Shown here piece by piece: positions 1 through 64,000 of a stretch of 64,000 nucleotides of DNA. Every line of letters starts with the position of its first letter. The first letter of the stretch is position 1. The translations under genes were made by a program, and so were the position numbers. Under the pieces are notes generated by a model. That model was given only the letters and a program-made list of their open reading frames with translations, did not search any database and was not told where the DNA came from. Origin of the DNA: Chlorophyllum brunneum (taxonomy: Eukaryota; Basidiomycota; Agaricomycetes; Agaricales; Agaricaceae); NCBI GenBank assembly GCA_963576785.1, contig OY756141.1, forward strand, positions 3,286,001 to 3,350,000. The letters are read 5' to 3'.

Positions 1-1
1 C

Positions 2-2113
2 GCCGCCTTCTTCGGGGACTACCTCGAAGGGAGACGCACCTCCTACCGATGGAACAACGAGACTTCCCCGGAATTCGACGCTGCGGTGGGAGTGGGGCAG
101 GGCTCTGCTCTTAGCCCCATCCTCTCCGCACTCTACTTGGCACCCCTCCTCCATGTCTTCGAGGCGCGAATGGAAGAGCACCGCCACCACTGGGATTTCG
201 ACGTCCTCTCATTCGTCGATGACGGCACACTTGTCGCCCAGTCCCCCTCCCTCGAACGCAACATTGAGATACTCCAGCACATGTACCGCGAAATGGAGCG
301 GCTCATGGGCCAGTTTGGTCTCGCCATCGAACACAGCAAGTCCGAAGTCTTCCACTTCACCCGCGCTAGGCAGGACACAAACCCCACAATTGACCTTGGC
401 TCCCCCCCATTCACGGGTCACACCCCACTCAAACCGAAGGCGCACTGGCGATACCTCGGCTTCTACTTTGACCGGACGCTCACGTTCAAGGAGCATGTAC
501 GGTACTACTCCGCCAAGGCCATCTCGACAGTCAAGGCATTGAAAATGCTGGGGAACTCGGCTAGGGGGCTATCCCCGAGCAACAAGAGGCTCCTTTATCG
601 CTCGTGCGTCGTACCCATTGCAACCTATGGGTACCGGCTCTGGTTCCACGACAAGTCCCGGACGAAGGGGACCTGCGACATTCTCAACAAAATGCAGCGT
701 TGCGCTGCTCTCTGGATTACCGGTGCCTTCCGGACGTCCCCCTCTGGCGGCGTTGAGTCCCTTGCGGGGCTCATGCCTATCAAACTCCACCTCCGAAAGC
801 TCGCCGAACGACAAATGTCGAGGCTACACACTTTGGACGACGAACATGCCCTGGCAAGACTGGTCAGGGAATACCACTCTTCTCCCCACCGACTTCATAT
901 CAAGAATTTCACTGAGATTCAGAAGAAGAAAACGCTTGGAGCAGTGATGGACGCTTCCCGCCCCACCCCTGAGACTCGTTATATAGAATCTTTTAACTCT
1001 GTTTCAAAGACTCTCTGGCCCGGACGTAGGTTACTTGACCGGTTTCCCACTAATGTATCATTCATAGGTTTCAACCGAGACGAACCCCACCTCTCGAAGA
1101 CCCTCTGGGATGACGTGACGACGAACGCGGCGATGGACCCCAAGTCCATCACCATTGGCACGGACGGATCGGTCCACCCCAACCCCAACCCGCTCGCCAG
1201 CCAGTACACGGCGGCGGCCACCATTCGACATCTGGACGGAGGAACGTCTGTCATGAAAAGGCTCGGAGGCACCACCTCCACCGACACAGAGTTGGTTGCG
1301 CAGTACCTGGCTATCACCAAGGTCCTCGCTTCCGCCGACTTCGACCAGGTTGAGCACGTCCATGTGTTCACCGACTCCCTCATAGCCTCCCGGCTACTGC
1401 TCGACTGCTCGCCACACTCTTGCCAGCGGCAGTCCATCCTCACCTCGAAGGCACTCCTGGCCTGGTTCAATGGATCTGACCAGCGCCGCCTCTCGTTTTA
1501 CCACACTCCATCCAAATGCAAGTACGGGTTACAAAAGGCCACTCACGACTGGATCCAAACAGTCGCCTGGCCCAACCGAGGTCGTGGTCACCGGGTCCCC
1601 AACTCGATCGACTACCTCCGGAAAAAGTCCGCCGAGCGCACCATTCACACATGGCAGGCCATGTTCGGGTTCAAGTCCTACAGCGGGAATTCCTTCCTCC
1701 ACCTTCCGGTCCGAGCGAATGGAGCCCCCGCCCTACCGTCGCACATCAAGTCCGGTCCCTGGATACGAGAATGCGGACACCAGCCACAGCTCTTCGCGAG
1801 GGCTTGTCACGCCATACTCTGCCATGCCCCGATTGGGGAGTACCGCCTACGGTTCTTCCCCAATGAGGACTTGGCATGCCACCACTGCGACAACCAGATG
1901 GTTCAAACCAGGTCGCACATCCTATATCGGTGTCAGAGTTTCAACCACCACCTCGGCGTCGATACTGTCAAGATGTTCACCAACTTCTTGCGCCGCAACC
2001 CCTCCGCGTTCGCCTTCCCCCCCAAGGTTGAGCGCCCTCATATCCGTGCCGGTTCAATCCCCCCGCCACGTCGTCATCAAGTCCGTCAGAGGTTTGGGTC
2101 GGCTCCGGTTTGA
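2..2113 (+). CDS. L1 ORF2, C-terminal 703 residues: reverse transcriptase, RNase H and zinc motif (5' partial)
   Basis: The frame is open from the window edge to a TGA at 2111-2113. It starts inside the reverse transcriptase. GQGSALSPILSALY is the fingers/palm motif at about residues 30-45 of the fragment, and FVDDG (about 71-75) is the catalytic aspartate pair. An RNase H domain follows with its acidic residues in TDGS (about 385), TDTELVAQY (about 420) and FTDS (about 456). Near residue 627 there is a CHHC-x-H-x-C zinc motif that LINE ORF2 proteins often carry at their C-terminus. The protein copies the element RNA at a nicked genomic target. The AP endonuclease that should precede it lies outside the window. 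All catalytic residues I can see are intact, so this copy could still be functional if its upstream part is. Confidence 0.92.
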   Translation, partial: AAFFGDYLEGRRTSYRWNNETSPEFDAAVGVGQGSALSPILSALYLAPLLHVFEARMEEHRHHWDFDVLSFVDDGTLVAQSPSLERNIEILQHMYREMERLMGQFGLAIEHSKSEVFHFTRARQDTNPTIDLGSPPFTGHTPLKPKAHWRYLGFYFDRTLTFKEHVRYYSAKAISTVKALKMLGNSARGLSPSNKRLLYRSCVVPIATYGYRLWFHDKSRTKGTCDILNKMQRCAALWITGAFRTSPSGGVESLAGLMPIKLHLRKLAERQMSRLHTLDDEHALARLVREYHSSPHRLHIKNFTEIQKKKTLGAVMDASRPTPETRYIESFNSVSKTLWPGRRLLDRFPTNVSFIGFNRDEPHLSKTLWDDVTTNAAMDPKSITIGTDGSVHPNPNPLASQYTAAATIRHLDGGTSVMKRLGGTTSTDTELVAQYLAITKVLASADFDQVEHVHVFTDSLIASRLLLDCSPHSCQRQSILTSKALLAWFNGSDQRRLSFYHTPSKCKYGLQKATHDWIQTVAWPNRGRGHRVPNSIDYLRKKSAERTIHTWQAMFGFKSYSGNSFLHLPVRANGAPALPSHIKSGPWIRECGHQPQLFARACHAILCHAPIGEYRLRFFPNEDLACHHCDNQMVQTRSHILYRCQSFNHHLGVDTVKMFTNFLRRNPSAFAFPPKVERPHIRAGSIPPPRRHQVRQRFGSAPV

Positions 2114-2505
2114 TTCCTTTCTCTCTTTCCTTTTTCCTCTCGCTCTCACGGTTATGGACTTCACTCCATTTCTCTATCTCCCCTCCCTCGCTAGCATACC
2201 TTTTATCTAGTCTTCTTTCCACCTCCATCATTCCCGTGGTGCGGGGCCGACAGCCTCCCCACACGCTAGTACCGTTCGCTGTTCCCCCTTGTGATTGCGA
2301 GTAGATAGTTCTCTTTTCTGTCTCTCTTCTTTCTCTCACTTTCTCTCGGACCAGCGTTGGTACCAAACATCGCTCTAGTGTACGCGCTAGATGGCGTCGA
2401 GTCTCGCGGGGTTAGTTTACTTTCCCCTCTCTGAACACTTTGTACGAGTATGCATTTGTATGTATGTACGCGCGGACTGCGATCGAGCACCGCTATATAA
2501 ATTGA

Positions 2506-2539
<34 letters not shown>
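2114..2539 (+). repeat. L1 3' UTR and poly-A tail
   Basis: The 3' UTR is pyrimidine-rich and ends at a run of 28 A (2512-2539). It contains the motif CTAGTGTACGCGCTAG (2373-2388), able to form a small hairpin. Diverged versions of this motif recur near the 3' ends of L3, L4 and L5, so it may be part of the 3' signal read by the element's reverse transcriptase. That last point is inference. Confidence 0.8.
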
Positions 2540-2540
<1 letters not shown>

Positions 2541-2542
<2 letters not shown>

Positions 2543-3231
2543 CAAACTTTCAGCCATTCAAGATAAGAAAACACTGATATTTGATGACTTTACAAAGGAG
2601 ATAGTAGCAACATTCTCCTTGGGAAATAGAAAGACTATTGCAGAAGGAGAAATTGAGATGTTCAAACAGGAAAAGAGGAATATTACCAACTTCCTAAATG
2701 AATTCAAAGTGTTAAAAACTCAAGCAATAACAGATGATGCACACACTATCTTTCTTCTCAAATGCCACACTAGAGCAAATATCATCCAAACTATAGTAGG
2801 CTACCTACTAGCATCTATACCAACTATCTATAACATGTGGAGAATAATAGTTCTCACCATTGGACAAGGTTAATGTCCAATGGTGACAAAACAACAGACA
2901 TCATATGAGGTAATGTAAAACAACAACAGAAGTTACTTATGGAGGTAGAGGACAACCAATAGAGATAGGAAAACAGAAGGCAAACACTGATCAGAATGGA
3001 AAACCAAGATATTACAACTGCAATTTCTATGGGCATATTGCCAAACACTGCTGAAAGAAAACCAAGGTTACTTACACCAAGATTATGTACTATAACTATG
3101 GCAAGTAAGGCCATATCTTGAAGAACTGTAGAGCACCAAGGAAAGCACACATCTGGGAAATGACAGAGGATGAAAAACCAGAAAAAGAGAAGATGCAAAT
3201 GAAGAAGGATTTTGCTGAAGGCTCTGAGTAG
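2541..3231 (+). pseudogene. G1 gag remnant
   Basis: The translation matches G3 gag from its middle to its end, with the shared pieces IAEGEIE and RNITNFLNEF. The zinc-knuckle region is present but damaged: the first knuckle has lost cysteines and a TAA interrupts the second near 3107. The start is missing because L1 is inserted in it. Stops and frame changes rule out a working protein. Confidence 0.82.
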
Positions 3232-3349
3232 GTACAAACCTGTGAGCTGATAAACATAGAGTTTCTGTTTTACTCCACAATAGACAACATGTGATTTCAC
3301 AAAAACAAAACTTGACATGAGAACTTCTTCTCAACTTCACTATTAGAAC

Positions 3350-6118
3350 AAAGAAAGGACCCAAGCAAATTACAATACTTGTTGACTCTGGGTGCACCCA
3401 TACATGGATAGCCCAAAGAGTGGTAGATAAAGAACAGATCCTGACTAAATCTCTTGAAATACTGATTAGGGTAATCAATGCCAACAGAACAGAAAACAAG
3501 AAAGAAGGAATCATAAATATGGCATAGCTAGTACTAAACAACAGAAATCATATGGAAAAAATCAAAGCAATGGTAACACAATTGGAAAGTGCAGATCTAT
3601 ACCTCAGACATAACTGGCTTGTCAAACACAACCCGAAAATTGATTGGACCAGCAATATACAAGATGCCCAGAAGATTACACCACATATCACAGCAACATA
3701 TAGTTCAATGAAAGAATATGCATGGTCAAGAAACACATTAAGGAAAAGAAAACTGATCAGACCAACCCAGAAGATCTACCAACATACTTTCAACAATACA
3801 CACACTAATAAAACAACTAAATATAGAACAAGATAAAACTAATGATAGTGAAATAGATAAGTGCTTACTTATCCTTAGAGATCTCAGATGACAAAGATAC
3901 AGATTTATCAGAGCAGTTGCAGTCACAAAACATGCAGGATAAGGTAGTGGATGTTGAATAATGATGATGGTAGGAATGGAAAAATTACATTTATTGGATG
4001 ATTGGAATAAGAAGATAAGAATAACATTGATGCAGTGGGTTTCTTAGTGAGGTAGGACTCTGGTGACTTGATAAAGGCTCAAGTAGATCATAGTAGTGGG
4101 TGGGGAGAGTCATTGCTATTGTTGCTAGGTACAGTAGGTTTATTATTAGGTGATAAGTCTTTTGGTCACATTTCTATACAATAAATTCTATTGGCCATTT
4201 ACTGGTGGATGAGTGCATTGAGCACAGGTCCATAGGTATACATATAGGAATAGATGTATTTCATTGTTTCTTTTGTAGTAGGCCAAGCTTTCCAACTATT
4301 GTTCCAGGTACCATAGAGGTTGTTCTCAATGGTACATAGATAAAGTCCATCAGTATCACATACATACAAGTATGGTGCATATTTCCAGGCAAGGCAAAGT
4401 AGAGAGTCAATGATGGTATTACTGGATTGTGGTGGTAGGATAAGTGGTATCACTTCAGAGAACTTATTATAGCCCCTAACATAGGTTCATGGTTTGGACA
4501 TAACAAGAACTGCAGCAATTCCTTGACAAAAATATTGCCTCAGGATGAATTTGACCATCACAATTTCCCCTATGCCATACCATACTTCTTTATACCCAAG
4601 AAGGATGGCTCAAAGCATCTGGTACAAGACTACAAGAAATTGAACAAACATACAATCAAGGACAAGACACCACTTCTGCTTATAAGTGAAGTTCTAGATT
4701 GATTAAAGGATGCCAAGGTTTTCAACAAGCTTAACATCATTTGGGGATACAACAACATCAGGATTAGAGAGAGAGATGAGTGGAAAGTAGTATTTGTGAC
4801 AAATAATGGGTTATTTGAGCTAATGGTCATGTTTTTCAGAATGAGCAATTTGCCAGCAATGTTCCAAAGAATAATGAATACATTCAGGGAGATGTTACAC
4901 AAAGGGGCAGTTGTCAATTATATGGATGACTTTGTAATTCCAGGGACAACACAAGAGAAACTTGAAGAGATAACAAAACAGTTCCTAGACATTACTGCTA
5001 AATACCAGTTATACTTCAAATGATCAAAATATCTCTTCAATGCAAAAGAAATACAATACTAAGATTTGTGGTTGGATATGACAATGTTAAAATGAAGGAG
5101 GAGAAAGTAAAAGCAACCAAATCCCTAAAAGATATTGAAGCTTTTCTAGGATTTGCAAACTTCTACTGACAATTTATACATGATGTCAGCAATATAGTGA
5201 CACCCCTACATAACTAAAGAAGAAGGATACACAATGGACATGAACAGAGCAACAACAATAGGCATTTGAAAAGATCAAGGAGAAAATTACAAGAAAACTG
5301 GTACTAGCAATGCTACAAGACAAGGAACAATACAGGGTAGAAGTAGATGCATCAGAATATGGGGTAGAAGTGGTACTATTACAGAAACAGAAGAACCAAT
5401 GGTATCTAATCACCTTCCACTCAAGAATGATGACACTAGCAGAGTACAACTACCAGATCTATGACAAAGAACTACTTGTGATCTGGGAAGCAATAAAAAC
5501 GTGGAGACAATACTTACTTAATGCCAAAAAACCATTCAAAATATGGACAGATCACAAAAATCTAGAATATTTCTGAAAACTGCAGTAACTCACAGAATGA
5601 TAAGCAAGATGGCAATTGGAACTACAAGAATACCACTATATACTGAAACACATACCCGGAAAAGCTAACACAAATGCCAATCTCCTATCAAGACTAGCAA
5701 AAATAGATACTACCTGAGACAATACCAATATTACCCTACTCCCTGACTATCTTTTTGATAATGCAATCACCAAGATCTGATAAATCTGGGATATTTCAGG
5801 AGAAGAGGACTTGAAACACTGACTATAAAAATAACCAAGGAGGGAGACACAATAGTTGAAGGAAAAGAAAAAACAACCTAAGGAGATATAGGAAACCAAT
5901 AGATTACCAATGTTTGAAGAAAGGATATACATACCACCCAACAACAAGTTACACCAGGAAATACTTCAACAACATCATGACAAAACAGATGTAGGACACC
6001 CAGGACAACACAGAATGATTAAACTTCTCAAACACACATACTAGTAGCCCCAAATATGCAACAACATCAAGCAATACATCAAGGGATGCAACATATGTCA
6101 AAGGAACAAGATACCATC
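3350..6118 (+). pseudogene. G1 pol remnant (protease, RT, RNase H, integrase zinc region)
   Basis: The protease motif is recognisable as DSGCTHT near 3390. The RT piece at 4796-5023 keeps YMDDFVIPG, so the catalytic aspartates survive in this otherwise dead copy. RNase H keeps VEVDASEYGVE (5337-5370). The integrase HHCC region is at 5930-6118. About 126 bp that G3 has between its protease and RT (36957-37083) are missing, replaced by the LTR fragment at 3809-4505. Side-by-side comparison with G3 is informative: G3 CGA-CGA at 37766-37771 reads TGA-CAA here (5167-5172), and G3 CGA codons at 38179, 38204 and 38320 are TGA here. Each is a CpG transition on one strand or the other. Confidence 0.85.
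3809..4505 (-). repeat. LTR fragment of the G2 family inside G1
   Basis: Read on the minus strand it starts with TGTTATGTCC at 4505 and aligns with the first ~700 bp of the G2 LTRs (19280 and 31681 onward). Its outer edge is exactly the LTR terminus seen in G2, but its inner end stops short of the full LTR and 126 bp of the host element are missing, so it is a truncated insertion or deletion product. A 84-codon open frame (4199-4453, minus) covers the peptide that is also encoded in the two G2 LTRs, and here it has no stop in the LLCLAWKY segment where both other copies have TGA. Confidence 0.8.
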
Positions 6119-6124
6119 CCTTCT

Positions 6125-6435
6125 TTTACTCTTACCACCATTATTGATTTGCCAAAACTCGATTATAGTAGTACAAAGTCTAGCTAGCATCAATATTATG
6201 TCTAATAAAGAGTATTTGGGTATATTCCTAAGAGATCCTATACCAGAGGGCAAGAGAGAGATATTTGGAGTAGTGAGCATTCCACATGTTCCCACCTCCT
6301 CTATTTTCACTGCTAGGCCTGTGCTCCCTTCTCCTGGCATTCTTTTCCCCATGTTGTTCAGAATCATTCTCACTCATACAGACTTTCAGTTGTACAGGTG
6401 CCACCTCCCTCTCCTCCATTCAGACTTTTAGTTGA
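6125..6435 (+). other. Presumed 5' UTR of L2
   Basis: This stretch lies between the end of homology of G1 to G3 (about 6120) and the first ATG of the L2 ORF1 frame (6436). It has no coding pattern I recognise. Assigning it to L2 is inference from position. Confidence 0.45.
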
Positions 6436-6526
6436 ATGGGTTCCAAGACCCCTGAGCAAGGGCCAGCCCCTTTACTCCCTGACATTGAGAAGATAGTATA
6501 TCAATCTTCCAAATGTTGCTGCTATA

Positions 6527-6540
6527 TGTGTTGTCAGTGT
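6527..6540. repeat. Target-site duplication of L3, left copy
   Basis: The 14-base sequence TGTGTTGTCAGTGT occurs here and, without mismatch, at 7903-7916 on the other side of L3. Such duplications come from target-primed reverse transcription. Confidence 0.92.
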
Positions 6541-7902
6541 TTTTTTTTTTTTTTTTTTTTTTTTTAATCAACAATTTATATAGCAGTGCTCGAACGCAGT
6601 CCGCGTGTACATACATACAAAGGCAGAACGTACAGAATGTTCGGAGAAGGGAAAGTAAACTACAAGTAAACTAACCCTACGAGACTCATTGACATCTAGC
6701 GCATACACTAGAGAGATGTTTGGTACCTACGATGTTCAGCGGAAAGAGGAAAGAAAGAAATTCGGAAAGAGAGAGAGTGAGAGAGAGAAATCAATAGAAG
6801 AGAAACTATCTACTCGCAATCACAAGGGGGAACATCAAACGGTACATAGTGTGTGGGCGGGTATTTACCCAGGCACCATGGGAGAGATGGAAGTTGAATG
6901 AAAACTATATAAAATAGTAGATGAGCGAGGAAAGGGGAGATAGAGAAATGAATTGGAAATCCATAACCAGGAGAGCAAAAGAAAAAAGAGAAAAAGAAAA
7001 GGATCCTATGCAGGTGCAGACCCAAACCTCCTTTGGACTTGATGACGATGTAATGGTGGGATAGAACCGGCACAGATACGAGGGCATTCAGGATCTGGGG
7101 GGAAACTGAATGTGGTGGGATTGCGACACAAGAAGTTGACAAAGGTTTTTATTGTGTCAACACCAAAGTGATGATCGAAGTTGTTGCATTGATACAGGAT
7201 GTGTGACCGCATTTGCACCATTTGACTGTTGCAGTGATGGCACGAAAGGTCCTCGTTAGGAAAGAATCGTAGTCGATATTCTCCAATCAGGGCGTGGCAT
7301 AGTATGGCGCAGCAAGCTCTTGCGAAGAGCTGGGGCTGGTATCTGCATTCTTGTATCCATGGACCAGACTTGATGTGCGACGGTAAGGTGGAGGCTCCAT
7401 TCGCTCATACCGGGAGGTGGAGGAAGGAGCTACCGCTGTAAGTTTTGAACCCGAACATGGCCTGCCATGTGTGAATGGCGCATTCGGCGGACTTCTTGCA
7501 AAGGTAGTCAATCGAGTTCGGTACTTGGTGGTTTCGACCCCGGTTAGGCCAGGTGACCATTTGGATCCAGTCATGCATGGCTTTTTGTATCCCGTACTTG
7601 CATTTTGACGGTGTGTGATAGAATGAAAGGCGGTGTCGGTCTGACTTGCTAAACCAAGCCAGGAGTGCCTTCGAGGTGAGGATGGACTGTTGTTGGCAGG
7701 AATGCGGTGTACAGTTGAGTAGGAGCCGGGAGGCCACGATGGAGTCGGTGAACACATGAATGTGCTCAACCTAGTCGTAGTCGGCAGTAGCGAGCACTTT
7801 GGTAATACCTAAGTACTGCGCTACCAGTTCTGTGTCTGTCAATGTGGTTCCTCTGAGCCTCTTCATAATAGAACTCCCGCTGTCAAGATGTCGAATGGTA
7901 GC
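6541..7902 (-). mobile_element. L3: 5'-truncated LINE inserted in L2
   Basis: On the minus strand it ends in poly-A (poly-T at 6541-6565 on the plus strand), preceded by a 3' UTR closely related to that of L1 and the last third of ORF2. It is truncated at its 5' end at 7902. Both sides carry the same 14-base target duplication, so the borders are exact. Its ORF2 piece has far fewer stops than L2, which agrees with its being the later insertion. Confidence 0.93.
7006..7902 (-). pseudogene. L3 ORF2 fragment (RNase H to C-terminus)
   Basis: The fragment starts inside RNase H (MKRLRGTTLTDTELVAQY), continues with FTDSIVASRLL and runs to the C-terminus at 7006. The usual CHHC zinc motif lies near 7230. 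A stop lies at 7770-7772 and frame changes occur around 7290-7405. It lacks RT and endonuclease and cannot act alone. Confidence 0.85.
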
Positions 7903-7916
7903 TGTGTTGTCAGTGT
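7903..7916. repeat. Target-site duplication of L3, right copy
   Basis: Exact copy of the 14 bases at 6527-6540. The L2 sequence resumes here. Confidence 0.92.
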
Positions 7917-8670
7917 TGACTATGAGGTTCTGAAGGTGCCATAACCTCCAACTCAAGTTCTTGAGACTTTGGCCTTGTTCGAGGAAGCTGGCTACCTTTG
8001 TGCAGACCTGATGGTAATCAATACTTCAATGGTGAAGCCTCTCCTTCAAAGGATTGGGCCAAACAAGTCAAAGAAAAGTTAGAAAAACAGAAGTCTAAGA
8101 CTGATAAGAGAGGTACACCAGAGGAATTTTACAATGACATGGTTGGCAAGATGTTGAAACTTGCTAACTGGGTTTAAGCTTGTGCCACATACAATATGAG
8201 TGGTAACAAGGGACTGGTCTTTGGGTTAGCCTTTACTTGTCTTATGGAAACTATGGTTAAATTAGGATAGTTAAATGTTTCCATTGATAACCTTGACAAT
8301 ATGCTCCAAGGCTGGCTTGGTGTCAACTTTGGCACTATGATTGTCCACACTGAGGACTGCACCCATTTATTGACCAAGGTTTCCAGTCCCCTTCCAAGTA
8401 GTTCCCATACAGTACCAACTCCCACCCCCAACTCTTTGGTACCAGCTCCTAACCTCAGGGCTGCCAAACCTAAACCCACCCCTGGTCTGGATGTCTGGAT
8501 GGACTCTGTTGAATATATCATTACTCTAGGCACCTCTGATGATTCAGATATTCAGATGGTCACCAAGTCAGAATTTAAGAAGGTCACTAAGCAGAAAAGG
8601 AACCACAAAACCAAACCAACCCTCACCAATGTCCAGACTAAGAAACCTGTGGCAAATACAAAGAAGAAGA

Positions 8671-9242
8671 TGTTGAGGAAATGACCGTAACGAGTTGTTT
8701 GCTGGGGGCAGCAGTAAACACAGTGGGAGAGAACATAGAGTCTACTCACCGAGATAATAAGCTTCTATCTGATACCTGTAGAAAGGTAATTCAGATAGAC
8801 AGATATTATTGATAAAGTGGTCAGTGTCAGAGGTGTAGAGACTAAAGTCGAGTAAATCAATGTTAGTGTTGTACTCAAAGAGATAGGCAATGATGAAGAA
8901 GTTGTTTGATTGAACAAGATACAGAACTAGGTCTGCTATATGGGGTTTATATACATATTGAAGCATAGGCAAGTTATACTACATAAAATACTAGGAATAC
9001 ATAGAATGTTCCTTATGACTCTCTTTAACTGCAGTGTAGTGCCTGCGGAGTACTGCAGAATGTAGTATCTAGTCATTGGTACTATGTAGAATAATCTATT
9101 AAGTACTTATGACTCTTAACATATGCAGAGCAACTCATTGGAAGTTACTACGGATTTGAAGTTACTGGAAAGTAAAGGATTAGTCTATTATTAGAATAAT
9201 GACTTCATAATCTATTCCTAGAATATGTCCGAAACTTCAACA
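8671..9242 (-). repeat. C1 3' LTR
   Basis: 572 bp with TG/CA ends. A 77-codon open frame on the sense strand of the element (8742-8972) has counterparts in all other LTRs of the family (see findings). Confidence 0.93.
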
Positions 9243-9304
9243 CTCCTCCTTGCTCTGTATTGATGTAGAATTTTTAATTACTCAAATGTTAAGCTAAGGC
9301 GAGG

Positions 9305-12300
9305 TTAGAATAGATTGAATTTAATTTTGTCTAGATTCTTTGTGAGAATATTGGCAGGGTTTTCAGTGCCTTTCACAGAGAATATTTCAATCTTTCCTTC
9401 TTCTACCAAATCATGAATGTAATGGTATTTGATGTCGACATGTTTCGATTGTTTTTCTGTTACTGGATTTTTGGCCCAAAATATTGAACCCTCATTATCA
9501 CCGAAGAGATAAGGTGCCAATGATTGGATACCAATTTCTTCTAACAAATTGATAGTCCAAATTAATTGTCGACTGCAATCTGACAAAGCCATATACTTGG
9601 CTTCAGTGGAAGATAATGCAATGGTTTTCTGTTTTCTACTTAACCAAGCAATAGCTCTGCTAGCTAGTAAACAGAAATATCCAGTTACAGATTTACGACT
9701 AATTGGATCACCAGCCCAATCAAAATCAGAAAAAGCATTAAGGCCTTGCATAGAACTTCCATTATAGGTAATTCTATATTTGTGAGTAGCATTAAGATAC
9801 TTTAGCAAATGTAGGCCTGCATTGTAATATGCTTTAGTAGGATTGGTCATATGTTGTGATAATTTGACAGTGGCAAAAGCTATATCAGACTGAGTGCCTA
9901 TCATCAGATACATAACTGATCCTACTAATTGTTGATACCTCTTTATGAAGTCAGGTGTTGCTTGTCCTGTATTGGATTCGAAGATAAATCCATTTGGTAA
10001 TGGGATTTCTTCTTTTCCAATTACTTTAAATTGATCAAGAACTTTTCCTAGATAATCTATTTGGTCTAGGGTAATTGATTGGTTTATAGGGTTTTGCAAA
10101 ATTTTCATGCCAAGAAACTCTTTGGTTGGGCCAAGGTCTCGGCATTCCCATTTCTTCATAAAGAGTACTTGCTTCTCATATAGAAGTCTAGAGCCTCTGA
10201 TTCCAACGAACATTGAGTCATCTACATAGACTAGAGCTATAATAAGCTCTTTGGTTTCAGGGTTGTAATAATAATAGACTCCAGTATCTAGTTTGGATCG
10301 GACAAATCCTAGGTCAGTCATTGACTTAGTCAATTCCTTCCACTATTGTCGTCCAGATTGTTTTAGTCCATAAATGGCTTGGTTTAATTTCCAAACCAAA
10401 TTACCACAACCTGTATTGAAACCTTCTGGAAGTTCCATATAGAGTTCTTCATCCAGTTTTCCATAGAGATAAGCAGTTTTAACATCTAAACTGAGCATCT
10501 CCCAATCGTTGAGGGCAGTGACTGCAAATATAAGTCGTGCTATCTCATAATGGACTACTGGTGAAAATAGTTCATCGTAATCAATTCCCTCTATCTGAGA
10601 GAATCCTTTAGCTACTAGTTGAGCTTGGTATTGACCATCTGATTTGGGTGTAAAGACCCATCTATTTTTGACAGCTTTTCTTTCAGGTGGAAGTTTAGCT
10701 AAGTCATAAATATGTCTTTCTTTGAGTGATTTTAACTCTTCTAAGCACACTTTCCACCATTTAGATTTCTCTTCTGATGGTAGCCGATCTAGATCCTTGA
10801 AAGAAATAGGAACTAATGGTGATTCAACTTTTTGAGTGCACAGATAATCGATCATCCCTACTCCTCCTTCTCTGCATAAGTCTTCTATTGTAGAAGCTTC
10901 ATGCTGAGAATGTCTATCGATTATTTCAGGTTTGGAAGCCTCTGATTGAATTTGTCTAACAAGTCTACTTGTAGAACTTGTTAATTTCGACTTAGGAGGT
11001 TGGAACATCTTATAGTCCTGGAGTAGTTGGTCGGATGCTTTGTAGAACCATAGAAGTTTCCTGGACATTCAGGTACTTTTCTAGTTCTTTGCGGTCTCTG
11101 AGGTATTTCAGGGACTATTATTTGATCCGAGTGACCTCGTGGTACAGAAGGACCAGCATCCCGATCATCTTCGACAGGTGAATAGGGTATGAATGGTTGT
11201 ACATTCAAATCATCTCTTCGAGAAAGTGGATTGTTTGGACCTTCAGGGTGTTTGGGTGGATCAGTATATGATAACCCATCGCTGTCATCATCTTCTGGTG
11301 TTTGTGCTTCTCTTGGTGGAAAGAGAATATTTTGCACAATACCATCCCACTCCTCCTAAATATCTGTATTGATATTCGGTGCTTTTCCCTTTCCTTTATT
11401 CTTTTTAGGTTCAGGGAAAGGAGTTGGGATTCATCCATGAACAGATCTATAAGTCCTATCTTCCAGAGAACCTTTGGGAGAAGTTTGGGGTATAGGACTC
11501 AGTGGTATATCAATAGATAAACCAGTAGATGGATCTGGAGCATGGAAGATGATTACTTCCGAAGGTGTGCTTCGAGAAGTGGAAGATGATGGTTGGTTCA
11601 TCCGTCCTTCTTGTCTTTTTCCAATATATTTAGGGAAGTATTCTTTGCTGAATACAGCTGTTGGAGATGTATAGATTACATTTCCATTTAGATACCTCAT
11701 GAAACGATAATTTTTCCTATCTGATGTCCAACCAAGGAAAATCATGAGTTCTGACTTCACTGTCAGGTTATTATCTCTTATCTCTTTTGGGAGGAAGACA
11801 TAAGCACCACAGCCAAAGACTCTCTCTTTGGAGATGTCTGGAATCTTCTGATTCAACACTTCATAAGGTGTTTTCCACATGAGCCGTGATACTGGTGTTT
11901 TATTATAGATATGTATCGCATGATCTATAGAAAACTCCCACCAACCGTCAGGAATACAAGCATGATGCCGCATGGCTTCTGCTTTATCCATTAGAGTTTG
12001 GTTCAAGCATTCTGCTCAACCATTTTGTTAGTGTATGTGCGGTGCACTAGTCTTATGTATAATCCCTAATGAGCGCAAATGAGATTGCAACTTGTCAGTT
12101 GCATACTCTCCTCCTCTATCAGTGCAGAGATATTTTAATTTAGTCTTATATTGAGTCTGAATTAAGGCAATGAAATGTTTCATTTCTTCTGCTGCTTCTG
12201 ATTTCTTATGGAGGAAGCGAATCCATCCATGAGAGGAAAAGTCGTCCATTATGGTCATGACCCATTTAAATTTATGGTAAGAAAGAATTGGAAGTTCAAC

Positions 12301-13034
12301 TAAATCCAAGTGAATTCTTTTGAATGGATGTTTTGCATGTGTAGGGTTCTCTCCAAAGGGTTTCTGGTACATCTTTCCCTTGGCACAACCATCACAGACT
12401 CGGTAATTTGCACCAGAGTAAACCCAATCGTATTTTTCTCAAAGTGATTGAGGATACGATTAGAGAGATGTCCTAATCTCACATGTACAACTTTGTAGCC
12501 AATGATCAGATCCGCAGTCATAGCTGCATATTCCGAATGTACAATTTTGGTATTAACAAAATGTAAAGTAGTGTTATGACTTGCTGAAGGATATGCTTGA
12601 AGAATAGCATTTCCCTCGCTATCAACTACTACTGATTCGTTGGCATCTGTTCTAACAGTTTTGCTATCTTGGCACAACTGTCCCACTAACATTAGTCATT
12701 CAGAGGTTCCTTTCAGAAGGAGGACTGGATATATTAATATCTGTATTGGTTGAACACTATCAGTCTTCCTGTTATAGACTCTATGCTTAAGCATAACTGC
12801 GCCAAGACCAACTGCATTAAGGTAGGGACCTTGTGCTCCTATAGTCTTAATCGGGATCGAAACTTTGAGTTCTTCGAAGTTAATAAAGTCTTCTGCATAA
12901 GGGGTATAATAACATGATGCCCCTGAGTCTAATAACCAAATGTCACTATATTCTTCTAGTGGCGTTATACTTTGATCATTGCTTAGCAATCGAGATCTTA
13001 TTTGATCCAGTACTCTTAAATACTGATTGGGCAT
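9305..13034 (-). pseudogene. C1 pol: protease, integrase, RT, RNase H, with several breaks
   Basis: Going down the minus strand: the protease has WLLDSGASCYYTPY near 12930. The pre-integrase zinc region and integrase core lie at 12692-11431 (DLVELP, DDFSSHGW, CTDRGGEY). The RT at 11068-10120 contains RWVFTPKSDG, LSLDVKTAYLYGKLDEELYM and YVDDSMFVG. RNase H at 9800-9305 has AFSDFDWAGD, ALSSTEAKYMAL and HVDIKYHYIHD. The TAG at 10340-10342, a TGA near 12018 and frame shifts near 12300, 11430 and 11000 separate the pieces. Catalytic residues are kept in every domain, so the breaks are few and fairly recent. Confidence 0.92.
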
Positions 13035-14230
13035 ACACGTTGAGAAACAAGAAAATTGAGAAGTGTTAAAACACTTCTCATTCTTTGTTCAACACGAAAA
13101 TACATGATTATGGGATCCTAAAGATCCCAATTGCGTATCTAATTGCCCGGCCCCCAATGTCCTTTCCCCTTGCCCTTGCCCTTCTTCTTGTGAAGTCGGC
13201 CAGTTGGCATATTGGTGACAGGACTGTGTATCAGGGTTAGTAAGAGTATCTGAGATCAAATTGATCATGTACCCAGCTCCTCCCTTCTTCTTGAAGTCGC
13301 TTCTGTAGTCAGTCAATGAAAGTCCGAGAGACACTTCAGATTGAGGTGCCGAAGTAAAAGGTTCGGACTTAGGGGACTTTGGAAGAGGCCCAGAAGAGGG
13401 TCCTGCAGCGTTTGTAGGGTTTCTGGGGTTGTGGATGTCATAGGCAACATCCTGAGCCGGTGCCATGAGGTCATCGACCTCCTTCTCGCTTTCAAGCCAC
13501 TTGAAGGCCTCATCTACCAATACTGTAAGTGTGGCAGGTCACCTATAAGTGGTCTTGACTTTCTGAGTAAGGGAATATTTCTTACTTTGAAAGTACTCCA
13601 TAGAAGGGGAGGCCCGAGGAAGAGGAGGGAACTCCTCTTCATAGGTTCTAATGGCCAGAGCTACTATTTCCTCCAGAGAAGGAAGGTAGAAGGGCCAAAC
13701 CTCTCCAGGTTCAAGCAAGTCACCCTGGGTGACGGAGTCCATGCTTGGGATCTTTACCACATGGTGCATAGCCAAATTAATTTTTGTCCCAAATTTGGAA
13801 GAAACCAATAAGGTATATGGCAAACCAATAGGTAAAAGAAAAGAAAAGTGGATGCAAGTCACGTTAATATCAGGGTTATTATGCTTTAGGAACTATTTAC
13901 TCACCCTCGTATGTCCCTCACAGATACAACCTGGGGGGTGACCAGAAGGAACAGAAGGTGCACTGGGAGGTGTCACCAATTGTCCTTGTTGGTGTAGGGA
14001 TGAGAGACCTTGTGCATCCTTCGATCATAGCAATTGAGAGCACGTTTTGCCATTTGCATGGGCAAAGGACCAGTGATGCAGTTGCACCAGGTGATCACCT
14101 GTTGGATCCGCAGTGAGTTTTCGAGTAGGGTGGTGAAACATAAGTTTTGTGCTTCAGCACGCACCTTTTTCTCGAGCTCAGCACGAGCATTTTCTTGTGC
14201 CTGCTGAACCTTCTTGGGGTTAACCCAGTA
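13035..14230 (-). other. C1 gag-to-protease spacer with unexplained coding-like frames
   Basis: Two minus-strand frames (13089-13520 and 13539-13862) read as acidic, proline-rich protein, for example LLEPGEVWPFYLPSLEEI and EAFKWLESEKEVDDLM. A third piece (13973-14230) reads VRAEAQNLCFTTLLENSL. A good splice donor, GTGAGTAAATAG, lies near 13903 on the minus strand. I do not recognise this as gag, protease or integrase. It could be an extended gag, a second ORF or captured host exons. Confidence 0.45.
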
Positions 14231-15273
14231 ACAGGTTTAGGTCTCTCACTCACTAAAATATGAGTGGTTGGAGGAGCGGGAGTGGGAGAAGGTTGAGGCA
14301 CATCCATGCATCTCATTAGGTTGAAAGGGGTCATCCCTGGACCTGTGAAGTGATGGACTGCCGGTTCCATGGCAGTGGCAAAGCCTGCCATGTGGGCTTG
14401 AGGTTTACCCTGGTGCTTCTTGGGCTTCTTCTTCTTCTTCTGGATGTTAATCCAGATAGGAGTAGGTGGAGAAGGCTGAGGAGGCTGCCCACTTGGATTG
14501 GCAGGGTAGTAAGGTCCTCTCACAGGCTGGGCCCTGGTGTCACCTCCAGGATGGAAGCAGTTCCAGGGCGGTCCAGGGTGAGTCCTGGGGAAGTTGCCCT
14601 GAGGGTGAGCTTGGTAGTTAGTGGTGGTAGTGTATGAAGCTTGTTGGTTAGACATGGAGGGTCTGGATCCTTCACGTCTTGACCACTCAGCATTTATAGC
14701 TTGCTGAACTACCTTCCAGGTCATATCTACAACATTGCTATTATTTGCTAATGTTGTTTGTGCCACTGTATTCCAATCGGGTGGTAATGCATTCAAAGCA
14801 ATCATTGCACCAAGAACTTCTGGCAATTTTACCTTAGCTGTTTCTAATTGAGAAGCCATTGTTCTCAATTCAGCTAGATCCATTGTTGGATCTTGATTCC
14901 CTGAGATGTACTTTCACAACATTCTCTGGAGGATTGAATATACTGCAGTGGGAGAAGGTGTCCCAAAGTGGGTTTTCAAATCTTCCCAAAGGAATCCAGG
15001 AGCATCATGTCCATGGAGTAATAGGGAATCAGGTAAGGTACCATTTATAACAGCCAATGCCTGACCTCTCAGTTGATCTCTCCTTCTATCCTCCTCTGTT
15101 AAGGCGGCAGGATTTGCAGGGGAGAGAGCTTGACTTGTCACAGTCTATCCTGATTGGTCAGAACCAGTGACAGATATGAGTGTCAAGGCATCCTGAAGCC
15201 TTCTAGACCAGAATGCATAGTTCTTAGGCCCATTGAGCTTAGGCAAACCAGAGACAATATTATTAGTAGACAT
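14095..15273 (-). pseudogene. C1 gag (UBN2-type Copia gag)
   Basis: The ATG at 15271-15273 opens MSTNNIVSGLPKLNGPKNYA, followed by WSRRLQDALTLI, which is the usual start of Copia gag proteins. A TAG lies near 15146, then the frame goes on through LRGQALAVINGTLPDSLL and LWEDLKTHFG. After a break near 14910 the last part (14883-14095) reads MDLAELRTMASQLETAKVKL and a Pro/Gln-rich tail. No CCHC knuckle is visible. It forms the particle shell in a working element. Confidence 0.82.
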
Positions 15274-15417
15274 AATATCTTCATCGAGTGTATTTCTTTC
15301 TAGAAGAAAATACTCATATCAGCAATGATCAAATGCAAGGATAACTCTGTCAGGTAAAGCCCTATCATCCTATCTCAGTTAGAGGGAATGATAATGGTTT
15401 AACCATTGGTAAGGCTA

Positions 15418-15432
15418 CTGGGGCCCATAACC
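15418..15432 (-). promoter_or_regulatory. C1 primer-binding site, initiator tRNA-Met anticodon-arm type
   Basis: Immediately inside the 5' LTR the plus strand reads CTGGGGCCCATAACC. The last 12 bases, GGGCCCATAACC, equal the anticodon stem-loop of initiator tRNA-Met (CAU anticodon). Drosophila copia is known to prime with a 5' half of this tRNA cleaved in the anticodon loop. Confidence 0.7.
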
Positions 15433-16004
15433 TGTTGAGGAAATGACCGTAATGAGTTGTTTGCTGGGGGCAGCAGTAAACGCAGTGGGAGAGAACGTAG
15501 GGTCTACTCACTGAGATAATAAGCTTCTATCTGATACCTGTAGAAAGGTAGTTCTGATAGACAGATATTGGTAATGAAACGTTCGGTGTCAGAGGTAGAT
15601 ACGTTGTAGTCGAGTAGATCAAGACTGGTGTTGTACTCAAGAAGATAAGCAATGATGAAGAAGTTGTTCGATTGAACAAGATGCAGAACTAGGTCTGCTA
15701 CATGGGGTTTATATACATATTGAAGCATAGGCGAGTCATACTACATAAAATACTAGGAATACATGGAACATTCCTTATGACTCCTATTAACTGCAGCATA
15801 GTGCCTGCGGAGTACTGTGGAACATAGTATACTAGTCATTGGTACTATGTAGAATAATCTATCAAGTACTTATGACTCTTATCATATGTAGAGCAACTTA
15901 TTGGAAGTTACTACAGATTGAAGTTACTGGAAAGTAACAGATCAGTCTATTATTAGAATAATGACTTCATAATCTATTTCTAGAATATGTCCAAAACTTC
16001 AACA
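15433..16004 (-). repeat. C1 5' LTR
   Basis: 572 bp, same ends as the 3' LTR but with many substitutions, clustered in the part nearest the primer site. Contains the 75-codon open frame at 15504-15728. Confidence 0.93.
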
Positions 16005-16546
16005 TTTGCTACTTTTCCTAGGATATGGCAAAACTCCAAAAAATCGGACACATGCACTGTATGGTTCAAAATTTGGGACTTTAAAGCAGGTTCCAATCTA
16101 GCCAAAGTCTTGGACAAGTCTCTCAACATTTATGGGGGAGTTTACCATATTATGAAAGTTAACACTACCTTTAGTGTTCTGTTCTGCACCAAATGCTGTC
16201 AGTAGGGTCATCTTGTCCTCAAGTGCCAATCTCAACTCAATGTGTATGCACACTGCAAAGGCCTACATAACACTATCAGCTATTGCTCCTTTGCTGCTTG
16301 CTGCAAAGAGAATGATAAAGCCACTCTACCTGTTGCTACCACCCCAATGGGCGAACCCTGTCCTCATAAACCCACATGTATCAACTGTGGCAAGGACCAC
16401 CTTGCTTCCACTTGTAACAAGTGCCCCTTCCAGAAGAAACATTTCAACCACAATTGGTATACAAACAAGACCCTCAAACTTTGGGCCAACCAAGGCATCC
16501 CCCCTTCCTCTTCTCTAACTGGCCAAAGTCAATCAACTGGTTTATC

Positions 16547-19279
16547 ATGAATAATACACCCAATGCTGAAGACAGACTACCTTCTTCCTCTCTGAAGGAG
16601 TTGAAAGTCTGCTCTCACAATATAGGAAAGTCATATAGAGTGATGGAGACAATCCTTACATATAGAGATGATGTTGACCTCCTTCTTATTCAAGAACCCT
16701 TAAGGCAATACATATGTGACATTCTATTGTCAACCTCCCCTGATAGTACCTCCCTTGTTGGTAGTCCAACTAAACCAGACTGGATTCCCATTCTCTATCC
16801 ATTCAACCCAAGTGATGTACTCACAATCTCAGATGGACACCATACTTGTTGGTTCTCCCAGCATCCTGGACTTTGACCTTGGCCCAATAGGCCTAGAAGA
16901 ACAGTTTCAGTCAACCTTCAGGCTTTACCACTAGTCCAAACATTTCAAGAACTCCATATTGGTTAGCATCCCTAAACCTAATAAACCTGACTACTCCACT
17001 CCCAAAGTATTCAGACCAATAGTCTTACTGAACATCCTAGAAAAACTTACAAAGAAGATGCTAACAAGATGACTCCAATTTAAGGCAGTCAAATTTAACA
17101 TCCTGCACCTCTACTGGCTTGGAGCAATCATGCAAAGGTCTACCAAAGATGCTGGTCTCTTTCTCATCCACATCATTCAGAGGGTATGGACCAAGAAAAA
17201 GAAAACAAGTGTACTGGCACTTGATATTGCTCAATTCTTCTCTTCTCTCAATCATGATTTTCTCACCAGAATTCTCTACAAACAAGGCTTTCCTCCCAAA
17301 TAGCCCCCTTTTTCTCCAACTACCTCAGGAAACACCACACTATCTACTTGTGGAACCATGAGACCTCCCAACAGTTCAATGGCATAGTGGGGATAGGACA
17401 AGGCTTTGTGCTTAGTCCTATCCTTTCCACTTTATACCTTGCTCCCCTCCTCTGCATCTTTGACATACAGATAAAGCACAAATGAGACAAGTGGGACTTC
17501 AACATCCTCTCTTACATAGACTTTGGACTTGAAATAGAATACAGAAAGTTAGAAATATTCCACTTCACCAGGGGCAGAAATGACTCCAATCCTTCCATTG
17601 ATCTTGGTGCCCTTCTATTCACTGGCCACTCTCCTCTCCAACCCAAGCTCTTTTGGCAATACTTGGGATTTATTTTGACAGAATGCTCTCCTTCAAGGAA
17701 CATGTTTGATTCTACTCTGCCAAAGCCATCTCCTCAACTAAGACAATAAAGATATTAGAGAATCCAGTCTGGGGCCTCTCTCCATGCAACAAATGAATTT
17801 TCTACAGGTCCTGCATAGTACCTGTGGCCACCTATGGCTACAGATTATGGTTTCATAAGTATGCCAGGATAAAAGGTATGTACAAACTACTCACTAAGAT
17901 ATAGTGTCAAGTAGCCCTATAAATTATAGAGATATTTTGCACATTTTCTACTGGCAGTGTTGAGGCCCTTGCAGATCTTATGCCCATCAAACTCCACCTG
18001 CAAAAGCTGGCAGAATACCAGTTCTCACACATCCACACCATAGATAACAACTATGCCCTCTCAAAGTTGATGAAGGAATACCACTCCTCCTCTCATTGAC
18101 TTCACATCAAAAACTTCACAGAGACTCAGAAGAAGAAGACCCTTGGAGTTGTTATGGACATTACCTGCACCCCTGAGACTATTAGTATAGAGTATTTTAA
18201 CTCCATTAGCAAGACTGGTTGGTCTGAACATAGGTTACTGGATAATTTCTCTGATTGAATTACTTTTACAAGATTCAACTGGGACAACCCTAAACTCTCA
18301 AAGCAAACTTGGAATAATGTAGCTACAGAGGTGACAAACAATGATAAGTGGATCATTATGGGCACTGATGGCTTAGTCTACCCCAACCCCAACCCCCTTG
18401 TAAACCAACATATAGTGGTAGTAACAATCAGGTATCTGGACAGAGGAAGTTCAGTTATGAAAAGGCTAGAAGACACCACATCCACTGACACTGAACTCAT
18501 AGCACAGTACCTTGGTATCATCAAGGTACTCAACTCACCCAACTACACTTTGGTGGAATATATCCATACCTTCATCAACTCTATCCAAGCCTCCCAACTC
18601 CTACTGGACTGTTCAACTCACCCCTGCAAACAACAGTCCATTCTCACCTCTAAAGTACTCTGTGCTTGGTTCCTCAAATCGGATCATCACTGACTGACCT
18701 TTTATCATTCCCTCTCCAAATTCAAATTTGGTATCCAACATAAGATGTATGACTGGCTCCAAACAGTCACCTGGCCAACTGACATCAAGATCAGCAAGTA
18801 CCCCACTCCATTGATTATCTCTAACAAAAATCAGCTGAGCAAGCTCTACACATGTGGCAGAGCATGTTCTCCTTTGCAAAATACAGTGGTAGCTCCTTCC
18901 TCCATCTTAAGATGTGAGCAAATGGGGCCTCCACCTTACCTTCCCATCTCAACTCCAGTCTATGGATATGAGAATGTGAATACTCACCACAACTCTTTAC
19001 TAGAACATGTCAAGCCATCTTATGCCATGCCCCTACTAGGGAATACCAACCAAGGTTTTTTCCTAATGAAGACTTCTCTTGCCATCATTGCAGGAGTCAG
19101 CTCATTCAGACCTGCTCCCACATCCTCCATTGTTTTCAGCACTTTAATCACTACTACCCCATCAATACTATTAAGGAGTTAGCTAACTTCTTGCAACACA
19201 ATTTCTTAGTCTTCACTTTCCCTCCAGAACCTGAAGTACCTGATCACTAATGACAGGCACAATCACAGCTGCTACATTG
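16547..19279 (+). pseudogene. L2 ORF2 (endonuclease remnant, RT, RNase H), deleted and stop-ridden
   Basis: It starts MNNTPNAEDRLPSSSLKELK and runs into LLLIQEPL, the start of an AP-type endonuclease. At about 16880-16930 it jumps to the RT (SIPKPNKPDYSTPK), so most of the endonuclease is deleted. A second deletion near 17515 removes the segment carrying the FVDDG catalytic site that L1 and L4 retain. RNase H is recognisable at 18331-18700 (IIMGTDGLVYPNPNP, TDTELIAQY) and the last part at 18745-19242. Stops are frequent. The element is cut at 19279 by G2. Confidence 0.85.
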
Positions 19280-20265
19280 TGTTATGACTGAACCTTGAAC
19301 CTATGTCAGAGGTTACAACAAGTTCCCAGAAGCAATACCATTTATTCCACCACCAGGATCCAATAACACTGTCATCAACTCTCTACTTTGACTAGCTTGG
19401 AAATACATACCATACTTATATGTATGTGACACTAATGGACTCTACTTATGCACCATCGAGAACAACCTCTACAGTGCTTGGAATAACAGTTGGAAAGCAT
19501 GATCTACTACCAAAGAAACTATGTAGTATATCTACCCTTACATGTACACTCATGGTCCAGTACTCAAAGTACTCATTTACCAACAAGTCGCCGATGGAAT
19601 CTATTGTATAGAGATGTGACCTAGGGACTTATCACCAGACAATGAACCTGCTGTACCCAGTAGTGATAGTGACAACTCTTCCCATCTGCTATTGCAATCT
19701 ACTCAAGCCTTTGTCAAGTCACCCAAGTCTTACCTCTCCAAAGAACCAATCACATCAATGTCATCCTTATCATCTGACTCCAATCACCCTATGGATGCAG
19801 TTCTTCCATTGCCACCATCATCATCATCACCCTCTACCACCTCGTCCTGCATATCTTGTGACTGCAGCTGTTCCAATGAATCTCTATCATTATCATCTGA
19901 GATCTCTAAGAATGAGTAAGCACTCATCCATTTCATCTTCATCAGTTTTACTTTGCTCTATATTTAGTTGTTTCACCTTTATCAGTTTCATGTCTATCTT
20001 TAGTAGCATTTTTTATAGAAAAAGAAGTAGTTAGTATAAATAGCTGACTGTATTAGGAAGTCAAAGCTTAAGCTTTAATCTTCTACAGAAATAGCCTTCT
20101 TGATTGCCCAAGAAGAGTTTCCATTGACAGTTGCTGTCAATCAATAGAAGATTGCTAAACTGCTTATTCTCTACTTGCCCTCATCACTCAGAGCTACAAG
20201 ATAAACAGGATTCCCATTTCTTGGTTGAGTAATGACAGTTTGCTTATCCAGTTACTTGGCTAAGA
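19280..20265 (+). repeat. G2 5' LTR (at least the first 986 bp)
   Basis: It aligns with 31681-33242 once s2 and its target duplication are removed; both blocks are then 986 bp. The true right end lies somewhere between here and about 20990, and I could not locate it. The first 640 bp hold a reading frame (to TAA 19917-19919) that corresponds to the C-terminal part of ORF3, interrupted by TGA at 19389 and a few further stops. A TATA box and hairpins follow. Confidence 0.75.
20035..20077 (+). promoter_or_regulatory. G2 LTR TATA box and downstream palindrome
   Basis: TATAAATAG lies at 20035-20043 after the end of the LTR reading frame. About 29 bp further is the palindrome AAAGCTTAAGCTTT (20064-20077); the 3' LTR has a longer version, TCAAAGCTTAAGCTTTGA (33038-33055). 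A second hairpin, ATTGACAG-TTG-CTGTCAAT, is at 20123-20141. The layout fits U3, then a transcript whose 5' end can fold. The 3' LTR TATA box has mutated to TGTAAATGG. Confidence 0.6.
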
Positions 20266-21040
20266 TAGGTATTAAGACCATACCCTAGAGATTGCATCCT
20301 CTTTGATTGCCCTTAGTAGCCAAATCTGTGGTGGTAGATCAAAGCTTCTGCTGAGTCATTTTGGCATAGGGAACAAGAACCCCAGTGTTATCTGTGTCAT
20401 TGCCATTGTTGCTGAACAAGGATAACATCTTCCTGCATCATTGCCGCTGTTGCTGTTACAGGAAGCCAAGAAGAGTTGTACACAGTGCCTATCTGCCATA
20501 TAGGAGTATAACTTGCTATCAGTCACATAGGACCCACACTGTACTTGCCAGTACCTGGAGTACCCCTCAAGTTAGTAGGGCTAAGCACAAAGACCTGCTC
20601 ATAGAACATATGCTATCAACCAACTTTGTGGTTTCCTCCTTGAGAAGAAGAGAAACTTGCCTGCCATGCGTCCTGCCTCTGTATTCCCATTGAGAAGTAC
20701 TCCAGTTGAAAGAAGACCTAGAAGGAATGGAAGGTCACAACCACTAGGCTATGGAGAAGCTGTCTGTAGAGAAGCTAAACTGAGCAGCTGCCATCTAGTC
20801 AGCCAGATGATACTAGCAACCGTGAAGATGCATCATGCCTTGTTGCTGCTATGCCAGTAACAGATTCCCTCGAAAAGTGAGAGCACTCAGTAGAGGACAC
20901 CCTCAAAACCTGTTGTGTATTCCCAAGAAGTACAGAAAGAAGTTGTGAATAATTGTTGGTGAGATAAAGGTGCAACTCTGTCAAGATTGAATGAGTCTGA
21001 TGTCATGCAAAGCAAAAGGAGACTACTCCACCTGCACCTC
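20266..21040 (+). other. G2 leader region, function unresolved
   Basis: This includes the unlocated end of the 5' LTR and the primer site. Short frames exist (20385-20693, 20657-20860) but none resembles a known protein. Confidence 0.4.
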
Positions 21041-22840
21041 TGGTCTACAGGACTAGATCACAATCCAAGGCTGCAGAGTCTTACAGTGTTGAGCCTACTT
21101 AATGAACCTCCCAGCAAACTCCAGAACCAGTTCAATATTCCCCACCAGCCTCCATCCAATAGTCCACCTCAACCACTTCCCAACCCTTTGAACAACCCTT
21201 GACTAGTGCCACAGCTAGTAGGATTAGAACCAGTGAACCTGCCCCAAGACAGAGTTCAGAGTCTTATCAGACACCTACTTACATGCAGTCTAACTGGACA
21301 CAACAAGCAATCTCAAGACAACAATCACAGCAATCCCAGCAATCCCAGCAGTCCAACCAACAGTACAGAGAAACTATCTCTACCGAGTCTGAACACTCAG
21401 ACAACCCTGAGCACTCCAAACACGGAAGTGAGCACTCTGAAGAGCCACCACCCCAGACACCAGAACTTGAGCCCCAATACAAATCCAATGACAACATATC
21501 AAACTCACCAAACCCACTTGCTGGAGCCCTCCAGCTACTCCGAGAACAAAGAGAAAGGGAAGTTCAATGAAGTCAGACCAGCTAGACAACCAACTATCAG
21601 TTAACCAGCTACTAGACAACCCAACCAGTGGTACCTCCCAGCACCCACCAGTAGACAACCAGAGCACCAGGACCTCCAATTACACTCAGGACAATCCAAC
21701 AGCCACAAACCCACCAATTGTCCCTGTCAAACTCCTCAGTGAACTCACTACCAAACTCACCCACAGGATCAAACATGCCAGATTCCAAGCTCCCAAAGCC
21801 TGCCATTTTCTATGGTGACCCACTTAACTATCCCAACTGGAAGCAGAACCTCCAGATCTACTTTGCATTATAGCCCAACAATCTACCAAACAACAAGTCC
21901 AAAATCATATATGCCCTCCTTAGTATGGAAGGATTGGCCAGAGAATGGAAACAAGCCTACACCATCTCACACACCACCAACAATGTCTTCAGCCCCATAC
22001 AGACCATCGAACAGTTCCTCACAGAACTTGACACTTCATTTCTACCTGCAAACAACACCCTTGTCACCATCGATCAACTATCTAATGTCACCCAGAATGG
22101 ACAACCCACTGCAGTCTATGTTGAGCAATTCAAGAATATGTGTACCTGAGCCAGAATCACCCACACAAAGACCAAAATCATATTCTTCATTAAAGGACTG
22201 GATCTGTATTACAAAAGGCTTGTCTACAGTCAGAACCCTGCCCCAAACAGTATCAGTACTTGGTATACAGCCATGTGAAATGCAGCAACAATAGCATACC
22301 TACAACAGAAGTTTAGCTCAACAGGACATCATCACTCAGCACAACATACCTCCCATTGCTCGAAATATTGCACTCCAAAAGCATCAAGTTTGATGTCTTA
22401 TGCAAGACCTTACCAGCCAACTCAAAGAAGCAGTAACCCCCCAGGCTATGGTCCCATGGACATTGACCACATCCTCAAGCAGCAGCTCAATAATCTTTAC
22501 CCAATGGGAGAAAGATCTGATGAAGAAGAAGAAGAATCTGAGGAAGAAGCATCATCAGATGATAATGAATATTTGAATGCAACTACCCAGTAAGTTGCCT
22601 GCATGGCCACAAAACTTGCCACAGCCCAACTCAATGCTATTTTATCACCCAAACTCTGGAAGTTATATAACAAATAAAAATGTTTCACATGCAAATCTGC
22701 TAGACATTTCTCCAGAAATTGCCTGCAATGAAGCTGTGGAAAGAACTATGTCAGCATGTCAAAGAATGCTGCTTATAAGTCCAAATATTTCGACTGAAGC
22801 AAGCAATAATTCAAGTCTACCCAAATTGCAAATATAATAG
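21041..22840 (+). pseudogene. G2 gag
   Basis: The N-terminal part is low-complexity, with a Gln/Ser run QSQQSQQSQQS (21319-21357) and acidic Ser/Glu/His stretches. The gag core starts at about 21776 (MPDSKLPKPAIFYGDPLNYP) and continues with WKQNLQIYF and EGLAREWKQAY, the usual retrotransposon gag pattern. A very acidic segment (DEEEEESEEEASSDD, 22518-22562) is followed by one CCHC knuckle, CFTCKSARHFSRNC, near 22680. It builds the particle and packages RNA. Stops occur at 21870, 22147, 22276 and later, and frame changes occur near 21570 and 21800. Confidence 0.8.
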
Positions 22841-25531
22841 ACAACACCTCCAATGAAGAGATAGAAAAACTCTTCAATGTTGCAGATGGTCATTCCAACA
22901 AAGACCTAATTAAGTCTTTTGTCTAAAGAGACTAGCTACTACATCTAGATCTCAAACTATAAAGAAACCACAGATTTCTTATTTGACACTACAACACAAT
23001 GACTACCCCCGACCCAAACCACCTTGCAAGTTCGACACTGAGCAAATTACCACTGTTAACATTGTTCCAAAGAATAATACTATCTATGTTCCAACTACCA
23101 TCTACTTACCTAACATGACTACCAAACACCTTGCTCTCCTAGACTCAGGAGCAGCTGGAAATTACACTGACCCATCTCTTGTAGAACAATGGAACCTACC
23201 AACCCATCCACTTGACACACCAGTCACCATCCTTAACACCAATGGAACTACCAATGGACAAGGACAAGCTACCCATGATACTGTCCTTAGACTCACCATA
23301 GATGGACAACAAATGATTCTAAAACCAAGAATCATTGGACTAGGAATGCCATGCCTAATCTTAGGAATGCTCTGGCTATTGCAATTTAACCCAGAAGTTG
23401 ATTGGTCAAGGAAGACTATGAAATGGAGAACCCCATTTATTGATAACCCCCAGCTCAACTGCCTTGTCACCTCCATGGATGACAGTGCAAATGAAGCCAA
23501 ACAAGTGAACCACATCTATCTTGAACCTGCCACATTCAAAGAAATAAACTTCAAAGCCAATGCCTCCCAGTTTATTGCCCAGCAATATGAAGAGAAGAAA
23601 GAGACTGACCCTCTGAAAATTGTACCAGCCAACTTTTGTGACCACTCTGATATATTCAGTGAACAAGCTGCTTCACGATACCTACCCACTTGACCTTGGG
23701 ATCACAAAATTGAGATGAAAGAATCTTTCAAACCAAAAGCTGGACCTGCTTATCAACTATCACCCTAAGAGACCAATGAACTCAATAAGTTCATTGAGGA
23801 GAACCTAGCCAAAGGATATATTCAACAATCAAAATTACCTATAGCCTCATCTTTCTTCTTTGTAGGGAAGAAAGATGGAAAACTCTGCCCATGTCAAGAC
23901 TATTGATATCTCAATAGTTATACTATTAAGAATGCAGACCCAATCCCACTCATTTTGTCACTACTTGACAAACTTAAAGGATCAAATTGGTTTACCAAAC
24001 TCGACATATGCACTGGATACAAAAATATTTGCATCCGAAAAGGCAATGAATGGAAAGCTGTATTCAGAACACCAAAAGGCCTAAATGAGCCAACTGTAAT
24101 GTTCTTTGGGATGTACAACTCCCTAGCCACTTTCCAATTCATGATGGACCACATATTCCACCCTCTTATTGACAAAGGAGAAGTCCTTGTATACATGGAT
24201 AATATTCTCATACATGCCAAAACACAAGAAGAACTCTGATGCCTTACCTGTGACGTATTAAAACTACTTCAAGGGCATAATCTGTTTCTCAAACCCAAGA
24301 AATATGAATTCGAGAAACAACACCTTGAGTATCTCAGTGCTGTAATCTCCCCATCATCCATTGAAATGGATGCAGCCCAACTTGAAGGAATCAAGAATTG
24401 GCTAATACCAAAAACAACCTGCAATATCTAGAAATTCATAGGATTCTGTAACTTCTACAGAAGATTCATCAAGAATTATGCATGATATGCTGTACCACTA
24501 AACTCCCTCATGTCCAAGAATATCAAGTTCCATTGGACTAATGAGCACCAAACCATCTTTGAAGATCTGAAGAAATACTTCATGGAAAAACCTATCTTGA
24601 TTGTACCAGATCCCAACAAACCTTTTGAAATCAAAACCAATGCTTCTGTATATGCCTCAGGAGCTGTCCTTACCCAACACAATGATAATAGAGTAAAGCA
24701 CCCAATTGCCTTTATCTCCAGAGCATTCAACTTGACAGAACAAAACTACCACTGCTTAGAGCAAGAATGGCTAGCTATTATACAAGCCCTAAAAGAATGG
24801 CACCACCATTTGGAAGGAGCCAAACACAAATTCATTGTATGGAGCAATCACAAGAACTTATCCTGATTCAAGGAACCCCAGACCCTTAATTGACATCAAG
24901 CCCAATGGGCAGCCTACATGGAACACCTCAAACCTCAACTAAAGATTAAGCATATACCCAGCCAAAAGAATAGCCCAGCCAATGCATTATCATGATGACC
25001 TGACTATACTCCTAATGACAAAGACAACCAGAAAGTGACCATATTTGACAGTGCCATAGTGCACCTCCTCACCAAAGCTGATCTTGACAAAGTACATCAA
25101 CGCCATGGTATGATCAACCCTAATCTTGATGAAACATCCGATGATGATCTCCCACACAATGCCAACTGAGTCATCATTCCAAATGATCTTGGATTGAAAT
25201 ACTGGATCACTGAATCTGCCCATGATGCCTTACCAAACCTCTACCCAGGAGCAGCAGCCACCCTATCCAAGATATTGGATTATACCTATCGGCCAGGAAT
25301 TAAGGACTATATCTGTGAATATGTTGCTGGATGTCCAAAGTGCCAGCAATTCAAGATTAACCATTATCTGACAAAGCTACCACTATAGCTTATTTCTGCC
25401 CCCAAGTCAACCCATCCATTTTCCTGGATATCAATAGACCTTATCACTGATCTCCCCCCATCCTGAGGATATGATTGTATTTTATCCATAGTGGACCATA
25501 GATTATCAAAGGGGATAATTCTAGTGCCAAC

Positions 25532-26102
25532 TGTTGAGGAAACGACCGTAACGAGTTGTTTGCTGGGGGCAGCAGTAAATGCAGTGGGAGAGAACGTAGG
25601 ATCTACTCACCGAGATAATAAGCTTCTATCTGATACCTATAGAAAGGTAATTTGGATAGACAGATATTATTGATAAAACGGTTGGTGTCAGAGAGGTAGA
25701 GGTCAAAGTCGATTAAATTGATTGAGGTGTTGTACTCAAAGAGATAGGCAATGATGAAGAGGTTGTTCGATTGAACAAGATACAGAACTAGGTCTGCTAT
25801 ATGGGGTTTATATACATATTGAAACATAGACAAGTCATACTACATAAAATACTAGGAATACATAGAATGTTCCTTATAACTCCCATTAACTGCGGCATAG
25901 TGCCTGCGGAGTACTGCAGAATGTAGTATACTAGTCTTTAGTACTATGTAGAATAATTTATCAAGTACTTATAACTCTCATCATATGCAGAGCAACTCAT
26001 TGGAAGTTACTATAGATTGAAGTTACTGGAAAGTAACGGATCAGTCTATTATTAGAATATGACTTCATAATCTATTTCTAGAATATGTCTGAAACTTCAA
26101 CA
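25532..26102 (-). repeat. s1: solo LTR of the C1 family
   Basis: 571 bp with TGTTGAGG and CTTCAACA ends, lying in the integrase of G2. The 5-bp duplication CCAAC at 25527-25531 and 26103-26107 is perfect, as expected of a Copia insertion reduced by LTR-LTR recombination. Contains the 76-codon LTR frame (25603-25833, minus). Confidence 0.95.
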
Positions 26103-26557
26103 CCAACTACCAAAAGTGCCAATACACAACAGATTGCACAGCTATTGGTCGACTACCTCTTTGCCAAATATGGCATACCTGACAAGATCATCTCTGACCA
26201 AGATCTGCGATTTACTGCCAAAGCAATGCAAGAGTTCTATAAACTACTTAACATTGACCCTGCCTATTCAACAGCCTATCACCCACAAACTGACAGATCA
26301 ACCAAACAGATTAATCAAGAAATCAAGCTATATTTAGCACTTGCCACTTCAGCTCAACCAAATGATTGGGCAAAGTTCCTCTTACTCTATGAATTTGCTC
26401 ATAACAACCACTCCCATACTGGACAAAAAGAGTCACCTTTCCAGCTACTCTATGGTTATGCACCAAAAGCATTCCCCACTACTCTGGAACCAACAAATGT
26501 CCCTGCCACTGAGGAGTACCTCAAGAAACTATCTGATGCTCAACATCAAGCCCTTGA

Positions 26558-26569
26558 AGCACACAACCA
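26558..26569. repeat. Target-site duplication of L4, left copy
   Basis: AGCACACAACCA occurs here and at 29755-29766 directly after the poly-A of L4. The match is exact over 12 bases. Confidence 0.88.
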
Positions 26570-29500
26570 CACCCACTACAACTCTGTGCAGGACCAACCA
26601 TTCAATGCAAACATCCTTGAATAACTACCTCTGCTGATTGGAATAGAGAATAGGACTTGGGTCAACTTCTCTCTCTTAGAGATGATGGAGTCACTCAAGA
26701 ATACTTCAAATTCTTCTGCCCCTGGCCCAGATCATCTTTCCTGGTCCCACCTTAAACAGATTGTCACTATCAATACCTGCACTGACCTTTTCTTGCATAT
26801 CAGTTGTGCGTGCCTGTCACTCAGGCACTGGCCATCACACTTCAAACAATCAACATTGGTGATTATTCCTAAGCTGAACAAACCTGACTACTCTACCCCA
26901 AAGGCATTCCAGCCTATTGTTCTTCTCAACACACTCGGTAAACTGGTAGAAAAGATGTTGGCCAAGAGACTACAATTTGAGGCAGTGAAGTTCAAGGTCC
27001 TCCATCTGCATTAACTAGGGGTGATCAGACAAAGGTCTACAGAGGATGTGGGCCTTTTCCTTACCCACATCATCCGGGAAGCTTGGACAAAGAAGAAGAT
27101 ATTGGTCTTAGTATTTGACATTGCCCAATTCTTCCTCTCCCTCAATTACAATCTCCTCACCAATATTCTTACATGACAAGGTTTTCCCTCTCAAATTGTG
27201 GCCTTCTTCAATAACTATCTAAAGGAACAACACACTACCTATTCATGGAACAACAAGACTTCCCCTGAGTTTGATGCAGTGGTTGGTGTGGGTCAGGGCT
27301 CAGCCCTTAGCCCTATTCTTTCTGCCCTCTACCTCACTCCTCTCCTCCAAATCTTTGACATTTGCATGGAAGAACACCACAATAAGTGGGACTTTGATGT
27401 CTTATCCTATGTAGATGATGGTACCCTCATTGCCCAATCCCCCTCCCTCGAAAACAATGTTGAGATCCTCCAACATATGTACCATGAGATGGAATGCCTC
27501 TTGAACAAATTTGGTCTAGTCATAGAACACAACAAGTCCGAAGTCTTCCACTTCACCCACAGAAGGCAGGACTCCAATCCCTCTATTGACCTAGGTTCTC
27601 CCCCATTCACAGGTTGTACCCCCCTGAAGCCAAAGACCCATTGGTGCTATCTTGGCTTTTATTTTGACAGGACACTATCTTTCAAAGAGCATGTCCAGTA
27701 CTATTCTGCCAAAACTATATCATCTATTAAGGCAATGAAAATGCTCAGCAACTCTGTACGCAGCCTTTCCCCCCACAACAAGAGAGTCCTATATAGATCA
27801 TGTGTTGTCCTGGTGGCAACATACAGCTACTGAGTATGGTTTCATGACAAATCCTGTACCAAGGGTACTTGTGAAATTCTCAACAAAATGTAATGTAGAG
27901 TAGCCCTTTGGATCACTGGAATATTCTGTACCTCTGCCACTGGTGGCATTGAATCTCTTGTGGGACTCATGCCCATCAAACTGCATCTCCGCAAGTTGGC
28001 TGAATGACAAACATCAAGAATTCACACTTTGGATGATGAACATGCACTGGCAAGATTGACAAAAGAGTATCATTCTTCCCCCCACTGACTTCACATCAAG
28101 AATTTCACGGAAATTCAGAAGAAGAAGACACTTGGAGCTGTGATGGATGTTTCATGCCCCACCCCCAAGACTCATTATGTAGAATCTTTCAACTCTGTTT
28201 CTAAGACTCTCTGGCCTGGATATAGGTTACTGGACTATTTTTCTACTAATGTATCTTTCATAGGATTCAACCAGGACAACCCCTACCTCTCAAAGACTAT
28301 TTGGGATAATGTAACGACAAACATGATAACAGACCCCAAGTCTATTATCATTGGCATGGATAGCTCAGTTCATCCCAACCCCAACCTGCTTTCCAGCCAG
28401 TACATGGCGGCAGCCACCATTCAATACCTGGATGGAGAAAGTTCAGCTATGAAGAGGCTTGGAGGAACTACATCCACTGACATCAAACTAGTCACACAAT
28501 ACCTAGGCATCACCAAGGTTCTTGCCACAGACAACTATGAGGAGGTTGAACACATCCATGTGTTCACCAACTCTCTCATGGCCTCTTGGCTCCTTCTTGA
28601 TAGCTTGCCACACTCTTGTCAGTGGCAATCCATCCTCACCTCAAAGGTGCTCCTAACTTGGTTCAATAAGTCAGACCAACACTGCCTCTCATTTTATCAC
28701 ACTCCATCCAAATGCAAATATGGGATTCAACAAGCCACTCATAACTGGATACAAACAGTTGCCTGGCCAAACCAAAGTTGAAATCACCAAGTGTCCAACT
28801 CAATAGACTTCTTATGCAAAAAGTCCACCAAATGCACCATCCACACATGGCAAGCCATGTTTAGGTTCAAGAAATACAGTGGTAGCTCCTTCCTCCACCT
28901 TCCGGTGCAAGTGAATGGGGCCTCTGCCTTACTGTCACACATCAACTCTGGTCCTTGGATATGGGAATGCAGTTACCAGTCTCAGCTTTTTGCATGAGCT
29001 TGCTGCACTATACTATGTCATGCCCCAATTGGAGAGTACTACCTTAGGTTCTTCTCTAATGAGGATTTATCATGCCACCACTGCGAAAACCAACTGGTAC
29101 AAACCAGGACGCACATCCTCCACTGGTGTCAGAACTTTGATCACCATTATGGTGTTGACACTATCAAGAAGTTTATCAACTTCTTATGTTACAATCCTGC
29201 TGCATTCAGCTTCCCTCCAGAGCCTGTTCGCCCTTGTATCTGCACTGGTTCAATACCCCCATTGCATCATTGTCAAGGCCACCAGAGGTTTGGGTCCATG
29301 CCTGCATGAGTCCTTTCCTTTCTAAATCCTTTTTCTTATGCTCTCCCAGTTATGGACTTCACAATTCATTTCTCTATCTCTCCCATTCCCGCTCATCTAC
29401 TATTTTATGATAGTCCATCATTCCCATAGTGTCTGGGCAATACCTCTCTACATGCTAGTACCATTTGTTGTTCCCCCTTGTGCTTGCAAGTCAATAGTTT

Positions 29501-29754
29501 CCCCTCTATCAATTTCTTTCTCTCACTCTCTCTTTTCTGATCTCTTTTCTCTCTGCTTTTCCTGCTGATCAACTTAAGTACCAAACATCTCTCTAGTGTA
29601 CATGCTAGATGGCACTGAGTCTCATGGGGTTAGTTTACTTATAGTCTACTTTCCTTGCTCCAAATATTCTGTATGTTCTGCTTTTGTATGTATGTACATG
29701 TGGATTGCAATTGAGCACCATTATATAAATTGATGAATTTTTTAAAAAAAAAAG
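26570..29754 (+). mobile_element. L4: 5'-truncated LINE in the G2 integrase
   Basis: It begins just before the RT domain, runs through ORF2 and a 3' UTR and ends in poly-A at 29744-29753. The 12-base duplication defines both borders. It lacks ORF1 and the endonuclease. Compared with L1 the frame has about ten stops, most of them TGA where L1 has CGA or another CG codon. Confidence 0.92.
26640..29325 (+). pseudogene. L4 ORF2 (RT, RNase H, zinc motif), broken
   Basis: It reads MMESLKNTSNSSAPGPDHLS into the RT, with YVDDG intact near 27410. RNase H follows but its first acid sits in GMDSSVHPNP instead of GTDGS. FTNS replaces FTDS, so a catalytic Asp is lost, and the zinc motif CHHCENQ is at about 29073. 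Stops fall at 27013 (TAA), 27174 (TGA), 27832 (TGA), 27892 (TAA), 28006 (TGA), 28086 (TGA), 28779 (TGA) and 28995 (TGA). It is inactive. Confidence 0.9.
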
Positions 29755-29766
29755 AGCACACAACCA
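29755..29766. repeat. Target-site duplication of L4, right copy
   Basis: AGCACACAACCA, identical to 26558-26569. The integrase sequence of G2 resumes here. Confidence 0.88.
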
Positions 29767-30246
29767 TACCTGTGAAATCATGGCTAAATGAACTGCAAAT
29801 TATAGGTTACCAAACTTTAACAAAGGGGATAAAGTTTGGCTAGAAAACAAACGCCTACCAATAAACTTTGCAAATAGTAAAATCACCCAAAGAAGGGAAG
29901 AACCTTTCACAATCATTAAGAAGATCTCACCTGTTGTGTTTCAGCTAAAATTACCTGAAACATAGAAGATCTATAACAAGTTTCATGCCTCTCTTCTTAC
30001 CCCTGCAATCAAAAACATGATATATGGATGACACACATCTCAACCCCTTCCTCTCCTTGTTGATGATCAAGAAGAATACAAAGTCAAGGCCATTTTTCAC
30101 CATAAAAGGATAAATAATCATTTCAGATACCTAATCAAGTAGAAAGGCTACCACACTTCCAAAAATTCATGGGAACCTGCATCAAACCTCCAAAATGTGA
30201 AGAACATACTTGAGACCTATAAAAGAGCTCACAATATCTGAACTCA

Positions 30247-31680
30247 TCATGTCTCTCAACACCTCCAATACTTGCCTAGCCTCAGCACCAGCCACCACAG
30301 CTACTGTTATTAATACCACTGAAGTCACCACCAATATCATCAATGGACTGCCTGTACCACCAGACCTTGATGATATCCTCCTCTCATTGCCCAAGTATTC
30401 CATCACCCTTAACAATGAGGAATTTATCCAGCCCATTGGATTACAGCCACATACCATCCCTCCCCTACTTGATATTGAATCTGCATATGATACTGCCTGC
30501 CTACAACTTTGAAACACTATCAAAAGACAATTATCTGATCACCACCCCAATCTATGAGAGGATAACACATCTGTTGCCCATTGCAATGAATACAGGAATT
30601 TGCTTGCTACTTGCCTTCATAATATGCAAATGCTTAGCCAATACACCTACACCATACAACAAAGCTACAACATCCTTACTAGCTGCACTCTATCCAATGG
30701 AGTACATGAGGATTTGCAATGCATCCAATACTTCTATTAACTTCTCTGTTGCTCAATTAGCACTACCCTTAGTGCACATAGGCAGCCCTTTATCAACTCC
30801 TAATGTTTCCCAACTACCCACTCGAAACAATGACCAGCCTCAAGAACCTTTACCAGAGTCTCACCCCATATATCCCATATCAAAAATCTCTTGAGGCCTT
30901 CCTTTCCATAATGCCACTAACAATGGTAATCCAACTCATCAATCAACTCCGGTTCAAACTGATGCCCAAATAGAGCATAGACTCATCGAACCTATGTCTG
31001 TCCAAGGCTACCCTGCATGTCATTACCCACCTTGATATGAGCATGAACCACCTGCAGTTCCACTCAACTATTACCAGACTATCTGAGATCATCACCGGTA
31101 TCATGACCATGAAAATAAAAGATCCCACCAGATTTCCTATACTGCAGCAACAATTAACCCAACTCCACAAGTTCATAGGCAGCCCATATGAAGCATCTAA
31201 CCTCAAAATACTTGACTTGTACTACAAAGCTGACCTAACTATGATCAATGATATGGCCAAACTACCACTCTGGCTTATCAAACCCAACAACTGGATCCTG
31301 ACATGCAAGAATTATATAATTGACATGATGAGGTCATCAGCTGTATTCACAGTTCCAGAAATGGAGCAAATACTTGAAGCTATTGTACTATTAGGCTCAT
31401 GCCTCCCAACCCCAATAGACACTGGTGCTCCAGAACTGCCACCACTAGGACCCAAAATGGCATCTTGCCCCCTCTACCATCTGCCATCTCAACCTTACTA
31501 CCCTACTAGGATGAAGGCCATTACAAGGATCCCTTCTCAGATGTTAGAAGTGGCCAATCACATTAGATACTAACCTGTTGAACTGTATGGAGTTGAAGAA
31601 CTCCCCAAGGACAGTCCTTACTACCAACTGCCCAAGATTGAATGTAATGAAATGGAATTCATTACTAACAAAGGGAATAA
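30247..31680 (+). pseudogene. G2 ORF3: unrecognised protein downstream of pol, reading into the 3' LTR
   Basis: I do not recognise this protein. It begins near ATG 30250 (MSLNTSNTCLASAPATTATV) just after the pol chromodomain. The first frame is open to 30512 and resumes with a few stops to about 31070. A frame change leads to a 178-codon open stretch (31037-31573) containing LHKFIGSPYEASNLKILDLY and NWILTCKNYIIDMM. After a TAA at 31571-31573 the frame continues (ELYGVEELPKDSPYY, KIECNEMEFIT), reads through the purine tract AACAAAGGGAAT and crosses the LTR border at 31681 without a shift (VMSKPRTYIRGYNKF). No signal peptide or clear membrane segment is evident, so I do not call it an envelope. 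Confidence 0.62.
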
Positions 31681-33242
31681 TGTTATGTCCAAACCTCGAA
31701 CCTACATTAGAGGTTACAACAAGTTCCCAGAAGTAATACCACTCGTCTCACCACTACAATCCAACAATGCCATCATTGACTCTCTACTTTGACTAGCTTG
31801 GAAATATGCACCATACTTACATGTATGCAATACTAATGGACTCTACATATGCACCATTGAGAACAACCTCTATAGTGCCTGGAATAACAGTTGGAAAGCA
31901 CAACCTACTACCAAAGAAACTATGCAGTACATCCATCCTTACATGTACACTTGTGGTCCAGTGCTCGAAGTGCTCATTCACCAGCAAGTTGCTAATGGAA
32001 CCTATTGTATAAAGATGTAACCTAGGGACTTATCACCAGACAATGAACCTGCTGTACCCAGTAGTGACAGTGACAACTCTCCTCATCCACTATTGTGATC
32101 TACTTGAGCCTTTGTCAAGTCACCCAAGTCTTACCTCTCCAAAAAACCAATCACATGGATGTTATTCTTATCATCCAACTCCAATCATCCTATGGATGCA
32201 GTGTTGAGGAAACGACCGTAACGAGTTGTTTGCTAGAGGCAGCAGTAAATGCAGTGGGAGAGAACGTAGGGTCTACTCACCGAGATAATAAGCTTCTATC
32301 TGATACCTATAGAAAGGTAATTCGGATAGACAGATATTATTGATAAAACGGTTGGTGTCAGAGAGGTAGAGGTCAAAGTCGATTAAATTGATTGAGGTGT
32401 TGTACTCAAAGAGATAGGCAATGATGAAGAGGTTGTTCGATTGAACAAGATGCAGAACTAGGTCTGCTATATGGGGTTTATATACATATTGCAACATAGG
32501 CGAGTCATACTACATAAAATACTAGCATTGCATGGATTGTTCCTTATGACTCCTTTCAACTGCGGTGTAGTGCCTGCAGAGTACTGCAGAATGTAGTATC
32601 TAGTCATTGGTACTATGTAGAATAATCTATCAAGTACTTATGACTCTCATCATATACAGAGCAACTCATAGGAAGTTACTACGGAATAAAGTTACTAGAA
32701 AGTAACGGATCAGTCTATTATTATTATAATGACTTCATAGTCTATTTCTAGAATATGTCTGAAACTTCAACATACAGTTCTTCCATTGCCACCATCATCA
32801 TCATCACCCTCTACTACCTTGTCCTACATATCTTGTGACTGCAGCTGTTCCAGTGAATCTCTATCATCATCATCCAAGATCTCTAAGAATGAGTAAGCAC
32901 TCATCCATTTCATCTTCATCGGTTTTACTTTGCTCTATATTTAGTTGTTTCACCTTTATCAGTTTCATGTCTATCTTTAGTAGCATTTTTTATAGAAAAA
33001 GAAGTAGTTAGTGTAAATGGCCGACTGTATTAGGAAGTCAAAGCTTAAGCTTTGATCTTCTATAGGGATAGCCTTCTTGATTGCCCAAGAAGAGTTTCCA
33101 TTGACAGTTGCTGTCAATCAATAGAAGATTGCTGAACTGCTTATTCTCTACTTGCCCTCATCACTCAGAGCTACAAGATAAACAGGATTCCCATTTCTTG
33201 GTTGAGTAATGAGAGTTTGATAATGTTTGCTTATTTGGTTAC
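31681..33242 (+). repeat. G2 3' LTR, truncated by C2 and split by s2
   Basis: It starts TGTTATGTCC directly after the tract AAAGGGAATAA and aligns with the 5' LTR up to GTTAC at 33242, where C2 begins. s2 occupies 32202-32772. Relative to the 5' LTR there is an 8-bp insertion near 33230. Confidence 0.83.
32202..32772 (-). repeat. s2: second solo LTR of the C1 family
   Basis: 571 bp, very similar to s1. Its target duplication is TGCAG (32197-32201) and TACAG (32773-32777). The undisturbed site in the 5' LTR of G2 (about 19798) reads TGCAG followed by TTCTTCC, so one copy of the duplication has mutated G to A. Contains the 75-codon LTR frame (32273-32497, minus). Confidence 0.93.
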
Positions 33243-33508
33243 TGAAAGATTTACACTCTGTCTCGAAGTGCAAAGACTGACTTATATTACTATACCTGAA
33301 AGATTTACACTACAAGTACAAGGTTAGGTAGCTTATACCAGGGAATGTAGACTGAGGTGTCAAACAGGGAATGTGAGGACTATATACCAAAGCTGAGACA
33401 TTACCGGAAATGAAGAAATTCACCGAGTCATTACAAAATGACATTACTCCTTTTCTTGCAGCTCATTTACACCTGAACACTTGTCGGTGCATGTTTGTCT
33501 ATTTTACA
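33243..33508 (-). repeat. C2 3' LTR
   Basis: Right end at 33508 (TTTTACA) next to the purine tract AGTTTGAGGGGGAG on the minus strand, which is the classic Copia 3' junction. The left end is taken at TGAAAGATTTACAC (33243) because the G2 sequence stops there. The same 14-mer recurs 50 bp inside, at 33293. Confidence 0.78.
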
Positions 33509-33515
33509 CTCCCCC

Positions 33516-34691
33516 TCAAACTGCAACAAGCCTGAGCTCATTTGCAAAGTGCTTCACCTTGGGTGAAGGTAAGGCTTTTGTTAAGATATCTGCAATCATT
33601 TCCCCAGTGGGGCAATAGATTAAGCAGATTTTTCCTTCTTTAACTACCCATTGAATAAAGTGGTAGCAGATGTTGATATGCTTTGTACAACCATGAAACT
33701 TATGGTCCTTTGTGAGCGAAATAGTAGATTGATTGTCAGAGAAGAGTGGTGTAGTGGGAAGGGTTACTCCATAAATCTGAGAGATAAGTGAACAAAGCCA
33801 CAAGGCTTCTTTTGCAGTATGAGTTGCAGCTATATACTCTGATTCTGTGGTGGACAGGGTAACAATTTCTTGGTGTTTTGCACTCCATGAAATGGCACCA
33901 CCATTGATGATGAATGCAAAACCTGAAGTTGCATGTTGATCTTCAGCCATGTTCCCATCTGCATCAGAAAAACCTTCTAGAGCATCTCCTTGACCTCCAA
34001 AGGTCAGCCGTAGCTCTCTTGTGCCTTTCAAATATCTGAAAACTCTCTTTATGGCCTCCCAATGCTCTTCTCCTGTATTCTTCGAAAACTTCGAAAGAAC
34101 TTGGATTGTGAAGGTAATATCCGGTCGAGTAGCAATCACTGTATACATAAGTGAACCTACAGCTTCTTGGTAGGGAATACAAGTCATGCGAGTGATTTCG
34201 GCAGTCGATTTCGGTGATTGATTGGTGGAGAAATGAATGGATGGATCCATAGGGATGCCAACTGGTTTAGCATCCTCAAAACTATATCACCAAAGACACA
34301 AATCAATGTATGACCGTTGAGACATATATAACTTGCCTTTCTCTCAATTTCTTCGAATTTCAATCCCTAAGAGCCAATGAATTTCTCTAAGATCTGTCAC
34401 CTCTACAAATTCATTCATCCTTTCTTTCAACTCCTTAATAAATCTAAGTTTTGTTGTCACAAGAGTACAGTCATCCACAGGAACAAGGATAATAACTAAG
34501 TCATCTTGGACAAAACAAAAGAAGACTGCATGGTCAACATCACAACACAAATATTCTAGGTTGTTAATGAGAATTTCACAGAGACATTGGTACCAGCATC
34601 TTCCAGATTGTTTAAGACCATAAAGTGTCTTCTTGAGATGACAGACATAGTGGGGATGAGTAGAGTCAGGGAAACTGGGAGGTTGACACAT
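33516..34691 (-). pseudogene. C2 pol fragment (RT end and RNase H)
   Basis: RT piece at 34691-34344 with LYGLKQSGRCWYQ; the catalytic YVDD reads VPVDDCTLV. RNase H piece at 34250-33516 is a 244-codon open frame with GFSDADGNMAED, TLSTTESEYIAATHTAKEAL and FSDNQSTISLTKD. The break between 34344 and 34260 contains stops. The 5' part including integrase is beyond L5 and not in the window. Confidence 0.9.
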
Positions 34692-34802
34692 ATAGACAAT
34701 TTTGTCATTATTTAATTTACCATTTAGGTAAGCTCCCTTTTTTTTTTTTTTTTTTTTTTATCAACAATTTATATAGTGGTGCTCGAATGCAGTCCACATG
34801 TA

Positions 34803-35095
34803 TGTTATGAACTATAGATAGACAGTACATTCCTATCATGCACCCGTCACATTTATCATTCCTATGTATCTGTTTCATCCCTTATGGCTGTACTCTTACT
34901 GACTCGTTCTACTCATCTCCTATGACTCCTTTACTCTGTTCCTTTATTCTTAGCTCGTACCACTAGTATATAAAGTGTAGTAATACTTGATGTATTCCTT
35001 ACACTTTACCAATCGTATCATCCCTTACTCTCTTCTCTACTTCCTTGTCTTTATCCAAAGACTTGCAACCTGAGCCCTAGACTAAGGTCGTAACA
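34803..35095 (+). repeat. G3 5' LTR
   Basis: 293 bp, TGTTATG to GTAACA. Contains TATATAAAG (34967-34975) and, 34 bp after its start, ACACTTTACCAA (35001-35012), the predicted transcript 5' end. Confidence 0.96.
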
Positions 35096-35108
35096 TTTGG
35101 TAAAGTGT
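34967..35108 (+). promoter_or_regulatory. G3 TATA box, predicted transcript start and self-complementary primer site
   Basis: TATATAAAG is at 34967. The sequence ACACTTTACCAA (35001-35012) lies where transcription should start. One base after the 5' LTR comes TTGGTAAAGTGT (35097-35108), its perfect 12-base reverse complement. In Tf1 of fission yeast the mRNA 5' end folds back on such a site and is cut to give the primer, so no tRNA is used. The same logic fits here. Confidence 0.75.
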
Positions 35109-35188
35109 CACTCGACTCACCTTGCAAGAGAGGTGCCACTATTCATAGCTAGGCTTGGAATAATAGCCTCTGACTAGAACGACAGTAT

Positions 35189-36373
35189 ATGAGCAGCAGT
35201 AGCTCATCAAGAACACTGAGAAGACCAAGAGCTCCAAGACCAACAGATATCCAGGGATCACCAGTAACCACCAGATCCAAACAATGAACAGAACCAGAAA
35301 TCCCTGAAGGCCTTAAATGGCAGAAATCCAACCACAGTATAGAAGAAGACACAGCTCTTTTCGAGACCCTATTCAATACAGAAGTTGCCGAGACCACATT
35401 TGACATAGAAGTTGCCAAGACCCCATTCGATACAGAAATTGCCGAAGCCACATCCAACATAGAAGTCACCAGGACCTATGAAAATGAACACAGCAAACCA
35501 GAAACTAAATCAGAAATGGCCAATGAAATCAACTTCCCAAAGAACCTAGCCCCAGAACCAGGATATTTCAATGGAGATAGAACCAAGTTTGACAATTGGT
35601 GGAGAGTGATGTCCTTATGGACACTCTTCAACAAAATTGACAATAATGAGCAAAAGATAATTGGAATATTAGCTCGAATGAAAGGGGGACTCACAGGTCC
35701 CTATGCCAATGCCAAATTACAAATGATTCAAGATAAGAAAACACCGGCATTCGAGGACTTTGCAAAGGAGATGGTAGCTACCTTCTCCTTGGGGAACAGG
35801 AAAGCAATAGCAGAAGGGGAAATTGAGGTGTTCAAACAGGGAAAGAGGAACACCATGGACTTCTTAATAGAGTTCGAAGCATTGAAAACCCAAGCAGGAA
35901 CCGATGATGTGCATGCCATATTCCTCCTCAAATGACACACCAGAGCAGACATTATCCAAACCATTGTAGGCTATCCGGCAGCCTCAATCCCCGACACATA
36001 CAACAAATGGAGAAATACCATCCTTGCAGTAGGACAAGGATATGAAACAACGGACATCACACGAGGAGATATCAGAACAAGCACAGGAGTCACCTATGGA
36101 GGTGGAGGACAACCAATGGAAATTGGTAGACAGAGGGCAGACACCGATCAGAACGGTAAACCAAGGTGTTTTAACTGCAACCTCTATGGGCATATTGCCA
36201 AATATTGCCGCAAGAAGACAAAGATAGCATACACCAAAATAACGTGCTATAACTGTGGCAAACAGGGCCACATCTTGAAGAACTGTAAAGCACCGAAGAA
36301 AGCACACATCAGAGAGGTTACCGAGGAGATAGAAGAAGAGACAAAAGAGGATTTTGTCGAAGGCTCTGAGTAG
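35189..36373 (+). pseudogene. G3 gag with two CCHC zinc knuckles (two premature TGA)
   Basis: The first ATG of the frame is at 35189 (MSSSSSSRTLRRPRAPRP), 94 bp after the LTR. TGA at 35285 and 35933 interrupt it. Without them the frame runs to TAG 36371-36373, about 394 codons. The N-terminal part has a 9-residue tandem repeat. The core has YFNGDRTKFDNWWR, typical of Gypsy gag, and the knuckles are CFNCNLYGHIAKYC and CYNCGKQGHILKNC (36169-36294). Pol is in another frame, so expression of pol would need a frameshift. The ATG at 35516 could also serve as a start for a shorter gag. Confidence 0.85.
35381..35472 (+). repeat. 27-bp tandem repeat in G3 gag
   Basis: Three full units and part of a fourth encode EVAETTFDI, EVAKTPFDT, EIAEATSNI and EVTR. 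The units keep the frame and a length of 9 codons. Confidence 0.85.
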
Positions 36374-36453
36374 GTGCAAACCTGCAAGCCAATAAACCTA
36401 GAGTTTCTGTTTTATGTCACAATAGACAATATGTGATCCCGCAAAAATGAAAC

Positions 36454-39400
36454 TTGACATGCAAACTTCTCCTCAATTCAATGATCAGAACAAAGAAAGG
36501 ACCCAAGCAAATCACCACACTGGTGGATTCTGGATGTACACACACATGCATAGCACAGAGGATAGTAGAAGAAGAACAGATCACAACCAAACCCCTCGAA
36601 ACCCCAATACGAGTAATCAATGCTGATGGAACTGAAAACAAAAAGGGGGAAATAACAGATATGGCACAACTGGTATTAAGTAATGGCAAACACATGGAAG
36701 AAATCAAAGCAATGGTAACACAACTAGAGAGTGTGGACCTATATCTCGGACATGATTGGCTAGTCAAGCACAACCCAGAAATCGATTGGACAAACAACAT
36801 AGTATGCTTCAATAGATGTCCGAAGGATTGCACCACACACCACAACGATATACGGTTCAACGAAAGAATATGCACGGTAAAAGAACACATAGAGGAAAAG
36901 AAAACCGATCAAACAAACCCAGAGGACCTACCGACATACCTACAGCCATATACGCACCTGTTCAACAAGAAGAACTTTGACAAACTACCGGAACATATGA
37001 TATGGGACCATGAAATAAACCTGACAGAAGATGCACCACCGGTATTACAGTCCAAGGTCTACGCAATGACATTAATGGAGAAACAAGAACTACAAAAATT
37101 CCTCGACAAAAATATTGCCTCAGGACAAATTTGACCATCACAATCCCCCTACACTACACCATGCTTCTTCATACCCAAAAAAGATGGAACCAAACAACTG
37201 GTACAAGACTACAAGAAGCTAAATGAACACATGATCAAAGACAAAACACCACTTCCACTCATAAGCAAAGTTATCGATAAACTGAAGAATGCAAAAGTCT
37301 TCAACAAACTCAACATCATCTGGGGATACAATAACATCAGGATAAGAGAAGGTGATGAATGGAAAGCAGCATTTGTAATGAACAACAGACTATTCAAACC
37401 AACAGTCATGTTTTTTGGAATGAGTAACTTGCCAGCAACATTCCAAAGGATAATGAACACTGTCTTTTGAGAAATGCTACATGAAGGAGCAGTCGTCAAC
37501 TACATGGATGAGATGATTTCTTCATACCTGGGACCACACAACAGGAACTTGAAGAAAGGACAAAACAATTTCTCAACATTGCAGCAAAACACCAACTATA
37601 TTTCAAAAGATTGAAATGCATATTTGATGCAAAAGAAGTACCCATACTAGGATTTGTGGTTGGACAAGGCAGCATTAAAATGGAAGAGGAGAAAGTGAAA
37701 GCGGTGAAAGAATGGCCAACACCCAAATCCCTAAAAGACGTCGAAAAATTCCTAGGATTTGCAAACTTCTACCGACGATTCATTCACGACTTCAGCAACA
37801 TAGCAGCCCCACTACACGAGTTGAAGAAAAAAGACATGCAATGGGCATGGAAAGAACAACAACAACAAGCCTTCGAAAGGATCAAGGAAAAGATCACAAG
37901 CGAACTGGTATTAGCAATGCCACAGGACAAGGGTCAATACAGGGTAGAAGTGGACGCATCAGGATATGGAGTAGGAGCAGTATTATCGCAAAAACAAGAA
38001 GAACATTGGCACCCAATCGCATTCCATTCAAGAACAATGACACTCACAAAACGAAACTATCAGATCTACAATAAGGAGTTACTCGCCATTTGAGAAGCAA
38101 TCAAGACCTGGAGACAATATCTACTCGATGCAGACAAACCATTCGAAATATGGACCGATCACAAAAACCTGGAATACTTCCGAAAACCACAGCAACTCAC
38201 AGGACGACAAGCGAGGTGGCAGATGGAGCTACAAGAATACCATTACACACTGAAACATATCCCCGGAAAAACCAACACAAAAGCCGACATCTTATCAAGA
38301 CTAACAAAAACAGACACTACTCGAGACAACACCGACATTACCTTACTACCCGACCACTTATTCAACGACAGTACGATCACCACAATCCAACAAATCTGGG
38401 AAATCTCAGGAGAAGAAGATCTGAAACACCAACTGCAAAAGGAGACAAGAAGGGAAACACAGTGGCTAAAAGAAAAAGAGAAGTGACCAAAGGAGGTATT
38501 GGAAACAGATGGAGTACCGATGTTCGAAGGAAGAATATATGTCCCACCCAACAATCAAATACGACAAGAAATACTATGACAACACCACAACAAAACTGAT
38601 GTAGGACATCCAGGACAACATTGAATGATTGAACTCCTTAAACGGAGTTATTGGTGGCCCCAGATGTACAACGACGTCAAATGATACATCAGGGGATGTG
38701 AAGCATGCCAACAAAACAAAATACTCCAAATAAGACTGACAACACATCTCCATCTGCTACTGACACCAGCGGAACCTTGGGAGGAGATATCAATCGACAT
38801 GATAGGACCACTACCAGAGTCAGAAGGATATGACGTAATACTTGTCATAGTCGATTGTTTCAGCAAAATGATCAGATTACATGCAGTCAACACTACCTTA
38901 ACATCCGAGGAGCTAGGAGATATCTATCGAGATGACATATGGAGAACACACGGAATACCCCGAAGAATTATCAGTGACAGAGGACTACAATTTGCATCCA
39001 AATTCATGGCAGAACTATACTGAGCAACAGGAACCCAGCAAAACTTATCCACAGCATACCACCCACAAACCAATGGTCAAATGGAGTACATCAACCAAGA
39101 GGTTGAAACATACCTCAGAAACGTAATAAACCATGCTCAAGACAATTGGAAAAAATGGCTAGCCACAGCAGAATTCCAATACAACGACAAAATCCATACA
39201 GCCACCAGATATTCACCATTCGAAATAGTTTATGGATGACACCCTTGGAAAGGAGATATAACGAGTATCACCAAAGCACTGGCAATCACGGAACAGATAC
39301 AGGAGTTACAGAACATGCGACAAGAAATGACAAAGATGTTACAATGCAGTCAGGAACAAATAGAGAAATGCAACAGCACTAAACCAGAACATGAGTACAC

Positions 39401-39857
39401 CCCAGGAGAACAAGTTTGGCTTGAAGCCAGTAATATCAGGACAACAAGACTAACCAAAAAGCTGGATCACAAATGATATGGACCATTCAGGATAAAAACA
39501 AAAATAGGCGAAACAAGCTACCAATTGGAAGAAACATGGGCAATACACGATGTGTTTAACAGCAGACTCCTCTCCCCCTATTGAAAACCCAAGTTTGACA
39601 GCCAGTGCACCCTGCTACCACTGATGCCCGAGATCATCAACGATGAAGAGCAATATGAGGTAGACAAAATCCAAGGACATCGCAAAAGAGGATGACGAAA
39701 TCAATTCCTAGTACACTGGAAAGGGTATACCTCCGAAGAAGACACATGGGAGAATGAGTCAGAGTTAGGAAATGCTAAGGAGGCAGTTCAAGAATTTTTA
39801 GACAAGATTTCGAGGACGAAACCTACAAAAAGGGAGGTAAAAAAGCGACAATTATGA
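36454..39857 (+). pseudogene. G3 pol: protease, RT, RNase H, integrase, chromodomain (12 TGA, one 5-bp insertion)
   Basis: Protease: TTLVDSGCTHTCIA near 36520. RT: 37050-37620 with PCFFIPKKDGTKQLVQDY; the active site YMDD is broken by a 5-bp tandem duplication (GATGAGATGA, 37507-37516), which shifts the frame. RNase H: VEVDASGYGVGAVLS (37947-37991). Integrase: the HHCC region ends CEACQQNK (38702-38725), and the core has IDMIGPLPESEGYDV, IISDRGLQFASKF and PQTNGQMEYINQE. Chromodomain: YEVDKIQGHRKRG, then QFLVHWKGYTSEEDTWENES (to about 39770). Premature TGAs are at 37132, 37468, 38091, 38484, 38577, 38622, 38682, 39021, 39237, 39474, 39582 and 39693, with no TAA or TAG before the end. Confidence 0.93.
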
Positions 39858-39954
39858 ACAACAAACCCCATGTTACAAGAGATCACTACACTTGACGCAC
39901 CTCACGCTGTATCCATTGCACCATAAACTTTGCCAACCACCTTCACAACACACC

Positions 39955-40752
39955 ATGCACACCGAATGCAAGCCCACCCCCTTCCCAGCCATCGACACAG
40001 AATTCAAACAAGAACTTAACAACCTCCTCGATGCTCAGTCTACCAAAGATCAAATTGAGCACTATACCGCCACAACCAAAGGACTTACATATATTGCACA
40101 TGCTATCAACAACCTCCAAATACAAGCCAAAGCCCTGTGCTGCATTCTACTCGTCACCACTACCAGAGCCCTTCCCACCGCCATGTCAACTGGGAAACAT
40201 GAACTTATGAAGGAGTTATTAGATAAAGCAGCCACCAACCTCAACATATTAGTGCACTCTGATGCAAAGAAATGCATCCAAAGTGCCTTAATCATGACAG
40301 GTGAAAGACTCAATCACCTCACTGACTCAAGCGACAATCCCACCTACAGACTTGCATGGAGACTAATGGATCTCGACTCATATGTCCCCACTACCTTACC
40401 CAACAAGCTGCCCTACCACAAAGACGATGAACAGGACTGGTTAGACAAAGGAATGGAGGGAATTGACAAATCTGTCCCAGACTATCTAATGGAACCAGAC
40501 ATGCGAGACAAAGTAGACCACCTCCTTATACAACTGCCTGATATGGACCTACCACCCAAACCGACAATATTCAATCTGCCCCCATCCTATCTTACACTCA
40601 AAGACGGAGGACAGTTTGAAGAAAACTACTGGGAAGAGATAGTACACAACCTTGTTGCAGCCGAAACAAATGATACCGCTACGTTCAAAGGACACACCAT
40701 AGCCCTCTTTAGAGGAGGCCAAGACCACGCCCCCTTTTGGATTGGATGTTGA
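39955..40752 (+). CDS. G3 ORF3: unrecognised protein downstream of pol, 265 codons open
   Basis: I do not recognise this protein. From ATG 39955 (MHTECKPTPFPAIDTEFKQE) the frame is open to TGA 40750-40752, in a different frame from pol. It is mostly helical-looking and polar, with no signal peptide, clear membrane segment or zinc motif. Notable pieces are ELMKELLDKAATNLNILVHS, DDEQDWLDKGMEGI and FEENYWEEIVHNLVAAE. The last TGA follows WIGC and may replace CGA. The reading continues as CKSGTPMIGPTKHQ to a TAG near 40833 and onward through the purine tract, ending on the TGA formed by the LTR start TGTTATGA. It stays open while gag and pol carry 14 stops. It occupies the place of ORF3 in G2, but I see no sequence similarity between the two. 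Confidence 0.7.
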   Translation: MHTECKPTPFPAIDTEFKQELNNLLDAQSTKDQIEHYTATTKGLTYIAHAINNLQIQAKALCCILLVTTTRALPTAMSTGKHELMKELLDKAATNLNILVHSDAKKCIQSALIMTGERLNHLTDSSDNPTYRLAWRLMDLDSYVPTTLPNKLPYHKDDEQDWLDKGMEGIDKSVPDYLMEPDMRDKVDHLLIQLPDMDLPPKPTIFNLPPSYLTLKDGGQFEENYWEEIVHNLVAAETNDTATFKGHTIALFRGGQDHAPFWIGC

Positions 40753-40861
40753 TGCAAATCAGGAACCCCGATGATTGGTCCTACCAAACATCAACTTGTC
40801 AACGTCTTACACAAAGAACAAGATGACAAGTAGACTACGGTATTTCATGGGGTCATGAAAG

Positions 40862-41169
40862 TAAAAAGGGAGGTATTGTTATGAACTATAGATAGACAGT
40901 ACATTCCTATCATGCACCCGTCACATTTATCATTCCTATGTATCTGTTTCATCCCTTATGGCTGTACTCTTACTGACTCGTTCTACTCATCTCCTATGAC
41001 TCCTTTACTCTGTTCCTTTATTCTTAGCTCGTACCACTAGTATATAAAGTATAGTAATACTTGATGTATTCCTTACACTTTACCAATCATATCATCCCTT
41101 ACTCTTCTCTCTATTTCCTTGTCTTTATCCAAAGACTTGCAACCTGAGTCCTAGACTAAGGTTGTAACA
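40862..41169 (+). repeat. G3 purine tract and 3' LTR
   Basis: The tract AAAAAGGGAGGTAT ends at 40876 and the 293-bp LTR follows at 40877-41169. TATATAAAG is conserved at 41041. The seven differences from the 5' LTR are C/T or G/A changes. Confidence 0.94.
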
Positions 41170-41570
41170 GTGTACATACATACAAAGGTAGAATGTACAG
41201 AATGTTCAGAGCAAGAAAAGTAGACTAAGCATACACTAACCCCACGAGACTCGACGCCATCTAGTACATACACTAGAGAGATGTTTGGTACCTGAGTTGA
41301 ATGGCGGAAAGAAGAAATAAAGGAATTCGGAGAAAGAGAGAGTGAAAGAGAGAAATTGGTAGAAGGGAACTATCGACTCACAAACACAAGGGAAAACAAT
41401 GAATGGTACTAGTGTGTGGGAGGGCTTTTGCCCAGACACCATGGGAATGATGGACATTGAATGAAAACTATATAAAATAGTAGACAAGTGAGGAAAGGGG
41501 AGATAGAGAAATGGGAATGAAGTCCATAACCAGGAGAGCATAAGAAAAAAAAGGGGGGAAAGGAAAGGAT

Positions 41571-44203
41571 TCACACAGGCACAGACCCAAACCTCTGACG
41601 GACTTGATGACAATGTAGCGGGGGTATTGAACTGGGGCAGAAACAAGGGCGATCAGGCTCCAGGGGGAAGCTGAATGTGGTAGGGTAATGACGCAAGAAG
41701 TTGACTAGTGCCTTGATGGTGTCGACACCAAAATGATGATCAAAGGTGTTACAATGATAGAGGATGTGCAACCTAGTCTGGACCATTTGATTGGCACAGT
41801 GGTGGCAAGATAAATCCTCGTTGGGGAAGAACCATAGTCGGTATTCACCAATCAGGGCATGGCATAGGATGGCGTGACATGCTCTTGCGAAGAGCTGTGG
41901 CTGGTAACCGCATTCTTGTATCCAGGGACCGGACTTGATGTGTGATGGTAAAGCAGAGGCCCCATCTGCTTGCACCAGGAGGTGAAGGAAGGAGCTACCA
42001 CTGTATTTTTTGAAGCCAAATATGGCTTGCCATGTGTGAACAGCTTATTTGGTGGACTTCTTGCGTAAGTAGTCTATGGAGTTAGGGACTCGGTGATTTC
42101 AACCCCAGTTAGGCCAGGCGACTGTTTGGATCCAATCGTGTGTGGCTTTTTGTATCCTGTATTTGCACTTCGATGGAGTGTGGTAAAATGAGGTGGTGTT
42201 GGTCAGACTTGTTGAACCAAGCCAGGAGTGCCTTCAATGTAAGGATAGACTGTTGCTGGCAAGAGTGCGGTGAGCAATCAAGTAGGAGCCGAGAGGCTGC
42301 AAGGGAGTTGGTGAACACATGAATGTGTTCGATCTGGTCATAGTCATCGGTGGTGAGTACCTTGGTAATTCCCAGGTACTGCACGACCAGTTTGGTGTCA
42401 GTCAACGTTGTTCCTCCAAGTCTCTTCATGATAGAGCTCCCTCCATCTAAGTGTCAAATAGTAACTGCTGCCGTGAACTGGCTAGCAAGCAGGTTAGGGT
42501 TGGGGTGGACCAAGCTGTCTGTGCTGATAATAATGGACTTGAAGTCCATCGTCACATTTGTTGTAATATTGTCCCAAAGTGTCTTCGAGAGGTGAGGGTT
42601 GTCCTGGTTGAATCCTATAAAAGATACATTAGTAGGGAAGTGGTCAAGTAACCTATGTCTAGGCCAGACAGATTTGAAAACAGAGTTAAAATGTTCTATA
42701 TACCGAGTCTCGAGGGTGGGGCGTGACACGTCCATCACAGCTCCAAGTGTCTTCTTCTTCTGAATCTCCATGAAATTCTTGATGTGAAGGTGGTAGGGGG
42801 AAGAATGATACTCCTTCATCAATCTTGCCAATGTGTGTTCATTGTCCAATGTGTGAAGCCTCGATATTTGTTATTTGGCCAACTTTCGGAGGTGGAGTTT
42901 GATGGGCATGAGCCCCGTGAGGGACTCGACACCACCAGTGGGAGAAGTCTGGAAGGCCCCAGTAATCCAGAGGGCTGTGCTTCGCTGCATCTTGTTAAGG
43001 ATTTCACAAGTCCCTTTAGTTCGTGACTTGTTGTGAAACCAAAGTCGGTATCCATATGTTGCCACCAGTACGACGCATGAACAGTACAATAATCTTTTAT
43101 TACTAGGGAACAAACCACATATGGAGTTCCCTAGCATTTTCATTGCCTTGATCATTGATATTGCCTTGGTGGAGTAGTAGCGGATGTGCTCCTTGAAGGT
43201 TAGCATCCAGTCAAAGTAGAAACCAAGGTAGCACCAGTGGGCTTTTGGTTTGAGAGGGGTGCAGCCAGTGAATGGTGGGGATCCCAAATCAATAGAGGGA
43301 TTGGAGTTCTGTCTTGCATATGTGAAGTGATAGACTTCGGACTTACTGTGTTCAATTTCTAGGCCAAATTCATTCATGAGCCGCTCTATTTCATGGTACA
43401 TGTGTTGAAGTATTTCGATGTTCTGTTCAAGGGATGGAGATTGCACGACTAGGGTACCATCATCTACAAAAGATAGGACATCAAAGTCCCATCTGTCGCG
43501 GTATTCCTCCATACGGCCATCAAAGATTTGAAGGAGGGGGGCAGGGTACAGGGCAGAGAGAATGGGACTCAAGGCTGAGCCTTGGCCTACTCCCACTGCT
43601 GCGTCATATTCCAGGGAGTTTTCGTTGTTCCACTGGTAGGTAGTGCAGTGTTCTTTGAGGTAATTATTGAAAAACTCCGCAATTTGAGGAGGGAATTCCT
43701 GCTGACTGAGTATGTTGATAAGGAGGTCGTGGTTTAGGGAGGGGAAGAATTGGGCAACATCGAATGCAAGCACCAATGTCTTCTTCTTTGTCCAAGCTCC
43801 CTGGATGATGTGAGTTAGGAAAAGCCCCACATCCTCAGTGGATTGTTGTCGTATGGCTCCCAGCTGGTGAGGGTGGAGAACCTTGAATTTCACCACCTCG
43901 AATTGGAGTCGTTTGGCTAGCATTTTCTCTATTAACTTGCCAAACATATTGAGCAGGACGATCAGTCTGAACACCTTTAGGGTGGAGTAGTCGGGTTTGT
44001 TGGGTTTGGGGATAATAACTAACGTTGACTTTTTGAAGTGTGCAGGCCAATGTCCAAAGGATAGACATGCGCAACTGATTCTGAGGAGGGGATCAGCACA
44101 GGTGTCAATGGCGGCAATCTGTTTGAGGTGGGACCAGGAAATGTGGTTGGGGCCAGGGGCAGAAGAATTCGAGATATCCTTGAGTGATTCCATCATCTCC
44201 AGA
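41571..44203 (-). pseudogene. L5 ORF2 (RT, RNase H, zinc motif), few breaks
   Basis: From the gap down to about 42871 the frame is open through the whole RT, with GQGSALSPILSALY and FVDDGTLVVQ. A TGA at 42871 stands where L1 has CGA. The frame then stays open through the RNase H start (IISTDSLVHP) to a TGA near 42455, and again with FTNSLAASRLL, where L1 has FTDS. A frame shift near 42190 precedes the last part, which ends at 41571 and contains CHHCANQ. This is the second-best LINE copy after L1. Confidence 0.88.
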
Positions 44204-44403
44204 NNNNNNNNNNNNNNNNNNNNNNNNNNNNNNNNNNNNNNNNNNNNNNNNNNNNNNNNNNNNNNNNNNNNNNNNNNNNNNNNNNNNNNNNNNNNNNNNN
44301 NNNNNNNNNNNNNNNNNNNNNNNNNNNNNNNNNNNNNNNNNNNNNNNNNNNNNNNNNNNNNNNNNNNNNNNNNNNNNNNNNNNNNNNNNNNNNNNNNNNN
44401 NNN
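44204..44403. other. Assembly gap of exactly 200 N
   Basis: The left side is the L5 ORF2 just before the RT. The right side is the middle of a P450 gene copy. The remaining halves of L5, C2, G2, L2 and G1 should occur to the right of L5 but none does, so the real gap is likely large or the join is wrong. Confidence 0.97.
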
Positions 44404-47400
44404 AAGCGCCATGGAAAACCCTATTGATTTTATTGTACCTACCTGGGAGACCATGTGGCGAGTATGTGCATCGACCATCGCCCACATCCAGGGGACCGAG
44501 GGATATGAAACCCTCTTTGACGAGCTCCTTCAGGCTGAGGCCTCGATCACCCAGCAATTTAGCACGGCTGGCAGGCAAGGATTTAGTGTGAGGAACTTCA
44601 TCGAGGAGGCAATGAGACTCCATCCGCCGGTGAAGCACATCTCCCGCCTTCGCTGCTCCACAGCCGACACCATGCCTTCCAGATATTCGCCGACGATCTT
44701 TTCTCGTATTCAGGATTGGGTTCGTCCTTCGCGAGCTCAGGTGGATGTCCCAGTCAAGGAGGTCGCTGACATAGAGGCAGTCCTTCGAGATCGAGCAATT
44801 TGGTCAGACAATGCCCATGTCTTCGAACCTGGACGTCATCAAGCATCGAATATACAGAGAAGGGAGGCGATCAAGCTCGTGTTTGGGCATGGCCCGTTGC
44901 GTTGTGTTGCAGCATCTTGGGCACCAATAGCAGCGGCCGTCATCTGCGCAACCGTCGTAAGCGAATGTCGAGAGGGCGGGTGGAAGGTGATCCCTGGTAG
45001 CACGATAGGCGGAAGGTTGGGGTGGGATGGCTGGAGGGTGGTGAAATGATCAGGAGGGGTGTGAAATTTTCTTTACATGGTTTCGGATCCTTTTACTGCT
45101 TTTACTGTTCTTTTGTCATATCGGTAACATGTCCCTAGTCCCTTGTCAATTACCGATTTCTAGTCGTGGTTGATGCCATGATATCTCAGGACAACCTCAG
45201 CGATCACAGCTTTGCATCGAAAAGATTACTGAACCCCTGGCGTCTCTCATCGTCTTCACTATAGGTCGCAGAACTATTCCCTCGTTGATCGATGGAGGGC
45301 CTGCTCTCGTTATAGTCAGGTCCGTCGCATATCCGACTGGCAGGATTTATATTCTTCACATGTTCTCCACCTCCGTTGGACACTGAGCCAATGTTTATCA
45401 CCTCGTGGCCCGAATCGGGGATGCCTAGTTCTATACTCGTCCCCTTTCCGTGCCCATGAGCTTTCCATGCACAAGAGTTCCTCCTTCGCTCCTACGTCTA
45501 CCAGGTCCAAATTCTTCGAGGTAATCAAGGCGCTTACTGGAACATGCCTGAGTCACCCGACATGTCAATGAAGTACGCTCGGTACAATCCTACAATCAGT
45601 GTTGCTTTTCTTGTCTCCTCTCTATGTGACATTGAACGGCTTCGTCCCTGGAAATATGCTGCTGAACATCATGCAAGGGATTAGGGCATACCCACATACA
45701 TGTTTCGGACACGAATAGTTGTTGCTGAACACATGTTTTCATTGTTGGCTTCACCTGCCATCCTTAAGGTGGATCGCGATATCTTCCTGGTCCGGGGTTG
45801 AACGTTGAACCACTGACCAGAGCCTCGAGAATTTTCCCACCTCAATCAAGTTAGTGGTAGTCTCAGGATGGGGTGAGTTTTTTCGTCTTCATTCCTAAAG
45901 ATAGCGGGTTCATATAATATACGAGACGATACATTTATACAGCTAGTTACAAGTGGATCTGCACACGACTAATCATGTCGATCTGACCAGTGCTACATCG
46001 AAGAGGGGAATACTCAGCATAGGGGCTAGAAGAGAAAGATAGAGAGAGATATAGTCAGACTGCTTTGTAGGCTTGTATCCTTGTATTGAATAAATGAAGA
46101 CAGTCGACATATTACACTAGGCACTGCCGGAAATCCCGGATATATCCACTCAACGACACACTTCCTTTCGCCTATTGGGGATCGCTTTTAGTCCGCTTCT
46201 GAGGACGTTCCTTAGATGGGCTCGTATTCGGAGACCACAGTTCTTCACGACTACGGGATCCAAGCGTGGTCACCTCTGCAGTCCCAGGTTCAGGATTCAG
46301 AGGTTGAGTCAATGGATCTTGTTGTGTGACTGGATCCCTGAGCTGCGCTTCCCTAGGTGGCTCATTCGCCTTCCGTTCCTCCCTGACCCAAGGGACTGTC
46401 AGCTGCTTGGAAATTGCCTCCTGAGTGTCCCGTTTCTCTTCGTCCCTTCGTTGATATTCGTCCGTAGTTTCCTTAAGATGGGTCGCGTCCGTCTCAGGGC
46501 CCTTTTGCTTCTCGCGTTCGATGGCTTCGTCTAAGATCTTGAGAAGTATGCGATGGGGATAATAGTACTCGTAGCCAGAATAATAAAACGCCACTGTGAG
46601 GAATGTGAACCACTGCCTCATGAGTGGCATGAGGTCACTGAAATAGGGGGAAAAATTCGCAAAGATTTCGTCAAGCCCAGGAAGACCATCGTTCTTGTAT
46701 AATGGTACTTTGGCACCTGGACTGCCGGGAAAGTAATCCTCAATGATATCCTTGGGCAGATCCTTTCGCTTGATCCCCCCAGGCCCGACATAATTAAGTG
46801 GAATGAAGGCCACAGTCCACCAGAGTGAATCGAGGTCGTGGATTGCATTGTGAAACCGTGGTGGTCCTATATGACAACTGACAAACCCGGGAGTTCCCTG
46901 TGTACCCCGAATGAAAATGGGGCGAGTCGGAGAAGGGGTGGTCTGAAGACATACCGTAAGGAATCCAGGTCCCGGAGTGTCGCCCTTAAAGTCAGGTATT
47001 CGGTACCGCTCCTAATGGGATTCAACAGTGACTCAGCATTACAATAAGTCGCTTTCTCACTTTTGGCCAACAAAGGTCTGCAATGGTAGCCTTCCCATTG
47101 AGAGAAGGCCATATCCCCTGCACTGCCCCGACATATTCAAAAGCACGATCTCCCACGACCCCTATTGCATGCTTCATAGCATCCTCGTCTAGCATCATTC
47201 CAAGCATTAGCTTATGAGTTTCACGCAAACCTGCATTTTTCCTGGCCGGGGTATCCATGAGCCTGCCGGTATACTTGCTATGGTCGAAATCGATAACATG
47301 GCCACCGTTCCCTGATATGATCACATTTCCGGGGCTGACATCTCGATGGACTATGCCCTTCTCATACAAGTCCCCGAGTTCTGTCAGTAACAAAGCAATG

Positions 47401-47884
47401 AACAAATGGATTAGGAGAAAATTAATATCTCACCGCAAACAATTCCACGTAAGGATTGTAACAACTCCAATTTGGTTGCAAGGCGTTGGATAGGCCAGCC
47501 CGAGAAACCCAAGACCATACGGCATAGTGTCCTGGAGACCAAGCCAGGGTGATCAGTTTGGTCCTTTCGTCCAGATGATGCATATGAAACGTCAAGATAA
47601 ATCTGCTCCATAGAAGTTGGGGCAGCGCGTGTGTAGCCACCAGAGCCCCTGGGCAGCTCGGTACTTGTGGTGTTTGTCTTACTTGTGTGGCGTTTCCCGT
47701 CATTGGGTAGGAGGAACTTCATCCGGTCCTTGCGGATCGCCTCGAAAGTATCCACCCGCCGCCCTTCCAATTTCACGAAATAAGCCGTCTCCATCCGAGC
47801 ACGCAAGTCGGCCTTATCAAGTATGAAAGCTTCGTACGGCATAGAGTCGAGTCCATGTTTCTTGGCGAGTTCGTCTTGCCCCTC
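44404..47884 (+). repeat. Left arm of a large inverted duplication
   Basis: The arm corresponds to 49825-53320 in reverse orientation and carries a P450 end and the C-terminal two thirds of FunK1. From 44404 to about 45535 it is virtually identical to 53320-52190. Inward of that it diverges at many positions. The stretch 45050-46171 between the two genes has no gene of its own; the short frames in it (45204-45401, 45316-45528) are identical in both arms but look non-coding. Confidence 0.9.
44405..45049 (+). CDS. Cytochrome P450-like gene, left copy, 5' end lost in the gap
   Basis: A 214-codon open frame runs to TGA 45047-45049. P450 hallmarks are the K-helix E-x-x-R in EEAMRLHPPVKHISR and the haem-binding loop FGHGPLRCVAASWAP with its cysteine ligand. 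P450s are haem monooxygenases; the substrate cannot be read from the sequence. It differs by one residue (Glu for Ala in SAMENPID) from the matching part of the right copy. It faces the FunK1 gene tail to tail. Whether a complete gene exists depends on what the gap hides. Confidence 0.8.
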   Translation, partial: SAMENPIDFIVPTWETMWRVCASTIAHIQGTEGYETLFDELLQAEASITQQFSTAGRQGFSVRNFIEEAMRLHPPVKHISRLRCSTADTMPSRYSPTIFSRIQDWVRPSRAQVDVPVKEVADIEAVLRDRAIWSDNAHVFEPGRHQASNIQRREAIKLVFGHGPLRCVAASWAPIAAAVICATVVSECREGGWKVIPGSTIGGRLGWDGWRVVK

Positions 47885-49431
47885 AGGCTGCGCTGGTCCT
47901 GTCGAGTCGCTGTTCTCCAAACTTATATCGGAACCCACCAGCCCGGGCAATCTCTGCCACTGCTGCTTCAAGATGTAGACCTCGGCCTGAAAGGAATTTT
48001 TCAATTACACATTTCAGCTTTCAGAAGAACAGTGGATCACCTGGGTATTCTTCTGCATCCAGTCATCCAATGTAACAACGCGGAAGACATTCGTTCCTCT
48101 CCCCCAAATCCGATGTGACCTGACCAGCTCTACGGGATCTATTGCAATATACTGGTTATCAAACACCCAAGGAATATTGTAGGTACTGCGGTTGTGGAAT
48201 GCAGTCGCGGGTAACGTGTGTGAATATACCGCAGCCCCGGTCCCCTTGTCCCAAATCCGACAGGTTGGGTCCCACCCAAGACGTTCGGCGGGCAGGCAAG
48301 AAAAACTCGCAATGACCCGTATGAAAAGTTCCGGATCCTAAAGCATAAAATCAATCAGTCGATGGGTGCAAGCCTTATTTAAGATCTCCAAACCTTATGG
48401 ATGTCAATTGCCTCCTGTGTGCCAATAATGCCACTGCGATCAAACAAGTATACGTGCAGGAAATTGGTGCAGAGAGTGAGGGCAATAACATAAAGCCGAT
48501 CTAACTGTTCCGTCAGGATGCGCTGAGCGTATGTACTGAGCTGCGCAAGAAGTCGGGTTCTACTCTCCTTGAGTTTTACCTCAATGACCGTGTAAGCCTG
48601 AGTCCACCAAACCTAGTCAAGGACAGACAAGTTAAAAGCGGTTCATGCTTTAGTAGAATATCAATCTTACTTGTGATGCATTATTGTCAGCTTCCGAAGC
48701 TTGTTCAGATGGCTGGTAGCTTTCTGAAGAAACAGGACTCGGCAGTTGTTCGTCCGAGCTTCCTTCCATAGTGATGTCATCGCCCTCGGAGGTACATCAG
48801 CAACAGGGATGAAAAGCGTGCAGAGCTGTCTTACTTCTGATGAATGATTGCTTGTTGTACGAGAACGCCCCGACCGACGAAGTTCTGGTTGGATGACTGG
48901 TGGAACAAACAGAGCCCGGGATGTTGTCTCAACCACCTTATCGGAGGTGAATGTGATGTCTGGTTTCAAATCATGATTTTCGTGATAGTGGTGCGGTGTT
49001 CTGAGAGGCTGATTATGTGTGTCAACCCATCGTCCGGAGAGACAGTCCTTGTCAGGTTGTGCCATCTCCTCGGTGTAGGAAGCTATCTTGTTGATTATAG
49101 ATATGAGAGGGCAATAAATATCTGCCTCTTTACTCTTGGCCTTCTGACCACTAGATTCGGTGGAATCCGGTTCCGATTCCAGTGAGGGAAGTTCTTTCCA
49201 CCTGGCTCCTTCGTAGATTCCTTCGTGTCGAAGATTCTTGAGTATCTCCTCGGGGAGAAGCTTGACGTTGTCGGACAGAGGAAAGAAGGTATCGAGGAAA
49301 GCCTTTGTATCGGGGTCATAAACTAAGATCTCGGGTATATCTTTCATCATGTTGTTCTGGACAGTGCCCGCTTTGGCTTCGACAGGAGGGGGGTCGCGGG
49401 GAGGAGTATCGCGTAGCTGGTTCTGAGGCAT
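46172..49431 (-). CDS. FunK1-type fungal protein kinase, complete, 8 exons
   Basis: Proposed exons (minus): 49431-48835, 48784-48671, 48612-48394, 48337-48041, 47986-47434, 47380-47061, 47011-46955, 46897-46172. They join in phase to 2883 nt, 960 residues, with seven GT/AG introns of 49-58 bp. The N-terminal part contains HENHDLKPDITF, typical of FunK1. The catalytic loop reads HRDVSPGNVII (Asp about 607, Asn about 612) and the metal site is IDFDHSKY instead of DFG. GFLTGTPGF follows as the activation-segment end, then DLDSLWW and a charged, disordered tail. FunK1 kinases are numerous in agaricomycetes; substrates are unknown. The key residues are present, so it may be active. The 57-bp exon 7 and the donor at 47060 are the least certain parts of the model. 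Confidence 0.87.
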
Positions 49432-49824
49432 GGTGAGGTAAATGTGAATCGTAAAGTATACGCCCAGCGTACCAAGCAGGTTTTATAGATAAATGGGGGG
49501 GCTGAAGAGTCGCTCTTGATGACCTCCAACCAGTTTGATAAGTCAGATTCCTAGTGGAGCGAAACCAACAATACCAGGAAACAAAAAAAAACAGGCGATA
49601 TGCGTTCGGTGAAGAAAAAGGAATGAATTCTGTCATGCAGAAGGTCGCTTACGTGGTACCAACGTGATTGCTTTGTGGGTCCCCAGACCACAGCTGCCGG
49701 CAGGGAAACTCTTTTCCGTTCGAAGTCCCGGGAGACAGACAATTACGCCCGTCTGAAAGCTGATATCTAAAGGGACTTGGATAATGAGGTGTCAATAATG
49801 CGACTGTGCGACATGACCAACCCC
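49432..49824. other. Spacer between the divergent FunK1 copies
   Basis: It holds the promoter of the left FunK1 gene and no recognisable coding homology. Homology to the kinase on the right starts at about 49825. The right copy therefore has no upstream half of its own here. Confidence 0.6.
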
Positions 49825-51550
49825 CATGGGCAAGACAACCTCGTCGAGAAACATGGTCTCCACTCTACGCCATACGAGGCTTTCATCATCCATGAGGCTG
49901 GCTTGGACGATCGACTGGAGAATGCTTGGTTCGTGGAAGTGGGAGGGCGGAAGGTGGATACTTGTAAATTCATCCGGAAGGGCCAGACGAAAATTGTCCC
50001 TCCATCCAAGACCGAGAAACAACCTACAGACGAGACAAGAACTCCGAGGCGATCCGGTGGCTCTAGTAGCTACACAAGATCTGCCGCAACCATTTGGGAG
50101 GAGATTCACCTCATCATTGCGAGAATAGCAGCTAGAGCAGCGAGGGGGACGGAGGACCGCAGAAATCACCCTGGCCCGATCTCCAGGACACAATGTCGTA
50201 TGGTCCTGCAACTTCCGGGCTGGCCCATAGAACGGCTTGCAACCAGGTTGGAGTTGCTAGAATCCCTACGTGGAATTGTTTGCGGTGCGATATTATATTT
50301 ATTTTCCTCCTAATCCATTTGTTCATTACCTTGTTCCTGACAGAACTTGAGGAATTGTATAAGAGGGGTATAGTCCATCGAGATGTGAGCCCTGGAAATG
50401 TGATCATATCAGGGAATGGTGGCCATCTTATCGATTTCGACCATAGCAAGTATACAGGCGCGTTCATGGACACCCCATTTCGAAAAAATGCAGATTTGAG
50501 TGAATCTGACAAGGAAATCCTTGAAACATTGCTGGACCAGGATGCTATGAAGCATGCAATAGTCGTCGGAGATCGTGCTCTTGAATATGTCACTGCAGTG
50601 CGGAGGATATGGAGTTCTCTCCGTAGGGCAACCACCATTGCAGACTTTTGCTGGCCAGAGGTGGGGGGTCAACTTATTGTAGTGCTGGGCCGCTGTTGAC
50701 CATGTCCTATTAGGAGCGCTACCCTCTACCTGACTTTAAGGATCACACTCCAGGACCTGGATTCCTTACGGTATGTCTTCGAACCGGCCCTTTCCAAGTG
50801 TACTCCATTCTCATTCAAGGTACACAGGGAACTCCCGCGTTTGCCAGTTGTCGTGTAGGGCCCAAGCCCCACAATGCGATCCACGACCTTGATTCACTCT
50901 GGTGGACTGTAACCTTCATTCCACTTCATCACGCCGGGCCTGGGGGGATCAAGCGAAAAGATCAGCCCGAGGATATCATCAAGCATTACTATAACGGTGG
51001 CCCAGCCGCCAAGGTACCATTATACGAGAACGATGGTTTTATTGAGCTTGACGAAATCTTTGCCAAATTTCCCCCCTATTTCAAGGACCTCGTGCCACTC
51101 ATGAGGCAGTGGTTCACATTCCTCAGAGCGGCGTTTTATTATTCTGGCTACGAGTACTATTATCCCCATCGCATACTTCTCAAGATTTTAGACGAAGCCA
51201 TCGAACGCGAGAAGCAAAAGGGCCCTGAGACGGACGCGACCCATCTTAAGGAAACTACGGACGAATATCAACGAAGGGACGAAGAGAAACGGGACACGCA
51301 GGAGGCAATCACCAAGCAGCCGACAGTCCCTTTGCTCAGGAACGAAAGGAAGGCGAATAAGCCACATAGGGAAGTGCAGCTCAGTGATCTAGCCGCACAA
51401 CAAGATCCATCGACTCAAACTCTGAACCCTGAACCTGAGACTGTAGAGGTGACCACACTTGGATCCCGTAGTCGTGAAGGGCTGTGGTCTCCGAATACGA
51501 GACCATCCAAGGAACGTCCTCAGAAGCGGACTAAAAGCGATCCCCAATAG
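49777..51550 (+). pseudogene. FunK1-type kinase, right copy, lacking the N-terminal ~415 residues
   Basis: Coding blocks matching the left gene are about 49825-50283, 50344-50660, 50714-50770 and 50828-51550, with introns at the same places. The catalytic loop HRDVSPGNVII and IDFDHSKY are intact, and the frame joins as in the left copy to TAG at 51548-51550. The first ATG of the open frame is 49777 (MDNEVSIMRLCDM), but the 37 bp after it are not FunK1. One splice donor has changed from GTGAGA to GTGGGG (50661). A shortened kinase could still be made from 49777, yet losing the whole N-terminal half makes a pseudogene more likely. Confidence 0.8.
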
Positions 51551-53320
51551 GCGAAAGGAAGTGTGTCGTTGAGTGGATCTATCCGGGATTTCCGGTAGTG
51601 CCTAGTGTAATATGTCGACTGCCTTCAATTATTCAATACAAGGACACAAGCCTACAAAGCAGTCTGACTATATCTCCCTATCTCTCTCTTCTAGCGCCTA
51701 TGCCGAGTATTTCTCTCTTCGATGTAGCACTGGTCGTATCGACATGATTAGTCGTGTGCAGATCCACTTGTAACTACTTGTATAAATGTATCGTCTCGTA
51801 TGTCATATGAACCCAGTATCCTTGGAATTGAAGCCGGAAATGCTCATCTTGGTGAAGACTGCTACCAACTTGGTCAAGGTGGGAAAATTCTCGAGGCTCT
51901 AGTCAAGGTTCAATGTTCAACGTTCAACCCTGGAGACGTCAGTGGAGAAGATATCAAGGTCCGCCCCAATGATGGCAGGTGTAGCCAACAATGAAAACAT
52001 GTGTTCAGCAACAACTATCCATGTCCAAAACACGTATGTGGGTATGCTTAATCCCTTGCATCATGTTCAACAGCAGCAGTTTCCAGGGACGAAGCCGTTA
52101 AGTGCCACATAGAGAGGGGAAAGTAACGGTTGTAGGATTGTACCGAGCGTACTTCACTCATGTGTCAGGGGACCAGGTCCGTTCCAGTAAGCGCCTTGAT
52201 TACCTCGAAGAATTTGGACCTGGTAGACGTAGGAGCGAAGGAGGAACTCTTGTGCATGGAAAGCTCATGGGCACGGAAAGGGGACGAGTATAGAACTAGG
52301 CATCCCCGATTCGGGCCACGAGGTGATAAACATTGGCTCAGTGTCCAACGGAGGTGGAGAACATGTGAAGAATATAAATCCTGCCAGTCGGATATGCGAC
52401 GGACCTGACTATAACGAGAGCAGGCCCTCCATCGATCAACGAGGGAATAGTTCTGCGACCTATAGTGAAGACGATGAGAGACGCCAGGGGTTCAGTAATC
52501 TTTTCGATGCAAAGCTGTGATCGCTGAGGTTGTCCTGAGATATCATGGCATCAACCACGACTAGAAATCGGTAATTGACAAGGGACTAGGGACATGTTAC
52601 CGATATGACAAAAGAACAGTAAAAGCAGTAAAAGGATCCGAAACCATGTAAAGAAAATTTCACACCCCTCCTGATCATTTCACCACCCTCCAGCCATCCC
52701 ACCCCAACCTTCCGCCTATCGTGCTACCAGGGATCACCTTCCACCCGCCCTCTCGACATTCGCTTACGACGGTTGCGCAGATGACGGCCGCTGCTATTGG
52801 TGCCCAAGATGCTGCAACACAACGCAACGGGCCATGCCCAAACACGAGCTTGATCGCCTCCCTTCTCTGTATATTCGATGCTTGATGACGTCCAGGTTCG
52901 AAGACATGGGCATTGTCTGACCAAATTGCTCGATCTCGAAGGACTGCCTCTATGTCAGCGACCTCCTTGACTGGGACATCCACCTGAGCTCGCGAAGGAC
53001 GAACCCAATCCTGAATACGAGAAAAGATCGTCGGCGAATATCTGGAAGGCATGGTGTCGGCTGTGGAGCAGCGAAGGCGGGAGATGTGCTTCACCGGCGG
53101 ATGGAGTCTCATTGCCTCCTCGATGAAGTTCCTCACACTAAATCCTTGCCTGCCAGCCGTGCTAAATTGCTGGGTGATCGAGGCCTCAGCCTGAAGGAGC
53201 TCGTCAAAGAGGGTTTCATATCCCTCGGTCCCCTGGATGTGGGCGATGGTCGATGCACATACTCGCCACATGGTCTCCCAGGTAGGTACAATAAAATCAA
53301 TAGGGTTTGCCATGGCGCTT
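49825..53320 (-). repeat. Right arm of the large inverted duplication
   Basis: Counterpart of 44404-47884. The intergenic stretch 51551-52674 has no gene; its part from about 52190 on is identical to the left arm and the rest differs by substitutions and small indels. Confidence 0.9.
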
Positions 53321-53823
53321 TCGATGGGGATGAGGTGGCGCAAATGCTCGTGGAGGCGTTCGGAGAGATGTGAAGGGGGAACCCCCGACTTGGACAGTGT
53401 CCAGAGTTCGTTGATAGACGTGAACACCAAAGCGAGAGACGTGGCATCCAGCTCGTCAACGTCTCTCCCAATGCTGAGAAAACCAGCCAGGATTGTCCTC
53501 AGGACCACGATCTGTACGAAATGGTCGAAAGGAATACCCTGGTCGGTTTTGAACGACATCTCGTCCGCTGTGAGTCGGACCACCAGGCTACAAACCTAAT
53601 GGAATCTTCTCCATCCTCACGTCTGGGGCTCCTTAAGGAGCTGCTGTGAATGCCGGACGAAATCTACATGGAATCTAGGGTCTGGATCAACGAAAGTATT
53701 GGTCAAACCAAGGGCCCGCGCCAGATCCCCATTGGCCCTGGCTCGTTCTTCGAGCAGCTGCGCATGGGGGGAACAGTCGAGACGGCGTCCTAATCCAGAT
53801 TCGCCGGTCGCGCGGTGACCCAT
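52675..53823 (-). CDS. Cytochrome P450-like protein, right copy
   Basis: Main exon 53595-52675 (307 codons with the stop). It contains RLTADEMSFKTDQGI, an I-helix-like FIVPTWETMWRVCAST, the E-x-x-R in EEAMRLHPPVKHISR and the haem loop FGHGPLRCVAAS. An upstream exon reads NNMGHRATGESGLGRRLD to DPDPRFH. A 72-bp intron at 53667-53596 joins the two in phase, though its donor GTAGAT is weak; a GTGAGG donor at 53622 is the alternative but does not keep the frame. ATG at 53823 gives about 358 residues. No N-terminal membrane anchor is seen and the protein is shorter than usual P450s, so an upstream exon may be missing. Confidence 0.68.
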
Positions 53824-53853
53824 ATTGTTGAAGGGAGCATCAGCCGAGGACAC

Positions 53854-54547
53854 TCGGGAATGGACACGCGCAATCCAGGAAGCAACTCATAACTGTCGAC
53901 CTCGTTACATGAGGCATGATTACTGTATAATTGTTACTACGCATGACCATCGGGCTCTTCGAGCAGGTATACTGAAGAGCAACACTTAATAATAATAGAT
54001 AAAATTACACCTTGAACTCTACTCTAACCAGATCTGCCAATTGTAAAATGGTGGACGAAATCAAGTGGGGCCAAGAGTTGGTATGCTTCTCCATAGGGTG
54101 ATATCCATTTCGACGCATACTATTTCTACGAAACAAGATAAGTGAGATCATGAAATGGTGACTATGGTGGTCTAAACTGAGGATAATGAAGATACATTCT
54201 ATACCACAGAGTAAGAAAAGAAATTATCAAGTAAATCAAATCAGGATCACTTGGCTGCTTGTAAAATTCTAGTTTCACTCCCTTTCCTACCCAATTATCC
54301 ACAAAAGATCAATAACCGCTTTCCACCTTGTAGAGCAGCAGGGCTTCCAATTTCGAAAATGAGGATGTTCAAAGGCTGTGATTGCAAGAAGCAGGATTTC
54401 CTCCTTAAACTGTGTATTTATGACGCCGCAAAAATGTATTAGAGGAAACTGTATTTTACAGCACGAGCTTGTCTAGATTGGAGTGTGTTTTCCGCATCTA
54501 TCTACCCAATTAAACCTAAATTAACTAATACCATACTTGAAGAGACA
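53854..54547. other. Intergenic, no gene seen
   Basis: AT-rich with only short frames (54251-54442) that show no coding character. It holds the 3' side of SUV3 and perhaps the promoter of the P450. Confidence 0.5.
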
Positions 54548-57344
54548 CTACTTCCCTTGAACTCTATTCTGATTCGCAGAAGAGGAAGAAACCTTCAAAC
54601 TAGGCGCATCAACATACCTTTTCAACAACACCGACAAATCCGGTGGTTGAATCCATTGTCTCGGCGCACGTCCACTCTCACTCGTCGTCGTATACCCAAT
54701 CTTTTGTTTTTGTTGTGAATTTGGTGTCGATGTCGAAGGAGGTGGGAGAGGAAGCGAAAATTGAGGGGGTATAGTTAACTTATTCTCCGATCGACGTATT
54801 CCTCCTCCTACCCTCGTCGTTGTCGTCGTTGATGGTTCACCCTTCTTCTTCTCCTCTTCTCTACCCTCATCCAACGCAGTACCAGACCAAGTCTCAACAC
54901 GCAACTTATCAACCACACTCCTCATACTACTGCCCGACCTCCCAACAGCTTGCAACGCCCAATCCAACCCAACTTCAACTCTCACTTTCAACTCCTCCGT
55001 CTTCTCCCTCTCAGCATAAACAACCGCATTCCTAAAATGCATCCACATATACAAAACGAGGATTTTATGAAACGATTCAAGAGTTTCAAGTATCTCGTCT
55101 GTAATTCGCATCTGTATCTTGTTGTCATTCTTCTTCTTCATCTTCATCTGCCTTTCAATCCCTTCCAAAACGCTCATAAACCCTCTCCACCTTCTCCCGT
55201 GAAGAAGCGTCCCATTAACGACATCTTCAATACCAACAAACATTTCATCCCTTTGTCTCTTAATCATCTCTTCCGCAGCTCCAACCACCAGTTCATCTCT
55301 CCAAGCCACAGGACTAACCAACCAAACATGTTTTTCCGACCATGTAAGTATACCTTTACTCTGATTTTCGATCCATTCGCAGATTTCTCCGATTTTGGAG
55401 AGGGAGGACGGAGAAGAGGTGTGCGTGTATCGGTATACTCGGGGAAGATTGGATGCGTAGAGATGTGCCATTTGGATTGATTCGAGTGTTGTTGATGATA
55501 ACGAAGATGAGGAAGGAGGGGAGGATGACGAAGAAGAAATTAACGGAAGAGCGGGAGTGAGTGATGAAACGGTATCAACCGTAGGACCGATATACGCATG
55601 AGTTAGAGTCGGAGTTGTCGGGTGTGAAACGGCGTCTTTAAGGAAAGGAAGATCTTTCGCATAAAGGGTTGTCGTATATCCTCCTGGTGGTGTGGATGTA
55701 TCAATAGAATGACCATATCGACCTGCGCGACCTGCGATTTGTTTGGTTTGGGAGATGGAGAGAAGAGTTTTGCGGTGTGATGAACCGTCGCCTTTGGATA
55801 CAGAATCGAATATAATTCGTCTGATTTTCCTAAAAAAAAACAAAACGGTTGTTGGTGAGAGTAATGAAGGCAGAAAAGGGGAAGACGTACAAGTTTAATC
55901 CCATACCAATCGCATCACTCCCAATGATAACATCGAATCCAGAATTCGGATCATTAAACAACGCGGCCTGTTCACTCCTAATCTCCGGCGGCAATTTCCC
56001 ATAAACAACCGCACATCTCAACCCGCTCTTCCTCTCAATCTCATCCTTAATCTCAAAAATCCTACTCCTACTAAACGCAACCACACAATCCCCCTTCACA
56101 ACTCTCCCATAATCCCCATCCAAACTCTTCTCTTCAACATTCAACGGTGTCAATCTCTCATACACCCGTACTTCCAAATCATCACCGGTCTCTTGTAAAA
56201 GTTTTTCGACGATCGGAATAGCGCTTGCTTCACCGCATAAATGAAGTTCTTTTGCGCATAAACCTAAGAGAGCCGATGTCCATGCGAATCCACGTTGAGG
56301 GTCGCCTATCATTTGAATTTCGTCGATGACGCCAATGTCGTATTGAGCGCGTTGAGAAAGCATTTCGACTGTACAAGATAAAATACCAGCAGAATCGTCT
56401 ACGATTTTTTTCTCTTCGCCTGTGATCATGTTGGTTTTACGTGCGTAGGATGGGTTGGTAGGTTTGACCACTTGTGGTGTCGATTTGATTGGAGAGGAGG
56501 AAGAGTCGAGATTGGGTGGTGGTTGATCCACGCCAAGAGGAACGATTTGTCCTAGATTAAGTCGTTCCCAGATTTCATGAGCGAGTAACCGTAGTGGACC
56601 AGCGTAGACACCACTTTTGGCAGCTGCGAGTGCTCGTAGAGCATGATGGGTCTTGCCACTATTCGTCGGACCAACATGCATGATCACTTTACGTTGCATC
56701 ATTCTCGCGTACGGAAACTCCTCCGCCGGTCTCCTCGAAGCAACTTGAGCTAAATGTCTCAAGGATGCCAAGGTGTCAGGATTGATATTCCCTTCTGAAG
56801 CAAGAGAGTCGAGGATGGCAGAGTCGACGGAATGTAAACACCAAGCGAAGAAGATGTTGGAGAAAATGATTTGTGCTTCGGCTTGACGCGCCATTGCTTT
56901 AAGTTGCGGAGCCGAGGCGGACGGTTGATCTGCGAAACGGGCGAGTTGGTATTTGACTTGGTTGGTGGGTGTTGAAAAGAACCCAGAAGAACCAGCTTGA
57001 GCGTATGCAGCCAGTATAGGCTTCATGTCCTCTACCGGGAAACCGAACCTGTGGAACCGTTGAAGAGTACGTATATCCGCAGACCAATGCTTGACGTGGT
57101 TCCCAAAATACACGCTACATGTTTCCGGAGTGATGTCCTCTGGTGGTGCAGATTTTGTTTGCTCAAGAGAGGATGATGCCTGTGCGAATGGAGAAGGGTG
57201 TAGACGCAGACGCGGAGAATACGCTGGCCGCCGTGGTTGTGGTTTTGGAACAAACGCCTGTTTTGTGCGAAAGCGTTTCTGGGCGGTTTTGGCTGTGAGC
57301 GCAAGCCTGCAGCGCAGACACACCGTCGTCGGGTTTCTGAACAT
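54548..57344 (-). CDS. SUV3: SUV3-like mitochondrial ATP-dependent RNA helicase
   Basis: Two exons, 57344-55891 and 55829-54548, join over a 61-bp intron (GTACGT to TTTTAG) to 2736 nt, 911 residues. I chose ATG 57344 because it opens MFRNPTTVCLRCRLALTAKT, a basic amphipathic mitochondrial presequence; an ATG at 57443 is in frame but would overlap the neighbouring promoter. Motif I is GPTNSGKTHHAL (about 224), motif II DEIQMIGD (about 341), and motif VI QIAGRAGRYG (about 517). SUV3 unwinds RNA and feeds the mitochondrial degradosome. The C-terminal part has Ser-rich low-complexity stretches. Transcribed divergently from mS33. Confidence 0.93.
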
Positions 57345-57448
57345 AGTCGCATATAATAAATTCCCAGCCACACTACTAACCCTGTGTTTGTCGCTGCTTG
57401 GTCCTCCGAGCATTTTCGCCGTTCCGAGTCCAATTCCCGACACGCGCC
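57345..57448. promoter_or_regulatory. Shared divergent promoter of SUV3 and mS33
   Basis: Only 104 bp separate the two ATGs. Both genes serve mitochondrial gene expression, so a shared promoter would co-express them. No clear TATA box is seen. Confidence 0.7.
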
Positions 57449-57832
57449 ATGAATGCTCTGCCGTGGCTCAACGCGACAGGCAAACGCATCTTTGCTCTCA
57501 ACCAAGCACGCGCTGGCGTCTTCCAGACAGCGTTCAATCCGACCAATGTACGCACAGGTGCAAAATACCTCCGACGTCGCCTCCGAGGTCCCGCTATGAT
57601 CAGTTACTACCCACCGAAATTCGACCTTGCGCAAATGGTGCGACGGTATCCTGAACTGGAGATGGTCAATGAGGACGAGCAGACGAGGCTTGACGATATT
57701 GAGATTAAGAGGAAGAGAGGGAAGGGTGCGCCTAAGAAGGCCAGGTCGAAGGGTTCGTTGTTCGTTTTGCGTGTGTTCTCGTTTCTGAAGCGTTGTATAG
57801 GCGAATCGCGCAGAGCTGGCAAGAAGCGATGA
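57449..57832 (+). CDS. RSM27: Mitochondrial small ribosomal subunit protein mS33
   Basis: Exons 57449-57752 and 57801-57832 give 111 residues, MNALPWLNATGKRIFALNQA onward. The family core is evident as NPTNVRTGAKYLRRRLRGPA, then SYYPPKF, YPELEMVNEDEQTRLDDI and the basic KRKRGKGAPKKARSKG. After that a 48-bp intron (GTTCGT to TATAG) removes a hydrophobic insertion and joins to ESRRAGKKR, which is how mS33 proteins end. The intron is a multiple of three without stops, so an unspliced form would add 16 residues. The protein belongs to the head of the mitoribosomal small subunit and corresponds to yeast Rsm27. Confidence 0.9.
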   Translation: MNALPWLNATGKRIFALNQARAGVFQTAFNPTNVRTGAKYLRRRLRGPAMISYYPPKFDLAQMVRRYPELEMVNEDEQTRLDDIEIKRKRGKGAPKKARSKGSLFVLRVFSFLKRCIGESRRAGKKR

Positions 57833-57897
57833 TCTCGCTGTGCTGTCTGTATTACACTACACAGTAATCCATTCTCTTCTCATAACCAATGCGTGAA

Positions 57898-58810
57898 CTA
57901 TGAACATCCATTCATTGCAACCTCAACCATATCCCCGTCTTCATCATCCCCTTCTACAATAGTCCCCGGCTCAAGCGCAAACCCACCACCATACCCAACA
58001 AGAAAGTCCATAGTCCGTCCAAACAGTTCATCAAACTCGTCCAGCAATCCTAACCTTGCCAACATCCCCGCAACGTCATCTTCACCCACATCCGACGACG
58101 CTCGCCCACCGCCAGCGTCACTCAACCATTCCTCCAAATTCGCAATACTTGTAACCAGTAAACTCCGGAGTCTCGTCACATCCGTTTGACTCATTGGCGT
58201 ACTCTTCTGTTTCCCTTCTTCAGCTTCCAATCCCAGATCCACACCTTCTCCAACATCAGGATCCCATACTTGACTTTGCAACACTGCCAACCATGCTTGA
58301 TCTAAATCGTCCAACCAATCCAATACCTCTCTCAACGCCGTCGCATAATCTCTCGGTTCATCCTCCTCTTCCCTTCCACCTTCACCTTCACCTTTCCTAT
58401 CAACAACGCTCCCATTCGACCTTATACCCAACCGTAAAGGTAATCCATACCCCACAACAGCACCCAACACATCCCCAGTCAACCTCAGCATATATTGCGT
58501 TCTCAACTCCGTCGATGGATCCACAGGCGGTATTTGCAATATAAACGCCAACAATCGCCGTGCGTAGCCGATATATTTGTGTAATGTCGGAACTATCGTC
58601 GTAGGTTCCATACTAAAACATTGATATTACTTCTTAATTTCTTAGTATAAAAGGAAAGGAAGGAACAACCAACCGTTTTTTGTATCCTCGTGTAAGTTGG
58701 AGGAATTGATCATCGAGGTATGTCATGAGTCGACGTTCTTGTGTTGATGTCAGTGGCTTTGTACGTAGGTTGGATAGTCTGGAAGTTGGCGAGGAGGATT
58801 CTGAATGCAT
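57898..58810 (-). CDS. Unrecognised 283-residue protein, two exons
   Basis: Exon 1 is 58810-58674 (MHSESSSPTSRLSNLRTKPL, then TYLDDQFLQLTRGYKKR). A 61-bp intron (GTTGGT to TTTTAG) joins in phase to exon 2, 58612-57898. The total is 852 nt. I do not recognise the family. A helical N-terminal half (YIGYARRLLAFILQIPPVDP, LRLTGDVLGAVVGYGLP) is followed by an acidic linker and a second helical part with LREVLDWLDDLDQAWLAVLQ and LARLGLLDEFDELFGR. There is no signal peptide or obvious membrane span. It lies tail to tail with mS33 (65 bp apart). Confidence 0.8.
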
Positions 58811-61322
58811 TGTCGTCTGTGTCTTGAGGAACTTGGGAGGAGAAGCGAGTATGTGTAGCGATGATGTAATCTGTTTGGTATCTCGTCAGTTGCCAAACAT
58901 GGGTGCATCCCGCTCCAGTCCATCGTCACGGAAGTCAATGATCTCTCTGAACGGGGTATCATCTGAGACAATTGGATCCTGTGCTTTCAACCTTTGGTAC
59001 CACACTTACTGTTAGACCAACCCCAAAATTTTATCTCCCGCCTCAACTTCGGTTCAGTTGGTTTTTGGAATCATGACTCCCAGTTCTCCACCACCCTAAT
59101 TGGGACAATAACAAGGTTACTGGCGCTCATGGGCTTTCCTTCAAGAGTTCTCGGTGCTTTCCGTTGTATACCCTTTTGTCCGGTGACTTGGAATGTATTC
59201 ACTCCCAGAACCGCAGTAAGAGGAAGGAAGAGCTAGCTTAAGAAGTTTGATCAACGAGCAAAACCCTATTTCTAGCGACCCATCGTGCTACTTTGTTCAA
59301 AGTGGAGAGTGTCACCTCTGATCCGGCCCGGTATTATTCTACGAGTAATTAGAACGATACATGAGGATGAAGCATTGTGATCATATTCACCGAGGGAGGC
59401 GAGGTTGAAGCTTTGAATAAATAGGATATCGTGTTTGGAACTTGTCTTTGAGGTCATGATATCATACTTCACTACGTGGTCATTCTATTGGGGGGGTGGT
59501 ACCCTTTTCAACACGCCATCAAGACAAAACAAAAAAAAGGGTTTTTGACTCATGTCTTCATACCCCTTAGCTCGCTAGCGAACCGAAGCTAGTCCCTTAT
59601 ATCAAACTCATATCCTTCATTGGAGTTTTTTCTCTTGCCGAAATGTCCCTTTTTTTTTTTTAGCTTGATGCACCACACTCAACCAGACCACAGTTCTCCA
59701 CCTGAACAGGATCTTTCCGGATATTAAAGTTGAAGGCACCAAAACCACACCTCATGTCTCCCCCTTCTCCCAAATGCCTCGCAAGATGCCCAATAGTGGT
59801 GGAATGAAGATAATTAATGTGATAAACTTTACTAATTAATTAATTCACCGTTTGGGCTCTGTATGAACTTTGATTTCACTTTAGCCATTGCTTGTCTCCA
59901 AATTTCGATACACTTCGATCAGGTCAGGTACATACTAAATATGATCTACACGAGGAGGAGTGGGTTAACAATTGGTAGTTGTTCACCTTACCGATGGGTG
60001 CTTCCACATCAACGTGAAGAACTACCAAAGCAGTTTCTCTTCAACGGGATGTGCTTGTCAAATGAAGATAATTTCACACACACACACAGAGCTCCTCTCA
60101 AACGGTTCTGGCAAATGGAAGTAATTCTGATTAGGCTTGGCTTGTGAAAAAAAGGAAAAGGAGTCACACTTTGAATCGAATTTAGACAAAAAAGAACAAA
60201 GCTTGGTACCAAATCCCAGGGTGATAAAAGCCATAAGGCTCAGGGTCCTTTCTTATAGCCGAAGAACCCATCACCTTCTCGAACCCATATCAAATACCAC
60301 ACCAAGCAGCAAATCTCGAAACCCGCACAAAGCAGAAACCATCTTCTCGTTTCATCTCACTCCAAAAATCCAAACCACGAGTTGGGATGCATTTGGTTGA
60401 TCGCTTAAAGGAGATGCTAGAAAAGCCTGGGGTGGTGCGTTTGGGAACCGAATTATGTCACTTTAAGCATGAGGCACCTTCCCCCAAACATGAGTCGTTT
60501 TTTTTTCAATGGTATCTTGGGTTCCTGATTCTATTCAAAGCATTGATCACAGCAACCGGTCAAGAATCAAAACTTCTATGCCACGACATCTTGTTGATGC
60601 TTTGTGGTCGCTTCAGAACGAACCAATAAGTAATCTCGGGTATTTCCCCGTTGACAAGACGCCGGACGCATGTCTGTTTATTCAGATGCTATCCCGTATG
60701 GAAACATGATGATCTTAGTCTCAGCTCAAGAACTTCAAAATCATTCGAGAGAGGTGTGATTGTACATAGTGATATACCCACTCAGAGTTCCGAACGAAGC
60801 ACCCGAAACCGAAACAGAGAGAAACGAGAGCTATCAAAGGATAGTGGTGCGCGGGGACATGTTTCAGGAACAGAACCGCGGGATCACGCAGACTGCTGCC
60901 TATAACCGCCTTGGCAATTGTTCACAAAAGCTGTAGCCATTCCTCCTCTCGGAGTGGTTTAGCAGCAATACCGAACCAATTTGAAATCATTCACAACCCT
61001 GCTGATAAATGCTGAACGTAGCGTATATGGTCCGTATGGTCTGTGACATTAGCAGCTACTGGATGCCATAACCACCGAAATGGTAAATGGTCTTGCGGAG
61101 GACTCACCAGCTGCGACTGATGGCATGAGCCGCGTAGCCTATACGGTATCAACCGAGGAGAGACTTGTTATTTCTGGTCATATTTATGTATGTATTTCTT
61201 AATATGGACCCAATCTACTGGGGATTTACACCTCTCTATGGACACCAACGCTCAGGACAACGTGACTGTACAGGACGCAACACCATGGATTCGACAGGGA
61301 GATCGACTAATCCGGAGAAAGA
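58811..61322. other. Intergenic, 2.5 kb, no supportable gene
   Basis: Both strands contain only short frames without codon pattern or homology. There is a short (CA)n run near 60075 and some poly-A/T runs (59524, 59649). Promoter elements of the 283-residue gene presumably lie at its left end. Confidence 0.5.
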
Positions 61323-62088
61323 CTACCCCTCGATCGTGGCAAGGGCAAGAAGCTGAGGCAAAGGATCACTTGTCGACGCCCGTCAGCCTGGTTTCGCAAC
61401 GGTGAAAGAGGGTGAGCTCGACTTACACACAATTGGCTGGATCAATGATCCATTCGGCCTTGGCTGTACGGACATGAATGCAGTATGGGTCTGCGTTCTC
61501 CATGACCTGGTGCACAGTGAGTTTCATTGCACAAATTAAACATACTACGATCAAGTAGACTCACCGCCAGTTTGATCAAAATACGTGTCAGGATAATACG
61601 CAGCGAGAGTAAGAAGTAGATACGGGTTGAGATGTTATTGGAGTTTTGTGTGGCGTTGTCGATATATTCTGCCAAAACTGTTTCCAGGCGGCCCAGGAGG
61701 GGGACCTGAAAAGATGCCTATGTATATTCGTAACCCGTCATTAAGCATCAAGACACTGAGGGGGGTCGGAGTCTTGGGCATGATATCATACCTTGAGAGT
61801 GGGTTGGCCATTAACGAGCACCTGAGCATCTTTAGGGCGACAAGAAGGGAAAAGGAATGGTAGTAAGCGCACCTTTGCCGCCACATTTCTGGGTACTACC
61901 ACAAAGGTAGCCTCGATAAAGTTCTTCGCAGAGGGATACCTTTCCGTATTGTTGATCGAGGCGCATGTAGTTGGGCTGTCGAATATAGTCTCGAAGATGT
62001 GGATAAAGCGAAAGATCGCCACGAGCTCTTTGGGGAGAGTGAGGGTGGGCATTGCAATTAACATTGGACGAGACATTGGGCGAAACAT
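61323..62088 (-). CDS. Tentative unrecognised gene, 184 residues, four exons
   Basis: Proposed exons: 62088-61792, 61717-61624, 61544-61427 and 61368-61323. Introns of 74, 79 and 58 bp have donors GTATGA, GTATCT and GTAAGT and end in TAG, TAG and AAG. The exons join in phase to 555 nt. The protein reads MFRPMSRPMLIAMPTLTLPK, then FIEATFVVVPRN, PTLKASFQVPLLGRLETVL, MENADPYCIHVRTAKAEWII and DPLPQLLALATIEG. I know no family for it. The agreement of phase over three introns is the main support. The start could be one of the inner ATGs. Confidence 0.5.
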
Positions 62089-64000
62089 TAGGTGTATTTA
62101 GAAGTGGTGCCAGGCGATGAAATGTAAAGTGAGAGGTAGAGGATAGGAAGGAGGAAGCAGACAGGGGATTTTATAGTCACCTAGACGAGGATAAGCCAAA
62201 CTGTGAACAACATGCCCTGAAGAGCATACCAGAATCGCATTTTCGGAGTGAGATTCAAGTTTAGTTCGCCTCATGCCAGATGCCCGGCTTTTTTCCACGG
62301 ATCCAGTTACTGATTCTATCAAAGAGTAGGCCTGAATTTCTGAATATGGGGCTCGGAGTGACTTGGGACTTATTGCCGGCACGGCTAGACGCATGGGGCG
62401 AGAGAGGGTGCGAATAGTGCCCTGACTTCGAGAAGGGGGAGATTGATGGCCTTAAAGAAAGGAAGCCGGGAAAGGGAGAGAATCGAAAGCCGAGACAGAA
62501 GGAGGGCTTTGGGGTGTCACGGGAGATTCTAGTAAGTTCAAGTTGAGAAACGGCACCCTTACCAGTACCAGGAAATATATACGACTTTGCGGGTGATTTG
62601 AGTTCCAGGCAGGGAGAATTGGGACCATGGATGAGAAATCAACCACTTGTCACCATTTTCGATCTTTGTCACCAACACCTCCCCTGCTCTGTCTCAGCGC
62701 CGGGGTCATCGAACAACGACATCTGCCACTCACCGACGGCTATAGTTGGTGAAAGAGAGCAAGGTCCTAAAGGCGGTGGGGTTGTCGAGGTTGAGCCAAA
62801 TGGAAAGACTCGAGGGGGAGAATTTTCGGTAAGTCAAAACAGTCAACAACCAAAGGTTTTCGTAGCTCAAAACGGCCAGCAACTGGATCCTCCGGATCGA
62901 CACCAACCAGCATCTATATTCTTCCTACCAAAAAACACGCAACGAACCGTCGACCAGCCCGTCGTTCTGCGGCCCTGGCACCCGTCGTACTGGCCGCCGC
63001 ATATGAGGATCCTCAGTCGTCCCAACGGTCTGACCCCTTCATTCATTCCACGCCCACACAAAACGACGTTCATAGGGTGAAAATTGCCTCGATAACCTAC
63101 AGCCGCACCGCTGCTGGAGCTTGTCCGTACTGACGGGCTTCATTCGTATCTCCAGTTACTCTGTTGGAGACCGCCCGCCGCTGATCGTTCTTCCATCGCA
63201 ATTTGGCTCGCATTTTGGCTTTACATCCTCCAGGGCATTCGCTTGTGCTCTATCTGGCTTTACCCATGGGGAACAACATAGGCTCAAGAAATGTTCCGTC
63301 AAGGCTCACTCTCGTGTTCGAGTGAAAGAGCGGTATAATCTTGCGTGTCGGTGAAGAGGAAGGGTGTTTTCTCGAAGGATACATGGCGCGTTCTAGATGT
63401 GCCCATCCTCGTTTACGTCTTGGCTCCCATTATGCAAAGACGGTTCCGCCGGGAACTCCTACCATCAAATTCCGTCTGCGCAATTTGACACCAGCCAGTG
63501 GCCACTCAAAATGCTTTTAGTGGATATGTTGGCAACGTAATCATCCGCATTAATGGAAAAGGAAATTCGCCACCGGAAACGTCGAGAGTACCGCGTTTTA
63601 GTCTTGCGTGATGCAAGAAAATATCATATTCCGGACCCTGCGCGCTATACCTACGGTCAAAGCACAAGCCGCCTTCTCCTGGTCCAACTGGGTCCTAACT
63701 GGTCTATACTTTGTGGGAGACCAGGTTTTAAGCAGATACCAAACGCGGAATAACGATTGGATCAGCTTGGTGAGCGTTGACTCCGCAAGGAGCTTCAGAC
63801 TGTCAAAGCTCGTTTCCACGAGCGACAATCGTGTGGGCACTTCAACTGTTTGACATAACAGCATCTTGTTCAGCAGTTCCGCGCGCATGAATCGGTATGT
63901 CTGCATAGCCAAGGCTCCCGACGGGCATCCATCATTCGCCTAATTTCCAGTTGGCAATGTTCAGAACCCCGGATGATGGGAGGGGGCCACATGAAGTCGC
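62089..64000. other. Right end of the window, no supportable gene
   Basis: Frames such as 62598-63080 (160 codons, plus) and 63608-63853 (81 codons, plus) are open but show no recognisable domain or convincing exon structure. A gene continuing beyond the window edge is possible. Confidence 0.4.

Follow-up and report, generated by a model that had tools for sequence, protein, structure and literature searches.

A probable third open reading frame ending inside the LTR of a decayed chromovirus from Chlorophyllum brunneum

In the 64,000-nucleotide stretch of Chlorophyllum brunneum DNA analysed here (the window, in whose coordinates positions are given unless stated otherwise), a retroelement of the family we call G2 carries an open frame that lies downstream of pol and appears to run without interruption into the 3′ LTR. 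Does this frame represent a gene that ends within the LTR, and if so, how much of it lies outside? Lentiviral nef and MMTV sag provide the classical examples of such an arrangement: these accessory genes of vertebrate retroviruses, whose functions are known, have coding sequence in U3, 5′ of the promoter. Here, we present evidence that G2, a decayed chromovirus family of a fungus, in all likelihood has a third ORF that terminates within the LTR.

The G2 element and the edges of its LTR

G2 is a decayed family of Ty3/gypsy chromoviruses, as judged from Pfam domains and LTR structure in C. brunneum (38.9 Mb covered, in 14 contigs). The genome shows 22 matches to hydrophobins, which mark it as fungal. 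Retrotrans_gag, RVP_2, RVT_1, RT_RNaseH, Integrase_H2C2 and Chromo all score over their Pfam cut-offs, and rve scores under its own; G2 has the gag, protease, reverse transcriptase, RNase H and integrase with C-terminal chromodomain by which chromoviruses are defined. Searching the genome yielded one complete relative, L071 (C9:878820-888672), with 1,137-bp LTRs that are 95% identical to each other, have the ends TGTTA...TAACA and are flanked by the target duplication GCAGG. Matching target duplications are also seen in elements L037/L014 and L073/L028, such that TG...CA ends and 5-bp duplications are present in three G2 elements. Because ends and duplications agree in all three, the edge of the LTR is secure, and it falls inside the reading frame. 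In the window copy, whose 3′ LTR is truncated, the edge is placed from the three other elements. The supposed LTR pair N072/L044 lacks a target duplication, and six of ten predicted 5′ LTR places held no LTR.

In the window, the 5′ LTR of G2 (19280..20333, plus strand, its end placed by alignment to L071) contains a U3 with the coding frame, followed by a TATA box. The 3′ LTR (31681..33243, plus strand) is both interrupted and truncated. The chromodomain closes pol at 30101..30241 (plus strand; PF00385, with E=5.4e-16 for the corresponding L071 piece), and at least 90% of 22 copies share the pol stop at 30239-30241. This last observation bears on the idea that pol itself once reached the LTR by read-through or frameshift, with the LTR part serving as an integrase tail. 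There is precedent for such an extension in plant chromoviruses, according to the available portions of PMC3059260 and PMC3605345, but in G2 pol terminates after a complete chromodomain, about 1.4 kb before the LTR, and we regard this possibility as very unlikely.

Other insertions have broken up the window copy. A LINE-like sequence that includes an RVT_1 domain and is A-rich at its 3′ end lies within pol (26570-29754, placed by alignment to L071), and a high-copy LTR-like insert of 571 bp (32202-32772, plus strand) breaks the frame under study. The same 571-bp sequence is also seen at 25532-26102, 8671-9242 and 15433-16005, and near-full copies at 94–95% identity account for 39 of the 41 matches listed genome-wide, the window itself apart. 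A divergent fragment of the G2 LTR on the minus strand (3811..4505), at most 78% identical to the other listed copies, contains the same frame. By eye, open stretches at 33516-34757 on the minus strand resemble copia-type reverse transcriptase and RNase H, and element L037/L014 appears to sit in an LTR like that of the L082 family, discussed below.

A frame with a common terminator in U3 and probable past constraint

We find in G2 a reading frame, here called D, with a common terminator, stops that are nearly all explicable as decay, and past constraint on its LTR part. A preliminary description had this frame pass a purine tract and run unshifted into the LTR, whose first base would complete an Asn codon. 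Our data bear this out: codon 31679-31681 is Asn, its third base is base 1 of the LTR, and the purine-rich tract directly 5′ of the LTR (31667..31680, plus strand) lies within the coding frame. The junction from 31601 to 31760 is free of indels in 22 of 28 aligned copies, the window copy and one near-duplicate included. In the 3′ LTR, frame D occupies 31682..32896 (plus strand), split by the insert at 32202-32772 and ending with TAA at 32894-32896. In the 5′ LTR it spans 19281..19919 (plus strand), a contiguous run of 212 codons plus terminal TAA, or 213 including the stop. The length of about 213 LTR codons given earlier is thus correct for the 5′ LTR, while in the 3′ LTR the run is split by the 571-bp insert, and both LTRs of the window hold in-frame stops. 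The minus-strand fragment has the same frame from 4504 downward, as described, with 84 open codons at 4453-4199 and then a stop. Of the two peptides said to be common to all three LTR copies, CTIENNLY is indeed found in each; PTTKETM is found in two, the 5′ LTR reading STTKETM. Position 31574, formerly taken as the beginning of the frame, is no natural start, since the stop that precedes it is a sense codon in other copies.

In a 92-row alignment of LTRs, frame D ends with TAA at LTR 638-640, before the TATA box, and this terminator is conserved in 88 of the 90 rows with letters there. In 43 of 52 LTR rows, the TATA-like string TATAAATA comes only after the frame has ended, in agreement with the order proposed earlier. 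The arrangement is that of nef and sag, with a constrained coding frame in U3, 5′ of a promoter inferred from the TATA-like string. Among 19,389 codon cells in the 92 rows there are 332 stops, and for 325 of them C-to-T or G-to-A steps would lead there from a sense codon that the column contains. Every codon column of the LTR part has at least one sense codon; fixed stops, named at the outset as a sign against a coding frame, are not seen in the LTR part. No stop-free row was found among the 72 ungapped rows, each of which has 1 to 7 stops. Rows L069 and L070 were dropped at an earlier stage. Genome-wide, we find at least 150 matches to the LTR part (150 of 277 candidates scored) and 56 to the pre-LTR part, fragments counted, or more than two of the former for each of the latter; a good number of the LTR-part matches must therefore be solo or truncated LTRs.

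Heavy decay of the C-to-T type, strongest at CpG-like sites, is evident in 52 LTR rows and seven LTR pairs, suggesting methylation or RIP-like mutation of repeats in C. brunneum. Two measures of selection were set aside. A transition-based dN/dS of about 0.46 (six of 28 copies left out) has the same bias as differences within LTR pairs, which should post-date insertion and gave 0.48 (z=4.6). Likewise, codon-position diversity was rejected, as the changes within pairs show an equal excess. Within-pair rates at CpG-like sites are nearly equal over the three codon positions (2.52, 2.43 and 2.02). This control is imperfect: it comprises seven LTR pairs, three of them proven by target duplication, and its totals include the failed pair N072/L044. 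An earlier transition and codon-position test left out 12 of 28 copies; another was restricted to LTRs spanning positions 1-3 to 620, outside the window's own loci, and five duplicates were then removed from its 52 rows. In fungal repeats decayed at CpG sites, dN/dS and codon-position signals taken from transitions may thus be deceptive, and comparison within LTR pairs, together with shared transversions, offers a useful control.

Transversions after insertion are rare (1 in 1,569 sites in the three proven LTR pairs), and those common to two or more elements should hence mostly pre-date insertion. In the LTR part of frame D, 17 columns have shared transversions (92 rows, one species), which fall on codon positions 1, 2 and 3 in the ratio 1/2/14. 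Twelve are synonymous and five nonsynonymous, compared with an expected synonymous fraction of 0.168 (p=1.4e-6), which corresponds to a dN/dS of about 0.08, far from the value near 1 that would have argued for a non-coding LTR. The first copy set alone, retrieved chiefly with DNA or the pre-LTR peptide as query, gives 1/0/12 (p=3.2e-6); 40 later copies alone give 1/1/7 (p=0.0012), with the reservation that these had been chosen by their rank of similarity to a frame-D peptide, so that conserved copies may be over-represented. The other two LTR frames show no transversion signal (p=0.76 to 1). Non-coding LTR sequence (641-959, filtered) has seven shared transversion columns, distributed 5/1/1 in the same phase, with no third-position excess; before block filtering, flanking DNA had contaminated this control, which then gave two of the frames p-values of 0.003 and 0.009. 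Blocks below 72% identity were removed from the filtered non-coding and 92-row LTR tests, and one near-identical row was merged. Because shared transversions fit the codon phase in frame D only, the LTR part was most likely protein-coding and constrained while the G2 family was active, as judged from these sequence patterns. At LTR 527-640, which includes the Ser-rich end of D, no separate transition signal is seen, and codon usage points to a different frame.

Could the frame nevertheless have stayed open by chance in a decayed LTR? Long off-frame ORFs do occur elsewhere in the element, and the transition signals are context artefacts. Yet chance would have to account for a common terminator, for codon columns that all keep a sense codon and for shared transversions that follow the codon phase in each of the two copy sets, and we consider it extremely improbable.

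Two frames between the chromodomain and the LTR

Upstream of the LTR, the situation is more complex. The preliminary description placed ORF3 at 30247..32896, which would imply a single ORF from an ATG near 30249 into the LTR. This is not supported: the ATG belongs to a different frame, here called N (30249..31566, plus strand), which lies one base off D and has a stop at 30528 in 20 of 22 copies and then a column with at least 90% stops at 31564. The window copy is missing 5 bases near 30780; in copies without that deletion, D corresponds to N+1. In frame D before the LTR (30223..31680, plus strand), which upstream of about 31150 is no more than a candidate coding frame, none of the columns reaches 90% stops among the 22 copies. 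Its stops are of the C-to-T or G-to-A kind in 77 of 86 cases; the other nine are not decay-type and fall mostly in one column. Nearer to the LTR, at 31190-31680, decay-type stops make up 30 of 31. Four shared transversion columns are found at 30790-31680, distributed 0/1/3 over codon positions. For these pre-LTR counts of transversions and stops, and for the non-coding control above, six of the 28 copies were dropped, five as disrupted and one as a near-duplicate.

Codon usage, trained on 1,009 codons of L071 pol, favours D from about L071:8220 to 9180, with a peak in the LTR and with the exception of two windows (8520-8580). Farther upstream, preference alternates N, D, N, D, with N favoured in two stretches.

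These data allow us to weigh a gene encoded by U3 alone, which would start at the ATG at LTR 5-7 and specify about 211 residues, the open frame upstream being separate or unused. That ATG is present in 86 of 92 rows, and the selection signal is strong in the LTR only. Against this, pre-LTR frame D lacks any fixed stop column, its stops at 31190-31680 are decay-type with a single exception, codon usage favours it over all but two windows, and three of its four shared transversions are at codon position 3. We therefore judge a gene confined to the LTR to be unlikely.

It is also possible that N and D are parts of one gene. Translation would open in N, at the ATG at 30249, and pass to D through splicing or a +1 shift, the LTR tail then being made only in the processed or shifted product. 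Over 30249-31564, columns with at least 90% stops number one in N, none in D and 25 in the third frame (22 copies), and codon usage favours the two frames in turn. A candidate intron of 55 bases at 30706-30760, starting with GT in 11 and ending with AG in 21 of the 22 copies, would connect N to D. However, 19 of the 20 stops at 30528 are no simple decay step from the sole sense codon seen in that column, which suggests that N may truly end there, after 93 codons. Moreover, stops common to L071 and the window occur at ten of 485 columns in N versus none of 484 in D, D alone could be one ORF, and long off-frame ORFs also occur elsewhere in L071. A joined gene is accordingly a minority possibility, worth keeping in mind. 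Besides splicing and frameshifting, dual coding or a short separate ORF could account for the presence of N beside D at 30249-31566. In its fullest form, the proposal would make G2 a fungal chromovirus with a retrovirus-like accessory gene whose two frames overlap and whose long form, produced by splicing or frameshifting, has a U3-coded C-terminal part. We hold this to be rather doubtful. If such a two-frame accessory gene is real, fragments of a protein gene, well over a hundred in number, have been spread across the genome by solo LTRs (at least 150 matches).

Product, origin and relation to known systems

What might the third ORF encode? Pfam includes models of Nef and Sag, and scans of the ORF3 pieces indicate no relation to either; no family scored over its cut-off, the best being DUF5715 (E=0.087). 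The L044 piece and profile A1 retrieved no ORF3 homologue from the protein collection, in which pol has 2,290 relatives. There were likewise no ORF3 relatives in viral contigs, phage records or PDB sequences, and no relatives of G2 pol in viral contigs. Two pieces from the window were modelled with too little confidence for their structures to be of use (mean pLDDT 47.2 and 34.6). No strong membrane segment is seen in the downstream part of D, where hydropathy over 19 residues peaks at 1.36; a more hydrophobic stretch (2.31) is limited to the doubtful upstream part. The last 97 residues encoded by the 3′ LTR of L071 include 29 Ser and 16 acidic residues. Together, these features are consistent with a soluble protein in an accessory role, neither enzyme nor envelope, whose Ser-rich acidic end would be its LTR-coded tail. 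Of the accessory protein first proposed, the U3-coded C-terminal part stands, based on past purifying selection; a product of the Nef or Sag type finds no corroboration.

In the model we favour, in which a third ORF ends in the LTR, frame D would run 3′ of the chromodomain, pass unshifted through the purine tract, take its last 212 codons from U3 and end before the TATA box. Its product would come solely from transcripts that begin at the 5′ LTR and extend through U3 of the 3′ LTR. The other U3, which precedes the promoter in the 5′ LTR, would be a silent by-product of reverse transcription.

How such a gene could arise is hinted at by L082, a high-copy chromovirus in the same genome (G000:C11:1991600-1994600) whose reverse transcriptase matches are 39–51% identical to G2. 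Like G2, the L082 family has a third ORF, itself conserved, after the chromodomain (ORF3, 1024-1857, devoid of Pfam domains), with at least 139 matches (139 of 500 candidates scored), about three quarters of those listed being free of stops. No sequence relation to the G2 pieces was detectable. Unlike the G2 frame, this ORF ends at L082:1860, roughly 107 bases before an LTR of just 309 bases (L082:1968-2276, defined by inverted ends and a common 3′ match edge), in contrast to the 1,137 bases of the L071 LTR. Because L082 combines a short LTR with an external ORF3, and G2 a long LTR with an ORF3 partly inside, a move of the priming site is suggested for G2. A once-separate third ORF may have been partly swallowed when the plus-strand priming site shifted upstream into the gene. 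We consider this origin about as probable as not. The pair of families, one with an ORF3 that stops just short of the LTR, makes the swallowing of a gene by an LTR testable.

A figure legend on fungal Gypsy elements in PMC2864245 mentions one further ORF whose function is unknown; G2 shares such an extra ORF, and extension into the LTR is not mentioned in the available parts of that paper. The available parts of PMC10787394, PMC5408684, PMC1142308, PMC11963269 and PMC7264820 describe no such layout for a separate ORF. More generally, we found no separate ORF entering the LTR of a fungal chromovirus in the open-access literature, most subscription papers being outside this coverage. As a layout, LTR-stored coding sequence is already known in chromoviruses. 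The polyprotein of CRM group A elements, which belong to plants, reaches into the 3′ LTR (PMC3059260), and a similar coding extension is seen in Beetle7 and several Bingo elements (PMC3605345), as reported in the sections of these papers available to us.

Finally, G2 can be compared with these systems. Like CRM group A, it is a Ty3/gypsy chromovirus with a coding frame that traverses the polypurine tract into the 3′ LTR. In CRM group A, gag-pol itself extends, and the LTR encodes a CR motif that replaces the chromodomain; whereas, in G2, pol ends after a canonical chromodomain (Chromo, PF00385), and it is a separate downstream frame that enters the LTR. With nef and sag, G2 shares the U3-coding layout, with no sequence relation found. 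A past protein-coding extension of a downstream ORF into the U3 of a fungal chromovirus is well supported by our analysis. A layout encountered earlier in vertebrate retroviruses and in the gag-pol of some plant chromoviruses is now seen in a separate downstream ORF of a fungal element.
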